Of a DNA stretch of 64,000 bases, positions 1-64,000 are shown piece by piece. The stretch's first letter is position 1. Each line of letters begins with the position of its first letter. The translations under genes were made by a program, and so were the position numbers. Below the pieces are notes generated by a model, which searched no databases, was not told the origin of the DNA, and was given only the letters and a program-made list of their open reading frames with translations. This stretch comes from Pseudomonas sp. R5(2019) (lineage in GTDB: Bacteria > Pseudomonadota > Gammaproteobacteria > Pseudomonadales > Pseudomonadaceae), in assembly GCF_009905435.1 (NCBI RefSeq), contig NZ_JAAAMT010000013.1:1-64000 (forward strand), in the 5' to 3' direction.

Positions 1-1510
1 CGGCAAACGCCTCTGGACCTACAACCATCGCCTGCCCGACAACATTCGCCCATGCTGCGACGTGGTCAACCGGGGCGCGGCGATCTACGGCGACAAGATC
101 TACTTCGGCACCCTCGATGCCCGGCTCATCGCCCTCGACAAAAACACCGGCAAAGTGGTGTGGAACAAGAAATTCGGCGACCACGGCGCCGGCTACACCA
201 TGACCGGCGCGCCGGTGCTGATCAAGGACAAGACCAGCGGCAAGGTGCTGTTGATCCACGGCAGTTCCGGTGATGAGTTCGGCGTGGTCGGGCAACTGTA
301 TGCACGTGATCCAGACACCGGCGAAGAAGTCTGGATGCGGCCCTTCGTCGAAGGCCACATGGGCCGCTTGAACGGCAAGGACAGCACTCCGACCGGCGAC
401 GTCAAGGCGCCCTCCTGGCCGGATGACACTACCACCGCTACCGGCAAGGTCGAGGCCTGGAGCCACGGCGGCGGCGCCCCGTGGCAGAGCGCCAGCTTCG
501 ATCCCGAAAGCAATACCATCATCGTCGGGGCCGGCAACCCGGGCCCCTGGAACACTTGGGCCAGGACCTCCAAGGACGGCAACCCGCAGGACTATGACAG
601 CCTCTACACCTCAGGCCAGGTCGGCGTCGACCCGAGCACCGGTGAAGTGAAATGGTTCTATCAACACACTCCGAACGATGCCTGGGACTTCTCCGGCAAC
701 AATGAACTGGTGCTGTTCGACTACAAGGACAAGGACGGCAAGGTGGTTAAGGCTACTGCCCATGCCGACCGCAACGGGTTCTTCTACGTGGTCGACCGTA
801 ACAACGGCAAACTGCAGAACGCCTTCCCCTTCGTCGACAACATCAGCTGGGCCAGCCACATCGACCTGAAAACCGGACGCCCGGTGGAAAACCCCGGGCA
901 ACGCCCGGCCAAGCCGCTACCCGGCGAAACCAAGGGCAAGCCGGTGGAAGTATCCCCGCCATTCCTCGGTGGCAAGAACTGGAACCCCATGGCCTACAGC
1001 CAGGACACCGGTTTGTTCTATGTACCAGGCAACCAATGGAAAGAGGAATACTGGACCGAAGAAGTGAACTACAAGAAGGGCTCGGCCTACCTGGGCATGG
1101 GCTTTCGCATCAAGCGCATGTATGACGACCATGTCGGCACACTGCGGGCGATGAACCCCACCACCGGCAAAGTGGTCTGGGAGCACAAAGAACACCTGCC
1201 GCTCTGGGCCGGGGTGCTGGCGACCAAGGGCAACCTGGTGTTCACCGGGACCGGCGATGGCTTCTTCAAGGCCTTCGATGCGAAAACCGGCAAGGAGCTA
1301 TGGAAGTTCCAGACCGGCAGCGGCATCGTCTCGCCGCCCATCACCTGGGAGCAGGATGGCGAACAGTACATCGGCGTGACCGTCGGCTATGGCGGTGCGG
1401 TGCCGTTGTGGGGCGGCGACATGGCCGAGCTGACCAAGCCGGTGGCGCAAGGCGGCTCGTTCTGGGTGTTCAAGATTCCGAGCTGGGATAAGGCGACGGC
1501 GCAGAAGTAA
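1..1510 (+). CDS. pedE: PQQ-dependent alcohol dehydrogenase, Ca-type (3' part)
   Basis: Periplasmic quinoprotein that oxidises ethanol and other alcohols with PQQ and passes electrons to a cytochrome c. The gene enters from the left edge; about 500 C-terminal residues are visible, reading from base 2. The vicinal disulfide motif PCCD (bases 50-61) and repeated propeller tryptophan motifs (TGKVVW, TGEEVW, TGEVKW, TGKELW) are present. The catalytic-Asp segment reads [11 protein letters not shown]: the residue two after the catalytic Asp is Ser, whereas lanthanide-dependent PedH/XoxF types carry Asp there, so this is the calcium (PedE/ExaA) type. The signal peptide and start lie outside the window. 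A pentapeptide-repeat gene and a LuxR/kinase pair follow, as in the P. putida ped cluster. Confidence 0.93.
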
Positions 1511-1520
1511 ATGCTGCGGG

Positions 1521-1541
1521 GGGACGCCATGGCGTCCCTTT
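1521..1541 (+). terminator. Hairpin after the PQQ dehydrogenase gene
   Basis: A perfect 18-base palindrome, GGGACGCCATGGCGTCCC, starts 10 bases after the stop codon and is followed by TTTC. It would form a GC-rich hairpin and probably ends or attenuates transcription before the pentapeptide-repeat gene. Confidence 0.6.
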
Positions 1542-1569
1542 CGATGAATTTCCAAGAGAGAGCCCGGCC

Positions 1570-2220
1570 ATGAACTACTTGCCTTTGCTGCTTGCGCTAC
1601 CTGTGTCGTTGGCGTTTGCCGCCGATGAAACAGGCGATACCCCACTGACCATCAATAGCTGCATCATCGCGCCGGACAGCCAATGCCCCGGCGCGAACCT
1701 GCGTGGTGCCGACCTGCGCAACCAGGACTTGCGCAAGATGAACCTCAGTGGCGCCGACTTGCGCGATGCCGACCTGCGCCATAGCCGGCTCGATCTGGCC
1801 AACCTGGAAAAAGCCCGATTGCAGGGAGCCAACCTGGCCCGCGCCAGCCTGCAGCAGACCAACCTGCGCCAGGCGGACTTCACCGGCGCCAGGCTCGTCG
1901 CGATTCAGGGCTGGGGTTTGTTCGCCCAGGGTGCGCAGTTCGAAAACGCCGACCTGAGTGCCGCTTACCTGCAGTTCGCCCGCCTCTCCGGGGCCAGTCT
2001 GCATAACGCCAACCTGCAGGCCGCCGACCTGGAAATGACCTGGCTGAACAAGGCTGATCTCAAGAGTGCGAACCTTGGCGACGCCAACCTGCAGGAAGCC
2101 AAGTTAAGCGAAAGCAACTTGGAGCAAGCCAACCTGATTGGCTCGCGTCAGCATTACGCGAACTTTCAGGGTAGCAACATAGAGGGATGCAGCGGCTGTC
2201 CGCAGAACTGGGGCAACTGA
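1570..2220 (+). CDS. Exported pentapeptide-repeat protein
   Basis: A 216-residue protein. It begins with a Sec signal peptide (hydrophobic LPLLLALPVSLAFA, cleavage expected near residue 17-18). About 30 tandem A(D/N)LXX-type pentapeptides follow (GADLR, DADLR, ANLEK, ANLAR, TNLRQ, ADLEM), predicted to form a right-handed quadrilateral beta-helix in the periplasm. Three Cys residues lie at the ends (CIIAPDSQC near residue 32-39, CSGC near the C-terminus) and could cap the helix with disulfides. The family has no single activity. Pseudomonas ped/exa clusters carry such a gene beside the PQQ dehydrogenase, so a role in alcohol oxidation is plausible but unproven. Confidence 0.85.
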   Translation: MNYLPLLLALPVSLAFAADETGDTPLTINSCIIAPDSQCPGANLRGADLRNQDLRKMNLSGADLRDADLRHSRLDLANLEKARLQGANLARASLQQTNLRQADFTGARLVAIQGWGLFAQGAQFENADLSAAYLQFARLSGASLHNANLQAADLEMTWLNKADLKSANLGDANLQEAKLSESNLEQANLIGSRQHYANFQGSNIEGCSGCPQNWGN

Positions 2221-2223
2221 TTC

Positions 2224-2252
2224 GCCGAGGAGCCCCTGCGGGGCTCCTCGGC
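2224..2252. terminator. Terminator between convergent genes
   Basis: A perfect 13-bp stem (2224-2236 with 2240-2252) and 3-base loop lie between the pentapeptide gene on the plus strand and the regulator gene on the minus strand. T-tracts are weak on both sides. Its position between two stop codons suggests a shared bidirectional terminator. Confidence 0.7.
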
Positions 2253-2269
2253 AATCTTGAACGCTTGCG

Positions 2270-2917
2270 CTACGATAACGCCACCCGCACCACGCCCATA
2301 TCGATCCCCAGATGCACCAGTTCGGCATGGGAACTGACCTGCAGTTTGCTCTTGAGCAAGGTCAGGTAATTGGAAACGGTCTTGGCGCTGATGCACAACT
2401 GCTCGGCAATCTGCCGCGCCGGCGTGCCTTTGGCCAGCATCACGAAAATCTCCAGCTCCCGCTGGGTCATGCTCTGCAACCGCGGATCGCTGGCGTCCTG
2501 CTGCCGGGGAGTGCACGCCAATTGGGTGGCTAGCGGTTGCTCGATATAAGCGTGGCCGGCGAGGATCCGCCGTACGGCTTCGATCAGCACCTGGGGCGCC
2601 GAGTTCTTTGTCAGGTAGCCCGACGCACCGGCATCCAGAGCCTGGCGTACCAAGGGCAGTTCATCGTGCATGCTGAAGAACAACACCCGCAGCTGCGGCA
2701 AGCGCTGGCGCAGGCGGCGTGTAGTTTCAAGGCCACTGATACCGGAAAGCCCAAAATCCATGATCACCAGATTGGGCAGTTCTTCCTGGACCCTGCTGAT
2801 AGCCTCTTCACCGGTTGCCGCCTCGCGCACCGACACCTGGGGCAATACGGCGCGCAACAAACTGGCATAGCCCTGCCGAACCACCGCATGATCGTCGACC
2901 AGCAAAATATTCATCAT
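2270..2917 (-). CDS. LuxR/NarL-family response regulator of the ped cluster
   Basis: A 215-residue response regulator. The receiver domain begins NILLVDDHAVVRQGY with the acidic DD pair, the phospho-accepting Asp lies in LVIMDFGLSG near residue 54, and Lys lies in GYLTKNS. The C-terminal LuxR helix-turn-helix is seen in TQRELEIFVMLAKG and AEQLCISAKTVSNYL. I place the start at the first ATG of the tandem ATGATG: GGAGGG lies directly upstream and this ATG overlaps the kinase stop, indicating translational coupling. By position and pairing it matches the regulator that acts with a PedS1-type kinase on the PQQ dehydrogenase genes (PedR1/AgmR type); I have not verified the ortholog. Confidence 0.88.
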   Translation of the reverse strand: MMNILLVDDHAVVRQGYASLLRAVLPQVSVREAATGEEAISRVQEELPNLVIMDFGLSGISGLETTRRLRQRLPQLRVLFFSMHDELPLVRQALDAGASGYLTKNSAPQVLIEAVRRILAGHAYIEQPLATQLACTPRQQDASDPRLQSMTQRELEIFVMLAKGTPARQIAEQLCISAKTVSNYLTLLKSKLQVSSHAELVHLGIDMGVVRVALS

Positions 2918-4173
2918 CCCTCCGCCGGAATGCTCAAGGCCAGCGCCCAACCGGCGCCAGGCTGGCTGATGACCCGCAATTGGCCATCGAGGCTGCGGGC
3001 CCGTTCGAACATTGAATACAGACCCACGCCGGGACGCTGGGGTTGCGGCGCACCGCAGCCGTTATCGCGGATCAGCAGCCACAGGCGCCCGCCCCGTCGC
3101 TGCAGGCGTATCCGCACCTGACTGGCCTGGGCATGCCGGGCAACATTCGTCAGGGCCTCCTGCAGCAACCGATACAGATGGGTTTTGCTCGCCACCGGCA
3201 ACGCCGGCAGGTGTTTGCCGATCCGCAGCTGGCAGTCGATGCCATGACTGCTGCGCCACTGTTCCACCAGCACCGCGAAGGCTTCGGACAGCGGCAAGTG
3301 TTGCACCACCACCGGATACAGATCACGGACTAGCGCCCGAAAACCTTGTTGCAGGTGTTCGCAATCGCGCTCCAGAGCGCACACCGTCTGCTCCAGCACC
3401 TGCGGCCGGTCAGCCAGCATGCGCAGCAGGCAGGACTGGGCGCGGATCCCCGCCACGTACTGGCCAAGGTCATCGTGCAGGGTCTGCGCGAGCTGCGTGC
3501 GCTCCTGCTCCTGCACCGCCAGCAAGGTCCGGGTCAATTGCCCATTGTCGGCCTGCACTTGTTCGAGCGTCGCGGTCATTCGGTTGAAATGCCCGGCCAG
3601 TTGCCGGGATTCGGGCCCTCCTTCGCTGCGCAGTCGCACCTGGAGCTGCCCCCGGGACACCTGCTGCAAGGCCGCAAGCAACGCATCGAGCACGCGCAGC
3701 CCGCGACGCAGCGCCCAGCGAATGCTCAACAGGCTGAGCAGCAGTGTCAGGGCGCACAGGCCCAACAGTTGCTGCAAGGAATCCCAGACTTCATCGATTT
3801 CATCGCGTGGGTCGACAGCGATCAGCACGCGCCGGCCATCCTGCAGTTCCAGCACCCGGCCGGGATGCCTGGCCTGGGCGAACATTTGCCGGCCGAACCA
3901 GGCATCCAGGCTGTGTGGCATCGGCTGGCTGCCGGTCTCGCCGTCGGCCAGCCAGCTCACCCGGACATGCCGCAAGCTGCCCGTCAGGTGCGGTTGCAGG
4001 CTGGCCGGGTCACGTTCGGCAGCTTCACCGAGGTAATGGACCACTGCGTCGGCGGCCTGCATTTCCCGTTCGACATCGGTGACGGCCTGATGCAGCAACA
4101 CGAACATGTAGCCCAGGGTGACCAGTGTAAAAAACCCTGTCACCCATAGATTGATCCGCCACAGCGCCGACAC
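2914..4173 (-). CDS. Membrane sensor histidine kinase (NarX/UhpB type)
   Basis: A 419-residue kinase partnered with the downstream response regulator. An N-terminal membrane helix (LWVTGFFTLVTLGYMFVLL), a periplasmic loop and a second helix (LLGLCALTLLLSLLSI) lead into a HAMP-like segment. A HisKA_3 dimerisation box follows with the phospho-acceptor His in QTLHDDLGQY, then an HATPase domain with N-box EALTNVARHA and G-box DNGCGA. I chose the GTG start, one base after the stop of a tiny upstream gene and just before the first membrane helix; the reading frame is open 24 codons further upstream to an ATG, but that would overlap the small gene. The pair likely senses alcohol or the redox state of the PQQ pathway (inference from context). 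Confidence 0.87.
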   Translation of the reverse strand: MSALWRINLWVTGFFTLVTLGYMFVLLHQAVTDVEREMQAADAVVHYLGEAAERDPASLQPHLTGSLRHVRVSWLADGETGSQPMPHSLDAWFGRQMFAQARHPGRVLELQDGRRVLIAVDPRDEIDEVWDSLQQLLGLCALTLLLSLLSIRWALRRGLRVLDALLAALQQVSRGQLQVRLRSEGGPESRQLAGHFNRMTATLEQVQADNGQLTRTLLAVQEQERTQLAQTLHDDLGQYVAGIRAQSCLLRMLADRPQVLEQTVCALERDCEHLQQGFRALVRDLYPVVVQHLPLSEAFAVLVEQWRSSHGIDCQLRIGKHLPALPVASKTHLYRLLQEALTNVARHAQASQVRIRLQRRGGRLWLLIRDNGCGAPQPQRPGVGLYSMFERARSLDGQLRVISQPGAGWALALSIPAEG

Positions 4174-4174
4174 G

Positions 4175-4297
4175 CTAGCGCCCCCAGCCGGCAGGCAGGG
4201 TGGCCGTTGGCTGGGCGAGCGGCCCGTGAAGCCCGTCCACGCCAATCAGGCTCAGGATCAACAGCAACGGCAACAACAGGGCTTTGAAGATGCGCAT
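4175..4297 (-). CDS. Small secreted peptide ahead of the kinase
   Basis: A 40-codon ORF with an ATG preceded at good distance by GGGAGAGG. The product starts MRIFKALLLPLLLILSLIG, a classic positively charged then hydrophobic signal or anchor segment, followed by a short Pro/Gly-rich tail ending PAGWGR. Its stop lies one base before the kinase GTG, so the two are very likely co-transcribed and coupled. I do not recognise a family. Possibilities are a periplasmic modulator of the kinase, or a leader whose translation sets kinase expression. Confidence 0.55.
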   Translation of the reverse strand: MRIFKALLLPLLLILSLIGVDGLHGPLAQPTATLPAGWGR

Positions 4298-4446
4298 GGC
4301 CAATCCTCTCCCGTCTCATGCCTCCATGCTAAAACCCCCGCGCACGGGCCGGGTTACTACCTTGGTACTGGCCCCACTGGTACTTTCTGCATATTTCCCA
4401 GGGCCCCGTCGCTTCCTATGCTGGCGCGACTGCAGTGGAGGGACTT

Positions 4447-4855
4447 ATGCGCCAACTTTTCGGTTACGCCCTGTTCTACCTGCTAGCCATTGCCAGCGCT
4501 GCGTTGCTGGCCAGCCAGAGCCAGGCGGCGGAGTTGGTGTTGCAGGTGCGCATTGGTGATCTGGCCTATCGTCCCGATCCAGGGCCGCTGTTGTCCAATG
4601 TCATCCCCGAGCCCGTCGACGCCGGGTTGCGCGGTGCCAAGCTGGCGATTGTCGACAGCAACAGTACCGGGCGAGAGCTTGCGCCAGCTCAGCGCCGCCC
4701 TGCCCGACAGCCTGTTGTTCAATGCCGGCAGTGCCGATGACAGCCTGCGCAGCAGCAATTGCCTCGCCAATGTGCTGCACACCCTGCCGAGGTGCTGTGG
4801 CCTGCCACAACACCCCATTCTCTGTGGCGAATTGGCAAAAACTGGCCTTTACTGA
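4447..4855 (+). pseudogene. Remnant of PQQ-associated ABC substrate-binding protein
   Basis: The first part reads MRQLFGYALFYLLAIASAAL, a signal peptide, then [17 protein letters not shown] and [14 protein letters not shown]. These are typical of the N-terminus of the binding protein found in PQQ-dependent alcohol dehydrogenase gene sets. After STGR (about 4670) the frame breaks, and continuing sequence appears in the +2 frame as [20 protein letters not shown] and [11 protein letters not shown], family-like but with the intervening part missing. It ends before base 4855 where intact proteins continue for some 300 residues. At least two deletions are needed; the remnant abuts the alcohol dehydrogenase gene. 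Confidence 0.7.
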
Positions 4856-4886
4856 TTACCCCGCCCTATATCCTGAGGGACGCGCC

Positions 4887-5915
4887 ATGTCTAAAAAAAT
4901 GAAGGCCGCTGTCGTTCTTGAGTTTGGCAAACCACTGCAAATCCAGGAAGTGGAGGTACCCACCCCCGGTCCAGGCCAAATCCTGGTCAAGATTGCCGCT
5001 TCCGGCGTATGCCACACCGACCTTCATGCCGCCGAAGGCGACTGGCCGGTCAAACCCAACCCGCCCTTCATTCCAGGCCACGAGGGCGTGGGCCACGTCG
5101 TCGGCGTGGGTACCGGCGTCAAGCATGTCAAGGAAGGCGACCGGGTCGGCATCCCCTGGTTGCATTCCGCCTGCGGCCATTGCGAGCACTGCCTGGGCGG
5201 CTGGGAAACACTCTGCGAAGCCCAACAGAATACCGGCTACTCGGTAAATGGTGGCTTTGCCGAATATGCCCTGGCGAATGCCAACTTCGTCGGTCACTTG
5301 CCAGACAACATCGGCTTCATCGAGATCGCCCCCATATTGTGTGCCGGCGTGACCGTCTACAAGGGCTTGAAAATGACCGATACCCGCCCCGGACAGTGGG
5401 TGGCGATCTCCGGCATCGGCGGCCTCGGCCACATGGCGGTGCAGTACGCCAAGGCCATGGGCCTGAATGTTGCCGCCATCGATGTGAATGATCAGAAACT
5501 GGAACTCGCGCGGCACTTCGGCGCCACGCTCACCGTCAACGCCCTGAACCAGGACCCGGCAGCCTACTTGAAGAAGGAAATCGGAGGAACCCATGGTGTG
5601 CTGGTTACCGCCGTCTCGCCAACGGCCTTTACACAAGCCCTGGGCATGACTCGCCGCGGCGGAACCATCGTCCTCAACGGCCTGCCGCCGGGCGAGTTCT
5701 CCCTGTCAATCTTCGACATGGTGCTCAATGGCACCACAGTGCGTGGCTCCATCGTCGGCACCCGACTGGACCTGCAGGACGCGTTGAATTTCGCTGCCGA
5801 AGGCAAGGTCAAGGCGACGGTCCACAGCGAGCCCCTGGAAAACATCAATGACATCTTCACCCGTATGCGCAAAGGCCAGATCGAAGGCCGCATAGTGCTC
5901 GATCTCACAGCCTGA
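4887..5915 (+). CDS. adhP: Zinc-dependent alcohol dehydrogenase (AdhP type)
   Basis: A 342-residue medium-chain dehydrogenase, NAD-linked, converting primary alcohols and aldehydes in the cytoplasm. Catalytic zinc ligands are seen in [10 protein letters not shown] (Cys, His) and GHEGVG. The structural zinc cluster is CGHCEHC...C (about residues 95-111). The Rossmann motif GIGGLGH is near residue 175 and a family GG(F/Y)AEY motif is present. The start ATG follows GAGGGA; an upstream extension in the same frame belongs to the preceding pseudogene. It seems to be a single transcription unit and adds a second alcohol-oxidising enzyme beside the PQQ system. Confidence 0.93.
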
Positions 5916-6439
5916 TGCCGAAGGCCAGGAGCAGTTCCAAGTGCGGACAGCGGAGGCCGGTGGACTTGCTCAAAGTGTAGAACCTGGCACAACGCCAGCG
6001 AGCATGATTCAGCGCCAACCCGCTTCCGCTCAGGTGCGCACGACTTCGCGCCGCGAGCGCACAGGCAACCAGCGCGGGCCGATGCCGCTCAGTCGGATGG
6101 CCAAGCCCCACTGGTCGCCGTGGCGGCTGACCAGGACTTCGCGCCCGGCGCCGCCCTCGAGCATCCTCATGAATGCCCTGCCGTATTGATGACCAGGGAA
6201 AGGGTAAGACTTGGATGTCCGCATTTTATTCAGTTATCTGATTCTGTATTTCGAAGGAAGCCCGCTTGATGGGTGCAGGTGCCATACGTCACCTTGAAGG
6301 GGGAGGAGTCGAGCCCCGCTATACTCAACCAGATCAGCCCTGCGGGGCCCTGACATCCTGGAAAAAATGGAGCAATGCCTGCGTCTGGAAGCGCGGTCCG
6401 CAAACGGTCTGCCGATGGTTTGGAGGGGAGGTAAAAGTC
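5916..6439. other. Intergenic region with one doubtful small ORF
   Basis: No confident gene. The minus strand holds a 64-codon ORF at 6030-6224 (begins MRTSKSYPFPGHQYGRAF, ends RSRREVVRT) with no ribosome site upstream of its ATG and no family I recognise. The right half must carry the promoter and leader of the dehydratase gene that starts at 6440. Confidence 0.4.
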
Positions 6440-8122
6440 ATGAGCGACAATGACGATCTGCGTAAATATTCCTCGCAAGTGGTGGACGGTGTGGAGGCCG
6501 CGCCCGCCCGCGCCATGCTGCGCGCCGTGGGCTTCACGGATGAAGATTTCAAGAAGCCGCAAATCGGCATCGCCTCCACCTGGGCCATGGTCACGCCCTG
6601 CAACATGCATATCGACAAGCTGGCTGTCGAAGCCGAAAAAGGCGCCAATGCCGCCGGCGCCAAGGGCGTCATTTTCAACACCATCACCATTTCCGACGGC
6701 ATCGCCAACGGTACCGAAGGCATGAAGTACTCGTTGGTGTCGCGTGAAGTCATCGCCGACTCCATTGAAGTGGTCGCAGGCTGCGAAGGCTTTGACGGCC
6801 TCGTGGCCGTGGGCGGCTGCGACAAGAATATGCCGGGTTGCCTCATCGGCATGGCCCGCCTGAATCGCCCCTCCATCTTCGTTTATGGCGGCACCATCAA
6901 GCCGGGCGCCGGCCGCACCGACATCATTTCCGTGTTCGAGGCCGTGGGCCAGCACGCGCGTGGTGATATCAGCGAGATCCAGGTCAAGCAGATCGAGGAA
7001 GTGGCCATCCCCGGCCCCGGCTCCTGCGGTGGCATGTACACGGCCAATACCATGGCTTCGGCCATTGAGGCCCTGGGTATGAGCCTGCCCGGCTCCAGCG
7101 CCCAGGACGCCATCAGCAGCGACAAGGCTTCGGATTGCTTCCGTGCAGGGGAGCAGGTCATGGAGTTGCTCAAGCGTGACATCAAGCCGCGCGACATCAT
7201 GACCAAGAAGGCCTTTGAAAACGCCATTCGAGTCGTGATCGCACTGGCCGGCTCCACCAATGCCGTGCTGCATCTCCTGGCCATGGCCAATGCCGTCGAT
7301 GTCGAGCTGACCCTGGACGATTTCGTGCGCCTGGGCAAGGTTACCCCGGTGGTGGCCGACCTGCGTCCCAGCGGCAAATACATGATGAGCGAGCTGGTCG
7401 CCATCGGCGGCATCCAGCCGCTCATGAAGCGCATGCTGGCCGCCGGCATGTTGCACGGCGACGTGCTCACGGTCACCGGCAAGACCCTGGCCGAAAATCT
7501 GGAAAGCGTCATCGACTACCCCGCAGACCAGGACGTGATCCTGCCCTTCGACCAGCCCATCAAGAAGGACTCCCACCTGGTGGTGCTCAACGGCAACCTC
7601 TCGCCCACGGGCGCCGTGGCCAAGATCACCGGCAAGGAAGGTCTGCGCTTCGAAGGCAAGGCCCGTGTCTACCACGGCGAAGAGGACGCACTTGCAGGCA
7701 TCCTCAGCGGCGAAGTCCAAGCCGGCGACGTCATCGTGATCCGCTACGAGGGCCCCAAGGGCGGCCCGGGCATGCGCGAAATGCTCTCACCGACTTCTGC
7801 CGTCATGGGCAAGGGGCTGGGCAAGGAAGTCGCACTCATCACCGACGGGCGCTTCTCCGGCGGCTCCCACGGTTTCGTGGTGGGTCATATCACCCCCGAA
7901 GCCTTTGATGGCGGCCCCATCGCGCTGATTGAAAACGGCGACACGATCACCATCGATGCCGAAACCCGTCAGATCACGCTCGATGTTTGCGACGCCGATC
8001 TGGCCGAGCGCAAGCTCCGCTGGCAACGGCCACAATCCAAATACAAGCGTGGGGTACTGGCCAAATACGCCAGGACCGTGTCCAGCGCATCGGAAGGTGC
8101 CGTCACGGATAAATACCTCTAA
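6440..8122 (+). CDS. ilvD: Dihydroxy-acid dehydratase
   Basis: A 560-residue enzyme of the IlvD/Edd family that dehydrates 2,3-dihydroxy-3-methylbutanoate and the pentanoate homolog in branched-chain amino-acid synthesis. Fe-S ligand motifs are visible: TPCNMHI near residue 54, GGCDKNMPGC near 127, and GPGSCGGMYTANTM near 198. Substrate-site sequences TDGRFSGGSHG and GPKGGPGMREML are present. The ATG follows GGAGGGGAGG at suitable spacing. At 560 residues it is shorter than the roughly 613-residue form usual in Pseudomonas and looks more like beta-proteobacterial or short-form enzymes, so it may be an acquired extra copy (inference). A sugar-acid dehydratase role cannot be excluded from sequence alone. 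Confidence 0.88.
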   Translation: MSDNDDLRKYSSQVVDGVEAAPARAMLRAVGFTDEDFKKPQIGIASTWAMVTPCNMHIDKLAVEAEKGANAAGAKGVIFNTITISDGIANGTEGMKYSLVSREVIADSIEVVAGCEGFDGLVAVGGCDKNMPGCLIGMARLNRPSIFVYGGTIKPGAGRTDIISVFEAVGQHARGDISEIQVKQIEEVAIPGPGSCGGMYTANTMASAIEALGMSLPGSSAQDAISSDKASDCFRAGEQVMELLKRDIKPRDIMTKKAFENAIRVVIALAGSTNAVLHLLAMANAVDVELTLDDFVRLGKVTPVVADLRPSGKYMMSELVAIGGIQPLMKRMLAAGMLHGDVLTVTGKTLAENLESVIDYPADQDVILPFDQPIKKDSHLVVLNGNLSPTGAVAKITGKEGLRFEGKARVYHGEEDALAGILSGEVQAGDVIVIRYEGPKGGPGMREMLSPTSAVMGKGLGKEVALITDGRFSGGSHGFVVGHITPEAFDGGPIALIENGDTITIDAETRQITLDVCDADLAERKLRWQRPQSKYKRGVLAKYARTVSSASEGAVTDKYL

Positions 8123-8166
8123 GACTTTCGGCCCTCCATCAAGCCGCCAGCGGGCGGATGATACCC

Positions 8167-8195
8167 GCGGACAACGAGCGGGGCTCGTCGTCCGC
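8167..8195 (+). terminator. Hairpin after ilvD
   Basis: An inverted repeat with 12 of 13 bases paired (8167-8179 with 8183-8195) and a 3-base loop lies 45 bases after the ilvD stop. It has no clear T-tract. It may end transcription from both the ilvD side and the converging small gene. Confidence 0.5.
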
Positions 8196-8207
8196 TGGAC
8201 ACATTGA

Positions 8208-8540
8208 TCAGGCGTTGTCTTTCACTGTCCTGGATGTTCCATTTGCTTTGACCGAGGAGATTCCTGCGTCTCGAGACTGCGAGGATGAATACATCTGGCT
8301 TGTGCCGATCACCTGATGGTTGGCTGCCTTCAGGTTGAAGTAGAACTTGCCATTGGAAGATTCCTTCTTTTCGTAGCGATCATCTGAAGAGCAGTTCGCT
8401 TGAACGGAGGCGATTCCATTCTCGGCAGAGCTCTTGGACTTGTACAGTTCGCTGGCAAGAATGGTCTCGGCGTTACCAGCCTTGAGAACAAACCTTACCT
8501 GACCATCGGTGCTATTGCTCAACTCAAACCAACCTGCCAT
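8208..8540 (-). CDS. YegP/DUF1508-family protein
   Basis: A 110-residue protein made of two tandem DUF1508 repeats: MAGWFELSNSTDGQVRFVLK with SELYKSKSSAENGIASVQAN, then NGKFYFNLKAANHQVIGTSQ with SSSQSRDAGISSVKAN. The family forms a small beta-alpha fold of unknown function in the cytoplasm. The start ATG is preceded by AAAGGAG at 7 bases. The reading frame stays open upstream into an IS630 fragment, which gives a spurious fusion; the ribosome site and domain boundary both support the short form. The IS scar lies about 100 bases upstream and may have altered its promoter. Confidence 0.85.
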   Translation of the reverse strand: MAGWFELSNSTDGQVRFVLKAGNAETILASELYKSKSSAENGIASVQANCSSDDRYEKKESSNGKFYFNLKAANHQVIGTSQMYSSSQSRDAGISSVKANGTSRTVKDNA

Positions 8541-8642
8541 GTGAACTCCTTTGAAGCAAGTAGATGGCGCGGATGCGCCGTTGGACAAGGTGCGGTATCG
8601 AACCAGTATGGTGGAAAATGCCGTTTTTACTACGCGGGCCTG

Positions 8643-9005
8643 TAGCCAGGACGCACTGGTCGGTGTGAAATGCAATTTGAAGCGCGGATGCTTTTCCAGC
8701 CACTGCTTGATTGCAGCCGTCTTGTGAGTCGAACTGTTATCCAGGATCACATGCAGATCCAGTCCAGCGGGTGTGCTCCGCTCAATCTGTTGCAGAAAAG
8801 CCAGAAACTCCTTGGCTCGATGACGTTGGGTAATCCGTCCGATAACCTGGCCGGTCATGATGTCGAAAGCCGCATACAGACTCGCCGTTCCATGGCGCTT
8901 GTAATCATGTGTCCGACGCTCGACCTGACCTGGGCGCAGCGGCAACATCGGTTGAGTGCGATCCAATGCCTGAATCTGGGTTTTCTCGTCAACTGACAAC
9001 ACCAG
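8643..9005 (-). mobile_element. IS630-family transposase fragment
   Basis: Encodes about 120 residues from the middle of an IS630 transposase, from LSVDEKTQIQALDRTQ (first catalytic Asp) through HVILDNSSTHKT (second Asp) to FTPTSASWL, where homology stops just before the final Glu region. It matches residues 174-293 (full-frame numbering) of the complete transposase at 31.8-32.8 kb at roughly 90 percent by eye, so it is a different copy of the same family rather than a recent duplicate. Both ends are cut off and no terminal repeats are visible. Confidence 0.85.
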
Positions 9006-9218
9006 ACGTGGTCACTTGGTGTGCAGCTTCCCAATACGACTGCGACCTGCACGGGCGTTGAGTCGTGCCTGAATTAGCTTGCGAAGTGATTCACGAAATC
9101 TATTGCGATGGCGTCAACGCTATACGGAGCGAAAGACCGCTTTGGCGCCGGTGAGAGGAAGGGGGATGAGGTGGGGGATTCGTCATGAAAGGTCCTGTTT
9201 TTATTTTTATTTAAGACA
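9006..9218 (-). other. Possible truncated gene start under an orphan promoter
   Basis: Reading leftwards from the operator at 9219-9233, an ATG at 9186-9184 is preceded by AGGACC and opens a 28-codon frame (MTNPPPHPPSSHRRQSG and on) that ends before the IS630 fragment. I do not recognise the product. It may be the cut-off start of a gene once expressed from the leftward promoter, or an unrelated short frame. Confidence 0.3.
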
Positions 9219-9272
9219 TATGTTGTCGTACAACAGTGCTCGATTATCAAAACATCCATACCCTGCTGTCAA
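9219..9272 (-). promoter_or_regulatory. Leftward promoter with uronate-type operator
   Basis: On the minus strand TTGACA (9272-9267) is followed after 18 bases by GATAAT (9248-9243), a near-consensus sigma70 promoter. Nine bases downstream sits TTGTACGACAACATA (9233-9219), almost identical to the operator in front of the porin gene at 23.6 kb. The promoter points toward a region now occupied by a truncated frame and an IS630 fragment, so its original target appears lost. Confidence 0.6.
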
Positions 9273-9374
9273 CACTCGAAAAATCAAAACGGTGACAGCC
9301 CCGATCAGCGCTGCTCGTACGAAGCTGGAATGTGGACGGGCGGTCCTTGTCGAGATGAGCGGTCATTAGTCCGA

Positions 9375-9430
9375 TTGACAGCCAGGTGTCGAACTGGGTA
9401 TAAAGTGGGCAGTTGTACGACGACAGACAA
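9375..9430 (+). promoter_or_regulatory. Rightward promoter and operator for the ExuT-like gene
   Basis: TTGACA (9375-9380), an 18-base spacer and TATAAA (9399-9404) form a strong sigma70 promoter. Eight bases after the -10, at about the transcription start, is TTGTACGACGACAGACAA (9413-9430), whose ends TTGT/ACAA are inverted. An identical promoter-to-operator spacing occurs at 23.57-23.62 kb. A FadR-type GntR repressor bound here would block initiation. Confidence 0.7.
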
Positions 9431-9787
9431 CACCTCAATCCTTCAACCCTAAAAATAAAAAAGAGTGTCGGCCCCAGCATGAATTCAATCTGCTTACTCA
9501 CACCCCTGAATGCCCTCCCTTATGGTTCGACCTTGACGGCCTGCCCGCCCGCACGGTCGGGCCCGTTGTATGCGACTGCCCCACCAGGCGCCTGATCGCA
9601 CTTGCTACAAGGCCAACTCCAGCCGCTGGGCATGGAGAGCGTACGCCTCCAATAAGTTGATCGGGAGCCGCGCCGGAATCTGACTTGCCTCGCCGCAGAC
9701 TTATCGCGCTTGGGCGATGGCCTATGGCCAATTGATTTCGGTGGAAACCGAGAGATCATCACCACAATCCAACAAAAAAGTGATGCC
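9431..9787 (+). other. Long leader before the ExuT-like gene
   Basis: About 357 bases separate the promoter-operator from the transporter start. A short plus-strand frame begins at the ATG at 9480 (MNSICLLTPLNALPYG and on, ending at 9595) and may be a gene remnant, but I cannot assign it. No clear riboswitch fold was seen. Confidence 0.35.
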
Positions 9788-11194
9788 ATGAATCTGAACG
9801 AGTCCATCAACCCGCAACGCGTTGGCCAGGCCGTCGGCAAACATCGCTGGACTATCTGCGCGCTGTTGTTTTTTGCCACCACCGTCAATTACCTGGACCG
9901 CCAAGTGCTCAGTCTGTTGGCGCCGGATCTGTCGACGCAATTCGGTTGGAGTAATACCGATTACGCCAACATCGCCGCCGTCTTCCAATTCGTGTACGCG
10001 ATTTCCATGCTGTTCGCTGGCCGCGTGGTCGACAAGATCGGCACCAAGACCGGCTTTGTAGTGGCGATCTGCATCTGGTCGATCGGCGCGATGATGCACG
10101 CCTTTTCGGTGCCGATGGGCGAGGGCATCGCCGCCGTGTGCGGTGCGTTCGGCATTGCCGCCATCCCGGTCTCGATCGCCGGCTTCATGCTGTCGCGCGC
10201 CGTGCTGGCGGTAGGCGAATCGGGACATTTCCCGGCCGCGATCAAGGTCACCGCCGAATACTTCCCGAAGAAGGAGCGCTCCTTAGCCACTGGCATCTTC
10301 AATTCCGGTGCCAATGTGGGCGCGATCCTGGCGCCGCTCTGCGTGCCGCTGATCGCTGGCATATGGGGCTGGGAAGCGGCTTTCATCGTGATCGGTCTGT
10401 TGGGCTTCGTTTGGGCGGGGGTATGGATTGCGTTGTACCAAAAGCCGGAGCAGCAAAAACGCCTGTCGCCGCAGGAACTGGCCCACATCCGTAGCGATCA
10501 GATCGCGCAGGTGGTCACCAACCCGGAAGTGTCGGGTGTTGCCGCCAAAAAAGTATCGTGGTCCCAGCTGCTGAAATACCGTCAGACCTGGGCCTTTGTC
10601 TTCGGCAAATTCATGACCGACGGCGTGTGGTGGTTCTTCCTGTTCTGGCTTCCGACCTATCTGTCGGCGCAATACGGCATGAAGGGCCAGGCCATCGTGA
10701 TGCCGCTGGCCGTGCTGTACAGCATGACGATGGTGGGCAGCATCGGCGGCGGCTGGTTCCCCAGCTATTTCATGTCACGCGGCAACGCGCCGTATGACGG
10801 TCGCATGAAAGCCATGCTGGTGATAGCCTTCTTCCCGCTGGTGGTGTTGCTGGCGCAGCCATTTGGTTACATCAGTTTTTGGGTGCCGGTGCTGCTGATA
10901 GGCGTGGGCGCGTCGGCGCACCAGGCGTGGTCGTGTAATATCTTCACAACCGTGTCTGACATGTTTCCGCAAAAATCCATCGCTTCGGTGGTCGGCATTG
11001 GCGGTTTGGCAGGCGGCCTGGGCGGCGTAGTGATGACCAAGATCGGCGGTTGGGTGATCGACCACTACAAAATGATCGGCGATATTCATACCGGCTACAT
11101 GATCATGTTTACCATCTGCGCACTGGCCTATCTGGTGGCGTGGGGCGTGATGAAGACGCTGGTGCCACGCCATAGGGAAATCACCGATCTGTAA
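9788..11194 (+). CDS. exuT: MFS hexuronate transporter (ExuT-like)
   Basis: A 468-residue inner-membrane carrier of the anion:cation symporter family with about 12 membrane segments. The first segment ends in TVNYLDRQVLSLLAPDL, the family signature; GESGHFPAAIKVTAEYFPKKERS is the typical loop after helix 4. These features match hexuronate carriers importing glucuronate or galacturonate with protons. I place the start at MNLNESINPQRVGQ; the ribosome site is weak (GTGATGCC region) and the frame is open further upstream. The operator-controlled promoter about 370 bases upstream and the neighbouring uronate genes support the substrate guess. Confidence 0.85.
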   Translation: MNLNESINPQRVGQAVGKHRWTICALLFFATTVNYLDRQVLSLLAPDLSTQFGWSNTDYANIAAVFQFVYAISMLFAGRVVDKIGTKTGFVVAICIWSIGAMMHAFSVPMGEGIAAVCGAFGIAAIPVSIAGFMLSRAVLAVGESGHFPAAIKVTAEYFPKKERSLATGIFNSGANVGAILAPLCVPLIAGIWGWEAAFIVIGLLGFVWAGVWIALYQKPEQQKRLSPQELAHIRSDQIAQVVTNPEVSGVAAKKVSWSQLLKYRQTWAFVFGKFMTDGVWWFFLFWLPTYLSAQYGMKGQAIVMPLAVLYSMTMVGSIGGGWFPSYFMSRGNAPYDGRMKAMLVIAFFPLVVLLAQPFGYISFWVPVLLIGVGASAHQAWSCNIFTTVSDMFPQKSIASVVGIGGLAGGLGGVVMTKIGGWVIDHYKMIGDIHTGYMIMFTICALAYLVAWGVMKTLVPRHREITDL

Positions 11195-11496
11195 ACGGTT
11201 GGCACGACCCAGTGAGCTGACAAGCGGGGCAAACTGCGATGCAAGTTTGTCGTAGTGCGTTGCACGACGAATACTCTCGGCGCGCACCGCCATTACGGCA
11301 GGGTTTACGCACCCAAGAGGACTTCGAATAACCCGGTTTTTCAGGAATCGACATCATATACGTGCAGTGACTTGCACGAACGATGCCTTGGAAAGCGGCG
11401 GTTTTTCGAAGCGCCCTTAACAAGCATTGTGTCCCGCGTCCCGTGTCCCGTCCTGAAAAAGGTTTACACCTGTTTCAGGACTAGACATGAGAAAGA
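11195..11496. other. Intergenic, nothing recognised
   Basis: About 300 bases between the transporter and a truncated permease gene. I see no convincing gene, operator or terminator here; the region probably contains the deletion scar that removed the front of the next gene. Confidence 0.4.
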
Positions 11497-11844
11497 TTGC
11501 AGGCGCTGACGGAAATTTCGGCGGTTCCGGCTTACAACCCCAGCATGCTGGTGGCCGGCTTCAGCGGCGCGATGCCATCAGGGTTGTCGCTACCGAGCAG
11601 CGGCGGTGGCTGGATGGCCCTGGCAAGCCTGGTGGCGCTGCATGGCGTGGCCTTCACCCTGCTGTTCGTCTGCGCGCCACAGCTGAACATGGCGCAGAAC
11701 GCGCCGGTGATGAATATCGAACCGATCGCCACTTTGCTGCTGGGCTGGGCCTTGCTGGATCAGCGCCTGAGCACCCTGCAACTGATCGGTGGCACCGTGG
11801 TGGTGTGCGGCATCGTGCTGCTGACGTATCGCAAGGCGAGCTGA
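11497..11844 (+). pseudogene. EamA/DMT permease, C-terminal fragment
   Basis: About 115 codons resembling the second half of a drug/metabolite-type transporter: GGWMALASLVALHGVAFTLL, then NAPVMNIEPIATLLLGWALL and QLIGGTVVVCGIVLLTY, roughly three membrane helices, ending in TYRKAS. Intact members have about 10 helices and close to 300 residues, so the front is missing. Upstream sequence gives no continuation. It lies 25 bases before the mutarotase gene and was probably its operon partner. Confidence 0.75.
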
Positions 11845-11869
11845 CTTTCTCTTTGAACAGGAGCCTTTC

Positions 11870-12754
11870 ATGGCTGTATCCGAACTGCACCTGCAAGATC
11901 GTCTGACCCACCTTAGCCTCACGCCCGACTTGGGCGCCAGCCTGATCAATTGGGAAGTGAAGACGACCGGCCAGGCGTTGCTGCGTCATTCCGACCAGGC
12001 CGCGCTGGCCAGCGGCACGCCGCGGCGGCTGGCGTGCTATCCGCTGGCGCCGTGGTCCAACCGTATTGCCGAAGGGGGGTTCGAGCGGCCTGATGGCTGG
12101 CTGGCCTTGGCGCCCAACACGGAACACGACCCCTATCCAATCCACGGCAGCGCCTGGCAGCAGGGCTGGCATGTGGATCATCACAGTGAACGGCGTGCCC
12201 GGCTGACCCTCGACAGTGAGCTGCCGTTTGCCTATCAGGCGACGCTGGACGTGCATCTGCACGAAGGTTGTTTGAACCTCGACCTGCAGGTCATCCACCG
12301 CGATCCTTTGGCCGCATGGCACGGCCTTGGCCTGCATCCTTATTTCCCACGGTATCCAGGCACACAACTGCTGGCACCAGCCCGCCAGGTCTGGCTCGGC
12401 GATACTGGATGCTTGTCATCGCGCCCTGCGGCGATTCCGGTCGAATGGAGTTTCGATACGCAACGGGCACTCCCGTCGACCGCTGTCGATCATGCATTCA
12501 GTGGCTGGGAAGGCGGCTGCCGAATCGTTCAGCCCGAGGCGGGATATGTGCTGGATTGCCAGGCCAGCGGAGCCGAGTACTACCTGTTGTTTTGCCCGAC
12601 AGGCCAGGACTTCTTCTGCGTCGAACCGGTCAGCCATCCGATCAACGCCCACCACCTGCCCGCTCGGCCAGGGCTGCGCCTGCTACATGAGGGCGAACGG
12701 ACAAGCCTGAGCTTCAGTATGCAGTACCGCGCGCTGAATGATCACCGCCGATAA
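11870..12754 (+). CDS. Aldose 1-epimerase family protein
   Basis: A 294-residue galactose-mutarotase-like beta-sandwich enzyme interconverting alpha and beta sugar anomers. Key residues are visible: the arginine segment APWSNRIAEGGF near residue 60-71, HG in YPIHGSAWQ near 91, the catalytic His in GLGLHPYFP, and the Glu in CVEPVSHPINA near the C-terminus. There is no signal peptide, so it is cytoplasmic. The start ATG follows AACAGGAGCC. Beside a hexuronate importer it could speed conversion of uronates to the anomer used by uronate dehydrogenase (inference). Confidence 0.85.
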   Translation: MAVSELHLQDRLTHLSLTPDLGASLINWEVKTTGQALLRHSDQAALASGTPRRLACYPLAPWSNRIAEGGFERPDGWLALAPNTEHDPYPIHGSAWQQGWHVDHHSERRARLTLDSELPFAYQATLDVHLHEGCLNLDLQVIHRDPLAAWHGLGLHPYFPRYPGTQLLAPARQVWLGDTGCLSSRPAAIPVEWSFDTQRALPSTAVDHAFSGWEGGCRIVQPEAGYVLDCQASGAEYYLLFCPTGQDFFCVEPVSHPINAHHLPARPGLRLLHEGERTSLSFSMQYRALNDHRR

Positions 12755-12804
12755 ACAAATGAGTAGAGTAGAAGAGGCAGATTCACATCCATCGTCCTCT
12801 CACC

Positions 12805-13733
12805 TCCAGTCCTACAGCATTGAAATGCTGGAAGTGACCGGCGGGAAATTCTGGAAGCCCTATACCGAAAACACCACCACAGCTCAACCAGAATCCGCCG
12901 AAAAATCAGTCCCTGCAGGCATGGAGCCCTCTATGCCTACCGCCAACCATCCGCAAAGCCGCCCCTAACCTGCTGATCCTCGGACCTAGCTCGGCGGGCG
13001 AAAGTGGCGGCGCCTGGGGCGCGAGTTATGGCGAGGTGAAGATGATTGCCAACGCCGACTTGCTCAAGGCTTCTGGCCCTGGCGTTGACGGGCTCTCTTA
13101 CCACCACTACGGCGCCATCTCAAAGCGTTGCGCTCCGATGGCCCAGACGACAGAACCAGCGGCCTTGTCCGAGGAGTGGTTGACCCGGACCGATCAGACC
13201 CTGTCGCCCTACCAAAAGCAACGCGACACATTTGAGGCAGGAAAACCCATGTAGCTAACAGAAACCGCTGACGCAGCCTGTGGCAGCAACCCTACACCCT
13301 GGTCACCAGCGACTATGGCCTGCTCGACGAAAAAACCTTTGCTCCTAAGCCCAACTACTGGGGCGCGCTGCTTTGGAGCAAATTCATGGGGACCACCGTG
13401 CTCGCTTCGGGCATTACCAATCGGGAAGGCCTGCACGTCTACGCGCAGCGCATGAAGGGCACTCCGGGTGGCGTTGCGGTGATGGCTATCAACAACGATG
13501 TAGCGAATAGCCAGACCCATACCCTCCCCCAAGCCTCGCTGCGCTACACCTTCGCCTCGACCGGCGTTCTGACCAGCAAAACCGTCGCCCTGAACGGCAA
13601 CCCCCTAAGCCTGGGCAACAATGACGAACAGCCTCAGTTGAATGGCGCCCAAACCACTGCTGGTGATATCCAACTTCAACCGGCAACCATTACTTTCCTC
13701 TTCCTGCCAACAAGGCCTGCCTGTAAGCCTTGA
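12805..13733 (+). pseudogene. GH79 beta-glucuronidase/heparanase-like remnant
   Basis: Pieces of a GH79-type glycosidase appear in order. SYSIEMLEVTGGKFWKPY is near 12,810; NLLILGPSSAGESGGAWGAS near 12,970; VDGLSYHHYGAIS near 13,090; then a nucleophile-type segment GKPM-stop-LTETADAACG where the expected Trp codon is TAG (13,252-13,254). After a gap come YTLVTSDYGLLDEKTF and a C-terminal beta domain with GLHVYAQRMKGTPGGVAVMA ending at 13,733. The order fits one gene that suffered internal deletions, a frame change and a nonsense codon. An intact enzyme would release glucuronate from polysaccharide, fitting the surrounding pathway. Confidence 0.65.
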
Positions 13734-13778
13734 TTAAAAGTCGACGGGCCAGCATTGGCTCGTCGGTTACGCTATCGA

Positions 13779-14516
13779 TCATCCATCAAGCCGGGCCAGC
13801 CCCGAGCCATTGCCTGAAAAGCGATCCCGACTACCCGACAAATGCAACACCATGGCCGCACGTGCAGCGTCCGGGTCCTTTCTGCTGATCGCATTGAAGA
13901 TCGCCTCATGCTCCAGGTGAGCCAGATAACCAAGGTGCGAGAAATCGATAGCACCGCGCTCATCTGCATTGACCTGGGCACGCGGGATCATCGCTTCACC
14001 CAGGTGCTGCATTATCTCGGTGAAATACCTATTGCCAGTCGCTTCGGCAATCAATTGGTGAAAGCGCCTGTCCTCTTCTGCGCAGCTATCATTGCTGGCC
14101 AACGAGGCCCGGTAGTCATCCAGCGCCTGACGCATGCGCGTCAGCTGCTCATCACTACGGCGCAATGCCGCCAATGCGACGGCCTGCACTTCAAGCCCCA
14201 TACGCAACTCCAGCACCGCTTTGACACTGGCTGCGGTATCGATATTGAGCTGCAGGCCCAGCTGAGACTCTCGCTCCAGCACAAAGGTGCCTATGCCGTG
14301 GCGGGTCTCAACAAGACCGGACGCCTGCAGCTTCGAAATGGCTTCACGCACCACCGTCCGACTGACCCCGTGCTCGCGAACAATCGCGGTTTCTGATGGG
14401 AGTTTTTCGCCGGGCGAGAACTGACCCAGCAGAATGCGCTGCGACAGCGCTTCGACCAAACCGTGAGCCAGACTGGTGGCACGCTTGCGGACTGGCATTC
14501 CGCGTTCATTTTGCAT
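13779..14516 (-). CDS. GntR/FadR-family repressor 1
   Basis: A 245-residue regulator. The N-terminal winged helix contains GEKLPSETAIVREHGVSRT and VVREAISKLQASGLVETRHG. The C-terminal FadR-type (FCD) all-helical ligand domain contains LELRMGLEVQAVALAA, the metal-type motif DRRFHQLIAEATGN, and HLEHEAIFNAI. I choose the ATG of MQNERGMPVRKRATSLAHG because the paralog at 16.5-17.2 kb starts the same way. The palindrome TTGCATGTTATGCAA (14,511-14,525) overlaps this start codon and could be an autoregulatory site. Family members in uronate and aldarate clusters are repressors released by a sugar acid. Confidence 0.9.
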   Translation of the reverse strand: MQNERGMPVRKRATSLAHGLVEALSQRILLGQFSPGEKLPSETAIVREHGVSRTVVREAISKLQASGLVETRHGIGTFVLERESQLGLQLNIDTAASVKAVLELRMGLEVQAVALAALRRSDEQLTRMRQALDDYRASLASNDSCAEEDRRFHQLIAEATGNRYFTEIMQHLGEAMIPRAQVNADERGAIDFSHLGYLAHLEHEAIFNAISRKDPDAARAAMVLHLSGSRDRFSGNGSGLARLDG

Positions 14517-15123
14517 GTTATGCAATCCAATAAAGAAGGCTGCGAAGAACTTACCACCCTTGATATTACCTAAAGGGATACCTGACAAGCCCCGTTTCAC
14601 GGGCGCAAAAAGCGCTTAATAACGATAACAGTACAGAAAGTCTTTCCTCTCTAAAAGTCCTGCAATCAACCTCACAGTACGCCCCGCAACATAACGACAC
14701 AAATATAGATTAATGAGCATATTCTATTCTTTCGAGCAGGATCTTAACCCACTGTAGCGCCAACTCATCCCAAACACCGAATCCCCCTGGTCACAATAGA
14801 TAGCACCCTATCGTTAAATTGAGCAGGCCTTATCAGTTACACCCTGGTGAAGAGACAAGCGCAGCACACCTAGCGACCTGCCACAGTCATCTTATAAGTA
14901 AAGGCAGGATTCTCGTGCAATCGGGGGCTCACAGCTGCGCTCTAAACTCAACGCAAAATGGCATGAATTGCTTCGATATCGCCGCTAACATCAGGCTAAC
15001 CTTCGGCCTCACTGGGCCTATCGAGCCGCTCAAGCTTGACAAGTCAAGCCAGAAAAACCAAGAATTGATCAACGATGTATGATAACTGACGATATAAAAA
15101 ACAACAACGCGGAGAAATATCGG
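14517..15123. other. Divergent control region between regulator 1 and the lactonase gene
   Basis: About 600 AT-richer bases separating the leftward regulator from the rightward lactonase. I do not find a good copy of the TTGTACGACAACATACAA operator here. An open frame at 14,819-15,082 has no ribosome site or recognisable product and is not called. Confidence 0.4.
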
Positions 15124-16263
15124 ATGGACCGAGCCAAAACCCTCAAGCGTCTTGCCAGCGCCGCGCTGCTGGTGGGCGCCTCACAGACCTGGGCCAATAC
15201 CTTTGTCTACGTCTCCAACGCCGCCGACGGCACTATCAGTAGCTACGAGCTGTCTAAACAAGGGCAATTGCAGCCCCTGGCCACCACCGAAGCCGGAGCA
15301 GGCGTCATGCCGCTCGCCTTAAGCCCAGACCACAGCAAACTCTACGCATCCATCCGGGGCAAACCTTACTCAGTAGCAACCTACGCCATCGACCCCGCCA
15401 GCGGTGCGCTCAAGCACCTGAAAAACGCCACCGTTGCTGATAGCCTGGCCTATATTTCCACGGACAAGACCGGCCACTACTTGTTCGGCGCGTCATACGG
15501 TGAGGACCTGGTCAGCGTTAACTCAATTAATGCCGATGGCGAAGTCACGGATAACGTGCAGCAAGCCATCAAGACCGGCCCGAATGCCCACTCAATCATT
15601 GTCGATAAGACCAATCGGTTTGTGTACGCCGCCAACTTGGGCGCCGACAAACTCCTTGAATTCAGATTCGATGCCGCCAGTGGCAAACTCGATACGCTTG
15701 GCCACGCCGAACTACCTAAAGACAGCGGCCCGCGCCACCCCGTCATATCACCGGATAACCGCTTCCTCTATCTGCTTAGCGAGATGGCCGGCAGCGTCAC
15801 CACCTTTGCCATAAACCCAAATACCGGGCAGCTCACTGCACTGGGCGAGGTCAACGCGATACCAGCAGACTCTGGCTTGGTGCACGGCGCTGCCCGACCG
15901 ATGATCAAGCCAGGGCAACCGGTACCGCCGCCACTGGCCGCCAACCTGATTTGGGCCGCCGACATTGCACTGACGCCTGACGGGCGCTTCCTTTATACCT
16001 CAGAGCGCACTGGCAGTACGGTCAGTGTGTTTACGGTAGACCGGGACAGTGGCCTGCCCAACTTCGTGCAAAACCTTAAAGTCGAACAGCAACCACGGGG
16101 CATCACCGTAGACCCGTCGGGTCAATGGCTGCTGGTCACTGGCGAAAAAAGCCCTAACGTTGGTGTGTACGCCATTGATCCGAGCCGCGGCACGCTCACT
16201 CAACACGCCACCGCACCTTCCGGTAAAGGCGCAAACTGGGTACAAGCCGTCAGCTACCCATGA
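15124..16263 (+). CDS. Periplasmic seven-bladed lactonase (PF10282 type)
   Basis: A 379-residue protein with a Sec signal peptide (RLASAALLVGASQTWA, cleavage near residue 24), then beta-propeller blades of the 6-phosphogluconolactonase/muconate cycloisomerase family: NTFVYVSNAADGTISSYEL, LALSPDHSKLYAS, HSIIVDKTNRFVYAANLG, HPVISPDNRFLYLLSE, LTPDGRFLYTSERTG, ITVDPSGQWLLVTGE. The start ATG follows GGAGAAATATCGG. Export argues against a pentose-phosphate role; hydrolysis of a sugar-acid lactone before uptake is the likely job (inference). It sits between the two FadR-type regulators. Confidence 0.8.
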   Translation: MDRAKTLKRLASAALLVGASQTWANTFVYVSNAADGTISSYELSKQGQLQPLATTEAGAGVMPLALSPDHSKLYASIRGKPYSVATYAIDPASGALKHLKNATVADSLAYISTDKTGHYLFGASYGEDLVSVNSINADGEVTDNVQQAIKTGPNAHSIIVDKTNRFVYAANLGADKLLEFRFDAASGKLDTLGHAELPKDSGPRHPVISPDNRFLYLLSEMAGSVTTFAINPNTGQLTALGEVNAIPADSGLVHGAARPMIKPGQPVPPPLAANLIWAADIALTPDGRFLYTSERTGSTVSVFTVDRDSGLPNFVQNLKVEQQPRGITVDPSGQWLLVTGEKSPNVGVYAIDPSRGTLTQHATAPSGKGANWVQAVSYP

Positions 16264-16264
16264 A

Positions 16265-16440
16265 ATGAAATTCCCCCAATTGTTCATACCCAAGACCGGG
16301 GGCGAACCCTTTACGGGAAAACGCTCCACGGGCTCACAGCCTACTGCATGAGCCGGGGCAATCAACTCGACGCGAGAGACCGCCTCGGTGAGCTGCGTGG
16401 TACATCCAGAAAGAAGGATGGGCAATGCAAATGCAGGCAA
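16265..16440 (-). pseudogene. Lipoprotein fragment (DUF4156-like)
   Basis: On the minus strand a lipobox-like segment LPILLSGC is followed by TTQLTEAVSRVELIAPAHAVGCEPV, resembling the start of small DUF4156-type outer-membrane lipoproteins. The similarity fades after about 45 residues and the frame runs on antisense into the lactonase gene. No ATG or ribosome site is visible in front. I read it as a displaced fragment. Confidence 0.4.
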
Positions 16441-16461
16441 TAGCCGATCGATCCCCCTTGC

Positions 16462-17178
16462 TCACTGCACCCCCCCCGAAAACCTGTCCAGGCTATTGAT
16501 CAGATGCAGCATCATTGCCGCACGCGCGGCATCAGGGTCTCGCATACTGATTGCCCTGAATATTGCCTCGTGCTCAAGACTTGCCAAAAAGCCAAGACGC
16601 GATAGATCCGCGCCCTCTCGCTCCTCTGCCTTCACCTGGGTTCTGGGGATAATGGCATTGCCCAAGTGCTGCATGATTTCAGTGAAATACTCGTTGCCTG
16701 TCGCCTCTGCAATTATCTGATGAAAGCGCTTGTCCTCCTCCACGCAACTGTCGTTGCTCTCCATAGAGGATTGATAGTCATCCAGCGCCTGGCGCATGCG
16801 CACCAAATGATCTTCGGTGCGTCGTACAGCCGCTAGCGCCACGGCCTGCACCTCCAGCCCCAGGCGCAATTCCAGAACCCGCTTAACACTGGCTACCGTA
16901 TCGATATTTAGCCGAAGCCCCAACTGAGACTGGCGCCCCAGGACAAACGTCCCGACGCCATGCCGGGTTTCCACCAACCCCGAGGCCTGCAACTTTGAAA
17001 TGGCTTCGCGGACCACCGTACGACTCACGCCGTACTCGCGAACAATGGCTGACTCTGGCGGCAACTTTTGCCCAAGCACGTAACGACCCAACACGATCTG
17101 CCGGGTCAACGCCTCGACCAAGCCTTGCGCCAAGCTATTTGAACCCTTTCGCACCAACGCACTGCTGTCATCTTGCAT
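16462..17178 (-). CDS. GntR/FadR-family repressor 2
   Basis: A 238-residue paralog of the regulator at 13.8-14.5 kb, with nearly the same winged helix (PESAIVREYGVSRTVVREAI, LQASGLVETRHGVGTFVLGR) and FCD domain (LELRLGLEVQAVALAAVRRT, DKRFHQIIAEATGNEYFTEI, LASLEHEAIFRAISMRDPDA). It begins MQDDSSALVRKGSNSLAQG. It is divergent from kdgD, with about 350 bases between. A half-site TTGTATGATGACAGC at 17,275-17,289 and a fuller site at 17,469-17,486 lie in that gap, so it probably controls itself and kdgD-gudP-gudD. Confidence 0.9.
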   Translation of the reverse strand: MQDDSSALVRKGSNSLAQGLVEALTRQIVLGRYVLGQKLPPESAIVREYGVSRTVVREAISKLQASGLVETRHGVGTFVLGRQSQLGLRLNIDTVASVKRVLELRLGLEVQAVALAAVRRTEDHLVRMRQALDDYQSSMESNDSCVEEDKRFHQIIAEATGNEYFTEIMQHLGNAIIPRTQVKAEEREGADLSRLGFLASLEHEAIFRAISMRDPDAARAAMMLHLINSLDRFSGGVQ

Positions 17179-17449
17179 TCTGCCGCCCCCTCAAAGCTAA
17201 GCATGCCTAGAGCTTACACCATTCGATTTTCGACCATCGCGCCCGCGATTCCGCCATCGAACAACAACTCAGACTTGTATGATGACAGCTGCGAACCGAC
17301 CACTTTCTCGACCGCGGACACTGAGAAACGTTTGAGAATAAAGCCAAAGCACGCCCTCCAACGTACGTAAAGCACCCTAAAAGAAGCCATCTAATAACCT
17401 TTCAATCTATTAATTAATTTTGTTATGCGAAATAACCCTGAAAATCAAT

Positions 17450-17486
17450 TTGTCAAAAAAAAACCATGTTGTATGATGTCTATCAA
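17450..17486 (+). promoter_or_regulatory. kdgD promoter and overlapping operator
   Basis: TTGTCA (17,450-17,455), a 16-base spacer and TATGAT (17,472-17,477) form a good sigma70 promoter. The sequence TTGTATGATGTCTATCAA (17,469-17,486), related to the operators at 9.4 and 23.6 kb, overlaps the -10. This placement suits repression by a FadR-type regulator. The start of kdgD is 47 bases further on. Confidence 0.6.
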
Positions 17487-17532
17487 CTCAAAGCACTACC
17501 CCAACAACAACCAGTGACATAGGTGAAAACTC

Positions 17533-18444
17533 ATGACCCCTCAAGAACTCAAATCCATTCTTTCCGAAGGCCTTCTCTCCTTCCCTCTGACTGATTTCGA
17601 TGCTGCTGGTGACTTCCGTGCCGACACCTATGCCAAGCGCCTGGATTGGCTCGCGCCCTACGGCGCCAGCGCGTTGTTCGCCGCCGGTGGCACGGGTGAA
17701 TTCTTCTCGCTGGAGCCTACTGAGTACTCGCAAATCATCAAAGTCGCTGTCGATACCTGCAAAGGCCAGGTTCCGATCCTCGCCGGTGCTGGCGGCTCGA
17801 CCCGCCAGGCCATCGCCTACGCCCAGGAAGCCGAGCGCCTAGGCGCTGCCGGTATTCTGCTGCTACCGCACTACCTGACTGAGGCAAGCCAGGAAGGCTT
17901 GATCGCCCATGTCGAACAAGTCTGCAAATCAGTGGATTTCGGCGTAGTGGTCTACAACCGCAATGTCTGCCAACTGAATGCCGATAGCCTGGAAAAACTC
18001 GCTGATCGCTGCCCTAACCTGATCGGATTCAAGGATGGCCTAGGCAACATTGAAAGCATGGTCTCAATCCGTCGGCGCCTGGGCGAGCGCCTGACCTACC
18101 TCGGCGGCCTGCCAACGGCCGAAGTGTATGCAGCTGCTTATAAAGCGCTGGGTGTACCGGTCTACTCTTCAGCGGTATTCAACTTCATCCCGAAAACAGC
18201 CATGGATTTCTACCGGGCGATCGCCAGCGAAGACCATGAGACCGTAGGCAAACTCATTGACGACTTCTTCCTGCCTTACCTCAATATCCGCAACCGCTGC
18301 GACGGCTACGGCGTGAGCATCGTCAAAGCTGGCGCCAAGCTGGTTGGCCATGATGCAGGCCCCGTTCGAGCCCCACTGACAGATCTGCTTCCAAATGAAA
18401 TGGAAGAGCTGGATGCATTGATCAAGAAGCTCGGTTCTCAGTAA
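17533..18444 (+). CDS. kdgD: 5-dehydro-4-deoxyglucarate dehydratase
   Basis: A 303-residue DapA/NAL-superfamily TIM-barrel enzyme. It dehydrates and decarboxylates 5-keto-4-deoxyglucarate to 2-oxoglutarate semialdehyde. The [14 protein letters not shown] motif (family GxxGE) is near residue 58. The Tyr in [11 protein letters not shown] is near 140, and the Schiff-base Lys lies in [11 protein letters not shown] near 170. The length is typical. The start is ATG after AGGTGAAAACTC. It heads a run with gudP and gudD, whose product it uses. Confidence 0.93.
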
Positions 18445-18458
18445 TTCGACTGTAACAA

Positions 18459-18477
18459 CCGGCGGCCAAGCCGCCGG
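18459..18477 (+). terminator. GC hairpin between kdgD and gudP
   Basis: A perfect 8-bp stem, CCGGCGGC with GCCGCCGG, and CAA loop lie 15 bases after the kdgD stop. No T-tract follows, so it more likely stabilises the upstream message or attenuates the downstream genes than stops transcription fully. Confidence 0.5.
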
Positions 18478-18524
18478 CGTCACGCTCAAACCCGCATAAA
18501 AATAATCAGTGGGAGATTTGAATT

Positions 18525-19892
18525 GTGAGCAATTCAAACAACGCATCTGCCGTTCCAGACAGCAATTCGGCCCTGACTCGCGCCGTGAGCAAAGTGAAGA
18601 GTCATGTACTCCCACTGTTTGTCATCATGTTTATCCTTAACTACATCGACCGAGTCAATATCGGTTTCGTGCGCACGCACATGGAGCATGACCTAGGGAT
18701 CGGCGCTGCCGCCTATGGACTGGGTGCCGGCCTCTTCTTCATCGGCTATGCACTATTCGAAGTCCCTTCCAACATGCTGCTACAAAGGGTGGGGGCACGT
18801 ATTTGGCTCACCCGCATCATGTTCACCTGGGGCATCGTCGCAACGATGATGGCGTTCATCCAGAACGAAACCCATTTTTACATTCTGCGTTTTCTGCTTG
18901 GCGTCGCCGAAGCAGGCTTCTTCCCCGGCGTGATCTACTACTTCACTCGTTGGCTGCCAGGTGTCGAGCGCGGTAAAGCCATTGCCATATTCCTGAGTGG
19001 CTCAGCCATTGCGTCCCTGATTTCAGGCCCATTGTCGGGCGCACTCTTGCAGATCGAAGGATTTGGCTTTCATGGGTGGCAATGGATGTTTGCCATCGAA
19101 GGCTTGGCCTCGGTGTTTATTGGATTCTTTGTCTGGTTCTGGCTTGACTCCAAACCCCATGACGCCAAATGGCTGACTCGCGAAGAGCAGGATGCACTGG
19201 TAGGCGCCATCGATCAGGAACAGCGCGAGCGTGAAGTGCTGACCAGTGTCAAACCGACCATTGGCAAGCTCCTCAAAGATCGCCAGATCCTGCTGTTTTG
19301 CGCCTTGTACTTCTGCATTCAGCTGACGATCTACGCGGCCACCTTCTGGCTTCCTAGCATCATTAAGAAGATGGGCGAGCTTAGTGATGTGCAAGTGGGC
19401 TTTTTCAACTCGATTCCTTGGCTCATCTCCATCATCGCCATGTACGCCTTTGCCTCGCTGTCAGGCAAGTTCAAATTCCAGCAGGCTTGGGTGGCGACTG
19501 CATTGCTGATAGCAGCCGCCGGCATGTTCCTTTCCACCACGGGTGGGCCGATCTTCGCCTTTGTCGCCATTTGCTTCGCCGCCATCGGCTTCAAGTCTGC
19601 ATCTTCGTTGTTCTGGCCAATTCCCCAAGGCTACCTGGATGCCCGTATCGCCGCCGCCGTCATCGCGTTGATTAACTCGATCGGCAACCTGGGTGGTTTC
19701 GTGGCACCGACGACCTTCGGTTTCCTGGAACAAACAACCGGGTCTATCCAGGGTGGTCTTTATGGCCTGGCCGGCACATCGGTGCTCGCCGCGATATTGG
19801 TGTTCTTTGCCAAAACCTCACCCACACCATCTGCCCAAGTGACGACGCCGAACTCCGCTCCAACGGGTGCGACAGTCAGCAAGTCTCACTGA
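18525..19892 (+). CDS. gudP: MFS aldarate (glucarate/galactarate) transporter
   Basis: A 455-residue anion:cation symporter of the GudP type with about 12 membrane helices. The signature FILNYIDRVNIGFVRTHM follows helix 1; GVAEAGFFPGVIYYFTRWLP matches the loop after helix 4. It has a GTG start preceded by GGGAG at 9 bases. It lies between kdgD and gudD, 80 bases after kdgD, in a probable operon. The likely role is proton-coupled uptake of glucarate or galactarate across the inner membrane; phthalate or tartrate carriers of the same family are alternatives that context disfavours. Confidence 0.85.
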   Translation: MSNSNNASAVPDSNSALTRAVSKVKSHVLPLFVIMFILNYIDRVNIGFVRTHMEHDLGIGAAAYGLGAGLFFIGYALFEVPSNMLLQRVGARIWLTRIMFTWGIVATMMAFIQNETHFYILRFLLGVAEAGFFPGVIYYFTRWLPGVERGKAIAIFLSGSAIASLISGPLSGALLQIEGFGFHGWQWMFAIEGLASVFIGFFVWFWLDSKPHDAKWLTREEQDALVGAIDQEQREREVLTSVKPTIGKLLKDRQILLFCALYFCIQLTIYAATFWLPSIIKKMGELSDVQVGFFNSIPWLISIIAMYAFASLSGKFKFQQAWVATALLIAAAGMFLSTTGGPIFAFVAICFAAIGFKSASSLFWPIPQGYLDARIAAAVIALINSIGNLGGFVAPTTFGFLEQTTGSIQGGLYGLAGTSVLAAILVFFAKTSPTPSAQVTTPNSAPTGATVSKSH

Positions 19893-19933
19893 CTCACCGA
19901 TAGCTGAACCATCTAATTTCGCAGGAATTTGCT

Positions 19934-21286
19934 ATGAACGCTGAACATACTGCCAACACCACCAAATCACCTGTCGTCACCAGTTTTCAAGTAGTACCCG
20001 TAGCGGGCCACGACAGCATGTTGCTGAACCTGAGCGGAGCCCATGGTCCGTTTTTCACCCGAAACATCGTCATTATCAAGGATAGTTCCGGTAATACCGG
20101 CGTGGGCGAAGTACCTGGTGGCGAACGCATCCGCGAGACACTCGAAGACGCTCGTAGCCTGGTAATGGGCCAGCCCATCGGTCAGTACCAACGCATTCTC
20201 AATCAGATGCGTACCACCTTTGCATCACGTGACGCCGCCGGTCGCGGCCTGCAAACCTTTGACCTGCGCATCACTATTCATGCCGTGACCGCGATGGAAG
20301 CCGCCCTGCTCGACTTGCTGGGTCAATTCCTGGAAGTTCCGGTTGCTGCATTGCTCGGCGAAGGGCAGCAGCGCGACGCGGTGAAAATGCTCGGTTATCT
20401 GTTTTATATCGGTGATCGCAACGAAACCGATTTGGCTTATCGCAGCGAACCGGACGCCGACAATGACTGGTTCCGCGTCCGCCATGAGAAAGCCATGACC
20501 GCCGAAGCGGTGGTGCGCTTGGCCGAGGCAGCCAAAGCGAAGTACGGCTTCAACGACTTCAAGCTCAAGGGCGGTGTACTACGCGCAGATGAAGAAATAG
20601 AAGCGGTGACCGCACTGGCTGAACGCTTTCCTGATGCGCGCATCACCCTCGATCCGAATGGCGCGTGGTCGCTGAAAGAAGCCATCCGTTTGTGCCGGGA
20701 TCAGCATCACGTCCTCGCTTACGCCGAAGACCCATGCGGCGCAGAAAATGGTTACTCGGGCCGTGAAGTCATGGCTGAGTTCCGCCGCGCCACGGGCCTG
20801 AAAACCGCGACCAACATGATCGCGACCGACTGGCGGGAAATGGGCCACGCGATCCAGCTGCAATCGGTGGATATTCCGTTGGCCGATCCGCACTTCTGGA
20901 CGATGCAGGGCTCGGTACGGGTGGCCCAGATGTGTCATGAATGGGGTTTGACTTGGGGCTCTCATTCCAACAACCACTTCGATATCTCCCTGGCCATGTT
21001 CACTCAAGTGGCAGCAGCCGCACCGGGAGAGATCACCGCGATCGACACCCATTGGATCTGGCAGGACGGCCAGCGGCTGACCAAGGAGCCGCTGAAAATC
21101 GAAGGCGGTTTCGTCAAGGTTCCAAGCAAACCAGGCTTGGGCGTAGACATCGACATGGACGCCGTGGCCAAGGCGCACGAAGTGTACAAAGGTATGGGCC
21201 TTGGCGCGCGGGACGACAGTGTCGCCATGCAGTTTTTGATTCCAGGCTGGAGCTTCAACAACAAGCAACCGTGCCTGGTGCGCTGA
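19934..21286 (+). CDS. gudD: Glucarate dehydratase
   Basis: A 450-residue enolase-superfamily enzyme dehydrating D-glucarate to 5-keto-4-deoxyglucarate. Visible motifs are the KxK acid/base pair in FKLKGGV near residue 210, Mg ligands in [15 protein letters not shown] and ATNMIATD, and the catalytic His region [11 protein letters not shown] near 340. The length is that of the family. The start ATG follows CAGGAATTTGCT. The preceding transporter and kdgD supply substrate and remove product. Confidence 0.95.
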
Positions 21287-21358
21287 ACCACTGCGCTCAC
21301 GTAGGTACCACAAGCACCGCGATCTCCCTTATAGCGCTTCATCCTCAGAAAAGAAAAA

Positions 21359-21385
21359 GGGGCACCAAAAGTGCCCCTCCCCTGT
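21359..21385 (-). terminator. Hairpin with T-tract on the minus strand
   Basis: The stem GGGGCAC (21,359-21,365) with GTGCCCC (21,371-21,377) has a 5-base loop. The run AAGAAAAA immediately left of it gives a T-rich tail only when read on the minus strand, so as a classic terminator it faces left, although both flanking genes run right. It may still serve as a processing stem after gudD. Confidence 0.5.
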
Positions 21386-21450
21386 GTCACATTATTTAAC
21401 CGACTTCAGCCAAGCACCCGTTGTTCCACCTGAAGCGAACGGAGACAGAT

Positions 21451-23034
21451 ATGCTCACTCTTCTTGGCCAAAATTTTATCGCAGGCGAACGTAGTGCCGA
21501 CGGCGAGCCGCAACTCAAGAGCCTGGACGCAACCACTGGCCAGCCACTGCCGTATGACTTCTATCAAGCAACAGAGCGCGAAGTAGACCGCGCCGCCTTA
21601 GCCGCTGAAACAGCGTTCGTTGAGTATCGCCAATTAAGCCCGGTACGCCGGGCCGAGTTCCTGGATGCCATCGCGGATGAAATTGACCAATTAGGTGAAG
21701 ATTTCGTAGCGATCATCTGCCAGGAAACCGCCTTGCCCGCCGCCCGTATTCAGGGTGAGCGAGCCCGCACGAGTGGCCAAATGCGCTTGTTTGCAAAAGT
21801 CCTGCGCCGTGGCGACTTTCTAGGCGCACGAATCGACCTGGCCTTGCCTGATCGCAAGCCGCTTGCGCGAGTCGACTTACGTCAATACCGCATAGGCGTC
21901 GGCCCAGTCGCTGTGTTTGGCGCCAGTAATTTCCCCCTTGCATTTTCTACCGCTGGTGGCGATACGGCCGCTGCTCTCGCCGCAGGCTGCCCAGTCGTAT
22001 TCAAGGCCCACAGCGGTCATATGGCGACGGCCGATCAGGTGGGCTGCGCCATTATTCGGGCTGCTGAGCGCACCGGCATGCCCAATGGCGTCTTCAATAT
22101 GATTTTCGGCTCAGGCGTGGGTGAGTGGTTGGTCAAGCACCCAGCCATACAGGCGGTTGGCTTTACCGGATCGCTGGCAGGTGGCAATGCTCTGTGCAAG
22201 ATGGCGGCAGAGCGTCCACAACCCATTCCAGTGTTCGCCGAGATGTCCAGCATCAACCCGGTCGTGCTGCTGCCTGCCGCGCTGTCCACCAGAGGGGAAT
22301 CAGTGGCCAAGGATCTGGCTGCCTCAGTCGTCATGGGTTGCGGTCAATTCTGCACCAATCCTGGCTTGGTGATCGGAATAAAATCGCCTCAGTTCGCTCA
22401 GTTCCTAGAGCACCTGCAAGGTCAAATGGCGATCCAGGCACCGCAGACCATGCTGAACGCTGGAGGCCTGCGCAGCTACTCCAAAGGACTTGAACACTTG
22501 CATGCCCATCCGGGCATCACCCATCTGGCTGGCTCTGAACAGAATGGTAACCAGGCGCACCCACAGTTATTCAAGGCTGATGTGCAGTTACTGCTTAGCG
22601 GTGATGAGCTGCTGCAAGAAGAAGTATTCGGCCCGACCACGATCGTGATCGAAGTCGCAGACGACAAGGAGCTCAAGCTCGCTCTGCAATCATTGCGCGG
22701 TCAACTGACAGCCACACTGATTGGCGAACCTGCCGACCTGCAGCAGTACCAGTGGCTTGTCCCAGTGCTGGAGCAAAAAGTCGGACGGATATTGGTCAAT
22801 GGATATCCAACCGGCGTAGAAGTCTGTGAGGCCATGGTTCACGGCGGGCCTTATCCTGCAACGTCGGACTCGCGCGGAACCTCCGTGGGTACGTTGGCGA
22901 TCGATCGCTTTCTGCGCCCGGTCTGCTTCCAAAATTATCCCGACGCGCTTTTGCCTCCAGCCTTGCAGAACAGCAATCCGCTCAAGCTCAAACGTTTGGT
23001 CAATAGCGAGTGGAGTGAGGCCGCAATTAGCTAA
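21451..23034 (+). CDS. 2-oxoglutarate semialdehyde dehydrogenase
   Basis: A 527-residue aldehyde dehydrogenase oxidising 2,5-dioxovalerate to 2-oxoglutarate with NAD(P), the last step of the aldarate pathway. It has the cofactor motif VFGASNFPLAFSTAGGDTA, the Lys in VVFKAHSGH, GFTGSLAGG, catalytic Glu in PVFAEMSSINPV, and catalytic Cys in GCGQFCTNPGL. The length fits the semialdehyde dehydrogenase subgroup (about 525) rather than ordinary aldehyde dehydrogenases (about 480-500). The start ATG follows ACGGAGACAGAT; the frame is open upstream from a TTG without a ribosome site. Confidence 0.9.
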   Translation: MLTLLGQNFIAGERSADGEPQLKSLDATTGQPLPYDFYQATEREVDRAALAAETAFVEYRQLSPVRRAEFLDAIADEIDQLGEDFVAIICQETALPAARIQGERARTSGQMRLFAKVLRRGDFLGARIDLALPDRKPLARVDLRQYRIGVGPVAVFGASNFPLAFSTAGGDTAAALAAGCPVVFKAHSGHMATADQVGCAIIRAAERTGMPNGVFNMIFGSGVGEWLVKHPAIQAVGFTGSLAGGNALCKMAAERPQPIPVFAEMSSINPVVLLPAALSTRGESVAKDLAASVVMGCGQFCTNPGLVIGIKSPQFAQFLEHLQGQMAIQAPQTMLNAGGLRSYSKGLEHLHAHPGITHLAGSEQNGNQAHPQLFKADVQLLLSGDELLQEEVFGPTTIVIEVADDKELKLALQSLRGQLTATLIGEPADLQQYQWLVPVLEQKVGRILVNGYPTGVEVCEAMVHGGPYPATSDSRGTSVGTLAIDRFLRPVCFQNYPDALLPPALQNSNPLKLKRLVNSEWSEAAIS

Positions 23035-23146
23035 CCCACTCCTTACTGCTTTTGTTGGGCACGCGGCGCAATCACTTGCGCCGCCGTCCTTTGAAACAAG
23101 CCACGCTGAAGGCAATCGACAAGACGTATTACAAGCTGGGGATGAT

Positions 23147-23545
23147 ATGGAGACCTTCATGATCGAGCCCTCTCACTCCCTTTATCGCCGGTCCAAGGGT
23201 TTCAACCAATCGAGAAACCTGTCTTCCCTTCTCGCTCAGGTGCTTACAGAACGGATTGCCAGCGGCGGACAAACCATCACCGACTCGGCCACCTGGAACC
23301 TGACGGCGGACAACGCTCAGAACATGTACGTGGCCGCCGGCCAGCTCACTTCTGGCTTTGTGTCCAATGACACGCTGCTTGGTGCCCACAAGTACGGTTC
23401 GGACAACTTCTTCCGCGGCGGCACGCCGACAACGGGGCGCCGACAATGTCGTAGGATGTCTATTCACCAAACTCACGCCATCTGCAACCACATGAATAGA
23501 CACACCTCTCTAGCCACAACAAAAACCCCTACTGTATTTAGCTAA
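23147..23545 (+). pseudogene. FadR/GntR start fused to unknown sequence
   Basis: The frame begins METFMIEPSHSLYRRSKG, then QSRNLSSLLAQVLTERIASG, which looks like the first helix of a FadR-type GntR regulator. It switches abruptly to NLTADNAQNMYVAAGQLTSG and GAHKYGSDNFFRGG, unlike any part of a regulator, and no winged helix follows. I take it as a deletion remnant of a third regulator joined to a fragment of another gene, which I cannot identify. Confidence 0.5.
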
Positions 23546-23565
23546 AAATCACTGTTCGCGAATCA

Positions 23566-23620
23566 TTGACAACGTTTTTTACGACTGGTAGAAATACTGA
23601 TCTTGTACGACAACATACAA
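23566..23620 (+). promoter_or_regulatory. Promoter and best operator copy before the porin gene
   Basis: TTGACA (23,566-23,571), a 17-base spacer and TAGAAA (23,589-23,594) are followed 8 bases later by TTGTACGACAACATACAA (23,603-23,620). Spacing from the -10 to the operator is the same as at 9,375-9,430. The operator ends are inverted (TTGT/ACAA). It would control the porin, uronate dehydrogenase and lactonase genes downstream. Confidence 0.7.
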
Positions 23621-23847
23621 CAAATACAACGAGCCTAGATATGACCATGTCGACAGCATCTGCACCTCGCGCCCCCGACTATCACGATTCATCCTACATC
23701 GCCCCCACACACTCCCCATCTATATCAGTCAGGGGCGCCGGTCGAGCCACGCCCCAGCCCTGACGAGCTGTAGGCGAACCGCCACCACCACACGTCTGAC
23801 ACATCCAACTGGCGTCGGCTTGTTTCACATTTGGGAGCACAACAATA

Positions 23848-25098
23848 ATGAAAACCCGCAAAACACTTTCCGTGGCCCTGCTTGGTGCCAGCGGTCTTAT
23901 CGGCAATCTGCCTGCCGTCAGCTTGGCTGCCGGCTTTACCGAGGATGCCAAGATCACCCTCGGCCTGCGCAACTACTACTTCAATCGCAACTACCTCAAC
24001 CATAGTGGCCCCAACGACCAGCCTCAGGCCGAGGCCTGGACCCAGAGTTTCATCCTCGACGCCCGCTCCGGCTTCACCCAGAGCACCATCGGCTTCGGCC
24101 TGGATGTGCTCGGCATGTACAGCCTGAAGCTGGACGGCAACAGAAACGCCGCCAACAGCCAGATGCTACCGATTCACGACGACGGTCGGCCCGCCGATGA
24201 TTTCGGTCGCACCGCCGTCGCCGCCAAGGCCAAAATCTCCAAGACCGAGCTGAAGGTCGGTGAGTGGTTTGCCGTGCTGCCGATCCTCCGTGCCGACGAC
24301 GGTCGTTCGCTGCCGCAAACCTTCCAGGGGGCGCAGATCACCTCCAATGAAATCAACGGCCTGACTCTTTACGGCGGTCAGTTCTGGAAGAACAGCCAAC
24401 GTCAGGACGCCAGTCGGGAAGAGATGTCCTTCAGTGGCTTCGAAGGCGATGATTTCAACTTCGCTGGCGGCGAATTCCGCTTCAACGGCAAGAACACCAT
24501 GATCGGCCTGTGGCACGCCCGACTGGAAGACGTCTACCAGCAAGGCTACCTGCAGCTGACCCACAGCCAGCCTCTCGGCGACTGGGTGCTGGGTGCCAAC
24601 CTCGGCTACTTCGACGGCAAGGACGAAGGTGCGGCCAAGGCCGGCAACCTGGACAACAAGGTCTACCAGGGCAGCTTTTCAGCCAAGACCGGCAACAACA
24701 CCTTCACCGTGGCCTACCAGAAGCTGAGCGGTAACAGCAAGTTCCTGCGCATCGACGGCGCCAGCGGCGGCGAGCTGGTCAACGACGGGTACACCAACAG
24801 CTACGATGCCATCAATGAGCGCTCCTGGCAGGTTCGTCACGACTACAACTTCACCGGTCTCGGCATTCCTGGACTGACCCTGATGAACCGCTATGTCAAC
24901 GGCGACAGCATACATACAACCGATGGTCGCAAGGACGGCGAAGAGTGGGGTCGCGAATCCGAGCTGGCCTACACCATTCAGGAAGGTACCCTGAAGAATT
25001 TCACTATGCGCTGGCGCAACTCCGACGTCCGTCGCGACGTTGGCCAGGATTTCAACGAAAACCGTCTGATCTTCAGCTACCCGCTGTCGATCCTGTAA
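23848..25098 (+). CDS. OprD-family outer-membrane porin
   Basis: A 416-residue OprD/Occ channel. A Sec signal peptide (LSVALLGASGLIGNLPAVSL, cleavage near residue 28) leads to the family opening EDAKITLGLRNYYFNRNYLN. Alternating beta-strands follow, with LKVGEWFAVLPILRADDGRS, GLTLYGGQFWKNS and a C-terminal aromatic-rich strand ending FSYPLSIL. Such 18-strand channels take up small carboxylates. The position, with an operator upstream and uronate dehydrogenase downstream, points to uronates or aldarates. The start follows GGGAGCACAACAATA. Confidence 0.92.
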   Translation: MKTRKTLSVALLGASGLIGNLPAVSLAAGFTEDAKITLGLRNYYFNRNYLNHSGPNDQPQAEAWTQSFILDARSGFTQSTIGFGLDVLGMYSLKLDGNRNAANSQMLPIHDDGRPADDFGRTAVAAKAKISKTELKVGEWFAVLPILRADDGRSLPQTFQGAQITSNEINGLTLYGGQFWKNSQRQDASREEMSFSGFEGDDFNFAGGEFRFNGKNTMIGLWHARLEDVYQQGYLQLTHSQPLGDWVLGANLGYFDGKDEGAAKAGNLDNKVYQGSFSAKTGNNTFTVAYQKLSGNSKFLRIDGASGGELVNDGYTNSYDAINERSWQVRHDYNFTGLGIPGLTLMNRYVNGDSIHTTDGRKDGEEWGRESELAYTIQEGTLKNFTMRWRNSDVRRDVGQDFNENRLIFSYPLSIL

Positions 25099-25109
25099 TC
25101 GAGCGTCCT

Positions 25110-25132
25110 GCCCGTCACCATGACGGGCTTTT
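25110..25132 (+). terminator. Rho-independent terminator after the porin gene
   Basis: The stem GCCCGTCA/TGACGGGC has a 3-base loop and is followed by TTTTC, 11 bases after the porin stop. It may be leaky, since uronate dehydrogenase follows only 37 bases later without an obvious promoter, so porin transcripts would exceed those of downstream genes. Confidence 0.75.
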
Positions 25133-25169
25133 CAATGCTCGCATACGTTAACAATAAATAAGGCCCGCC

Positions 25170-25991
25170 ATGACCACCACCTCCACACATCGCTTCAATC
25201 GCCTGCTGCTCACTGGCGCCGCAGGCGGCCTGGGCAAAGTGCTTCGCCTACGACTCAAGGGCTGCGCCGAGGTACTGCGTATCTCCGATATCAGCCCGAT
25301 GTCGCCGGCCATCAGCCCCCAGGAAGAAATCGTGCCATGTGATCTCGCCGACAAGTCGGCCGTACATGCTCTGGTCGAAGGCGTAGATGCCATCGTGCAT
25401 TTTGGTGGCGTATCGGTCGAACGGCCCTTCGAGGAAATCCTCGGCCCCAATATTTGTGGCGTCTTCCACATTTACGAAGCAGCGCGTCGGCACGGGGTCA
25501 AGCGCATTATCTTCGCCAGCTCCAACCACGTCATTGGTTTCTACAAGCAAGACCAAACTATCGACGCCCATGCCCAGCGCCGCCCGGACAGCTACTACGG
25601 TCTGTCCAAATCCTACGGCGAAGACATGGCCACCTTCTACTTCGATCGCTACGGCATTGAGACCGTGAGCATTCGAATCGGCTCTTCATTCCCCGAACCG
25701 CAAAACCGCCGGATGATGAGCACCTGGCTGAGCTTTGACGACCTCACGCAATTGGTCGAGCGCGCGCTGTACGCGCCGAATGTCGGTCACACCGTGGTCT
25801 ATGGCGCCTCAAATAATCTGAACGTGTGGTGGGACAACCGCTTCGCTGCCCACCTGGGTTTTGAACCCAAGGACAGCTCTGAAGTGTTCCGCGACAAGGT
25901 TGAAGCCCAACCAATGCCGGCAGCCAATGACCCAAACATGGTTTATCAAGGCGGCGCCTTCGTCGCAGCCGGGCCATTTGGGGGCGAGTAA
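25170..25991 (+). CDS. udh: Uronate dehydrogenase
   Basis: A 273-residue extended short-chain dehydrogenase. It oxidises glucuronate or galacturonate to the aldarolactone with NAD. The NAD-binding motif TGAAGGLGK is near residue 15. The catalytic Ser lies in FASSNHVIGFY and the Tyr-Lys pair in YYGLSKSYGED (about residue 145). The family Arg segment SIRIGSSFPEPQNRRMMSTW is present. It starts the oxidative uronate route; the lactonase that opens its product is the next gene, 49 bases away. Confidence 0.95.
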   Translation: MTTTSTHRFNRLLLTGAAGGLGKVLRLRLKGCAEVLRISDISPMSPAISPQEEIVPCDLADKSAVHALVEGVDAIVHFGGVSVERPFEEILGPNICGVFHIYEAARRHGVKRIIFASSNHVIGFYKQDQTIDAHAQRRPDSYYGLSKSYGEDMATFYFDRYGIETVSIRIGSSFPEPQNRRMMSTWLSFDDLTQLVERALYAPNVGHTVVYGASNNLNVWWDNRFAAHLGFEPKDSSEVFRDKVEAQPMPAANDPNMVYQGGAFVAAGPFGGE

Positions 25992-26040
25992 AGCCTAGCT
26001 CGCACGGATAACAAGAAAAACGAACAGAGAACGAGCTGCC

Positions 26041-26928
26041 ATGACCGCTGAACTGATTCTCGATGCACGCAACGCCACGGGCGAAAGCCCGGTCTGGAGC
26101 ACTGCCCAACAGGCGTTGTTCTGGGTGGATATTCCTGCAAAACGCCTGCACCGCTGGACCCTCGCCGACGGCCACCAGCAAAGCTGGGAAGCCCCACAAA
26201 TGCTCGCGTGCATTGCTCAAAACGGTGATGGCAGCTGGATCGCCGGCATGGAAAGCGGCCTGTTCAACTTAACACCTCAAGCCGATGGCAGCCTCGACAC
26301 CAGCCTGTTGAGCCAGGTGTCCCACGCGCAACCGAACATGCGCTTCAACGATGGCCGCTGTGATCGACAGGGCCGTTTCTGGGCCGGCACCATGGTGATG
26401 GACATGGCCGCGGGCGCACAGGTGGGTGCCCTGTATCGCTACGTTGCTGGGCAAAGCGCGCCCCTCACACCTCAACTTGAGGGTTTGATTGTCCCTAACG
26501 GCCTGGCCTTCAGCCCGGACGGAAAAACCATGTACCTCTCCGACTCGCACCCCAACGTGCAGAAGATCTGGGCCTTCGACTACGACACCGACAGCGGTAC
26601 GCCTCATGACCGCCGCCTGCTGGTGGACATGAATGAGCATGCGGGTCGCCCCGATGGCGCGGCCGTCGATGCCGAGGGCTGCTACTGGATCTGCGGCAAT
26701 GACGCGGGCCTGATCCATCGCTTCACCCCCGAAGGCAAGCTCGACCGCTCCCTGAGCGTACCGGTGAAAAAACCCGCTATGTGCGCCTTTGGTGGTGCGA
26801 ATCTTGACACCCTGTTCGTCACCTCGATCCGACCCGCGGGGGACATCAGTGATCAACCTTTGGCCGGTGGTGTATTTGCTCTGCACCCTGGAATCAAGGG
26901 GCTGCCAGAACCTGAATTCAAGCTCTAA
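26041..26928 (+). CDS. uxuL: SMP-30 family aldarolactone lactonase
   Basis: A 295-residue six-bladed propeller lactonase of the SMP-30/gluconolactonase family with no signal peptide. Metal-site residues are visible in TGESPVWS (Glu near residue 15), RFNDGRCDRQGRFWAGTM (Asn/Asp), VPNGLAFSPDGKTMYLSDS (Asn and Asp) and GRPDGAAVDAEGCYWI. It should hydrolyse glucaro- or galactaro-lactone made by uronate dehydrogenase to the aldarate used by GudD. The exact sugar preference (UxuL versus UxuF type) cannot be told by eye. Confidence 0.85.
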   Translation: MTAELILDARNATGESPVWSTAQQALFWVDIPAKRLHRWTLADGHQQSWEAPQMLACIAQNGDGSWIAGMESGLFNLTPQADGSLDTSLLSQVSHAQPNMRFNDGRCDRQGRFWAGTMVMDMAAGAQVGALYRYVAGQSAPLTPQLEGLIVPNGLAFSPDGKTMYLSDSHPNVQKIWAFDYDTDSGTPHDRRLLVDMNEHAGRPDGAAVDAEGCYWICGNDAGLIHRFTPEGKLDRSLSVPVKKPAMCAFGGANLDTLFVTSIRPAGDISDQPLAGGVFALHPGIKGLPEPEFKL

Positions 26929-26987
26929 CTGTTATCCCTGTAATGCTGAACCGACAATTTTTAAAACAAAAAAGTATGGAGTTTCAC

Positions 26988-27971
26988 ATGGATTTCAAAT
27001 GCAAATTACTCATCGTTGCACTCCCTCTGGCGTTCTGCCTTTAAGGCATGGCCCAGGCCGAAATCAAGATCAAGTTCGCCGAAGTTCACCCCGCCGGTTA
27101 TCCGCCGGTGGCTGCTGAACAGGAAATGGGCAAAAAGCTCCAAGACCAGAGCAAAGGGGACATCAGCTTCAAAATGTTTGCCGGGGGCGTGTTGGGCTCA
27201 GAGAAAGAAGTGGTCGAACAACTTCAGTCTGGCGCAGTGCAGATGACCCGCGTTAGCCTCGTCATCCTTGGGCCTGTGGTGACGGAAACCAATGCGTTCA
27301 ACCTGCCGTTTGTGTTCCGCGATCAGGCGCACATGCGCAAAATCATCGACGGTGAAATCGGCCAGGAGATGCTCGACAAGATCACCAACTCTGATTTCAA
27401 CATGGTCGCGCTGGCCTGGATGGATGTTGGCACCCGCAACCTGTACACCAAGAGGCCAGTGCGCACTATTGCCGATCTCAAGGGCATGAAAATCCGCGTC
27501 CAGGGCAACCCGGTATTCCTCGACACCATCAACGATATGGGCGGCAATGGTATTGCCATGGCCACCAGCGAGATTTTCAGCGCCCTGCAGACCGGCGTGA
27601 TCGACGGCGCAGAAAACAATCCACCGACCTACCTTGAACACAACCACTTCCAGAACGCCAAGTACTTCACTTGGACCGATCATCTGATCCTGCCCGAGCC
27701 GATCGTGATCGCCAAGACCACCTGGATCAAGCTCAGCCCTGAGCAACAGGCCCTGGTGCAAAAGCTTGCCCGCGAAGCGCAGTTCGAAGAGCGCGCCCTG
27801 TGGGACAAAAAATCGGCCGATGCAGAAATCAAACTCAAGGCCTCTGGCGTGGAATTCATCACGCTCACCCCAGAACAGAAAAAAGCTTTCTATGACGCTA
27901 CTCAGCCGGTTCGCGACCAATACGGTGCGGACTACAAAGAGCTGATCTCGCGCATTGAAGCAGTCCAATAA
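26988..27971 (+). pseudogene. TRAP transporter binding protein, stop codon in signal peptide
   Basis: The frame begins MDFKCKLLIVALPLAFCL, a signal peptide, then TAA at 27,042-27,044, then GMAQAEIKIKFAEVHP and a full DctP domain to 27,971 with IRVQGNPVFLDTINDMGGNG (sugar-acid-type substrate site) and GVIDGAENNPPTY. A single base change (for instance TCA to TAA) explains the stop, which falls just before the signal cleavage site. Restart at the ATG at 27,048 would give a 307-residue protein without an export signal, so the product would not reach the periplasm. In P. putida this gene set follows udh and the lactonase. Confidence 0.85.
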
Positions 27972-28033
27972 GCCTGTCCTATAACGCCGCGGTGGCGGGC
28001 GCAAGTCCGTTTACCGCCGCTGTGGTGAGCCTC

Positions 28034-28170
28034 ATGAAAAATATTGTGCTGCGTTTTAACGACATGCTGTACAGGGTCTGTATCGGAATCGCCGGCTTGC
28101 CGGTGCTGACGACCCTGATCATTCCCTGGGGCATCTTTGCCCGTTACGTGCTGGGCAGCGGCTCCAACTG
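28034..28170 (+). pseudogene. TRAP small permease, truncated
   Basis: Begins MKNIVLRFNDMLYRVCIGIA, with a first membrane helix ending LIIPWGIFARYVLGSGSNWP, characteristic of DctQ. Homology stops at about base 28,170 and unrelated sequence continues in frame (RVCKNAMGAENW) to a stop. Three further helices and the whole large permease gene are missing. With the defective binding protein this makes the TRAP system non-functional. Confidence 0.8.
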
Positions 28171-28503
28171 GCCCAGAGTGTGTAAAAACGCTATGGGTGC
28201 AGAGAATTGGGTAATCGATAGTTTTTCGCTGCGCAGGAGGTTTCTTGGAGCTTCAACCAAGCCAAATCAATGGTGCTGGTATTGATCGGGTCTTGGGCTA
28301 GCGAGGACCTACCAGATGCACATATCGCACCGCTAAAAAGGCCTCAGGCCTTCATCGCCGCCATCAAGGCATCGCGACTGGACAGAGCGCTTGGCACTAG
28401 GCCGCGGCCCAAGCGACCGAAAGGCGATGAATAGCAGCTTGTGGAGGCTGCGAGGTGATCGTTGTTGCTCACAGCTGGAAACGACTGCTTTGGCCGGTAG
28501 CTG
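28171..28503. other. Junk interval between TRAP truncation and IS scar
   Basis: About 330 bases with no confident gene. Short frames in several phases look like debris from rearrangement. The left edge marks where the TRAP genes were cut. Confidence 0.4.
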
Positions 28504-28654
28504 TGTTGGCGCTGATGCCGAATTGACCCGGTTGCCGAAGCATCACTGACCTATCTCTGTGCGGCACAAAGCCAACACAAGCAATAGTTCGCAAGGAATC
28601 CAACGGGGTCAGTAATGTCTCAGTACGTGGGTCAGTTCGGCATCAGCACTAACA
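28504..28654. mobile_element. 151-base inverted-repeat element, collapsed IS
   Basis: The left end, TGTTGGCGCTGATGCCGAAT plus TGACCC (28,504-28,529), is repeated in inverted form at the right end (28,629-28,654) with 23 of 26 positions pairing. Ends starting with TG and the sequence style resemble IS21-family termini. No transposase lies between, so it is either an IS whose interior was deleted or a MITE-like derivative. Confidence 0.6.
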
Positions 28655-28699
28655 GGTCACCAAGCGCGGGCTTGCTGGTACATGCCCGGCTTATATGTA

Positions 28700-30316
28700 T
28701 TAGTTTTGCTCTCCCTTTACTTTGGAGATCACTGCTTCGGCGAAACTAAGGCTCACATCCTCATTCGCAACCCAAGCAACGAATTGATCTGGGCGAATCA
28801 GAACCAAATGCGTGCCATAGCGGGACGCTTCGCTTGCAGTGCCGTCTTCGATAATTGTGAGCGGCAAGCCTTGAGCAGCTGCAGCTTCCTTTAATGCGGA
28901 GACGCTTCCAGCGGATGCGCCAATACTGATCAACGTATACCCTTCACCGAGCTTCTCGTAGACATTCTGCCCTGAGGACAGATTTGCGGGAGCGAGGTGG
29001 TGACCAGGCTGGGCATTGAACCGGTGCGATCCAACTGCGGAACAAATTGCGTTTGGCTGGCCGAATACAATAGGCGATCCTTCGTAATTGGGCTCAAACG
29101 CGTTGATCTCACTAACCGCGCCTTTCGCACGATCTTGCCATGCTTGATCGAACGCAGCCTTGTCCCGGGCCGGGTCGTAAGCATCCAGGAACGCTTTATC
29201 GTTCTCGATAGACTTCGCGATGAAATCCTTGATGGTTGAACTGAAGACTGGGCGACGCTCGAGATCGTACGAATCGAGCAAAGCATCAGTACCCCACCCC
29301 TCAACGGTGGCTGCGAGCTTCCAGCCGATGTTACGAGCATCCTCCAGGCCGGAGTTGACACCGTAGCCACCGTAAGGTGGATGGCTGTGAGCTGCATCAC
29401 CGGCAACAAAGATACGGCCTTTGCGGTACGAATCAGCCAGCATGAAGCGCAGATCCCAGAAACCGATGTGCTCGAACTCTACGTCAAATTCGGCACCTAC
29501 TGCTTCGTGAAGGTAGGCCGCGAAGTCGAAGTTTTCTTTGGTCGTTCCTGGCGGAACCGGTGCATGGAAGAACCAGGTGCTACCCAAGTCAACACGCCCG
29601 AAAAATTTCCAGTAACCGTTGAGTTCCGGCTGAAGCACGTTGTAGTACGACTTGCCTGGATAGCATTTGAGCAGCTCATGGAGTTCTGTGGAGCGGAACA
29701 CAAGCAAGACCATCATGCGGTCATGGTCGGTTCGGGTTTGAGTGATACCTGCCTGTTCCCGTACCAGTGAACGGCTACCGTCACACCCTACCGCGTAAGC
29801 AGCCCGAAGCAGCCTACGCTCGCTGCCATCACGCTCGTTGACTTGGATGGTAACGCCGCCGTCATCTTGGCCAACTTCGGATGCCTCCCAGCCATACAGG
29901 GTTTTGACACTTGGCAGCTCGGCCACACGCGCTCGCAGCACTTCCTCAGTCGCGTACTGTGGCAACCGTTCGTTGCCCGTGAAGTAGTAAGGCTTAACCA
30001 GGTCGCGCTGGAGCCAGTCGTAATGCGGGCCGAGCAGTTTACCGTAAGCCGTAAGACCACCGATGCCGTACTCAGGAGGAATCGTCCTGGCAGCACGAAG
30101 GGCTTTCTCTGCACCCCAGAAATGGAAGTGCTCCATCGTGCGCTGAGTCAAATTCTGCCCTTTCGGGATAGGCTGAGGAGTGGGGAAGCGCTCGACAACA
30201 ATACATTGCACGTTCCGTTGGCCAAGCTCGATCGCCAAACCCATACCGACAGGGCCGCCACCAATGATGATCACTTCTGCATCATATTTCTCGTGATGTG
30301 CTTGAACGTTGCTCAT
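28700..30316 (-). CDS. FAD-dependent aromatic monooxygenase (class A)
   Basis: A 538-residue flavoprotein hydroxylase, probably NAD(P)H-dependent and cytoplasmic. The FAD dinucleotide motif IIIGGGPVGMGLAIELG is near residue 20, the DG motif AVGCDGSRSLVREQAG near 180, and the GD motif GRIFVAGDAAHSHPPYGGYG near 310. A C-terminal thioredoxin-like domain, as in phenol and 3-hydroxyphenylpropionate hydroxylases, follows. The start ATG (MSNVQAHHEKYD) is preceded by AGAGAG; an upstream ATG lacks one. A LysR gene is divergent. The substrate is unknown; an aromatic acid is likely since an aromatic-acid-type MFS remnant lies nearby. Confidence 0.85.
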   Translation of the reverse strand: MSNVQAHHEKYDAEVIIIGGGPVGMGLAIELGQRNVQCIVVERFPTPQPIPKGQNLTQRTMEHFHFWGAEKALRAARTIPPEYGIGGLTAYGKLLGPHYDWLQRDLVKPYYFTGNERLPQYATEEVLRARVAELPSVKTLYGWEASEVGQDDGGVTIQVNERDGSERRLLRAAYAVGCDGSRSLVREQAGITQTRTDHDRMMVLLVFRSTELHELLKCYPGKSYYNVLQPELNGYWKFFGRVDLGSTWFFHAPVPPGTTKENFDFAAYLHEAVGAEFDVEFEHIGFWDLRFMLADSYRKGRIFVAGDAAHSHPPYGGYGVNSGLEDARNIGWKLAATVEGWGTDALLDSYDLERRPVFSSTIKDFIAKSIENDKAFLDAYDPARDKAAFDQAWQDRAKGAVSEINAFEPNYEGSPIVFGQPNAICSAVGSHRFNAQPGHHLAPANLSSGQNVYEKLGEGYTLISIGASAGSVSALKEAAAAQGLPLTIIEDGTASEASRYGTHLVLIRPDQFVAWVANEDVSLSFAEAVISKVKGEQN

Positions 30317-30582
30317 GACTTTCTCTCTTATTTGGTCGCAGATCGACTGCATTTTCTAAGTCAGTACCACAGGCTGGTTGGCTCTGCTTCCGCTCAGCCC
30401 GAACAGGCTTCGGCTCACCTGAGAAACCGTTTCCCCTCGCCTCCATCACAGCTCGGCTCAGCGTGGACGGGAAAGAAGGGAGGGCGCTAACCCTCACCAA
30501 ATGCCCGTAAACCTTGCTGTCAGAAGACCTTTCGAACAGAATTAAATGACGAGCATTGATTTAGATCAAACGGAACATTCTG

Positions 30583-31509
30583 ATGAATTATTCAAATAAA
30601 TTGATGAATGTGAGCAGCCGCCAGCTCCAAGCCTTCCTTGAAATCACTGAGCTCCACAGCTTCGCAAAGGCAGCGGAACGCATTCACTTGTCGGCTTCTG
30701 GGATGAGCATGCTGGTGAAGGAATTGGAGGAGCAGGTCGGCGCGCGACTGTTCGACCGAACGACTAGAGCAGTGATCTTGACCGACGCCGGTCGACGCTT
30801 GCAGCCAGTGGCCGAACGTTTTCTCAGCGAATTGCGCGGCCTGAGCATGGCACTCAACGGATCTGAGGAAGCAGTCCGTGCCCGCTTGGATTTGGCCGCA
30901 ACTCCGATGGTCTCAGCCACATTGCTTCCGGACGTAATTGGGAAATTCGAGCTGAGCCATCCTCACATCACTGTGCATCTAGAGGACGTGGATGTCGCCA
31001 CCGTTCAGAGCAAGGTACTGGGGGGAGAGGTGGATTTTGGGCTCGGTTTCTTTGTGAAGCCTGCGGTAGGGCTTCAGCGGGAACCCATTTGCAAATTCCG
31101 CCTCATGAGAATCAGTCCGCCGAAAGACTCTAAATCGAGGAAAGACACGGTTCCCTGGGATGAGCTTACCGACGCTCCGCTGCTAAGCTTGCGTGTCGAA
31201 AATCCTATACAAGCGCTAATCGAGAAACACTTACCCCGTACCGGACGAGCCCAACCGCTACAGCGGCGCACGCGGCATAACCTGATTGGTACCATCATGG
31301 CCATGGTTCGAGCGGGCCGGGGCCATGCGGTCATCCCCTCCTTCGCTATGGACGAATGCCGGCGGCAAAACCTAGGGGTTTCTCTACTCACCGACCCGCC
31401 GGTGTATCTTGAGCTGTTCCTCGTTTCCCGTCGAGGCGCGGAGCTGAAGGCATCGGTCACCGCTTTCACTGAAACTCTTAAGCAAGCTGCCGCTCACATG
31501 TCCGATTGA
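30583..31509 (+). CDS. LysR-family regulator of the monooxygenase
   Basis: A 308-residue LysR regulator with the N-terminal helix-turn-helix SFAKAAERIHLSASGMSMLV, wing region GARLFDRTTRAVILTDAGRR, and a periplasmic-binding-like effector domain (RARLDLAATPMVSATLLPDV). The first ATG has a poor ribosome site; MNVSSRQLQAF seven codons later is an equal alternative. It is divergent from the monooxygenase with 266 bases between, the usual layout for activation by an aromatic effector. Confidence 0.88.
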   Translation: MNYSNKLMNVSSRQLQAFLEITELHSFAKAAERIHLSASGMSMLVKELEEQVGARLFDRTTRAVILTDAGRRLQPVAERFLSELRGLSMALNGSEEAVRARLDLAATPMVSATLLPDVIGKFELSHPHITVHLEDVDVATVQSKVLGGEVDFGLGFFVKPAVGLQREPICKFRLMRISPPKDSKSRKDTVPWDELTDAPLLSLRVENPIQALIEKHLPRTGRAQPLQRRTRHNLIGTIMAMVRAGRGHAVIPSFAMDECRRQNLGVSLLTDPPVYLELFLVSRRGAELKASVTAFTETLKQAAAHMSD

Positions 31510-31596
31510 TCGATCGGGTTGTCGTTGTCTCTTCCTATTTTCCGTAGGGCCTCCAGGATGCCGGCCACGGCCCCTGTGTCTCCGAAATCCCTACGT

Positions 31597-31800
31597 AGAA
31601 CATCCTGTGGATGCTGGGGTGTTCGGCTTTTTGTATGGCATTCCTTACGGGGTGAACGCCACTTACATGACTGAAAGCTTCGAGGCTGCGGGTCAGCCGT
31701 AGGCGGCGCCTACAACATCGGTCGCCTGGGGCAGCGATTGCTCCGGCTGCTATCGGTTTCCTTGCTTCTCACGGCTCGATCGGTGTCGGCTTCCTGGTCG
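31597..31800 (+). pseudogene. MFS transporter remnant cut by IS630
   Basis: VFGFLYGIPYGVNATYMTES runs in one frame to a TAG. GGAYNIGRLG follows in the next frame, then AAIAPAAIGFLASHGSIGVG in a third, together matching the late helices of an aromatic-acid/H+ symporter. Two frameshifts and loss of the first 300 or so residues make it a pseudogene. The right end merges into the IS630 transposase frame. Confidence 0.65.
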
Positions 31801-31803
31801 CGG

Positions 31804-32826
31804 ATGGGCTCGCTGGCACAACGTCTCGGGCAACGGGCCAAAATTCTGCTGTTATTGGCGGATGGATTAACGCCCAAAGACGTCAGCCATCAGCTCCAGG
31901 TCTCGGCGCCGGTGGTGTTCAAATGGCGAAAGCGCTATCTGGAGGCGGGTCTTGAGGGCTTGAACGACCTGCCTCGAAGTGGCCAACCTCGCAAGCTCAG
32001 CACTCAAAAAATGAAGGAGATTCTTACCCTGACCACCCAGCGCGTGCCTCGTGAGGCGACGCATTGGAGTGTGCGCTTGATGGCCAAGTATGCCGCCGTT
32101 ACGGCTTGGCAGGTGCGACAGGTCTGGGCTGCTTCCGACCTTAAACCTCATCGTTTGAAGACGTTCAAGATCAGCAACGATCCGCATTTTGCCGATAAGG
32201 TCGTCGATGTCGTCGGGCTTTATCTGAACCCGCCGGATAACGCCATCGTGCTGTCGGTTGATGAGAAAACCCAGATCCAGGCACTGGATCGCACACAACC
32301 GATGTTGCCCCTACGCCCCGGCCAGATCGAGCGACGCACGCATGATTGCAAACGCCATGGCACCGCCAGTCTGTATGCCGCTTTTGACATCCTGACCGGC
32401 CAGGTTATCGGGCGGATAACCCAACGCCACCGGGCCAAAGAGTTTCTGGCCTTCCTGCGACAGATCGATCGCGCGACGCCCACAGAGCTTGACCTGCATG
32501 TGATTCTGGACAACAGCTCGACGCACAAAACACCGGCCATCAAGCAATGGTTGGAGAAGCATCCGCGTTTCAAACTGCACTTCACGCCGACCAGTGCTTC
32601 GTGGCTGAACGCCGTGGAAGGCTGGTTCGCGCAGCTGGAAAGGCGAGCACTGTATCGGGGTGTATTCACCAGCGTGGCCGAACTGAAAGTGGTTATTCGT
32701 CAATTTATCGAGGCCCACAATGACCTTTCGGCTAAGCCCTTCAAGTGGAACAAGACGGCTGAATCCATCATCAGTTCTGTAAACAAAGCAAAGCTGGGGG
32801 CGATAAAAAATAAGTTATTGAATTAA
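31804..32826 (+). mobile_element. IS630-family transposase
   Basis: About 340 residues. N-terminal helix-turn-helix: LGQRAKILLLLADGLTPKDV with VSAPVVFKWRKRYLEAGLEG. DDE catalytic residues lie in LSVDEKTQIQALD, HVILDNSSTHKT and SWLNAVEGWFAQLERRALYR (Glu). The frame is open upstream to 31,738, but that part belongs to the MFS remnant, so the usual N-terminal 20 or so residues may be lost or replaced. No terminal inverted repeats were confirmed. It is the more complete of two copies in the window. Confidence 0.85.
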
Positions 32827-33159
32827 CCGCTCATGACACTAGGCACGCCCGGTTAGTGAAGTTAAATGAATTTTAATAGCCAGATAGTTCATTATTTTTC
32901 AGGTAAAGCCAGTATTTCTACGGTGCAATTCACCCGGCCACCGCCCTGAGCTTCTGCCATTGGCACGGCCCTGCTCGCGCTACGGCCATCTGGCGCGGCA
33001 ACTTTATTATCAAAATAAGTTTAGAGAAGCCTCATTATTATTAGTTTGTTGCATCCCGCTTGGCTCTGCAGACTGTCGCGGTTCTCCTTCGAAGCAGCCG
33101 TGAAACTCATCGACAACAAGCGTGAGCCCTTCGCAACTCAAGAGTACGACGGAACCAAG
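32827..33159. other. IS flank, nothing recognised
   Basis: About 330 bases after the transposase. The first 80 are AT-rich and probably hold the right IS end. A frame running into the next remnant is open from 33,046 but shows no family resemblance before 33,160. Confidence 0.35.
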
Positions 33160-33477
33160 ATGGCCAGCGCGATTCCCCTCGACACAGACAGCATCTACAA
33201 CTACGAAATCGTCCGCCGCTTCACCCTCTCCACCCTCCTCTGGGGCATCCTGGGCATGGGCATGGGCATGGGCGTCTTCATCACGGCCCAGCTGGTCTGG
33301 TCGCGCGTGCTCCCGGCACTGGCAGGCGGCGCCTGCCTGCTTGGCAGCGCGCTGCTGTATAACAATCTGACGCGGGTTCGCTATCCCCGACTGCGCGCGA
33401 GCCGCACCGAGCCGCGCCTCACGCGCGATCCCCTTCCCAGCGAAAGGGTCGGCATCAATCCCGTCGACCTCGAGTAG
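33160..33477 (+). pseudogene. CcoN start joined to HPP-family C-terminus
   Basis: The frame opens MASAIPLDTDSIYNYEIVRR followed by FTLSTLLWGILGMGMGMGVF and ITAQLVW, the N-terminus and first helix of cbb3 oxidase subunit I. Directly after, RVLPALAGGACLLGSALLYN with NLTRVRYP matches the last helix of an HPP-family membrane protein. The two parts belong to different families, so the frame is a deletion fusion. It ends in a TAG after VGINPVDLE where HPP-CBS proteins continue. Confidence 0.7.
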
Positions 33478-33996
33478 GCACTCGATGAGTTGGGCGAGTT
33501 CGTCGACGTCACCCGGGAAGACCTCGCAATGATCGTATGCAGTACCGAAAAGCACGCGTTGCGGCGCAGCATGGGGACTATCCGGGCGCGGCAGTCATGT
33601 CCCGCGACCTGAATCTGCGCGTCGCCCGATACCGTCGAACAGGGGCTGCAGTTGCTCACCGGGCATCACTCGAAGGCGCTGCCGATAATCGACGAGGAGC
33701 GTCGCCTCGTCGGCATTGTCAGCCTGATCGACCTGGTCGGCTCCGCCCAGCAGCGCCAATAGACGAACCTGTTGGGTGTGCTCGGGCTGCGTCGTGATCG
33801 GGTGCTTGGACAGCTGATGAGCAGTCCGGTCAGCACGATCGACGCGGGCACCCATGCGGTCGACTTGATCCCACTGCTCTCCGATCGCGGCTTACACTGC
33901 TTACCCGTTCTCGAGAACGGGGAACTGGCCGGCGTCATCACGCAAACGGACCTGGTTGCAGCGCTGCACCAGGACCTGCTCGCTCACCTGGGCTGA
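33478..33996 (+). pseudogene. CBS-domain remnants of an HPP-CBS protein
   Basis: After the stop at 33,475-33,477 the same frame reads ALDELGEFVDVTREDLAMI. Then in another frame come LLTGHHSKALPIIDEERRLV and GIVSLIDLVGSAQQRQ followed by TAG. The final CBS motif reads VLGQLMSSPVSTIDAGTHAV with LHCLPVLENGELAGVITQTD to 33,996. Together they trace the tandem CBS domains of one HPP-CBS gene broken by a frameshift and stops. Confidence 0.7.
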
Positions 33997-34119
33997 TCGA
34001 TCAAGTGCCCGCGAGGGCACGAGCCGCTATGCTGCATGCGTCCACACCTGTCTTTTGAAGGAGGCGAACTGGAAGCGGAGCGCTTGCTGAAGCCCCCGTT
34101 TCCCCGCCCTGCCACGCCG

Positions 34120-34980
34120 ATGGATATCGACCTCACCCGCACCTTTCTGGAAATCGTCCGTCACGGCAGTTTCGTCGCCGCGGCTGAACGTTTGCACCTC
34201 ACCCAGACCGCCGTCACTGCCCGTATTCAGAAGCTGGAAAACCACCTCAACTGCACGCTGTTCGTGCGAAACCGCGCCGGCGCGAGGCTGACCGCCGATG
34301 GCGAGGCCTTCGTGACCTATGCCAATCAGATCCTGCAGACTTGGGAGGCGGCGCAGCGCGACCTGCCCCGGCCGGACGGCTATCGCAACATCCTGCACAT
34401 CGGCGGCGAGGTGAGCCTGTGCAACCCGCTGATGCTGCGCTGGGTCAGCCGTATCCGCGAGACCATCGGTGACTACGCGGTGCGTGCGGAGATCGGCGAC
34501 GGCCAGACCCTGCTGCGGCAACTGGAACTCGGGGCGCTCGATGCCGTGCTGGTCTACCAGCCGAACTACTGGCCAGGCATGCAGGTGGAGCAACTGCTGG
34601 AGGAGAAGCTGATTTTGGTGCGGGCGAAGAATCCTGAACCCTATGTCTACATCGACTGGGGAGAAGGCTTTCGCCGCCAGCACGACCGTGCCCTGCCCGA
34701 GAAAGCCAAGGCCCCGGTCTCCTTCAACCTGGGCCCGCTGGCGCTGCAGTACATCCTCGAAAATGGCGGCTCCGGGTACTTCCGCACCCGCGTGGTACAG
34801 CACTACCTGGACAAAAAGGTCTTGCGCCGCGTGTCGAAAGCTCCGGAGTTCAGCTGTCCCACCTACCTGGTGTATTCCCGGGAGCGCGATTCGGCCCCCC
34901 TGCAGCAGGCAATCACACTGCTCCGCGAGGTCGTGGGCCAGGACACCGACTGGTCCCAGCGCTGGGACCCAATGATCTGA
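34120..34980 (+). CDS. LysR-family regulator A
   Basis: A 286-residue LysR protein: MDIDLTRTFLEIVRHGSFVA, helix-turn-helix RLHLTQTAVTARIQKLENHL, then a sensor domain with VYQPNYWPGMQVEQLLEEKL and EPYVYIDWGEGFRRQHD. The start was chosen at the family-typical MDIDL; an open extension upstream has no family residues. It faces a second LysR of identical length, same order of motifs and clear relatedness at 35.3-36.2 kb. Confidence 0.9.
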   Translation: MDIDLTRTFLEIVRHGSFVAAAERLHLTQTAVTARIQKLENHLNCTLFVRNRAGARLTADGEAFVTYANQILQTWEAAQRDLPRPDGYRNILHIGGEVSLCNPLMLRWVSRIRETIGDYAVRAEIGDGQTLLRQLELGALDAVLVYQPNYWPGMQVEQLLEEKLILVRAKNPEPYVYIDWGEGFRRQHDRALPEKAKAPVSFNLGPLALQYILENGGSGYFRTRVVQHYLDKKVLRRVSKAPEFSCPTYLVYSRERDSAPLQQAITLLREVVGQDTDWSQRWDPMI

Positions 34981-35326
34981 GCAAGGGCTATTGTTCCGCT
35001 ATTGCGTCGAAAGTCTAAGCGGGAAGGCGCTTGCCGGCCTGCCAGTTACGCTCTGATCGCCAACCATTCGCCACCGCAAGAATTCCCACGCGAACTCGAG
35101 TTCATGTCTCTTAGATGGCCAGTCGGCGGCCCCCCAGTCGGTAGTCGCGAATCTTGTCCGCGCAGCAGAGCGCATTGACGGAGCCAAATGTGCCAGTAAC
35201 GAACAAACAGCGATGAAAATGCCCCTCGGGGCGTTGCCCTGCATGTGGGACCTTTCAACCGCGGTGTGCGGATTCACAGGTTCACGGGGAATTGCAGAAC
35301 GTCGGCCGGGTCCTGACAACGGCTGG
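34981..35326. other. Gap between convergent LysR genes, nothing recognised
   Basis: About 345 bases between the two facing regulators. No convincing coding frame, hairpin terminator or repeat was seen. Because both flanking genes end here it should contain terminators, but none is obvious by eye. Confidence 0.35.
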
Positions 35327-36187
35327 TTACCCACGCTGATGCAGAATCTCTGCCGTGACCTCACGCACGATCTTCAGCACCAGCCCCAGCGTCTCCGGCG
35401 GCGGATCGGCCGGATACACCAGATAGGCCGGCAACCGGAAGTCCGGAGCACCAGGGTGCCGGTGCAGTCGCCCGGCAGCCAGCTCATGCTTGACCAGGCG
35501 CAGCGGGAAATACCCGGCGCCGCCGTAGGCCAGGATGTGGGTCAAGCCCAGCCAGCCGATATTGGCGCTCAAGCCCGGGCCGAGGAAGTCGGGGAAGGCG
35601 GCACTGTGCTTGCTGGCGAATTCCGGGCCCCAGTCGATATACACATAGTTCTCACCCGGTGGGTCGGGAGTGGCGTCGCCGGTGGTCACGTAGACTAGTT
35701 GCTCGTCGAGCAGCGGTTCAACCACCAGCCCCGGCCGGCTTTGCGGCGTGTACATCACCCCGATCTGGGTGCGCCCCTCGACCAGCCCCTGGATGAGGTC
35801 ATCCTCGAAGGCCATCTCGGCGCGTATGGCGATGTCAGGGGCTGCGCTGCGGATTCGCGACAGGCAGACAAACAGCAGGTCATCCCACAGCCCGAAACGG
35901 CCGCCGAGGGTCACCGAAGCCCGAAAGCCCAGGGCCACGCCGATATCGTCGCGGGCACGCTCCACGGTGCGCACGAGCGTGGTTGCGTAGGGTTGAAAGG
36001 AGCGACCGGCTGGGGTCAGCGCCGTGCCGGCCTTGTTGCGCACAAACAGGCTGCAGCCGAGTTGCTCCTCCAGTGCGGCGATTCTGGCACTGACGGTCGA
36101 TTGCGTGACGAACAGCCGCGAGGCGGCATTGCGGAAGTTTCCCGCGGCGATGACCGTCAGAAAGGTTCGGGCAAGTTCGGTATCCAT
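35327..36187 (-). CDS. LysR-family regulator B
   Basis: A 286-residue LysR protein starting MDTELARTFLTVIAAGNFRN, with helix-turn-helix RLFVTQSTVSARIAALEEQL and sensor-domain motifs VMYTPQSRPGLVVEPLLDEQ and ENYVYIDWGPEFASKHS, closely parallel to regulator A. Both preserve the YIDWG signature, so they probably arose by an old duplication. No target operon is adjacent. Confidence 0.9.
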   Translation of the reverse strand: MDTELARTFLTVIAAGNFRNAASRLFVTQSTVSARIAALEEQLGCSLFVRNKAGTALTPAGRSFQPYATTLVRTVERARDDIGVALGFRASVTLGGRFGLWDDLLFVCLSRIRSAAPDIAIRAEMAFEDDLIQGLVEGRTQIGVMYTPQSRPGLVVEPLLDEQLVYVTTGDATPDPPGENYVYIDWGPEFASKHSAAFPDFLGPGLSANIGWLGLTHILAYGGAGYFPLRLVKHELAAGRLHRHPGAPDFRLPAYLVYPADPPPETLGLVLKIVREVTAEILHQRG

Positions 36188-36584
36188 AAGCTGCTGTCCC
36201 CTTCAGTCGGTGGCCAGGCCGGAGCACCCTCTGCCCCGGCTACGTTGCTTGCGACGTCGATAACAACCCCGCTGCTCGACCAGCCAACTGCAGGAGAGTC
36301 GGGGGCTTTCTGGGCTTTTGTCGAGCGCCTTGCGGTGCCGGCGCTGAAGCTCAGTTCACCGGTTGGCTCGCGGCAAGACCTGGAGTGAGGTATGGAGCCG
36401 GGCGTGGCAGCCGTCTTGAGCTAGGGAAGGCCCCACGCGCCCATTTAGGTAGCGGTGCCGCCAGTTGTCAAATGAATTCGATGTTGCCGATATAATTGGC
36501 CAATATTTATCGTTATTAAAATGCATGAAGGCGGCGTAACGTCGGGGGTGACATCCCAAATAGGCTCCTGCCGAGGTGGTCAAA
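36188..36584. other. Intergenic, promoter region of the next small ORF
   Basis: About 400 bases upstream of the small membrane peptide. The stretch near 36,465-36,520 is AT-rich with an imperfect inverted repeat around TTGGCCAATA and may be a promoter. No other feature is supported. Confidence 0.3.
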
Positions 36585-36698
36585 ATGCATCTGCTAGGCT
36601 CAGAGGATCGACAATCACTGCGCAGCGTCGCGATTGTGCTGATGGGCTGCCTGTTGGTCATTGGCCTATTGCTCGTTGTCGCGGTGGCTGCTGGCTGA
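36585..36698 (+). CDS. Small single-pass membrane peptide (candidate)
   Basis: A 37-codon frame with ATG preceded by GAGGTGG at about 6 bases. The product has a charged start MHLLGSEDRQSLRSV, then a long hydrophobic helix (AIVLMGCLLVIGLLLVVAVA) and stops. Size and shape fit the small accessory subunits of respiratory complexes, or a free membrane peptide. I cannot assign a family. A Rieske-FAD gene begins about 280 bases downstream. Confidence 0.4.
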   Translation: MHLLGSEDRQSLRSVAIVLMGCLLVIGLLLVVAVAAG

Positions 36699-36976
36699 CA
36701 ACAAGCGAGTTGCCGATATCGTGATCCGCGACCTCAATGGACGCAAACGGGCGTTAACGATGGACGCCGGGACCTGTCCGGATGGTCGCTTCATTTAAGA
36801 TGAAGCTCTGGGCTTCGTTGACGCGGCTCTGCGTGTTCGTAGATGTGTTCGAGCAGCCGCTATATCGGGTCTTTCTGAGCCAGTCGCGAGGGGCTCAGAA
36901 CGGCCAAGAGCAGCGATGCGGTCCGTGCAAAACGGCTGCAGGGCAAGCGGATTTCCCACACTAAAGGAGTCGCGCC

Positions 36977-38491
36977 ATGGCTCAAACCGACACCACCCCC
37001 TCCGGTCCAGATCTGGCCAAAGGCGTGCCCTTGGCCAGTGTGCCGGCCGCTGGCGTGCTCGCCGGCCACGTCGATGGAAGCCCCGTCCTGCTGGTGCGAA
37101 TGGATGATGGTCTCCATGCGGTCAGCGGGCTTTGTACCCACTACGGTGCGCCGCTGGCCGATGGCCTGGTGGTCGATGACGAGATCCGCTGCCCCTGGCA
37201 CCACGCGTGTTTCAGCCTGCGCACGGGCGCCGCGCTGCGGGCGCCCGCATTCGCTGCGCTGGCAACGTGGCGTGTGGAGATCGTCGGCGAGACCGTGCTC
37301 GTGCGTGCCGGGGAGACGGCCGCGCGGCCGTCGCGGCCGCGTGCACCACACAGCCAGCCCGGACGCATCGTGATCATCGGTGGCGGCGCCGCGGGGTTCG
37401 CGGCGGCCGAACGGCTGCGCGAGCTGGGCTATTCCGGCGCCTTGTCGATGCTCAGCGCCGATGCTTCGGCCCCCTACGACCGGCCCAATCTGTCCAAGGA
37501 CTACCTGGCCGGGACCGTACCGGAAGACTGGATTCCACTGAGGGGGCCGAAGTTCTACGCCGATCGCCAGATCGACCTGCGCCTAGGCTGCGACGTCACC
37601 GCGATCGATACCGGTGCACGGCAGGTGCTGACCGGATCAGGCGAGCGGCTGGCCTATGACGTCTTGCTCATCGCCACCGGTGCGGAACCGCGGCAGTTGC
37701 CCGTGCCGGGTTTCGACCGGCCCAACGTGTTCATGCTTCGCACGCTGGCCGATGCCCGGGCCATTGTCGAGGCAAGCAAGGGCGCGGCTTCAGTGGCCCT
37801 GGTCGGCGCCGGCTTCATCGGCATGGAGGCGGCGGCGGCCCTGCGTGCGCGCGGACTCAGGGTGCATGTGGTGGCACCCGAGGAGGTGCCAATGGAGCGT
37901 GCGCTCGGTCGCGACCTGGGCCGCTTCATCACCGGCCTGCACCAGGAACAGGGGGTGGTGTTCCACCTTCGCTCGGTGGCCAAAGACTTCGATGGCAAGG
38001 TGCTCACACTGGGTGACGGCACCCGGGTTGCCGCGGACCTGCTGATCGTGGGCACCGGTGTCGCGCCGCGAACGGAACTCGCAGCCGCGGCCGGATTGGC
38101 GGTACAAGACGGCATCTTGGTCGATCCCTACCTGCAGACCTCGGTCGCCGGCCACTTCGCTGCCGGCGATGTGGCGCGCTATCAGTACGGTGCGGACCTG
38201 ATCCGGGTCGAGCACTGGGTACATGCGCAGCGGCAGGGTCAGGCTGCCGCGGCCAATATGCTGGGCGCCGGGCAGGCGTTCACGGATGTACCGTTCTTCT
38301 GGACCCACCACTACGGCCTGGATCTTCGCTACACCGGCTACGCGGGCGGTTGGGACAAAGTCCGGATCGACGGCACGTTGTCAAAACAGGACTTCACGGC
38401 GCGGTTCTTTCGCGCGGGGATACTCGTCGCGGCGGCATCGGTTGGGCGTGATCTGGAGAACCTGTCCATCGAGGCGACGTTGCAGGTTTGA
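36977..38491 (+). CDS. Rieske-type FAD/NAD(P) oxidoreductase
   Basis: A 504-residue fusion. The N-terminal Rieske [2Fe-2S] domain has ligands in GLCTHYGAPL (near residue 53) and RCPWHHACF (near 72). A pyridine-nucleotide-disulfide-type reductase follows, with FAD motif IVIIGGGAAGFAAAE near 133 and NAD motif ALVGAGFIGMEAAA near 275, and FAD-contacting HFAAGDVARY near 390. The architecture matches AIFM3-like proteins and ferredoxin reductases of oxygenase systems. The ATG follows AAAGGAGTCGCGCC. It is one unit with the patatin gene (41-base gap). The electron acceptor is unknown. Confidence 0.88.
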   Translation: MAQTDTTPSGPDLAKGVPLASVPAAGVLAGHVDGSPVLLVRMDDGLHAVSGLCTHYGAPLADGLVVDDEIRCPWHHACFSLRTGAALRAPAFAALATWRVEIVGETVLVRAGETAARPSRPRAPHSQPGRIVIIGGGAAGFAAAERLRELGYSGALSMLSADASAPYDRPNLSKDYLAGTVPEDWIPLRGPKFYADRQIDLRLGCDVTAIDTGARQVLTGSGERLAYDVLLIATGAEPRQLPVPGFDRPNVFMLRTLADARAIVEASKGAASVALVGAGFIGMEAAAALRARGLRVHVVAPEEVPMERALGRDLGRFITGLHQEQGVVFHLRSVAKDFDGKVLTLGDGTRVAADLLIVGTGVAPRTELAAAAGLAVQDGILVDPYLQTSVAGHFAAGDVARYQYGADLIRVEHWVHAQRQGQAAAANMLGAGQAFTDVPFFWTHHYGLDLRYTGYAGGWDKVRIDGTLSKQDFTARFFRAGILVAAASVGRDLENLSIEATLQV

Positions 38492-38532
38492 CTGCGTCCC
38501 CGCGGGGGCGGATGAGTCTTGGGACGGTTTAC

Positions 38533-39405
38533 ATGAGTCAGCATAAAGCTCGAAAGACCGCGTTCGTGCTGGCCGGCGGCGGCAGCCTCGGTGCCGTGCA
38601 GGTCGGCATGCTCAAGGCGCTGAACCGCGCGCGCATCACCCCCGACTTTGTCGTCGGCGCCTCGGTGGGGGCGATCAACGGTGCCTACTATGCCGCTGCC
38701 CCCGATGAAACCGGCATCGCCCGCCTCGAGCGCATCTGGCTGGACTTGCGCCGCCCGGATATCTTCCCGTTCTCGGCGTTTGGCACCGTCCTGTGCCTGC
38801 TCGGCCGACGCGACCACCTAGCGCTGCCCCGCCACTTGCACGCGCTCATCGAGTCGCAGCTTCCCTACCGGCGCCTGGAAGATGCCGCATTGCCCTGTCA
38901 CGTGGTCGCCACGGACGTGCTCGATGGCACGGAGGTCATCCTGTCCTCGGGAGAGGCCACGCCGGCGCTGCTCGCCAGCACGGCCATCCCGGCAGTGTTT
39001 CCAACGGTGGCCATCGCGGGCCGGCCGTTGATGGACGGCGGTATCGCCAGCAATACCCCGATCTCCGCGGCGGTTTCCCTGGGGGCAACCCGGGTGGTGA
39101 TCCTGCCGACTGGAACGCCGTGCGTCCTGCAGGCACCGCCACGTGGTGCGCTGGCCACCGCGCTGCATGCAATCAACCTGCTGGCCATGCGCCAGTTGCT
39201 GGCGGACGTCGATCGCTTCGCCGATCGCTGTGAACTGATTGTCGTTCCGCCGTTGTGCCCGCTGGCCGTCAACACCTACGACTTCTCACAAACGGGTGAA
39301 CTCATCCGTCGTGCGGAGACCGCCACCGGCCACTGGCTGGAAGACGGTATGCAGGGCAAGGATCCCCGCTGGGCCCTGGCACCGCATCGCCATCGTGCGG
39401 GTTGA
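38533..39405 (+). CDS. Patatin-like phospholipase
   Basis: A 290-residue cytoplasmic acyl hydrolase. The oxyanion loop AGGGSLGAVQVGML is near residue 15, the nucleophile elbow GASVG near 45, and the catalytic Asp in LMDGGIASNTPIS near 172. These complete the Ser-Asp dyad. The start ATG (MSQHKARKTAF) lies 41 bases after the Rieske-FAD stop; the open frame upstream has no family residues. It likely cleaves membrane or storage lipid acyl esters. Pairing with a Rieske-FAD protein is unusual. Confidence 0.9.
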   Translation: MSQHKARKTAFVLAGGGSLGAVQVGMLKALNRARITPDFVVGASVGAINGAYYAAAPDETGIARLERIWLDLRRPDIFPFSAFGTVLCLLGRRDHLALPRHLHALIESQLPYRRLEDAALPCHVVATDVLDGTEVILSSGEATPALLASTAIPAVFPTVAIAGRPLMDGGIASNTPISAAVSLGATRVVILPTGTPCVLQAPPRGALATALHAINLLAMRQLLADVDRFADRCELIVVPPLCPLAVNTYDFSQTGELIRRAETATGHWLEDGMQGKDPRWALAPHRHRAG

Positions 39406-39498
39406 GGGGTGTTTTGCGGCCATGAATTAAGCATGTCTGCAACCAGCATCGAGGAATACCCATTGAGGCCCTTCCACGCCGAGCCAAGCCTCAGAGCG

Positions 39499-40482
39499 TC
39501 AGGCAATTCGACGTACGGATTTGCGCGACTTACCGGACCGGGTGTACCTGAAGAGATCTTTCGGGTCGTTAGCATCGTCGTGCTCGCCCCATGGGACCAG
39601 CTCGATTCCGACGCCCAGGTTGCCAGCTTCAGCCTGGGAGTTGATGTAACGCAACACCGAGTAATCCTCAAGGGCGAACCCGACTGAATCGAATACCGTG
39701 ATTTGCTCGCGGTTATCCCGCCCAACAATATGTCCTGCCAACACACGCCAGAGATCGACCACAGGAAAATCCGCCGGCATTTGCTGAATATCACCCTCAA
39801 TACGGGTTTGCGGTTCGTATTCTACAAATACTTTACCGGCGCGCAGCACATCGGCATGCAGCTCGGTCTTGCCCGGACAATCGCCACCTACCCCGTTGAT
39901 ATGCATACCCGGCTCGATCATTTCAGGCGTAATAATGGTGGCGAAAGTCTTGTCGGCAGTCACTGTGGTAACAATGTCGGCGCCACGCACCGCCTCGGCG
40001 GTCGAGGCGGCGCGGATGACTTTGAGGGTCGGATGCGCAGACAGATTGCGGATGAATTTTTCAGTAGCCAGCGGATCGACGTCATACACCACAACCTCTT
40101 CGATGCCTAGGTGATAGTGGAAGGCCAGCGCTTGGAATTCACTCTGTGCGCCATTGCCGATCAGCGCCATGCGCCGCGAATCAGGCCGGGCCAACGCACG
40201 GGCCGCCATCAGTGAAGTGGCACATGTCCGCAGGGCTGTGGCCACGGTCAACTCCGAGAGCAGCACTGGATATCCGGTCTCGACGTCCGCGAGCACACCG
40301 AATGCCGGCATGAGCTCGATCACGCCAATCTCGGAGTGGTTCGCCACCCGGGCAGACTTGTCGAACGCCGGCCAGTTGATGAAATCTTCCTGGATCGCAT
40401 CGGCGAGCTCTCCGATGAACCGGGAAATCCCGATGTGCTCGACCAGTCGGGACATGGTGGGGACATCTACGAAACGCGTCAT
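39499..40482 (-). CDS. Ornithine cyclodeaminase with internal deletion
   Basis: A 327-residue member of the ornithine cyclodeaminase/mu-crystallin family, which converts ornithine to proline plus ammonia using bound NAD. The NAD motif ALIGNGAQSEFQALAFH, ADIVTTVTADK, GMHINGVGGDCPGKTELHAD and DSVGFALEDYSVLRY are all present. Where relatives have about 27 more residues including a KYVNGHP-type substrate segment, this one goes directly from VIELMP to AFGVLADVETGYP (junction near 40,303-40,310). The lost part holds conserved substrate contacts, so activity is doubtful. The start is ATG MTRFVDVPTM. It ends the operon begun by the amidohydrolase and permease. Confidence 0.85.
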   Translation of the reverse strand: MTRFVDVPTMSRLVEHIGISRFIGELADAIQEDFINWPAFDKSARVANHSEIGVIELMPAFGVLADVETGYPVLLSELTVATALRTCATSLMAARALARPDSRRMALIGNGAQSEFQALAFHYHLGIEEVVVYDVDPLATEKFIRNLSAHPTLKVIRAASTAEAVRGADIVTTVTADKTFATIITPEMIEPGMHINGVGGDCPGKTELHADVLRAGKVFVEYEPQTRIEGDIQQMPADFPVVDLWRVLAGHIVGRDNREQITVFDSVGFALEDYSVLRYINSQAEAGNLGVGIELVPWGEHDDANDPKDLFRYTRSGKSRKSVRRIA

Positions 40483-40495
40483 GAGGAACAACCTC

Positions 40496-41908
40496 TCAGG
40501 ATGTGATCGACGCCGCCTTACGGCGACGATAGGTAAGCAACAAGAAAATGAACCAAAACGGCATGGCACACAGCGCCATCCGCGTATCAGGTTCGAGGGC
40601 CAATAGCACCAACACGAAACCCAGGAAGCCCAGCGTCGTAACCGCCATCGGCACCCCGCCCGGCGACTTGAAGACCGACCTCTGGTGAGCGGCAGGGTTG
40701 TTCTTTCGGTAGGCGATGTAGGAGGCCAGAATCATCGACCAAGTAAAGATCACCAGGATCGCCGAGATGGTCGAGATCAGCGTGAACACCGTCATGACCT
40801 CAGGGATGATGAACAACAGGGTCAATCCGGTAAGCATGCACACCCCGGAGAACAGCAAGCTGTATACCGGCACGCTCAGTGTCGATAGCTTGGCAAGGAT
40901 GGCTGGCGCGTTGCGGCGCTCGGCGAGCCCGAAAAGCATCCTGCAGCCTGAGTAGACCCCGCTGTTCGCAGAGGAAGCCGCTGAAGTCAGGACCACGAAG
41001 TTGATCATGCCAGCGGCAGCGGGGAAGCCGGCCAGCAAGAACAGCTCGACGAAGGGGCTGCGGTTGGCCGGTACTTCTGCCCACGACACCACACTGATGA
41101 TGCACACCAGGGCAAGGATGTAGAACAGCAAGATACGCAGGGGGATGGTGTTGATGGCCTTAGGCAGCGTGCGGTGGGGATTTTTCGCCTCGGCCGCAGC
41201 TGTACCGATCAGTTCGGTACCGGCGAAGGAAAACACGGCAATCTGGAACCCGGCGAAGAAGCCGCTGATGCCATGCGGCAGAATCGCTCCCGGCGCCACC
41301 ACGTTCGAAAGCGAGGCGACTACACCATTGGGTGACGTAAAAGACGTCGCAATCATCACGGCCGCAGTGATGATCAACATCACGATGGCCACGATTTTGA
41401 TGAGCCCGAACCAAAACTCCACTTCACCGAAGATCCGCACCGCCAGCATGTTAAGCCCAAGCAATACGAACAGAGTGAAGAACGCCGGCATCCAGGCTGG
41501 CACATCTGGATACCAGTACTGAAAGAACCCAGCTACGACAACTACGTCCCCGACCACCGCGACGCTCCAGCTCAGCCAGTAGGACCAGCTCAACACGAAC
41601 CCGGCACGCGGGCCTAGATAATAGGCGACTATGTCAGCGAACGATCTGAAGCGCAGGTCGGATAACAACAGCTCCCCCATCGCGCGCATGACGAAAAACA
41701 GAAAAAATCCGAGGATGGCGTAGACCAGAAGGATCGAAGTACCGGAAAGGGCAATCACCTTGCCTGAGCCCATGAACAGGCCAGTCCCGATAGCGCCACC
41801 GATGGAAATCAACTGGATATGACGGTTTTCCAGCGTTCGTTTTAAGTGCCCGTCACGGGCCGGTTCTGACGGATTACTTTCATCAAGGCTTGCGGACATG
41901 TTTTTCAT
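40496..41908 (-). CDS. APC-family amino acid permease
   Basis: A 470-residue inner-membrane carrier with about 12 helices of the amino-acid transporter (AAT) branch. The opening LENRHIQLISIGGAIGTGLF, with MGSGKVIALSG, is the signature. FSFAGTELIGTAAAEAKNPH is the conserved helix-6 region. It is like proline-specific, GABA and D-serine permeases. It lies 13 bases before the ornithine cyclodeaminase start and 96 bases after the amidohydrolase stop, all on the minus strand. The likely substrate is an amino acid or polyamine-derived compound used by these enzymes. Confidence 0.88.
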   Translation of the reverse strand: MKNMSASLDESNPSEPARDGHLKRTLENRHIQLISIGGAIGTGLFMGSGKVIALSGTSILLVYAILGFFLFFVMRAMGELLLSDLRFRSFADIVAYYLGPRAGFVLSWSYWLSWSVAVVGDVVVVAGFFQYWYPDVPAWMPAFFTLFVLLGLNMLAVRIFGEVEFWFGLIKIVAIVMLIITAAVMIATSFTSPNGVVASLSNVVAPGAILPHGISGFFAGFQIAVFSFAGTELIGTAAAEAKNPHRTLPKAINTIPLRILLFYILALVCIISVVSWAEVPANRSPFVELFLLAGFPAAAGMINFVVLTSAASSANSGVYSGCRMLFGLAERRNAPAILAKLSTLSVPVYSLLFSGVCMLTGLTLLFIIPEVMTVFTLISTISAILVIFTWSMILASYIAYRKNNPAAHQRSVFKSPGGVPMAVTTLGFLGFVLVLLALEPDTRMALCAMPFWFIFLLLTYRRRKAASITS

Positions 41909-42004
41909 GGGCGACCTCTTGTTATTGTTAGTGATTAATCGTGCTGCCGGACGAGGCCCGCACGGGGCCCTGCCTCGGTATTGCCGCTATCACGCAGAGG
42001 GGGG

Positions 42005-43036
42005 TCAGGTCCTGCTTTCAAAACCTTGCAAGGTGTTCACGGCATTGATGCCGATTTCGTCGACCATGTAGCCGCCCTCCATCACGAACAGGGTCTGAAT
42101 GCCCGCGCCGGCGATCTCGGCCCCCATGCGCAGGAAGTCTTCGCTGGTGAGTTTGAAATGGCTGATCGGATCGTCTTCGAAGGTGTCGACACCAAGCGAC
42201 ACGACGAGAAAGTCGGGCTTGTGCGCAACGATCCGCTCGAGCGCGCTCTTCAATGCGCGCTGGTACTGCTCCCAAGTGGTACCTTTGGCCAGCGGATAAT
42301 TCGCGGTAAAGCCCTCTCCCGCGCCAACGCCTTTCTCTTGGGCATACCCTGAGAAGTACGGATAGGAAACGTGTGGATCACCATGGATCGATGCAAAAAA
42401 CACATCAGGGCGATCATAGAAGATGTTCTGCGTACCGTTACCGTGGTGAAAATCCACGTCCAGCACCGCAACACGCTTCGCGCCTTGGCTCAGGCAGTGT
42501 TCAGCGGCTATAGCGGCATTATTGAGGTAGCAATAGCCGCCCATATATTCGCGAGCAGCATGGTGTCCTGGCGGGCGGCACAGGGCGAAGGCGCTATGCT
42601 CTCCATCGATGATCCGCTGCATGCCGGTCAAGGCTACGTTGGCGCTGCTGCGCACGGCTTCCCAGGTACCGCCGGTAATCGGTGCTCCAGCGTCCATGGC
42701 GTAGAAGCCAAGCTTGCCATCGATGAAGCCGGGCTCACGGTCGATGGCTAGGTCGCGTACTGGCCAGACTAGAGGTAGCGCATCATGTGTCTTGCCCGTG
42801 GCCACCCACTCTGCCCAGGCATTTTCCAAAAAACTCACGTAGCGCTCACTGTGCGCCGCGACGTAGCAGGAACGATCAAACGCCTGCTCGGCAATGACCT
42901 CTCCAAGGCTGGTACTCTGGACGCGTGCCAGTACGGTATCGGCACGCTGAGGATTTTCGAACGACGGCTTCACCGCACCGTCCTTGAGCTCGGAGCCATG
43001 GTGCAGCCGATGGTTATTGCTAAAGACTGTCAGCAC
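42005..43036 (-). CDS. Histone-deacetylase-family amidohydrolase (acetylpolyamine type)
   Basis: A 343-residue zinc amidohydrolase. The conserved charge-relay pair is in CRPPGHHAA (near residue 154). Zinc ligands are in VAVLDVDFHHGNGTQ and SLGVDTFEDDPIS, and the transition-state Tyr is in VMEGGYMVDE. The N-terminal VFSNNHRLHHGSEL and length match bacterial acetylpolyamine amidohydrolases such as AphA, which free polyamines from their acetyl forms. It is first in the operon with permease and cyclodeaminase. An Lrp-type gene is divergent, 115 bases away. Confidence 0.9.
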   Translation of the reverse strand: MLTVFSNNHRLHHGSELKDGAVKPSFENPQRADTVLARVQSTSLGEVIAEQAFDRSCYVAAHSERYVSFLENAWAEWVATGKTHDALPLVWPVRDLAIDREPGFIDGKLGFYAMDAGAPITGGTWEAVRSSANVALTGMQRIIDGEHSAFALCRPPGHHAAREYMGGYCYLNNAAIAAEHCLSQGAKRVAVLDVDFHHGNGTQNIFYDRPDVFFASIHGDPHVSYPYFSGYAQEKGVGAGEGFTANYPLAKGTTWEQYQRALKSALERIVAHKPDFLVVSLGVDTFEDDPISHFKLTSEDFLRMGAEIAGAGIQTLFVMEGGYMVDEIGINAVNTLQGFESRT

Positions 43037-43151
43037 GCGAATGTCCTTTTATCAGGGTCTTATTGGATAGCTAATTTTCGCGATTAACGCGTGAAAACTC
43101 TTTGCTTTATGCTCGATTAATGACGATTATTGAGAAAGGCTTTAGCGAGTT

Positions 43152-43646
43152 ATGGCAAATATGAGCAAAGATTTTGCTTCTAATGAGCTCGACAATGTGG
43201 ACCGGGATCTACTGCGGTTACTGCAAGAGGACGGCACTTTATCGAGCGCAGCGTTAGGCGAACGCTTGTCGATGACCGTCACGCCTTGCTGGCGGCGGCG
43301 CAAGCGCCTAGAGGAGCTGGGATTCATCAAGGACTACCAGGCAAATCTGGACCGGAGAAAACTCGGGTTCGACGTCATGGCGTTCGCCCAGGTGCGCTTC
43401 GGCAACCATTCGGCCAACGCTCCGGATGACTTTGAGCAAGTGATTTTGAAATTGCCGCAGGTACTTTCCTGTCACAAGGTCACGGGTGAAGCCGATTATG
43501 TCCTGACGGTGCTGGCCACCGATCTGGAGAGTTATGGACGCTTCGTCGAAGACGTGTTGCGTCGGCAACCAGGTATAGCCTCGATCCAGTCGAGCCTGGC
43601 ACTGCGGGAGGTCAAAGCGGTTACTCGGGTACCTGTCATGAAATAG
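43152..43646 (+). CDS. Lrp/AsnC-family regulator
   Basis: A 164-residue regulator: helix-turn-helix ELDNVDRDLLRLLQEDGTLS and LGERLSMTVTPCWRRRKRLE, then an AsnC-type ligand domain with FGFDVMAFAQVRF-like strand and QVLSCHKVTGEADYVLTVLA. It is divergent from the amidohydrolase-permease-cyclodeaminase operon, the usual arrangement for local activation by an amino acid. The first ATG lacks a strong ribosome site; MSKDFASNEL four codons later is possible. Confidence 0.9.
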   Translation: MANMSKDFASNELDNVDRDLLRLLQEDGTLSSAALGERLSMTVTPCWRRRKRLEELGFIKDYQANLDRRKLGFDVMAFAQVRFGNHSANAPDDFEQVILKLPQVLSCHKVTGEADYVLTVLATDLESYGRFVEDVLRRQPGIASIQSSLALREVKAVTRVPVMK

Positions 43647-43679
43647 AGAGCTTTGCACCAATGTGGAGGCGGTTGGGGC

Positions 43680-43871
43680 TTAGCGGATCATCAGTTCAGG
43701 ATCAATCGACGGACGCCCAATCGGGCTATAGAAATCGGCGAGGTAATGGCGCAGGTCGGTCAGATCGAGACACCGATCAATGCTGCGCAGAAGGTGATTG
43801 GCTGGAATGTGACCTTCAAGGTTGAACGAGTAAAACAGTCGCTCCTGCCCACCCGATAACTGTCCCAGCAT
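43680..43871 (-). mobile_element. IS1182-family transposase, N-terminal fragment
   Basis: 63 residues: MLGQLSGGQERLFYSFNLEG, then LRSIDRCLDLTDLRHYLADF and GRPSIDPELMIR, ending in a stop where intact transposases continue for about 400 residues. The fragment keeps its own start, so only one end of the insertion sequence remains. The adjoining bases to 44,110 hold short frames and REP-like GC palindromes (for example around 43,949-43,966) with no gene. Confidence 0.8.
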
Positions 43872-44111
43872 GCTGCGTACTTACCTGCTGGCCAATGCAG
43901 AGATTTTGCCGGAGGCCAAGCAAGGGAGCTACTTTTTCAACAGAATCGGCCGACTTCAGCCGGTCGTAACAGGCAACAATCGGCCAGAAGTGGTCAGTCA
44001 GACTTGTATCGTAAAGCGGACAAACGAGCGAGTTGGCGTGCAAACCAAAAACTGCGCGGTCGCTATCGCTCTTCGCAGGTGCAGCGAGACATTTACTCCT
44101 GGCGCGCTCTT

Positions 44112-45107
44112 CTATTGAGAGGCGTCTGTCGTCAGCGCCGACGGGGGGAGATGCCGCTTCATAAAACATGCCAGGTCATACATTCCGTGCGCGTGTACAG
44201 AACCGGACGGGAGTAATGTTCTCCATGTCCAATTGTTCTTATATCGAATGTCGATCCAAGTTTGCCCCTGCTCTCTGGAGTTGCTTGGGTTGGAGAGCTG
44301 CAAGATAGACCGGATACTCGCGAGAATTTCTCCCCGGTTGTAAATGCGGTAGATGGTCAGTCCATCGGCCTGCTTCTCGAAGCCTGGGACGCTGCGCTTA
44401 CCCGACACAGGAGATGGATCGAACGCGTACACTTCTCGTACACCGGGAACGCCTGAATCTCGGTGCAGCGAGTACGCGAATCTTTGGGCCAAACCGCCCC
44501 CAAGGGAGTGTCCAGTAGCAACCACCTGCGCGGTTTTGAGCCATTCGCCGCCCGGCTCTTCGCTCTTCCTCTTATATTCCTTTACAAATTCTGGCACGAA
44601 AACATCGGTCAGTACTTCGTACGCGTCGTGCGGATGAAATGGTGCCAAGAACCAGTGGAGGTTTGATTTCCAGTCATCAAGGCTAGAGATCACCGTTCCT
44701 CCAAAGGCAACAATGACCTTGTGGTGCTCGGGGCTTGACCACACCTCGGCACGAAGGTGCGCGCGGCGCATCTGGTCAGCAGCAGGCTCTGGCTCGTCTT
44801 CCTTTTTTCGCAGCAACGGAAGTTTGTCCCAGCGAGTCCAACCTTGGCCCGCTAAGAAGTCGTGCGGTTCAGGGCATTCGGCTGTGGTATCCAACGGCTT
44901 GCGCTTGGGGTCATCGGAGTCCTGATAGGCAGCCACTGCCGCCCACGCGAAAGGCCAGTGCAACAATGCAGCCTCCTGCACTGATAACCACGGTTCGAGC
45001 TTTTCGCCGCTAAAGCGTCTGTAGACTTGCAAGTCGGTCTGCTCGAAGCTGGCGCATCCACAAAGAAGCACTATCGTCGAAATCGCCATGAACCGCCTGG
45101 AGTACAT
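44112..45107 (-). CDS. Lipoprotein lipase-like protein (class 3 lipase fold)
   Basis: A 331-residue predicted lipoprotein. The signal MYSRRFMAISTIVLLCGCAS has lipobox LCGC. The alpha/beta-hydrolase core has KVIVAFGGTVISSLDDW, the nucleophile elbow VVATGHSLGGGLAQRFAYSL, an Asp in VYAFDPSPVSG, and a His near the C-terminus in SVHAHGMYDLACF, giving a plausible Ser-Asp-His triad. The start follows ACGGGAGGTATGC. The substrate is unknown; an envelope lipid or extracellular ester is likely. It sits between insertion-element debris, so it may be cargo of a mobile region. Confidence 0.82.
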   Translation of the reverse strand: MYSRRFMAISTIVLLCGCASFEQTDLQVYRRFSGEKLEPWLSVQEAALLHWPFAWAAVAAYQDSDDPKRKPLDTTAECPEPHDFLAGQGWTRWDKLPLLRKKEDEPEPAADQMRRAHLRAEVWSSPEHHKVIVAFGGTVISSLDDWKSNLHWFLAPFHPHDAYEVLTDVFVPEFVKEYKRKSEEPGGEWLKTAQVVATGHSLGGGLAQRFAYSLHRDSGVPGVREVYAFDPSPVSGKRSVPGFEKQADGLTIYRIYNRGEILASIRSILQLSNPSNSREQGQTWIDIRYKNNWTWRTLLPSGSVHAHGMYDLACFMKRHLPPSALTTDASQ

Positions 45108-45331
45108 GCATACCTCCCGTACTATGTTGTTCGCTGGCAAACTTCCAGTCTCGGGTATGCTCGTAATGATCTTCACAGTGCCGAGGTCCGCATGGTGAAT
45201 CGAGACAAGATTTCATGCGGTTCGTCTTTTACACGATAGCTTACGAAGTAGAACGCCGGCGGCCTGCGGCTCAAGCCTGAATGTCCGCTATTTCGTTAGC
45301 TGATTGACCGCTTTGGGTCGTTTTGAGCCAC

Positions 45332-45948
45332 TCATTGGACTCTCTCCAGTAATTTCGCTCCGTCAGGCCGCAGCTCGCCCTTGGGCGAGACATGTCGATA
45401 GAGCGTCTGATGGGTAATACCCAGCTCTTCACACAAAACCGATACCTTGGTTTCCGGCTGCCCCATGGCCGCCATCGCCAGGCGTAGTTTGGCAGCGGTC
45501 ATCTTGAACGGGCGCCCCCCCTTTTCTGCCGCGAGCACGCGCCGAAACGAGCCCGGCGACCGTCCGCTCGGAAATCAGCTCCCGCTCGAACTCTGCCAGT
45601 GCCGCGAAGATCCCGAACACCAGCTTTCCCGCCGCAGTAGTCGTGTCGATGGCCGCACCGTGGCCGGTGAGCACCTTCAGTCCTACGCTACGCGCGGTAA
45701 GGTCGTGGACAGTGTTAATTAAATGGCGAAGGCTACGTCCGAGTCGGTCGAGCTTCCAAACCACCAGGGTATCCTTCACGCAGGGCCTTCAGGCATGCGG
45801 CCAATCCGGGCCGATCATCTTGCTGTCCCGAAGCCATGTCCTCATACAGATGTGTAGCGGCCACTCCAGCAGCGATCAGAGCATCCTGTGGCAGATAAGT
45901 CGCCTGGGAGCCATCCGCCTTCGATACCCGCATGTAGCCGATCAGCAT
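45332..45948 (-). pseudogene. Tn3-type serine resolvase with two frameshifts
   Basis: Starts MLIGYMRVSKADGSQATYLP (catalytic Ser in RVSKADGS) to CLKALREG. One base is missing, and the next frame continues DTLVVWKLDRLGRSLRHLIN to ARGRKGG. One extra G in a run of seven (near 45,514-45,520) then shifts again to GRPFKMTAAKLRLAMAAMGQ and the helix-turn-helix VLCEELGITHQTLYRHV. All expected domains are present in order, so only two single-base indels separate it from a working site-specific recombinase of a Tn3 transposon. Confidence 0.85.
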
Positions 45949-46316
45949 ACCGTCTCCATTGTCACAAATACGTTCGATTATGTGACGGTTTGCGCCGGAA
46001 ACTTCCGGCCGTCAAAATTTGTCACTTATCCCGTAATTTAGTCTAAGACATGCAAGCGGCTCTTCTGGATCGTAATGTGACAGATATTCGAGATGAACTG
46101 ATCGAGGAGATGGACAGGCCCTTGTCATTTCCAGAAGTGCAATCAACTTTTGACATCGGGTGCAGTCGTCTTCTGAAAATGACATGTCCGGATGGTCATG
46201 GAATCCGCAGCAATAGGCTTGCTCACCGCAAAATCCCAGTTTCGGTACGACAAAATTATCGGTGGGGCAAAATGTGGGGGCAAAATTCTAAACTGGTAAA
46301 AAATGTCATCCATAAA
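45949..46316. other. Possible res region and unassigned sequence
   Basis: Upstream of the resolvase start the bases include short inverted motifs (CGGAAACTTCCGG around 45,997-46,009, TTTGTCAC/GTGACA copies) that may be part of a res site. A 102-codon plus-strand frame from 46,050 (MQAALLDRNVTDIRDELIEE and on) has no ribosome site and no family I know. At 46,261-46,287 a near-tandem repeat of GTGGGGGCAAAAT type is seen. Confidence 0.35.
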
Positions 46317-46348
46317 AAAATCCAAGGACCGCTAAGTCCTTGGATTTT
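46317..46348. terminator. Terminator downstream of the tRNA-Pro attachment site
   Basis: A 13-bp perfect stem (46,317-46,329 with 46,336-46,348), AAAATCCAAGGAC at its left, ends in TTTT and has A-runs on the other flank, so it can work in both directions. It lies 12 bases beyond the CCA end of the tRNA sequence and is its natural terminator. Confidence 0.85.
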
Positions 46349-46359
46349 CTATAAATAAA

Positions 46360-46408
46360 TGGTCGGGACGGAGTGATTCGAACACTCGACCCCTTGCACC
46401 CCATGCAG
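46360..46408 (-). other. Prophage attachment site: 3' part of tRNA-Pro(GGG)
   Basis: Read on the minus strand, the 49 bases are the 3' portion of a tRNA: the anticodon arm with GGG in CATGGGGTGCAAGG, a T-arm containing GTTCGAATC, an acceptor strand CCGTCCCG and ACCA. The 5' half is absent: bases to the right diverge at once (phage sequence). This is the typical left-over copy created when a phage integrates into a tRNA 3' end; an intact tRNA-Pro should stand at the far end of the prophage, outside the window. Confidence 0.82.
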
Positions 46409-46588
46409 CGGATGAAATACGCGTAAGTCATTGATATAAAATAGAAACACCCTTTCTCAAGCCCCACCAAAAACCGTGATTTCCGCGCTTTTGCAAACGG
46501 AAGCACGCGGCTTCCAGCCAGGGTTTTGCGCACAGTCGACGGTTTTCAAGACCGATACGAAGATGCCCGCCCGCCGCCCCCTTGGAAC
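46409..46588. other. Phage arm next to the attachment site
   Basis: No gene is recognised between the attachment site and the structured element. No integrase is encoded at this end, so it should lie at the other prophage end. Confidence 0.45.
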
Positions 46589-46677
46589 GAATTTCGGTTC
46601 CAAAACTTTTGGATTACCGCCCTGCTACAGGGCGCATTCCTCAAGGATGCCGCCCTTGAGTTTTGGAACCGATTTTC
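46582..46677. other. Branched inverted-repeat structure with a competing hairpin
   Basis: A 14-bp perfect outer stem pairs 46,594-46,607 with 46,659-46,672 and extends by three more pairs after an internal loop (46,589-46,591 with 46,675-46,677). Inside it are a 7-bp hairpin (46,618-46,624 with 46,628-46,634) and a 5-7 bp hairpin (around 46,640-46,646 with 46,654-46,660). The 5' arm can instead pair with TTGGAAC at 46,582-46,588 (with 46,597-46,603), so two folds are mutually exclusive. This looks like a structured RNA or DNA element; its strand and function are unknown. It lies about 180 bases before the small membrane-protein genes. Confidence 0.5.
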
Positions 46678-46857
46678 ACCCCTCCTCCGGCGTCCTGCCG
46701 ACCGAACACACTCCGCATATGCTTTCCATCGGTTGAGCTATGCTGAAGGTACGATTTCAAAGCCCGTAAAGAAAGAGATACACATAGGAATCCATCAAGC
46801 ATTTAACGGTGCCCATTTCACGTCAAACTTGTCGAATCACCTGCCATTGGAAAACCT

Positions 46858-47130
46858 ATGGAACAAGGAATCAGATCCAGAACTATAATCCTTGTGCAGT
46901 TCGCGACTCAGATCCTAACGGGTTGCACCCTATTCGCCATAATTGCACTTTCCTCTCTCGGTGCCAGTTGGCTGGCCCAGTATTTCACGTCTCTCCAATA
47001 CCCAAATTTCTTGATTTCATCTCTATTTATCGTCGGAAAAATTATAATAATAATAGACGCACTCACACTATTTATATTCATCCTTATTTCTATTATGCGC
47101 CTGATTCATGGCTTCAGGAGCATAAAATGA
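46858..47130 (+). CDS. Small two-helix membrane protein (prophage accessory)
   Basis: A 90-residue protein with two hydrophobic segments: IILVQFATQILTGCTLFAII near residues 10-30 and FIVGKIIIIIDALTLFIFIL near 57-77, and a basic tail MRLIHGFRSIK. The ATG follows TTGGAAAACCT, a weak ribosome site. The coding sequence is AT-rich compared with the phage structural genes. Its stop overlaps the start of the next membrane gene. I do not recognise a family. It may be a lysogenic-conversion or exclusion protein; a holin is less likely because it lies on the opposite strand from the lysis genes. Confidence 0.6.
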   Translation: MEQGIRSRTIILVQFATQILTGCTLFAIIALSSLGASWLAQYFTSLQYPNFLISSLFIVGKIIIIIDALTLFIFILISIMRLIHGFRSIK

Positions 47131-47483
47131 ATGGGAGCCCAGATACCCGAACGGGCTGGCGTCGGATTTTTGGTTCCTTAGCAACAGCAGAAGATGTTCA
47201 TTTCGCTAAAGAGATGATTCATAATGTTTTTTGGTTCCTCACTATTGGATTAGCAACGCTAGGGCTCGAACACTTGGTCCAGATAGCTGAAGACAGAGGC
47301 ACAAGCCAATCTATTATTGTGACATTCATAATTGTTAAATATGCCATGCTTGCCGCAGATGTAATCTGGTTTTTATCGCGACTGATCGTCGGGACCTATG
47401 GAGTTTGCGCACGCGCATACAAAGACATGCTCGCCATCAAACTCGCCATTAAAAACAAATCCGAAAAACCTCCAGCCGAGTGA
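47127..47483 (+). CDS. Second small membrane protein, coupled to the first
   Basis: A 118-residue protein: charged N-terminus MNGSPDTRTGWRRIFGSLAT, first helix MIHNVFWFLTIGLATLGLEH, second helix SIIVTFIIVKYAMLAADVIW, third shorter hydrophobic stretch (FLSRLIVGTYGVC), then a basic/acidic tail KLAIKNKSEKPPAE. ATG overlaps the previous stop as ATGA and follows AGGAG, a strong sign of translational coupling. No family is recognised. The pair may form one membrane complex. Confidence 0.7.
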   Translation: MNGSPDTRTGWRRIFGSLATAEDVHFAKEMIHNVFWFLTIGLATLGLEHLVQIAEDRGTSQSIIVTFIIVKYAMLAADVIWFLSRLIVGTYGVCARAYKDMLAIKLAIKNKSEKPPAE

Positions 47484-47547
47484 TCAGAACGTTGCATCTA
47501 ATTTCACTGCCAACGGGCAAATCAAAACAACTTAGCGTTCCACATTC

Positions 47548-47570
47548 TTTGGGGGATCAATCCCCCCAAA
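47548..47570 (+). terminator. Hairpin after the membrane-protein pair
   Basis: TTTGGGGGA pairs with TCCCCC(C)AAA across a 4-base loop, 64 bases after the stop of the second membrane gene. It would close that two-gene unit. Confidence 0.55.
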
Positions 47571-47589
47571 CCCCCAGCGTTACGCGGGC

Positions 47590-47944
47590 ATCAAAACAGA
47601 CCGCCAAGGGCTTCTGGCGTCCAATTCATGATCATCAATTCACCTGTCACCTCGGCATCGGCCAATTCCCGATCGAGAGCGAAGAGCAGCAGGAACGCCA
47701 CGGCTTCGTCATCATCACTGCCGACTCTGCCGGTGGCATGGTGGACGTGCACGACCGGCGACTGGTGGTCCTGGCCCCGGAGCTGGCCCGAGAATGGCTG
47801 GACCCAGCTACACTCAGAGAGCGTGCCGAGCAGATGGTGCTGTTACAGGGAGAGCCGGCCGAGACCTTCGAATGGTTCAAGGTCGACTGGGCTGTCGGCA
47901 ATGTTCGGAATCAAGGAGCCCATCTGATCCAGCCAGTTCAGTGA
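47590..47944 (+). pseudogene. SRAP (YedK/HMCES) C-terminal fragment
   Basis: From about residue 70 of the open frame it reads ERHGFVIITADSAGGMVDVH, DRRLVVLAPELAREWLDPAT and EWFKVDWAVGNVRNQGAHLI, the C-terminal half of SOS-associated peptidase proteins, which crosslink to abasic DNA through an N-terminal Cys. The Cys2 end and the first half are absent, and upstream sequence contains a terminator hairpin. The His of VDVHDRR is retained, but the protein cannot do the known chemistry. No start or ribosome site is convincing. Confidence 0.7.
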
Positions 47945-48141
47945 AGTGTCTGTGCCGGGCCACCAAGCACGCGGAACTGGTACTGCTGAACCGCAGCCAT
48001 GAGCGACTCAGCCTCAACGCGCAGTCGCTCAACCTCCTCGGCCGGAAGGATGCCCTTCGCATCTTCGTATTCGCGCCACGCCTGCAGCGCCTGCTGCCTC
48101 AATGGTTCGCCTGCCGCAATCTTCTCCCCGAGTCCCTTCAT
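47938..48141 (-). CDS. Small phage protein
   Basis: 67 residues, MKGLGEKIAAGEPLRQQALQ, then AWREYEDAKGILPAEEVERL and a C-terminal tail FRVLGGPAQTLH. Helical and charged, no membrane segment. The start follows GGGAGGGAGGGCGT. Proteins of this form are common beside lysis genes of Pseudomonas prophages, with no known role. It is last in the minus-strand late unit. Confidence 0.65.
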   Translation of the reverse strand: MKGLGEKIAAGEPLRQQALQAWREYEDAKGILPAEEVERLRVEAESLMAAVQQYQFRVLGGPAQTLH

Positions 48142-48164
48142 ACGCCCTCCCTCCCATCATTTGG

Positions 48165-48602
48165 TCAGGGCAGTATAGGCAGCTCGCAGGCCAGGCCTGC
48201 TATTCGGGCTCCGTCATAAGCCTTTGTCAGCTCTCCCGCTCGAGCGTCAGCCCATGTGAGCAGGTCGGAGAGCACTATCACGGCGCGGCCGGCTGCCTCG
48301 CCTCGTCGGGCAATGCCGAGATCGACGGTGCGGTTACCGGCAGCGACGGTCAATCCGTCGGCTGCGTTGTGCGCGCTCTCACCAGCAACATCAGCGCCAG
48401 CAGCATCAACGGCCGCCACCTGGCTCTGTTCTTTGGCATCTGCCCTCAATCCTTCTACGGCTGTCTGCCGACGTTGCTCTTCTGTCCGCGCCGACGACTC
48501 AGCCCGCTGACCCGTCTTGGCCTGAAACTCGCCCCGCTCTACCCATCGCGCACGCCAGTCAGCATCGGCCACGATATCGCCGGGGCCCCACTGGAAAATC
48601 AC
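48165..48602 (-). CDS. DUF2514 / Rz-type lysis protein
   Basis: 145 residues with a long helical middle (QRAESSARTEEQRRQTAVEG, QSQVAAVDAAGADVAGESAH) and the C-terminal DUF2514 signature ADARAGELTKAYDGARIAGL. Such proteins follow the endolysin in phages and act as spanin-like factors bridging the envelope. The GTG start overlaps the endolysin stop as GTGA. The expected N-terminal membrane anchor is not visible: the protein starts MIFQWGPGDIVADADWRARW, so either the anchor is lost or the function differs. Confidence 0.7.
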   Translation of the reverse strand: MIFQWGPGDIVADADWRARWVERGEFQAKTGQRAESSARTEEQRRQTAVEGLRADAKEQSQVAAVDAAGADVAGESAHNAADGLTVAAGNRTVDLGIARRGEAAGRAVIVLSDLLTWADARAGELTKAYDGARIAGLACELPILP

Positions 48603-49237
48603 ACCAGCACCTTGAGGCCAAGGTCATACAGCGCCTTGCGCTCAGCGGCACCGTGCGGAACGCGCCCAAGCTTACCGGTGTTGATCAGGCTGCCAATGTC
48701 CTGAAAGCGCCCGGCGTCCGCCAGATCGTTCAGTCTGTTGGTCGACCAGTACCAGGCTGCCGACAGCGCAGCCTGCTCCGGCTGCTCGAGCAAATCAGGT
48801 TCGTCTTCCAGCGGCAGGCCCAGGGCTGCGCCGGCCGAGCGGTAGTTGCTGCGACCGGTCAGTTGGATCAGGCCGCGGCCCCGGTATCGCCAGCCGTCAC
48901 CGGCCTGGATGTTGCCATTTCTACCGGCATAGGCGTCGTTGGCGATTACCTCTGGGCGCTTGGCCAAGCTGAGGGCTTTGGAGTTCGGGTTGCTATCGGC
49001 GGCGCGGTAGCGGTTCGGCCAGGTGGCTGCCAAGCCCTTTGCGTCGTAATTCAGATTTTCCACCAGTCGGCGAAGCTGGCCAGATTCATGGCCGACCTGG
49101 GCAATGAACGCCGCCTGACGCACGCGGCTCTCGATCTCGAAGCGCGCCATTGCCCGGTTGAGCGCAGGAACAAAAACGCCCGCGACCGGGCGGGCGTTCG
49201 GGAGAATCTGCAGTAGCTGTTGCTCGGTCATCGGCAT
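48599..49237 (-). CDS. GH19 endolysin
   Basis: A 212-residue glycoside hydrolase family 19 (chitinase-like) lysozyme that cuts peptidoglycan. The catalytic Glu lies in AAFIAQVGHESGQLRRLVEN near residue 60. The substrate groove is GDGWRYRGRGLIQLTGRSNY near 123. The tail contains LSAAWYWSTNRLNDLADAGR and GRVPHGAAERKALYDLGLKV. There is no signal peptide, so a holin should be needed. The ATG (MPMTEQQLLQ) follows GGAG. It is first in the lysis group together with the DUF2514 gene. Confidence 0.92.
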   Translation of the reverse strand: MPMTEQQLLQILPNARPVAGVFVPALNRAMARFEIESRVRQAAFIAQVGHESGQLRRLVENLNYDAKGLAATWPNRYRAADSNPNSKALSLAKRPEVIANDAYAGRNGNIQAGDGWRYRGRGLIQLTGRSNYRSAGAALGLPLEDEPDLLEQPEQAALSAAWYWSTNRLNDLADAGRFQDIGSLINTGKLGRVPHGAAERKALYDLGLKVLV

Positions 49238-49447
49238 ACTTTTCTCCAAGCGTAAAAAAGCCCGCACTTGGCGGACTTAAGGAGGATCTTCAGCAGCAAC
49301 TTCTGCTACGTGATCATCATGCATTATTCAAGTAAAAGAGAAACCTGAGCTTCTCTAGAGCGTTTTTTGACGCCTGAAATCAATCGTTGCCATTAATTAT
49401 CTCCAAGCTACCATCAGGAAATGGATGATAAGCATGTGGGGGAAAGG
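49238..49447. other. Gap upstream of the lysis genes, no holin seen
   Basis: About 210 bases ahead of the endolysin with no minus-strand frame that looks like a holin. It probably holds the promoter or leader of the lysis group. Confidence 0.4.
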
Positions 49448-49561
49448 ATGAGCACCTCAACAAAAAACGGCTGGAAATGGGCCTACCACAAAATCGCTAT
49501 TGCTTCATCCTCACCCGACGCGCACAACTGTGATCCATCTCACATTTTGCAACTGACTTAG
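49448..49561 (+). CDS. Tiny plus-strand ORF 1 (K-G-W-K-W-A-Y motif)
   Basis: 37 codons, beginning MSTSTKNGWKWAYHKIAIAS with GAAAGG just before the ATG and ending HILQLT. It has no membrane segment. It shares the pattern aromatic-basic-Trp-Ala-Tyr-basic-Lys-aliphatic with the next tiny ORF, and the two genes run opposite to the phage late genes. The shared motif argues that both are real; their function is unknown. Confidence 0.45.
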   Translation: MSTSTKNGWKWAYHKIAIASSSPDAHNCDPSHILQLT

Positions 49562-49578
49562 CAAGCGAGGTTTCAGGG

Positions 49579-49755
49579 ATGAATCAGCACGAACTCCAGT
49601 CCTCCAAGGGCTTTAGGTGGGCCTATCGAAAGCTTCGCGATCTGCATTGCTCGCGACTGACAGCCGCTTACCGTGCGGCGCTACTTGCTATTCGAGGCGA
49701 CTCAGGCTCATTCAAGAACAAGGTAAGCAGGCAAAAAATACACCTTCGGCGCTAA
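49579..49755 (+). CDS. Tiny plus-strand ORF 2 (same motif)
   Basis: 58 codons, beginning MNQHELQSSKGFRWAYRKLR, then DLHCSRLTAAYRAALLAIRG and a basic end RQKIHLRR. It is strongly basic and helical, as in small nucleic-acid-binding or inhibitor peptides. The ATG has GAGG 11-14 bases before it and CAGGG directly in front. It is 17 bases downstream of ORF 1, so a shared transcript is likely. Confidence 0.5.
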   Translation: MNQHELQSSKGFRWAYRKLRDLHCSRLTAAYRAALLAIRGDSGSFKNKVSRQKIHLRR

Positions 49756-49834
49756 ATCTGGCGCCCCGCCGAGGGGATTTAAAATCCCTTCTGATATCTG
49801 TCTTAGGTGCGCCATCGCTCGGCTGAGCGCAGGA

Positions 49835-49858
49835 AGCGCCCGCTACGGGGCGGGCGCT
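49835..49858. terminator. GC hairpin between tail and lysis modules
   Basis: A 9-bp stem (49,835-49,843 with 49,850-49,858) and 6-base loop lie 18 bases after the stop of the minus-strand tail gene at 49,877 and downstream of the plus-strand tiny ORFs. It could end transcription from both sides. Confidence 0.5.
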
Positions 49859-49876
49859 GTCTGTTGATCTGCGTGA

Positions 49877-50248
49877 TCAATCTGGTTTGGGGTACTCGTC
49901 TTTCACTGCCCGAATAATTGCAGCCATTTCTTCCGCCGCGGCCCCACCCTTCCACAGAGCATCAAGTTGATCGCTGATAGGTGGGTACGCCTCAGCACGC
50001 AGGTTGTAATAGTCGGTGGCCAAAAGAACGCGACCGCTGTTTGCTGTAACAATATCGCAGCCCATCTGTACTGCTCCTTCTGGTATCGGATTTCCGATTC
50101 GCTCCTCAAGGACAATACCGCTGTCCCAATCAGCAGGCGCTATGCCAGGACCTGGGTATGGAGTAGTTGCAACAGGCTCCTGATACACTTGGTAGTCCCA
50201 TTCGCCAACCTTGATGATCTCACCGTTGAGAACTACTACTTGAGCCAT
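49877..50248 (-). CDS. Phage tail fibre assembly-type protein
   Basis: A 123-residue protein beginning MAQVVVLNGEIIKVGEWDYQ with a clear AGGAGG ribosome site; the C-terminus is helical, DQLDALWKGGAAAEEMAAII. The N-terminal beta region and the C-terminal DALWKGG segment resemble small proteins that follow tail fibres and help their assembly. It directly follows the tailspike gene (30-base gap). The function is a position-based guess. Confidence 0.6.
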   Translation of the reverse strand: MAQVVVLNGEIIKVGEWDYQVYQEPVATTPYPGPGIAPADWDSGIVLEERIGNPIPEGAVQMGCDIVTANSGRVLLATDYYNLRAEAYPPISDQLDALWKGGAAAEEMAAIIRAVKDEYPKPD

Positions 50249-50278
50249 GATTCCTCCTAAAGCCACGATTTTTCTATT

Positions 50279-52330
50279 TCACATGACGTTGATAATCACA
50301 TCATCAAAGTCAACGACAGCACCATTTTGGGCATTAATAGTGACTCGTGCGCTGACCGATCCAACCGGTGCATACCTAGTCATTGAGGAGCCGACCACAA
50401 CCCAGGACGCGCTTGCCACTGTTTCTGCCACCGACAAAATTACGTTTCCGGCTACATCCAGGAACGCCATTGAGATTTGCCCGCTGATGCCAGATCCGGC
50501 AGGGGTTACAACTATGGCCCATGCTCCGGGAGCAACCATTTGACCCGGCTTCACAGCTACAGACTGGACGGTATTGATCCCAGCTGACGCCCCTGACGAG
50601 GTCAGCCTGGCACCAAACGAACCCAACTTGGCAGCCGCACCGCTGGCGACCGCTGTCGAACCGGCTGTACCGAAGGTCGTTGAAGTCCATGCCGCCAACG
50701 TTCCGGCCTCGAAACCACCGTTGGCCAAATTGTTTGCCAGCTTTCCAAGCGTCGGTTTTTTTGCACCAGCCAAGGGCTGGAAGGTACTTCCGTAAGCGAC
50801 AGCAATACCGGCGCCGCTCACATAGCTCAAGTTCCCAGAGCCCTGCTCGAAAAGAAAAGCCCCCGCTGGCCATGTGATCCCAATGAAAACGACAGATGAG
50901 TTTGCGCCAACCTTGAAAGGCGAGTCAGTAAACAGCGGGGGGTTGTTCATGATCAGCGTGGTTCCGTCATACACCACCACGTTTGTCGTTCCGGTGATAT
51001 CGAGGTAATCGTAATAAATGGTGGCTCCTGGGTTTTCTATGTTGCCGCCTAAAAAAACCACACGGTTGCTGTTGCCGGGAATGCTGAGCTTGATGTTAAG
51101 TACGGAGCACCCGTGCAGGTTTAGGCAGAACCCGTTTGCCTCGAGCGTAATGCCGCCGGTGCCATCAAATAGCTGGCAGTGGAAAAAATCCATAACCTCG
51201 CCCGAGTTGGTAAGTCCGGCAGGCGCGTACCAGTTATGGGTCAGCCCGTTTGTGAAGTTGCAATTCCAGAAGCTGTAACGCCACGCGTTATGTGTGCAAT
51301 GAACATTTCTATCAAACTTTGCAAACGTAACATGCCATATAGAGCACTGGCCGCTGTATGTGAATGTCGGATGACCAATCAGGAGGCCGTAACGCCCCAA
51401 AATTTTGTCGCCTATGAAAGCCATTCCTTTGAATTTATTTGCCGAGTTGTGGTACGCCGAGTCTGGGTATGCAAGCGAAGAATACACATGAACAGCCGTA
51501 GAGCCGGTGAAGGCAGAGCAGTCGATTTTAACATCCCCCTCACCCTCAAAGCCGAATTTACCCAGATCAACTTCAAAAGTTGTCGACCCTGCCCATCGAT
51601 AGTTGCCGGCCGGGACGATCAACTTGGCTCCAGTGTTCATTGCATGGGCTCGGGCCAAGAGAAAAGCGGGTAGATGGTCAAGGGCTGGACTATCAGTTTG
51701 GGTGTCGGAAATCATCGCCTGTGACATAAAATCAAGAACGCTGACGCGCTCTCGCACCTTCCTAAGCAATGTACCCCCGATGGCTCCGACACCTGCCGGC
51801 ATGAATACAACCAAAGCCGATGACTTATCGGGGTTTGCCAAATCCTGCCGCAACACATCATCCCCGAGCAGAACAAAAGCGTCGCTTTCGGTCGCCCAGT
51901 TACCGGTCGTGGTGTAAGGAACCGTCGCCAAGGATGAAAGTCGGTATGGCTGACCATCCTTCATGACGTACTGATTGAAGCGTTCAATCAGCAACCCAGG
52001 AGCGTATTCGCCCACTAGGGAATAGCCAGTGGACTCAAGGAGATGATCAAACTGCTGTGTACGAGCTACTTGAGACTGGTCAAACTCAGCAATCATCCCA
52101 GGGATGCTTTTTCGGTCCACACCAAGCCGATCTTTGTACGTTGGCCCGGGCCCATTTGCGAAGCTATCGAAGCATTTTGCGTTGTCGAAAAGATCCTTCG
52201 GATTTGTGCTGCCGATCGGATTGCCGGTGTTGTAGCTCATGGTCATCTCGCTCACGGAGTAAGCCGTCGGCGCCGCAAACGATGCGGTACCAAGTGCGCT
52301 GAGTTTTATCAATTGCCGGCGATTTACCAT
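50279..52330 (-). CDS. Tailspike protein with Tat-like leader
   Basis: 683 residues. A phage fibre head-binding part is seen in MSYNTGNPIGSTNPKDLFDN with GPGPTYKDRLG and a repeat-rich neck (YVMKDGQPYRLSSLATVPYT). A beta-helix with pectate-lyase-like repeats follows (NYRWAGSTTFEVDLG, VHCTHNAWRYSFWNC), then a C-terminal beta-sandwich like a carbohydrate-binding module (NNLANGGFEAGTLAAWTSTT). It probably binds or cleaves a surface polysaccharide. The chosen start gives MVNRRQLIKLSALGTASFAA, a twin-arginine-like sequence about 34 residues ahead of the usual fibre start; GAGG lies 9 bases before it. Starting at MTMSYNTG is the alternative. Confidence 0.8.
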   Translation of the reverse strand: MVNRRQLIKLSALGTASFAAPTAYSVSEMTMSYNTGNPIGSTNPKDLFDNAKCFDSFANGPGPTYKDRLGVDRKSIPGMIAEFDQSQVARTQQFDHLLESTGYSLVGEYAPGLLIERFNQYVMKDGQPYRLSSLATVPYTTTGNWATESDAFVLLGDDVLRQDLANPDKSSALVVFMPAGVGAIGGTLLRKVRERVSVLDFMSQAMISDTQTDSPALDHLPAFLLARAHAMNTGAKLIVPAGNYRWAGSTTFEVDLGKFGFEGEGDVKIDCSAFTGSTAVHVYSSLAYPDSAYHNSANKFKGMAFIGDKILGRYGLLIGHPTFTYSGQCSIWHVTFAKFDRNVHCTHNAWRYSFWNCNFTNGLTHNWYAPAGLTNSGEVMDFFHCQLFDGTGGITLEANGFCLNLHGCSVLNIKLSIPGNSNRVVFLGGNIENPGATIYYDYLDITGTTNVVVYDGTTLIMNNPPLFTDSPFKVGANSSVVFIGITWPAGAFLFEQGSGNLSYVSGAGIAVAYGSTFQPLAGAKKPTLGKLANNLANGGFEAGTLAAWTSTTFGTAGSTAVASGAAAKLGSFGARLTSSGASAGINTVQSVAVKPGQMVAPGAWAIVVTPAGSGISGQISMAFLDVAGNVILSVAETVASASWVVVGSSMTRYAPVGSVSARVTINAQNGAVVDFDDVIINVM

Positions 52331-52464
52331 TACGACCAACCTCAAAACAGGATCGGTCGGCAGTGTACCGGCGCAGAATTTGTAGGCCGAATGAAGAATG
52401 TGTCAGTCGTCGGAAAAGCTTGAGACAGACACCTTGTGTTGGCGGCTTGTGAACCGGCGCAGGT

Positions 52465-52920
52465 CTAACCTGCGGGCCATTCGCGGTTTATGGCGCGGTC
52501 GAAGATGTCCGTCATGGCGACGTAGTCGGGCACGGTGATGATCCAGTCAGCATCCAGAATCGGTCGCTTGAACAGCTCCACCTTTGCGGTAAAGCGCCAT
52601 TGGCTCACGCCGACCAGGTTCGGGCCGTCATAGATATCGACAAACCGAGCTCGATGCTCATCCATGCCCAGCGGGGTCTTGAGCGGGCACTGGAACCACA
52701 GGCTGCCCGATATCAGGATGTGTTCGAACCATCCCTCAAACAACTGAGCCTGGGCATCGCTGAATAGCCACGAAACCGTGGCTACGGTGGGGACGTTCCT
52801 GAACTTGCGCCGCTGAATCGCCCTCCCGTTCGCTAGCTGCGTTCTCGATATTGGGCTGACTGGCTGGAAGCCGTAACCATCACGCTGCGGCAAGGGCAGA
52901 AACTCGGGGTATGCAATCAT
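52465..52920 (-). CDS. Phage tail protein of unknown role
   Basis: A 151-residue protein starting MIAYPEFLPLPQRDGYGFQP. Central VATVSWLFSDAQAQLFEGWF resembles small tail-tip proteins found between the J-like protein and the fibre in Pseudomonas siphoviruses. No enzymatic motif is present. It lies 27 bases downstream of the J-like gene. Confidence 0.6.
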   Translation of the reverse strand: MIAYPEFLPLPQRDGYGFQPVSPISRTQLANGRAIQRRKFRNVPTVATVSWLFSDAQAQLFEGWFEHILISGSLWFQCPLKTPLGMDEHRARFVDIYDGPNLVGVSQWRFTAKVELFKRPILDADWIITVPDYVAMTDIFDRAINREWPAG

Positions 52921-52947
52921 TTACTGCCTCTTTATCCGCTGGCTAGT

Positions 52948-55900
52948 TCACGCCGGCGCGCTGTTGTCGTAGAGATAAACCCTGTCGTCATAGGGCATTC
53001 CCTTCATGGAAACGTTGCCGTCGGATGGATCGGATCGCGTCACCAGAACCGGGTAGGCCCATTTTGAGTTAGGGCCGAACAGGATCTGCGGCAGATTGAT
53101 ATCCATGCTGGTGTCCGGAGAAAAATCCAGGTCGGCGATCATCACCTGGTATTCATCTTCCTGAGTCGCTGGATAGGGGCCTGAAAGCGTGCCGTCAGGC
53201 CGGCTGAACCCTATCTTGTGCGCGCCTCCTGCAGACCAATCCAGCGGCTCGGTTGAGGTGATAATGAATCCACCCGCTACCGGCTCAACCGCTTCGACTT
53301 GCGCGCTCTGACAGTTTCCAGGCATGTTGCCGGCCACTGCGCAGAAGCTCAGGTAGCCCGAGTTCATGCCGGCCAGTTCCGTCTCCCAGCTGTAGGTATC
53401 CTGTCGGTATTTCTGGTGCCCGCGACGGCGCATGCCGAAGCGGAAGGCCTGATTCTTGCTGCCCACGCCTGGGAGCTTGACCTTCTCAACCTTGAGCCCC
53501 GCGTCTCCCGGCCAGCGGCACTGCACGGTCTCCCATGCCCAGGTGGCCTGCGAGTAATACTCGACGTCCACGCCGTCGAAGTCGTTCGCGGACGACATAG
53601 GGCCGCTGATGGTCAGCGCCTTGGTCATGTTCTGCGGCGAGTAGGTCTGCGTTTTCGGACCGTACTCGCGGTCGAACGCGGCGCGAGGCTCATCTCGAAC
53701 CAGGCTGACCAGGCCATTCTTGATGGTCAGCTCGGCCCAGCCGCAGGCCAGTGCATCGTTGAGTCGGTCTTTAGCGGTGCTGCCCTCATCAATCGTTTCA
53801 TCGTAGGTCTGTCCGGCCGCCACGAACACATCATGCAGGCGGTCCCACTCGGCCAGGTCAATGTCGGCATCCTCGTAACCCAAGGCCTTCAGCACATACA
53901 GGCACCACGGCACAATGTCTCGGGTCTCCTGCGCAGGAAGCCAGGCGCCGCCCGAGCGAACCGGTAGCTTGCGGGTCGCCTCGACGCTGACCTGACTTTC
54001 GGATTGCGCCGAAAGCCGGTCGCCGCCACGAACTTTAACGGACATGATTGTCATGCCGGGGTAGCTGGCTGGGCGGGTCTGGCGAAGCCCTCTCAGGCCG
54101 TACCAGTTGACGTTATCGTTCCACTCCGAGGAGTTACCGCCGCCGCCCTTCGGCATCCGCTTGATTCGGCATTCCGCCTTCATCGGGTAGGGCAGCGTGT
54201 GCCGGAAGGTGAATCCCATCGTGTCTCGGCTGGCGCCGCTGACGGTCTGCGGTAGCACTGTCCAGGCCCCGGCGATATCCATGTCCCGGTACTCAAAGTG
54301 ATGCGTCGAGGTGATCTCGTATTCCCATCCGCCTGTTTTCCCGAGGCCGATAATGCCGCTAGGGAACTGAATCGAATACTCGATGTGCGTGATCAGCTCA
54401 TTTTCTGGTCCGGCAGCGAATGGACCTCGATACCCCCCTTCAAGGTTAGAAGCGTCCAGCGTGACCAGACCGCCAACCGTCTCCATCACATCAAACCCAG
54501 GCCAGCCGGTATCGACGGCCCCGGATGAGGTTAGGCGCTCGACCGTCATGATTGACGGGGCAAAGGCTGTGATCCGGTAGCGCAGGCCGCGAGGGCCGAT
54601 GGCGGCAAAGTCGGGGCCTAGCGCCAGACCGGCCACAGGGGCGCCGCCGTCATAGTTCAGGGTCATCTGCGCCGGGACTTCGGGCGTTCCGCTGGTAGCC
54701 GCCGTGCCGGTGGTGTTGATCGGACTGGAGCCGAGGATATCGGCGCCACCACTGGAAACCATCGTTTCACCGCCAAAGGTGCCGAACTGGGTAATCAGCA
54801 GAAGACCACCCGAGGCGCTGGCCAGGAATGGCGCGGACCCCTTGGCGGTGTTGAAGGCGGAAACCAGCCCGGCCAGATCAACCGCATCCGTCGTCAGGTT
54901 GACCACGTAGGGCGTAGCGCCCAGCGTCACCGTGACCGACAGCGGTGTGACGTCGAAGTCATAGCGCGACGGAATACTGGAGCCCAAAATCGTCGAAGCG
55001 GTGCCCGATGATGGCGGCACGGCTGGCGCATACGGCGTAAAGGTGTGCACGACGTAATTGCCGGCGTTCGCCCCGGCGATCTCAATCACTTGCCCCGGAA
55101 ACGGATTCAGCATCTCCAGCGGGCCTTGCACAATGTCACGCCCGGCGCCGCCATCGACGACGGTGTAGACGTAGGGCGACAGCACGCGAATAACCAGGCC
55201 CGCCTCCCAGTCGGCCGGGAATGAGCCGTTGCCCGCAGGGATCGAGATGGCGTCATCATTGAACTGGTAGGCCGACGCGGTGGCTGAAGGCGTCAGGCTG
55301 GTGGCGACGGTCAATTCCAGGCCGGCCGCACCGCTGGAGCTGGCGCCAACCTCGGCCACGTTGAACCACAGCATCGAGGCGGTTTCGCCGGATACGTCAG
55401 ATCCGGGCGGGTAGACCTGCACCACGGCATCGGAGCCCAGCGAGATAATCGGGGTTTCGCCTACCTTCATGCGATTTAGCGGCACAGCACAGTCGCCATC
55501 GGACACGTACAGCAGCATTTCTACCCACTGCTCGCGCGGGTCAGCAAAGTAGGTTCGCGGCTCGGCCAGGTACGACGGGAAGACCCGCTGGAAGCCCGCC
55601 ACATGGCGGATGGTGTCGCCCAGCTTGACCTTGTTGCCCTTGGCGCTGGCCTCGTCCAGGGGGCTGCCCTGCTCGGTGCCGGCCGTCGATGGCGTGCCGG
55701 GCATTTTCGGCGTCAGGAATTTGCTGACTGCTTTGGCGCCCGCCACCAGCAGGACCGCCATCGAGAACGGGTCAGTGCCTTTCGGCTCGCGCCAGATCTG
55801 CACGCTGTCGGACGGCTTGAACTTGACCTTGTGCCACAGGCGCGGCTCGATGATCTCGTCGTTCAGCGCGATGCTGATCGGGGCGCTCTCGCGGCGCTTG

Positions 55901-56013
55901 TAGCTGGGCGCCTGCGAGATCAGCCACTCCTCCAGTGTCATGCGGCGGTCGGTCTTGAAGACGGCCAGCGGCGCCGAATCAGCGACCTTGTTGGGGAAAA
56001 ATTCGACTGTCAT
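52948..56013 (-). CDS. Tail tip attachment protein (J-like)
   Basis: About 1,021 residues, the host-recognition protein at the tail tip. The N-terminal tip domain has RRMTLEEWLISQAPSYKRRE and VQIWREPKGTDPFSMAVLLV. A long middle region follows with beta-rich repeats and then a J-type fibronectin/plug part (TMTIMSVKVRGGDRLSAQSE-like segment, WCLYVLKALGYEDADIDLAE, VSLVRDEPRAAFDREYGPKT). The ATG MTVEFFPNKV overlaps the end of the NlpC gene by 35 bases. At about 1,020 residues it is similar to lambda J. Confidence 0.85.
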   Translation of the reverse strand: MTVEFFPNKVADSAPLAVFKTDRRMTLEEWLISQAPSYKRRESAPISIALNDEIIEPRLWHKVKFKPSDSVQIWREPKGTDPFSMAVLLVAGAKAVSKFLTPKMPGTPSTAGTEQGSPLDEASAKGNKVKLGDTIRHVAGFQRVFPSYLAEPRTYFADPREQWVEMLLYVSDGDCAVPLNRMKVGETPIISLGSDAVVQVYPPGSDVSGETASMLWFNVAEVGASSSGAAGLELTVATSLTPSATASAYQFNDDAISIPAGNGSFPADWEAGLVIRVLSPYVYTVVDGGAGRDIVQGPLEMLNPFPGQVIEIAGANAGNYVVHTFTPYAPAVPPSSGTASTILGSSIPSRYDFDVTPLSVTVTLGATPYVVNLTTDAVDLAGLVSAFNTAKGSAPFLASASGGLLLITQFGTFGGETMVSSGGADILGSSPINTTGTAATSGTPEVPAQMTLNYDGGAPVAGLALGPDFAAIGPRGLRYRITAFAPSIMTVERLTSSGAVDTGWPGFDVMETVGGLVTLDASNLEGGYRGPFAAGPENELITHIEYSIQFPSGIIGLGKTGGWEYEITSTHHFEYRDMDIAGAWTVLPQTVSGASRDTMGFTFRHTLPYPMKAECRIKRMPKGGGGNSSEWNDNVNWYGLRGLRQTRPASYPGMTIMSVKVRGGDRLSAQSESQVSVEATRKLPVRSGGAWLPAQETRDIVPWCLYVLKALGYEDADIDLAEWDRLHDVFVAAGQTYDETIDEGSTAKDRLNDALACGWAELTIKNGLVSLVRDEPRAAFDREYGPKTQTYSPQNMTKALTISGPMSSANDFDGVDVEYYSQATWAWETVQCRWPGDAGLKVEKVKLPGVGSKNQAFRFGMRRRGHQKYRQDTYSWETELAGMNSGYLSFCAVAGNMPGNCQSAQVEAVEPVAGGFIITSTEPLDWSAGGAHKIGFSRPDGTLSGPYPATQEDEYQVMIADLDFSPDTSMDINLPQILFGPNSKWAYPVLVTRSDPSDGNVSMKGMPYDDRVYLYDNSAPA

Positions 56014-56392
56014 TGTAGTAAACCACTCTCGGGTAATCGGACTCAAAGTCCCGCACGGTGCGGACGCGGACGCCGCCCGGATTGGTATCGATGATTTTTA
56101 GCTGGCCTTCGACCTCGACCACGACGCCGACGTGCGCCATCAGCTGACCACGGAAGGCCCCGGCGATGGCACCAGGCTCAGGCGCGCATTCCTGCATGCC
56201 GATTTTCAATTCGCGGTAAGCCTCGGTGTTGTCGCGCAGGCGGTTGCGGCCGACATTGCCGAGACTGGGCAGCAGTTCCAGGCCGAAGACCTCATGGCGG
56301 ATGGCGATGCAAAGACCCCAGCAGTCGTACGCCAGCGGCCCGCGCGCGCCGTCCACATAGGGGGCGCGCATGTACTTGGCCAGGTCAGACAT
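55979..56392 (-). CDS. NlpC/P60 tail peptidase (K-like)
   Basis: A 137-residue cysteine peptidase: catalytic Cys in YDCWGLCIAIRHEVFG near residue 24, His in MAHVGVVVEVEG near 87. It matches the C-terminal half of lambda gpK, which is thought to degrade peptidoglycan during injection. It overlaps the genes on both sides. The JAB-domain half found in lambda K is absent. Confidence 0.85.
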   Translation of the reverse strand: MSDLAKYMRAPYVDGARGPLAYDCWGLCIAIRHEVFGLELLPSLGNVGRNRLRDNTEAYRELKIGMQECAPEPGAIAGAFRGQLMAHVGVVVEVEGQLKIIDTNPGGVRVRTVRDFESDYPRVVYYNDSRIFPQQGR

Positions 56393-56870
56393 AGATCAGG
56401 CCCGGCGCGGCATTGGCGGTCAGCTTCTTGCGCGGAAACTCGGTCCCCAGCAGATCGAACAGTCCGCAGGTGAGCGTGGCCGTCGTCTCGTCGTACTGCC
56501 GGTTGAGCAGACTCAGGTGAAAGCGCTCGGCCGGGAAGGTCAGGTCGCTTTCCAGGTAGCGACGATAAGTGACAGTCACCCGCGCTTCCGCCACCCTGGC
56601 CTCCTCCAGCTTGGTCTGCACCATGCCAGAGGTGTTATCCAAGGCGATCGTCAGGGTCTGGAATGCGCTGTTGTCGCGCTTGGGCAGGGCCTCATCGAAG
56701 CCCATGGCTGTAAAGGTGAGGGTCCGGCTGTCTTCCGTTCCGCACACGTAGTCGTCAAAGCCCGCGCAGATAGTGATCGGCTCAGCCCAGATGCTGCACA
56801 CGGCCTCCAGGGTGTTAATGATCAGGTCGCTACCCGCCGAGGCGTAGCAAATCTCAATCGGGGTAGCCAT
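56385..56870 (-). CDS. Phage tail protein, DUF1833-type
   Basis: 161 residues starting MATPIEICYASAGSDLIINT, with AEPITICAGFDDYVCGTEDS and LTIALDNTSGMVQTKLEEAR. It resembles DUF1833 minor tail proteins located between tape measure and NlpC genes, equivalent in position to lambda M or L. Start at the ATG with AAAAGGAATGGCTACC context; the longer frame upstream overlaps the tape measure gene. Confidence 0.75.
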   Translation of the reverse strand: MATPIEICYASAGSDLIINTLEAVCSIWAEPITICAGFDDYVCGTEDSRTLTFTAMGFDEALPKRDNSAFQTLTIALDNTSGMVQTKLEEARVAEARVTVTYRRYLESDLTFPAERFHLSLLNRQYDETTATLTCGLFDLLGTEFPRKKLTANAAPGLIYV

Positions 56871-56881
56871 TCCTTTTCCTC

Positions 56882-59335
56882 TTATGCTCCCTGCGAGCGC
56901 AGGCCATATTTCGATGAGTTGGCGTCGTGGATCTCGCCCTCGCCCATGATGTTCGAGACAACCACGTCGATGACCCATTGGCTGTCCTGCATGCGGCTGG
57001 ACGACTGCCCGGCGCGGCTGCTGTCTTCGATCAGGTTGACGACGGGCGCCTTCCCTGAGCCGCCGCCACCGGAATCCCTGGACACCCGGTCAAGCGTTCG
57101 ATCAAGTTTTGCGCTCGTCTCAGCAGTGGTGACGCGCTCACCTCTTTTCAGGTTCCACGTTCCGTCAGCTGGAACAAAATCAATACCATCGTGCGCCTGG
57201 CCGTCTAGGGCCGAGCCTACGGCCGTCATCATCACCCCCGCCGCAGCTGTCGCTGCGATCGCCGCGCCAGGTGCAACAACGGGCCCAACAAAAGGAATAC
57301 CGATCATGGCGGTGAACGCACTCAACCCGGCCATGGCGACCTGAGCAGCTGCATAGGAAAGAAGTGCGTGCCCAACCGACTGGATGAAACTCGCAGCGAG
57401 GCCTTTGGCATCCAACTTTCCAGTCTCGGCCCATTCGGTCATGGCATCTGTAAGGTTTGAGAACGTGTCGGCGCCGACTGCCTTCATGTTTCCGTAAAGA
57501 TCCATGCTGGCCTGAGCCTGGGTGGCAAACCCACTGATGAAGCCCGCAGCGCCGTTTTTCTGGAGGTCGTCGACCTTAAGGTAATAATCCTCCTGCATCT
57601 TTTTGCGATCATCCAAAGCTTTCCGCAAAGCCTCGGTTTCACGCTCGAATACAGAATCGGACACATCCCCACCTTCGTGACGCTGGCGAAGCAACTCAAG
57701 CTGATCCTGGTAGTCCTGCTCGATGGCAAGCATTTCCAAAACACGACGCTTCACTTCGTCGGTGTCGTAGGCATTCAGAAAGGTTGAATCCAGCCCGCGC
57801 TGATCGATTGTCAGCTGCTGATCGACGCTGTACTGGAACTCGCGTACGTCTTTGTCGTCCTTGTTCGCCTGCTGCAGTTTCGTCCGTTTATCAAGCTCTT
57901 CGGCCAGGCCCTTTAGGCGCTCTTTCTGCTGGTCATTGAGGCCAGCAAGTTTCCCTGACTCGAACTCGAACTGCAGTTTTGTAACCTCAGTAGCATTTTT
58001 ACGGGCATCGGTTGTGGTGTTGATCAGTTCGATTTGGCGCTTGAGGTCGGTTTCCGTTGAGTCGAAAGAGTCTTGGATTTTCTTCGCAGCGGCGGCCGCG
58101 TCCGAAGCCGCTTTCTTGGCCGCTGCAGGATCAACGTTGCTCCCCGTACCAGGCGTTGTTGTCTGGGTTGTTTTGGCCAACTCAGCCGCGGCTTTCTTGG
58201 CATTGGCCACGTACTCTTTGAATCGATCTCCAGAGAGAGGGGTTTCTAACTCCTTGCGATTGTCTTCAGCTGCCTCTCTGGCGATTCCGAAGCTCAGCTC
58301 GGCGGCCGCAGCCATCTGGTTCGCGTTGGCAGCGAATTCCTTACTGGTGTCACCGAACGAAAGCTGCGACAGCGCTGCGTTTGCGCTGGAGTCCAGCTTT
58401 TGGATATAGCCGACCGCAGTCGAGAAAGTGCCCACCAACGTGTTGGCGACAATCTTGAAAACACGCGCGACACCATCTCCAGCGTTGACGACAAACGCAG
58501 TGGCCGTGACCATCTTTTCGCCAAGTTCGCCGACCTGCCCTTTGAGGCCACCGGCATCCTTCGCACTCTGGTTCACGTCCTTCGAGAACTGCGCCAGCAC
58601 CGGGAGGAACTCGGCGGCCAGCATGGTCTTCGCCGAGGTCAGGTATTTGCCCAGGCCAGAGAGCTCGGTGCCGAACTGCTTTGCGGCAGCAATGGTCGAT
58701 TCATCCATGACCACGCCGGCATCTAGCGCCGCCTGGCCAAGCTCATCAAACGCCTTGCCATTGTTCCGCAACAGAGGAACCAAGGCGGTAGAGTCGTTGG
58801 CAATGGCCTCCATGTAGAAGGTCATTTCCTGCTGGTTGACGTTGGCCTTCTCCAGGCTCGTGACGTACAGGGCCAGCGCTTCCTTGCTGTTCAGCTTTTT
58901 GAACTGATCGGCCGTCACCCCGACTTTCGGGGCAATATTGGTAAAGAAGTCCTGGAGCTCGCCACCCCCAGTAGAAAGGAAGTCGCCGACCTTGTCGTTA
59001 ACGTCCTTGAGGATGTCAGACAGCTTGTCCTGCTCAACCCCAACGCTTCGCGCGCCGGCTGCATACTTCTGGAATTCAGTGGTGCCCAGACCAGCCAGCG
59101 CTGCCTGGTTGGAAATCTCTTTTGCGACATTGGCAGAAGAGACAACCATTGCGGTGAGCACGGCCGGAATGGCGCCGATGGCTACCCCAACGCCTTTCGC
59201 CAGATTGTCGAATGACTTGGCAATTTCGGCATTGCGCTTCTTGGCCTCCTGGCTTGCCTTGTCCAGAGGGCCGGTGAATGCACCAATCTTGGCAATAAGG
59301 TCGAGAGTAAGCGTGCCCAGTGATTTCGAGGCCAT
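56882..59335 (-). CDS. Tail tape measure protein
   Basis: 817 residues that set tail length and fill the tube. Mostly helical with an N-terminal lambda-family tape-measure domain (LIAKIGAFTGPLDKASQEAK), hydrophobic patch AIGAIPAVLTAMVVSSANVA, long coiled-coil (ELEKLRKQ-like runs, QQKERLKGLAEELDKRTKLQ), and a hydrophobic C-terminal third (MAGLSAFTAMIGIPFVGPVV). The ATG follows GGAGAAA. It lies directly downstream of the frameshift cassette. Confidence 0.92.
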   Translation of the reverse strand: MASKSLGTLTLDLIAKIGAFTGPLDKASQEAKKRNAEIAKSFDNLAKGVGVAIGAIPAVLTAMVVSSANVAKEISNQAALAGLGTTEFQKYAAGARSVGVEQDKLSDILKDVNDKVGDFLSTGGGELQDFFTNIAPKVGVTADQFKKLNSKEALALYVTSLEKANVNQQEMTFYMEAIANDSTALVPLLRNNGKAFDELGQAALDAGVVMDESTIAAAKQFGTELSGLGKYLTSAKTMLAAEFLPVLAQFSKDVNQSAKDAGGLKGQVGELGEKMVTATAFVVNAGDGVARVFKIVANTLVGTFSTAVGYIQKLDSSANAALSQLSFGDTSKEFAANANQMAAAAELSFGIAREAAEDNRKELETPLSGDRFKEYVANAKKAAAELAKTTQTTTPGTGSNVDPAAAKKAASDAAAAAKKIQDSFDSTETDLKRQIELINTTTDARKNATEVTKLQFEFESGKLAGLNDQQKERLKGLAEELDKRTKLQQANKDDKDVREFQYSVDQQLTIDQRGLDSTFLNAYDTDEVKRRVLEMLAIEQDYQDQLELLRQRHEGGDVSDSVFERETEALRKALDDRKKMQEDYYLKVDDLQKNGAAGFISGFATQAQASMDLYGNMKAVGADTFSNLTDAMTEWAETGKLDAKGLAASFIQSVGHALLSYAAAQVAMAGLSAFTAMIGIPFVGPVVAPGAAIAATAAAGVMMTAVGSALDGQAHDGIDFVPADGTWNLKRGERVTTAETSAKLDRTLDRVSRDSGGGGSGKAPVVNLIEDSSRAGQSSSRMQDSQWVIDVVVSNIMGEGEIHDANSSKYGLRSQGA

Positions 59336-59360
59336 TCATTTTCTCCGGGCGGTTAAGACG

Positions 59361-60001
59361 TCAAGCCCACGACTCCATGGCTTGATCCAAGCTGATAGGC
59401 GCCTCGACCTCATGGGGCATGAAGTCGTAGATCTTGTAGCCGCCGTCCTTGCTGTGGGTGTTGGCATACAGAGTTGCGAGCAAGGCAGACCCCCGCTCGA
59501 CTCGCATGCCGACATTCAGTGAGCCGCGCAGCGCGCGGTACTTCGCCCAAGACCTGAACTCATTCAGACTGAGTCGCTCCCGGGCCTCTGCGATTGTTCT
59601 TCCGCCGACGCCGGAGAGGACGAGTTCGTGCCAGAGCTCGTCGACATCGGAGAGCTGATCGTCTTTCCCAGGTTGTTGACCTCGGCGATCACCATCATCA
59701 ATGCGACCGTCAAATTGCCGTCCAGGGCGCCCCGATTGGGATCAGCGTCGCCGGTGATGTCCGCAACGGCAAAGACTGGACGGCCCTCCTCGTCGCAGAT
59801 ACTGGCCGCGATCCGGCCGGCATAGGTCTCAACCTTGCCAGTGGCGGACAACACATCGTTGACTGCCGTTTGGTAACCCAGCGGCCGCACGAACACAGTG
59901 GCCACGATCTCTTGGCCGCCCTGCAACCACTTAATTTCACGCTCGACCGGGCGGCCCGTGAACGCACCGATGCTCGACAGAGTTTCGATATTCAGCTTCA
60001 T
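59361..60001 (-). CDS. Tail assembly chaperone GT product by -1 frameshift
   Basis: The G frame contains GGGAAAG (minus strand, 59,669-59,663) in phase G GGA AAG, identical to the lambda G-T slippery heptamer. A -1 shift there opens DDQLSDVDELWHELVLSGVG and continues through RTIAEARERLSLNEFRSWAK and LLATLYANTHSKDGGYKIYD to a stop at 59,361, adding about 100 residues. The T-like part ends 25 bases before the tape measure start, as in lambda-like phages. Confidence 0.75.
59564..60001 (-). CDS. Tail assembly chaperone (G-like)
   Basis: 145 residues: MKLNIETLSSIGAFTGRPVE, REIKWLQGGQEIVATVFVRP and GRIAASICDEEGRPVFAVAD. It is produced when ribosomes do not shift at the slippery site; it then reads SSPMSTSSGTNSSSPASAEE and stops. 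G-like proteins coat the tape measure before tube polymerisation. The ATG follows GAGGATGTCC; an ATG two codons earlier is possible. Confidence 0.82.
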   Translation of the reverse strand: MKLNIETLSSIGAFTGRPVEREIKWLQGGQEIVATVFVRPLGYQTAVNDVLSATGKVETYAGRIAASICDEEGRPVFAVADITGDADPNRGALDGNLTVALMMVIAEVNNLGKTISSPMSTSSGTNSSSPASAEEQSQRPGSDSV

Positions 60002-60009
60002 GGACATCC

Positions 60010-60729
60010 TCACACGGTTTTGCGGATCCAGGCGGAGCCGCCCGATCGCTGAATGGTTGCGGAAGTGACGACGACGGTGTTGGCTGCGAAGTCGAACGGG
60101 AAGTCGCTGACATAGCCGTCGAACAGGAACCAGGTGCGGGTGGTCGGCAGGCTGAAGTCGTAGTCGCCCAGCGCGGCAGTACCGGCCGCGCCAGTGCCGG
60201 CGCCGGCGAAGGTGGCAGTCGGGGCGGTCACATAGCCGGAACCCGGATTGGTGATGACGACGCCAGTGATGACGCCGGCATTCACGGTCACGGTGCCGGT
60301 TGCGGTGGTGCCGCCAGCCGGAGGCGCGGAGAAGGTAACGGTCGGGGTGCCGGTGTAGCCAGTGCCGCCATTGCTGACGGTGACGGACGAAACGCCGCGG
60401 CCAATGCCAGGCGCTGCGGCGCCATCGGACCAGCCCACCACCCAACTCACATTGTCGATGGTGTCGTCTTCCGACAGCTGATGCAGCCGCACGTGGGAGG
60501 CGTTGCGTGGGTCAGCGTTCAGCGTCAGGGTGGCCTGACCCGGAGTACGCAAGCCGCGAAGGTACTTGCGAACCTTGTCACTGAGGCAAGTATCTTCAAT
60601 CTGGTCAGCAGGGTTGCCGCCCGGGTTGAACGCTGTCGCGCACTGGATCTCGATCACTTCGAGCGCAGAGGGATCGGCAGCAGTTGGCACCAGCGCGTAG
60701 ATCTGCGTGCCTTGGGTCAAAATCGACAT
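60010..60729 (-). CDS. Major tail tube protein with glycine-rich insertion
   Basis: 239 residues: tube fold [43 protein letters not shown]-like middle, and C-terminal [20 protein letters not shown]. Between residues about 125 and 195 it carries two Ig-like or surface repeats ([36 protein letters not shown]) rich in Gly and Thr that are not in the simplest tube proteins. The ATG follows TTGGAGAAAGCC. Confidence 0.85.
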
Positions 60730-60783
60730 GGCTTTCTCCAAGTGTCGGGCAAAAGAAAGCCCGCACATGGCGGGCTGGGTACA

Positions 60784-61152
60784 TCAGCGCTGGACTATCC
60801 AGTCAACGTCGAAGCTGTATCGATACAAACCGGTTTCGGAGTCGCGGGTTTCGCCGTTGTAGCTGGTGATGTGGGCGGTCAGCTCAATCGCGTACTCAAT
60901 GGCATGGCCCGCTGCTCGAGCGGCCGCCGCGGTCGAGGCGTACACGTCGACCTGCAGGCCGTAAGCCTCGGTGTCAGGACGGCCAGCCAGGTAGTTTTCA
61001 GGCGAGCCGTTGATGACCTGCCACACGCAATAGGTGCCGACAGGCTTTTCAGGGGCCAGGCCGAAAAGGTATAGCCGCACAGGGCTCGACCCGAGCAGCG
61101 CGGTCACCGCCGGGGCAGCGGCAGCAACTTGAAAGATTGGTGGATACTTCAT
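60784..61152 (-). CDS. Tail terminator protein (DUF3168)
   Basis: 122 residues, MKYPPIFQVAAAAPAVTALL with LYLFGLAPEKPVGTYCVWQV and C-terminal YRYSFDVDWIVQR, the DUF3168 pattern. It caps the tail tube and joins it to the head. It overlaps the upstream gene by ATGA. Confidence 0.82.
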   Translation of the reverse strand: MKYPPIFQVAAAAPAVTALLGSSPVRLYLFGLAPEKPVGTYCVWQVINGSPENYLAGRPDTEAYGLQVDVYASTAAAARAAGHAIEYAIELTAHITSYNGETRDSETGLYRYSFDVDWIVQR

Positions 61153-61640
61153 TTGGCGGCCTTCTTCGCTGCGCGCTTGATGGCCCGATCAATGGCCTTT
61201 TCATATTCGGTGATGAATATGTTGGTGGCCTCCGCGATATTGTCTGCGAGAGCTTTGCGCATGAACGGAGTGGCGGCCATCTTGGCGGTACCGAATTCCA
61301 GGAGTCGCCAATGAGGTGTTGGCGCGCGTTCCGAAAGGTCGACGCTCTCCCCTTTCTTCGCCAGCACCGCCCCGTGCAGAACGCCAACCCGAAAGCCGAG
61401 ATCACCGGTGGATTTGAATAGCTTGCCACTCCAGCGCAGCGCGATGTTGTCCGCTATCGATCGGCCGGTCTCGGTGTCGTCTAGGGCCTGAGCTCCCTCC
61501 TTCGCTTTATCAGCAATCAGCTGTGCCGCGCGTCGCAGGGCTGAACGGCCACCCTTGCGCTTCATGTCGTACGTCACGGCTTCCAGCTTGCCCAGCAGGG
61601 AATCCAGGCCAGTCAAGCTGAATTCAACGGCTTCAACCAT
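61149..61640 (-). CDS. Head-tail joining protein (HK97 gp10 family)
   Basis: 163 residues: FSLTGLDSLLGKLEAVTYDM, LRRAAQLIADKAKEGAQALD, and TPHWRLLEFGTAKMAATPFM, the conserved FGT...A.PF signature of HK97 gp10. A Lys/Ala-rich tail (RAIKRAAKKAAK) follows. Overlaps of 4 and 8 bases with neighbours indicate a tight late operon. Confidence 0.88.
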   Translation of the reverse strand: MVEAVEFSLTGLDSLLGKLEAVTYDMKRKGGRSALRRAAQLIADKAKEGAQALDDTETGRSIADNIALRWSGKLFKSTGDLGFRVGVLHGAVLAKKGESVDLSERAPTPHWRLLEFGTAKMAATPFMRKALADNIAEATNIFITEYEKAIDRAIKRAAKKAAK

Positions 61641-61968
61641 CGTTGACCCCTTCGCTTACCGGAAGCGTCACATAATCGCGGCCACTGTCCTTGTCGGCCA
61701 GCACGCCTTCGATGTTGTAGATCTTGCCCCGATGCAGGATACGCATTGTTGCGTCGATATCATCTCGGTAACGGATGACGATGCGAGCCGATACCTTGGT
61801 CTGGGTTGTCGCCGCTGCTATGAACTCTCGAGCTGACAGTGGCTCGATGGCAGCCCAAGTTTTGGCTACCTCCATCCAGGCAACCATTGTCATCTCGCCG
61901 GTTACAGAATCCTGCACGTAATCAGGGCGTTGAATCACGATGGGGTGACGCAGCACACCTGCCTTCAT
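61633..61968 (-). CDS. Head closure / head-tail adaptor protein
   Basis: 111 residues: GVLRHPIVIQRPDYVQDSVT, KTWAAIEPLSAREFIAAATT, ARIVIRYRDDIDATMRILHR and IYNIEGVLADKDSGRDYVTL. This is the SPP1 gp16/HK97 gp7-type adaptor fold. It starts by ATGA overlap with the connector gene. Confidence 0.88.
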   Translation of the reverse strand: MKAGVLRHPIVIQRPDYVQDSVTGEMTMVAWMEVAKTWAAIEPLSAREFIAAATTQTKVSARIVIRYRDDIDATMRILHRGKIYNIEGVLADKDSGRDYVTLPVSEGVNDG

Positions 61969-62294
61969 GGCGTCACCTCGTCAGCAGGACCATGCCAATT
62001 CCGCGAAGACCAAAGAAGCGACTCGACAGCAAAGGGCAGCTCGGTCGCAATCGTGCCCGTTACAACCGCCTCGCGGCTTGCGTAGGAGTGCCCGAGAAGC
62101 AATAGCAGCGCTGCCTTGAAGCTGGCAGGAAAATCCTCAGCCGCCATCAACTTCGGGTTGTCGCAGAACCACAGAGCCCAGGCCAAAGCCGATTCAGCGT
62201 ACAGCTCGATCAAATCGTCTTCGTCCTGATGATCAACACGCAGATGCTTGCGCATCAGATCAATCGATATCAGATCCGTGACGATTACGGTCAT
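61965..62294 (-). CDS. Head-tail connector protein (gp6-like)
   Basis: 109 residues, MTVIVTDLISIDLMRKHLRV, DHQDEDDLIELYAESALAWA and a C-terminal helix with FKAALLLLLGHSYASREAV, matching the Phage_connect_1/HK97 gp6 family, which forms a ring on the portal. The chosen ATG is the family start; the frame is open 20 codons further upstream. Confidence 0.85.
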   Translation of the reverse strand: MTVIVTDLISIDLMRKHLRVDHQDEDDLIELYAESALAWALWFCDNPKLMAAEDFPASFKAALLLLLGHSYASREAVVTGTIATELPFAVESLLWSSRNWHGPADEVTP

Positions 62295-62481
62295 TTTTAC
62301 TTCCTGGCTTCTTGGAGGTGGTTGTGGTTGGCTCTGGTATTGGAGGGCCTGCAACGGCTTCTGCCAATTCCATTCCGATCAATGCTTTAGCGTATTCGTC
62401 TGGCACATTGCGGACCTCGAATTGATCGAAGTTGCCGGCGTGATAGTGAGAGAACTGCCGCAGGGCCCGAATTTTCTTCAT
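62260..62481 (-). CDS. Small phage protein between capsid and connector genes
   Basis: 73 residues beginning MKKIRALRQFSHYHAGNFDQ, with FEVRNVPDEYAKALIGMELA and a Pro/Thr-rich charged end. Similar small proteins occupy this position in Pseudomonas siphoviruses; the function is unknown. It overlaps the connector start by 35 bases. The frame is open two codons earlier from a TTG. Confidence 0.65.
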   Translation of the reverse strand: MKKIRALRQFSHYHAGNFDQFEVRNVPDEYAKALIGMELAEAVAGPPIPEPTTTTSKKPGSKNDRNRHGSDID

Positions 62482-62488
62482 CTTCAAA

Positions 62489-62508
62489 CGGGGTAGTTTC
62501 CTACCCCG
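62489..62508 (-). terminator. Hairpin after the major capsid gene
   Basis: An 8-bp stem (CGGGGTAG with CTACCCCG) and 4-base loop lie 9 bases beyond the capsid stop on the minus strand and are followed by TTTG. It probably lowers transcription of downstream genes relative to the capsid gene. Confidence 0.6.
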
Positions 62509-62517
62509 ACCCTATGG

Positions 62518-63684
62518 TTATGGGGCTGGAACTGTGAAGGCGCCCTTGATGATCGCGGTCGGACGGTAATGAGTCACCGCCAGACGCTCTTCGCAAAGGA
62601 TGGTCAGCATGTTCTTCACGAAGTTGTCGCGATCCTGGTTGCTGATCTCAATGGTCGCGTCCATGCGGTCCCATATCTGGGAAGCCAGGTCGAACCCGCC
62701 GACGGTGAAGGTGCCTTGGGCTTGGGCCTTGGTGGCCACTACCGGAAGCCCCCACATGACCTTGGCAGCAAATGCCGCCGGCCCACCGAAGATGTAGCGC
62801 CCATCAGCGTCTTTCAGGAGCGCGATGGCGTGCCAGTCGCTCGGGTTGAGAATCAAGCCAGAGGCTTCGAACTCCGACTCACTGGTCTGGAAAATGGCGT
62901 GAGCAATCTGATCTGCCCGAGTGTCGCCAGCGGCATTGAGCGCAACATCATAGGCAGTGGCAACACTGTTCAAGCCGATCAGATTGTCGCCGGTACCGTC
63001 ACCATTGAGGAGCTGCCCTTCTTCCACCAGATCCAGGCCAAATAGCAGACGACCATTCACATAGGACTCCAGCATCGGCGCATCGTCCATGATCTGCCGC
63101 GAGGCCTGGATCCAGTGAGCGATGGTTTTGACGTTGGCAGTTTCCTTGGTGAAGGTCAGCTGCGACTCAGGCTTCAGTGCGCCTTCAGCAACGGGAGCAG
63201 CGCTGTTGGTGAATACGTTCTCGCGGACGTACTCAATGGCGTTGGAAGTGGTTCGGCCTTGAGCCAAAAGATCTCGGATGGTCAAGCGACGCAGGCCAGG
63301 CATCAGAATGCCGGGATTCACCTGCGGCTGAACCAAAGTGCCGGCAGATGCGGCACCGGAGCCCAGTGCTTTGCTGAAGCTCTTCACATCCACCTTGCCG
63401 GTGGAAGAGCCATTCCAGCCCTTTTTCAGATCTTCAGCGGCCTGCGCTGCAAAAGATTTCTTGCTTTGCGGGTTGTCGAGGCTGCCGGCCGCAAGCTTCG
63501 ACTCCAGATCAAACAGACGAGTACCGGCGGTCTTGAGCTCGTCCTGCACGGCTTGCAGATCACCCTGAAGCTTTTTGCTGATTTCGCCAGTGGAGGCGAT
63601 TTCTTTCTTTTGCGCGTCGAACAGATCGGTCATGTTCTTCTGCGCGTCTTCAATTGCCTTTTGGATTTGGGCCAATTCGGACAT
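62518..63684 (-). CDS. Major capsid protein (HK97 type)
   Basis: 388 residues. The N-terminal coiled-coil delta/scaffold domain (QKAIEDAQKNMTDLFDAQKK, GDLQAVQDELKTAGTRLFDL) is about 100 residues long. The HK97 shell follows (GTLVQPQVNPGILMPGLRRL, TANVKTIAHWIQASRQIMDD, VEEGQLLNGDGTGDNLIGLN, GLILNPSDWHAIALLKDADG). The adjacent prohead protease should remove the delta domain. The ATG MSELAQIQKA has a weak AGGAAAG ribosome site; a longer frame upstream overlaps the protease and is rejected. Confidence 0.93.
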   Translation of the reverse strand: MSELAQIQKAIEDAQKNMTDLFDAQKKEIASTGEISKKLQGDLQAVQDELKTAGTRLFDLESKLAAGSLDNPQSKKSFAAQAAEDLKKGWNGSSTGKVDVKSFSKALGSGAASAGTLVQPQVNPGILMPGLRRLTIRDLLAQGRTTSNAIEYVRENVFTNSAAPVAEGALKPESQLTFTKETANVKTIAHWIQASRQIMDDAPMLESYVNGRLLFGLDLVEEGQLLNGDGTGDNLIGLNSVATAYDVALNAAGDTRADQIAHAIFQTSESEFEASGLILNPSDWHAIALLKDADGRYIFGGPAAFAAKVMWGLPVVATKAQAQGTFTVGGFDLASQIWDRMDATIEISNQDRDNFVKNMLTILCEERLAVTHYRPTAIIKGAFTVPAP

Positions 63685-63686
63685 TT

Positions 63687-64000
63687 TTACTTTCCTACAG
63701 TTGGGAAGGACTTGAGGCGATCCAAGATCGCGGTGATTTCGCCACCTTCGGACTCGCTCCGAACTGCGGACTTGATGCGGGCGATCAACGCCTGCGCTTC
63801 GGACTTGGAGAGGCCAGCGGAATCTCTCAGCCAACTCTCCGCATCGCGGATGCTTTCGATGGTGTCCATGCTTTTGAGCGTGGAGACGGTGGCCTCTTCG
63901 TTGGCCGGAAACGTGCACACGCTGATCTCGCTCAAGCGCGCGACATTGCGAAATGAGTAGCCGGTGGCGATGGATGTGATATCGCCTTTCGCGGCACTGA
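63687..64000 (-). CDS. Prohead protease, C-terminal part
   Basis: The gene runs in from the right edge. The visible part reads SIATGYSFRNVARLSEISVC, then TFPANEEATVSTLKSMDTIE and a helical tail IRDAESWLRDSAGLSKSEAQ, ending VGK. LSEISVCTFPANEEA matches the EVSxVxFPANP(E)A signature late in HK97-type proteases. The catalytic Ser and His are off the window. The stop is 3 bases from the capsid start. Confidence 0.85.
   Translation of the reverse strand, partial: SAAKGDITSIATGYSFRNVARLSEISVCTFPANEEATVSTLKSMDTIESIRDAESWLRDSAGLSKSEAQALIARIKSAVRSESEGGEITAILDRLKSFPTVGK

Follow-up and report, generated by a model that had tools for sequence, protein, structure and literature searches.

The analysed window, a stretch of 64,000 nucleotides (64 kb) from Pseudomonas sp. 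R5(2019), contains one end of a prophage. The prophage is about 41.7 kb long and runs from a displaced tRNA-Pro 3′ half (46360-46408) to an intact tRNA-Pro(GGG) at contig positions 88032-88108, beyond the window. The tRNA-Pro halves share a 33-nt match with one mismatch (window 46376 versus contig 88048), and ARAGORN identified the intact gene as tRNA-Pro(ggg) (L022, 4032-4108). The resident tyrosine integrase of the prophage is encoded at contig positions 86833-87942. The element studied here (46582-46677) is followed to the right by minus-strand genes for a spanin-like, an endolysin-like and a tail protein. An overlapping plus-strand pair (46858-47130 and 47127-47483) encodes small membrane-like proteins, which had no Pfam or PHROG matches at E 0.001. 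Just outside the prophage end, at 45429-45948 on the minus strand, lies a Resolvase N-terminal domain (PF00239, on the 45429-45779 ORF), apparently divided between two overlapping reading frames. The element itself is crossed by unassigned short ORFs only, in agreement with a preliminary description that placed it outside recognised genes. The features of the region are as follows.

46360..46408, minus strand: tRNA-Pro(GGG) 3′ part, the displaced half at this prophage end, from its match to the intact tRNA-Pro
46480..46531, unstranded: att arm on the left side of the current tRNA-Pro integration module; contains TTTTGCGC (46524-46531) and is matched in other genomes
46532, unstranded: module junction where two homologies meet, tRNA-Pro arm to the left and putative older tRNA-Ser att stub to the right
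46533..46556, minus strand: tRNA-Ser(TGA)-like anticodon stem-loop, the putative old crossover core, with GACGGTTTTCAAGACCG at 46538-46554; same core in relatives
46582..46588, plus strand: TTGGAAC, proposed alternative pairing partner; absent at the equivalent place in relatives (by eye)
46594..46672, unstranded: 14-bp stem and its interior, the span of both inverted sites, from fold and repeat scan
46597..46607, minus strand: candidate arm-type site 1, core-proximal, reading GTTCCAAAACT on the plus strand; starts 56 bp past the core start at 46541
46625..46646, unstranded: conserved middle block, CTACAGGGCGCATTCCTCAAGG against the consensus CTACAGACCGCATTCTACAAGG, with 4 mismatches in the window
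46659..46669, plus strand: candidate arm-type site 2, core-distal, AGTTTTGGAAC; inverted relative to site 1
46689..46701, unstranded: GGCGTCCTGCCGA, which recurs between att modules and phage interior in other loci

The 14-bp perfect outer stem reported in the preliminary description is present as an inverted repeat in which 46594-46607 pairs with 46659-46672. It is unique of its kind: no second inverted repeat in the 64 kb window had perfectly matched 14-base arms separated by a loop of at most 80, and none arose in 20 first-order Markov simulations. Folding of both strands, which had been proposed as a check, gave a minimum free energy (MFE) of -43.4 kcal/mol on the plus strand (z -6.57) and -43.9 on the minus strand (z -6.18), values that none of 200 dinucleotide shuffles reached on either strand. 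The two enclosed hairpins, GCCCTGCTACAGGGC and CTCAAGG..CCTTGAG, can form as described; the MFE and centroid structures disagreed over the inner fold of the plus strand. The alternative pairing of TTGGAAC (46582-46588) has a basis in its complementarity to GTTCCAA (46597-46603), but TTGGAAC stayed unpaired in the MFE structure as well as in the centroid, so that this second fold exists on paper only. No terminator-like site (a GC-rich hairpin with a T run) was detected at 46200-47500.

Similar DNA was found at E 1e-5 in a single phage record, PseuP_222 (OP626800.1), whose host is P. protegens and on which no literature was found; no plasmid relatives were detected at the same threshold. The PseuP_222 match (71.2% over query bases 133-278) begins at the tRNA-Ser-like core and ends 3 bp before the 3′ end of the integrase gene, with no annotated feature beneath it. 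A pattern search using the shared block and site 2 recovered 43 viral-contig stretches and matches in 12 of 398 genomes of the genus. The 57 places, including the window and PseuP_222, were reduced to 48 distinct elements by removing eight duplicates and L028, which has a different gap and other surroundings and was left out as unrelated. The window copy differs from the exact pattern by two changes in the block, and was therefore entered by a relaxed pattern. Since the pattern fixes the block and site 2, independent evidence comes only from site 1, its spacing, the core and the neighbours.

Site 1, taken as the best match to GTTCCAWWACT at 25-75 bp upstream of the block, started 37 bp upstream of the block in all 48 elements. 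The motif was matched in full in 33 of them, at 10 of 11 letters in 11 and at 9 of 11 letters in 4. The element spanned 72 bp throughout the 48, save for 73 bp in the window and L070. A core, corresponding to the anticodon loop of tRNA-Ser(TGA) or tRNA-Cys(GCA), was absent from L073 and L077 and started 55-56 bp before site 1 in all of the other 46. The exact 17-mer GACGGTTTTCAAGACCG (46538-46554) has one further copy in the genome, inside tRNA-Ser(TGA). The putative crossover core is thus identical to a host tRNA segment, and short repeated sites lie at a fixed distance from it. An inverted pair in the genome G052 also spans exactly 72 bp with other letters (ATTCCGCATC..GTTGCGGAAC), and this one case suggests that the site architecture outlasts specificity. 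As to the conserved middle block CTACAGACCGCATTCTACAAGG, our guess is that it binds a bending or directionality protein. Allowing up to two mismatches, GGCGTCCTGCCGA occurred within 80 bp past site 2 at 12 of the 48 loci. L088, L090, L092 and L093 also have it, close to their TTTTGCGCA arm, and it was matched 59 times in total on both strands of 540,508 bp. It is possibly a shared linker for att-module exchange.

As a control independent of the motif, we queried with the PseuP_222 integrase. The best 80 of 231 relatives provided 53 distinct loci with at least 130 bp past the gene. Among these 53, the middle block (up to 3 mismatches) was found in 49, at 35-37 bp past the gene end, or at 51 bp in L156, whose gene match stops short. 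Counted among the 49 are L097 and L100, in which the block is damaged and the core missing. The four misses were L132, which has 4 mismatches and a core, and L141, L143 and L145, where unrelated sequence appears shortly past the gene. The tRNA-Ser core was exact in 44 of the 53 loci and carried one change in L139, L144, L146 and L154 (by eye). Residues 3-230 of the PseuP_222 integrase align to lambda Int (1z1b 4-243; E 1.5e-11), the arm-binding domain included, and the matching lambda Int structures comprised 1z1b, 1z1g and 5j0n; the Pfam domain Arm-DNA-bind_1 matched at E 0.0014, under the cut-off. In this family the site is therefore linked to a cognate integrase with an arm-binding domain (49/53); the prophage in the window lacks this integrase.

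Two layouts were observed, one in which the integrase gene adjoins the element and one in which it lies across the core from it (L027, L030, L047). The window resembles the second, with phage late genes and no integrase following the element. The element therefore goes with the core and not with any single neighbouring gene. At some integrase-anchored loci (L135, L136 and others) GTTAC replaces GTTCC in both sites of the element, and in L136 the opposite arm, which lies outside the stem, also contains direct repeats of GTTAC. The new letters appear in one of the two sites only in L139, L140, L144, L146 and L154, and GTTCC and GTTAC are mixed between the two arms in L116 and L147. Of 33 opposite arms scanned, 7 contained TTCCGCA repeats, 7 had GTTMCA-type pairs and 19 had neither, a variety that leaves the far-side assignment loose. 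Scoring the repeats of this arm proved difficult; a probable reason is that many of the loci represent integrated prophages, with host DNA on the far side.

The integrase now resident in the prophage shares 27% identity over 232 aa with that of PseuP_222. Its family was represented by the best 80 of 177 relatives, which gave 38 distinct tails of at least 90 bp, all on the gene side, many of them short and scanned up to 700 bp. At least two TTTTGCGC repeats stood just past the gene in 37 of these 38 tails, and three follow the resident integrase gene itself; the tRNA-Pro core was present in 32. Neither the sites of the element (TTWTGGAAC) nor its block nor the tRNA-Ser core was found in any of the 38. 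When 149 genomes were searched, the strain's own included, the tRNA-Pro left arm was partly matched in 8 others. Six of these eight matches stopped at query position 133, one at 134 and one at 135, corresponding to 46532-46534, and the homology to PseuP_222 starts at query position 133, where that to the tRNA-Pro arm stops. Judged from these two homologies, 46532 is the junction of two att modules.

The element was absent from the interior, about 160-250 bp each, of the eight other tRNA-Pro left arms (by eye). In L092 and L093 the TTTTGCGCA arm runs within about 20 bp into GGCGTCCTGCCGA-type sequence. In the window such sequence is met only past the element, and the tRNA-Ser core and arm thus account for about 145 bp in between. 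An exact stack of a TTTTGCGC arm and a tRNA-Ser core was found on no other viral or genome contig. The window holds the core and one arm only, together with an integrase of another family. When the strain's own genome (97% complete, 91 contigs) was searched with the PseuP_222 integrase, only the resident integrase and a 45-aa fragment were recovered. The fragment (L082; G000 C18 57635-57769; 78% over 45 aa) lies beside a tRNA-Cys and is apparently a trace of a past phage there. The variable loop of the strain's own tRNA-Ser(TGA) differs (by eye), which points to a probable origin of the stub outside this genome. The preliminary description was correct about the tRNA-Pro prophage context; the integration system to which the element belongs is another one, however, and uses tRNA-Ser or tRNA-Cys. 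We had also considered that the stub has decayed, given its 4 block mismatches, and dropped the idea because 0 to 5 such mismatches were counted among the 44 integrase-linked relatives whose core is exact. Lacking visible decay, the stub might still be used.

We suggest that the element is very probably one attP arm of a lambda-type heterobivalent tyrosine integrase of the PseuP_222 kind, orphaned by an exchange of integration modules. The apparent stem would be two inverted 11-bp arm-type sites (AGTWWTGGAAC), gripped by the N-terminal domain of the integrase. By analogy with lambda Int, the catalytic domain would cut at the neighbouring tRNA core, and the DNA between arm sites and core would be bent as a bridge. 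A tRNA-Pro module, bringing a different integrase and different arm repeats, would later have replaced the old integrase, the old opposite arm and the tRNA-Ser 3′ half. The tRNA-Ser core and one arm would have stayed behind as an orphan stub, presumably without function, bounded by the junction at 46532. The phage DNA processing site that was among the earlier proposals came near the mark, in that an attP arm is part of a site-specific recombination site. Several observations count against this reading. The letters of the sites need not change in step (L139, L140, L144, L146, L154, L116, L147), and the opposite-arm repeats vary. The covariation score and the percentage paired are above those of shuffles (see below), and the best plus-strand fold among the 48 elements belongs to the window copy, which a DNA site does not predict. 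The stub shows no visible decay, and its exact stack recurred on no other contig.

The principal alternative is a structured RNA whose fold matters, be it a regulatory RNA, an attenuator or a counterpart of sib, the lambda retroregulator of integrase mRNA. The fold is very stable on both strands. In native loci, moreover, the element comes directly after the stop codon of the integrase gene, a position from which a hairpin could control mRNA decay. Pairing tests were run on the 48 distinct elements, which served as the homologs for the covariation check that had been called for. RNAalifold returned a covariation term of 0, with none of 8 predicted pairs compensatory, and Rfam detected no family at gathering score over the whole window. 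In the structure of the preliminary description the outer stem was paired in 80.2% of cells, but the inner hairpins in only 30.7% and 66.4%. Its covariation score slightly exceeded that of shuffles (0.077 versus 0.062, reached by 4 of 500), as did its percentage paired (63.1 versus 61.3, reached by 0 of 500), and both were lower when the structure was slid. Such an excess of pairing would also be expected from two sites read by one protein, together with shared ancestry. Pairs changed on both sides were not in excess (6 of 26, versus 8.1 in shuffles), and one stem position was complementary in 15 of 48 elements only. On the plus strand the element of the window was the most stable of the 48 (-39.9 against a median of -22.55 kcal/mol), and its striking hairpins are therefore peculiar to it. 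The integrase on the far side of the core in L027, L030 and L047, and a geometry tied to the tRNA core, also argue against an RNA, which was rejected as the main explanation after the covariation test and which we consider improbable. An attenuator for the downstream membrane-protein pair was likewise rejected, as neither protein had a relative in the loci searched (L020, L024-L081).

Alternatively, the element might function within the tRNA-Pro attachment site of the present prophage, with the resident integrase acting on it. It lies less than 300 bp from the tRNA-Pro remnant and both of its sites are intact. The gene-side tails of the resident family, with their TTTTGCGC repeats and no TTWTGGAAC sites, stand against this, as do the eight left arms without the element and the direct passage from TTTTGCGCA to GGCGTCCTGCCGA-type sequence in L092 and L093, and we regard such a role as very improbable. 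A REP-like dispersed bacterial repeat or a packaging site, near the prophage end by chance, would suit the palindromic shape and intergenic position. It is the least credible of the explanations, and scarcely to be entertained: all 46 core-bearing copies are equally distant from a tRNA core, and the element is single-copy in its genome (other matches, at E up to 10, extend over 14-25 bp only), for which the dispersed repeat was rejected.

An attP arm is a known kind of feature. In lambda attP, the P and P′ arms carry arm-type Int sites, those of P′ being adjacent direct repeats, and the core is not in a tRNA gene; lambda Int binds the arm sites through its N-terminal domain and the core through its catalytic domain. 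The element resembles this arrangement in having a core with flanking arm-type sites, an integrase with an N-terminal arm-binding domain, and one arm adjoining the 3′ end of int. It differs in that its core is inside a tRNA gene and the sites of its one arm are inverted, with starts 61 bp apart (62 bp in the window and in L070), and enclose a conserved block. The attP of PseuP_222 is a direct homolog, sharing element, core and spacing with the window. Unlike the window, which keeps the core and one arm only, PseuP_222 has int and a repeat pair in the opposite arm (by eye).

Further parallels come from part of the published account of Cluster K mycobacteriophages (PMC3203893). There, 11-bp arm-type sites were predicted from repeats around the core, those of one side being inverted relative to the other, and close relatives differ in these sites as they do in the N-terminus of the integrase. 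The element has in common with those attP sites, as far as this part of the account describes them, the 11-bp length, the inversion and the differences among close relatives (PMC3203893). It is unlike them in that the Cluster K pairs flank the core, whereas here the inverted pair lies within one arm. The same part of that account records the loss from TM4 of a segment with integrase and attP, unlike the window, where half a site was kept (PMC3203893). A literature search over titles and the starts of abstracts, with most subscription papers outside its coverage, returned nothing on the element or on stacked half-att sites in prophages.

The arm was unannotated where we saw it, and is a modestly interesting trace of phage history. 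It provides a sequence definition for a family of attachment sites used by lambda-type integrases of Pseudomonas phages, with a rigid 72-bp arm of inverted sites beside tRNA-Ser or tRNA-Cys cores. A further suggestion is that traces of earlier integration sites can stay readable in prophages, by which the history of integrase swaps becomes testable. A caution follows for similar cases: where an inverted repeat close to the end of a prophage is very stable, it may consist of two arm sites of an integrase and not be an RNA.

The tRNA 3′ half lay beside the core in 40 of the 48 elements. Four had the core without it (the window, L033, L062 and L076), two were cut by a contig end and two lacked the core. 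The break was within about 2-11 bp of the core in all four (by eye). The position of the breaks is suggestive at most, since the cases number only four, two further elements are broken between the core and site 1, and only intact elements could be recovered by the search. Attachment sites may accumulate in prophages time after time: whenever the integrase is changed, the old core and one intact arm would be left beside the new site, because the exchange would break at or close to the old core, perhaps through recombination by the integrase and not at random. The stub would then be a second landing place, inside the prophage next to tRNA-Pro, for a superinfecting phage with the old integrase. 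We offer this generalisation as speculation that is rather unlikely to hold.

Several other loci showed comparable arrangements. L076 (G052, C1 near 2558086) is a second stacked attachment site, in which a tRNA-Cys remnant and a 72-bp arm belonging to it, of different specificity, precede the tRNA-Ser core stub and the element. An integrase with an Arm-DNA-bind_2 domain in L033 (1332-2504) accompanies a tRNA-Cys core stub and element at about 2700-2840, apparently another integrase swap. In L062 (1-280) a tRNA-Cys core stub and element are preceded by direct repeats of TTGGCCCAAGAA (by eye), which resemble arm sites and would belong to a further integrase. Finally, L088 (G173, C1 near 142405) has a GTTCTGGAAC/AGTAATGGAAC pair past a tRNA-Pro-type arm; the pair resembles the opposite arm of the PseuP_222 system (by eye), and the locus is perhaps another mixed site.
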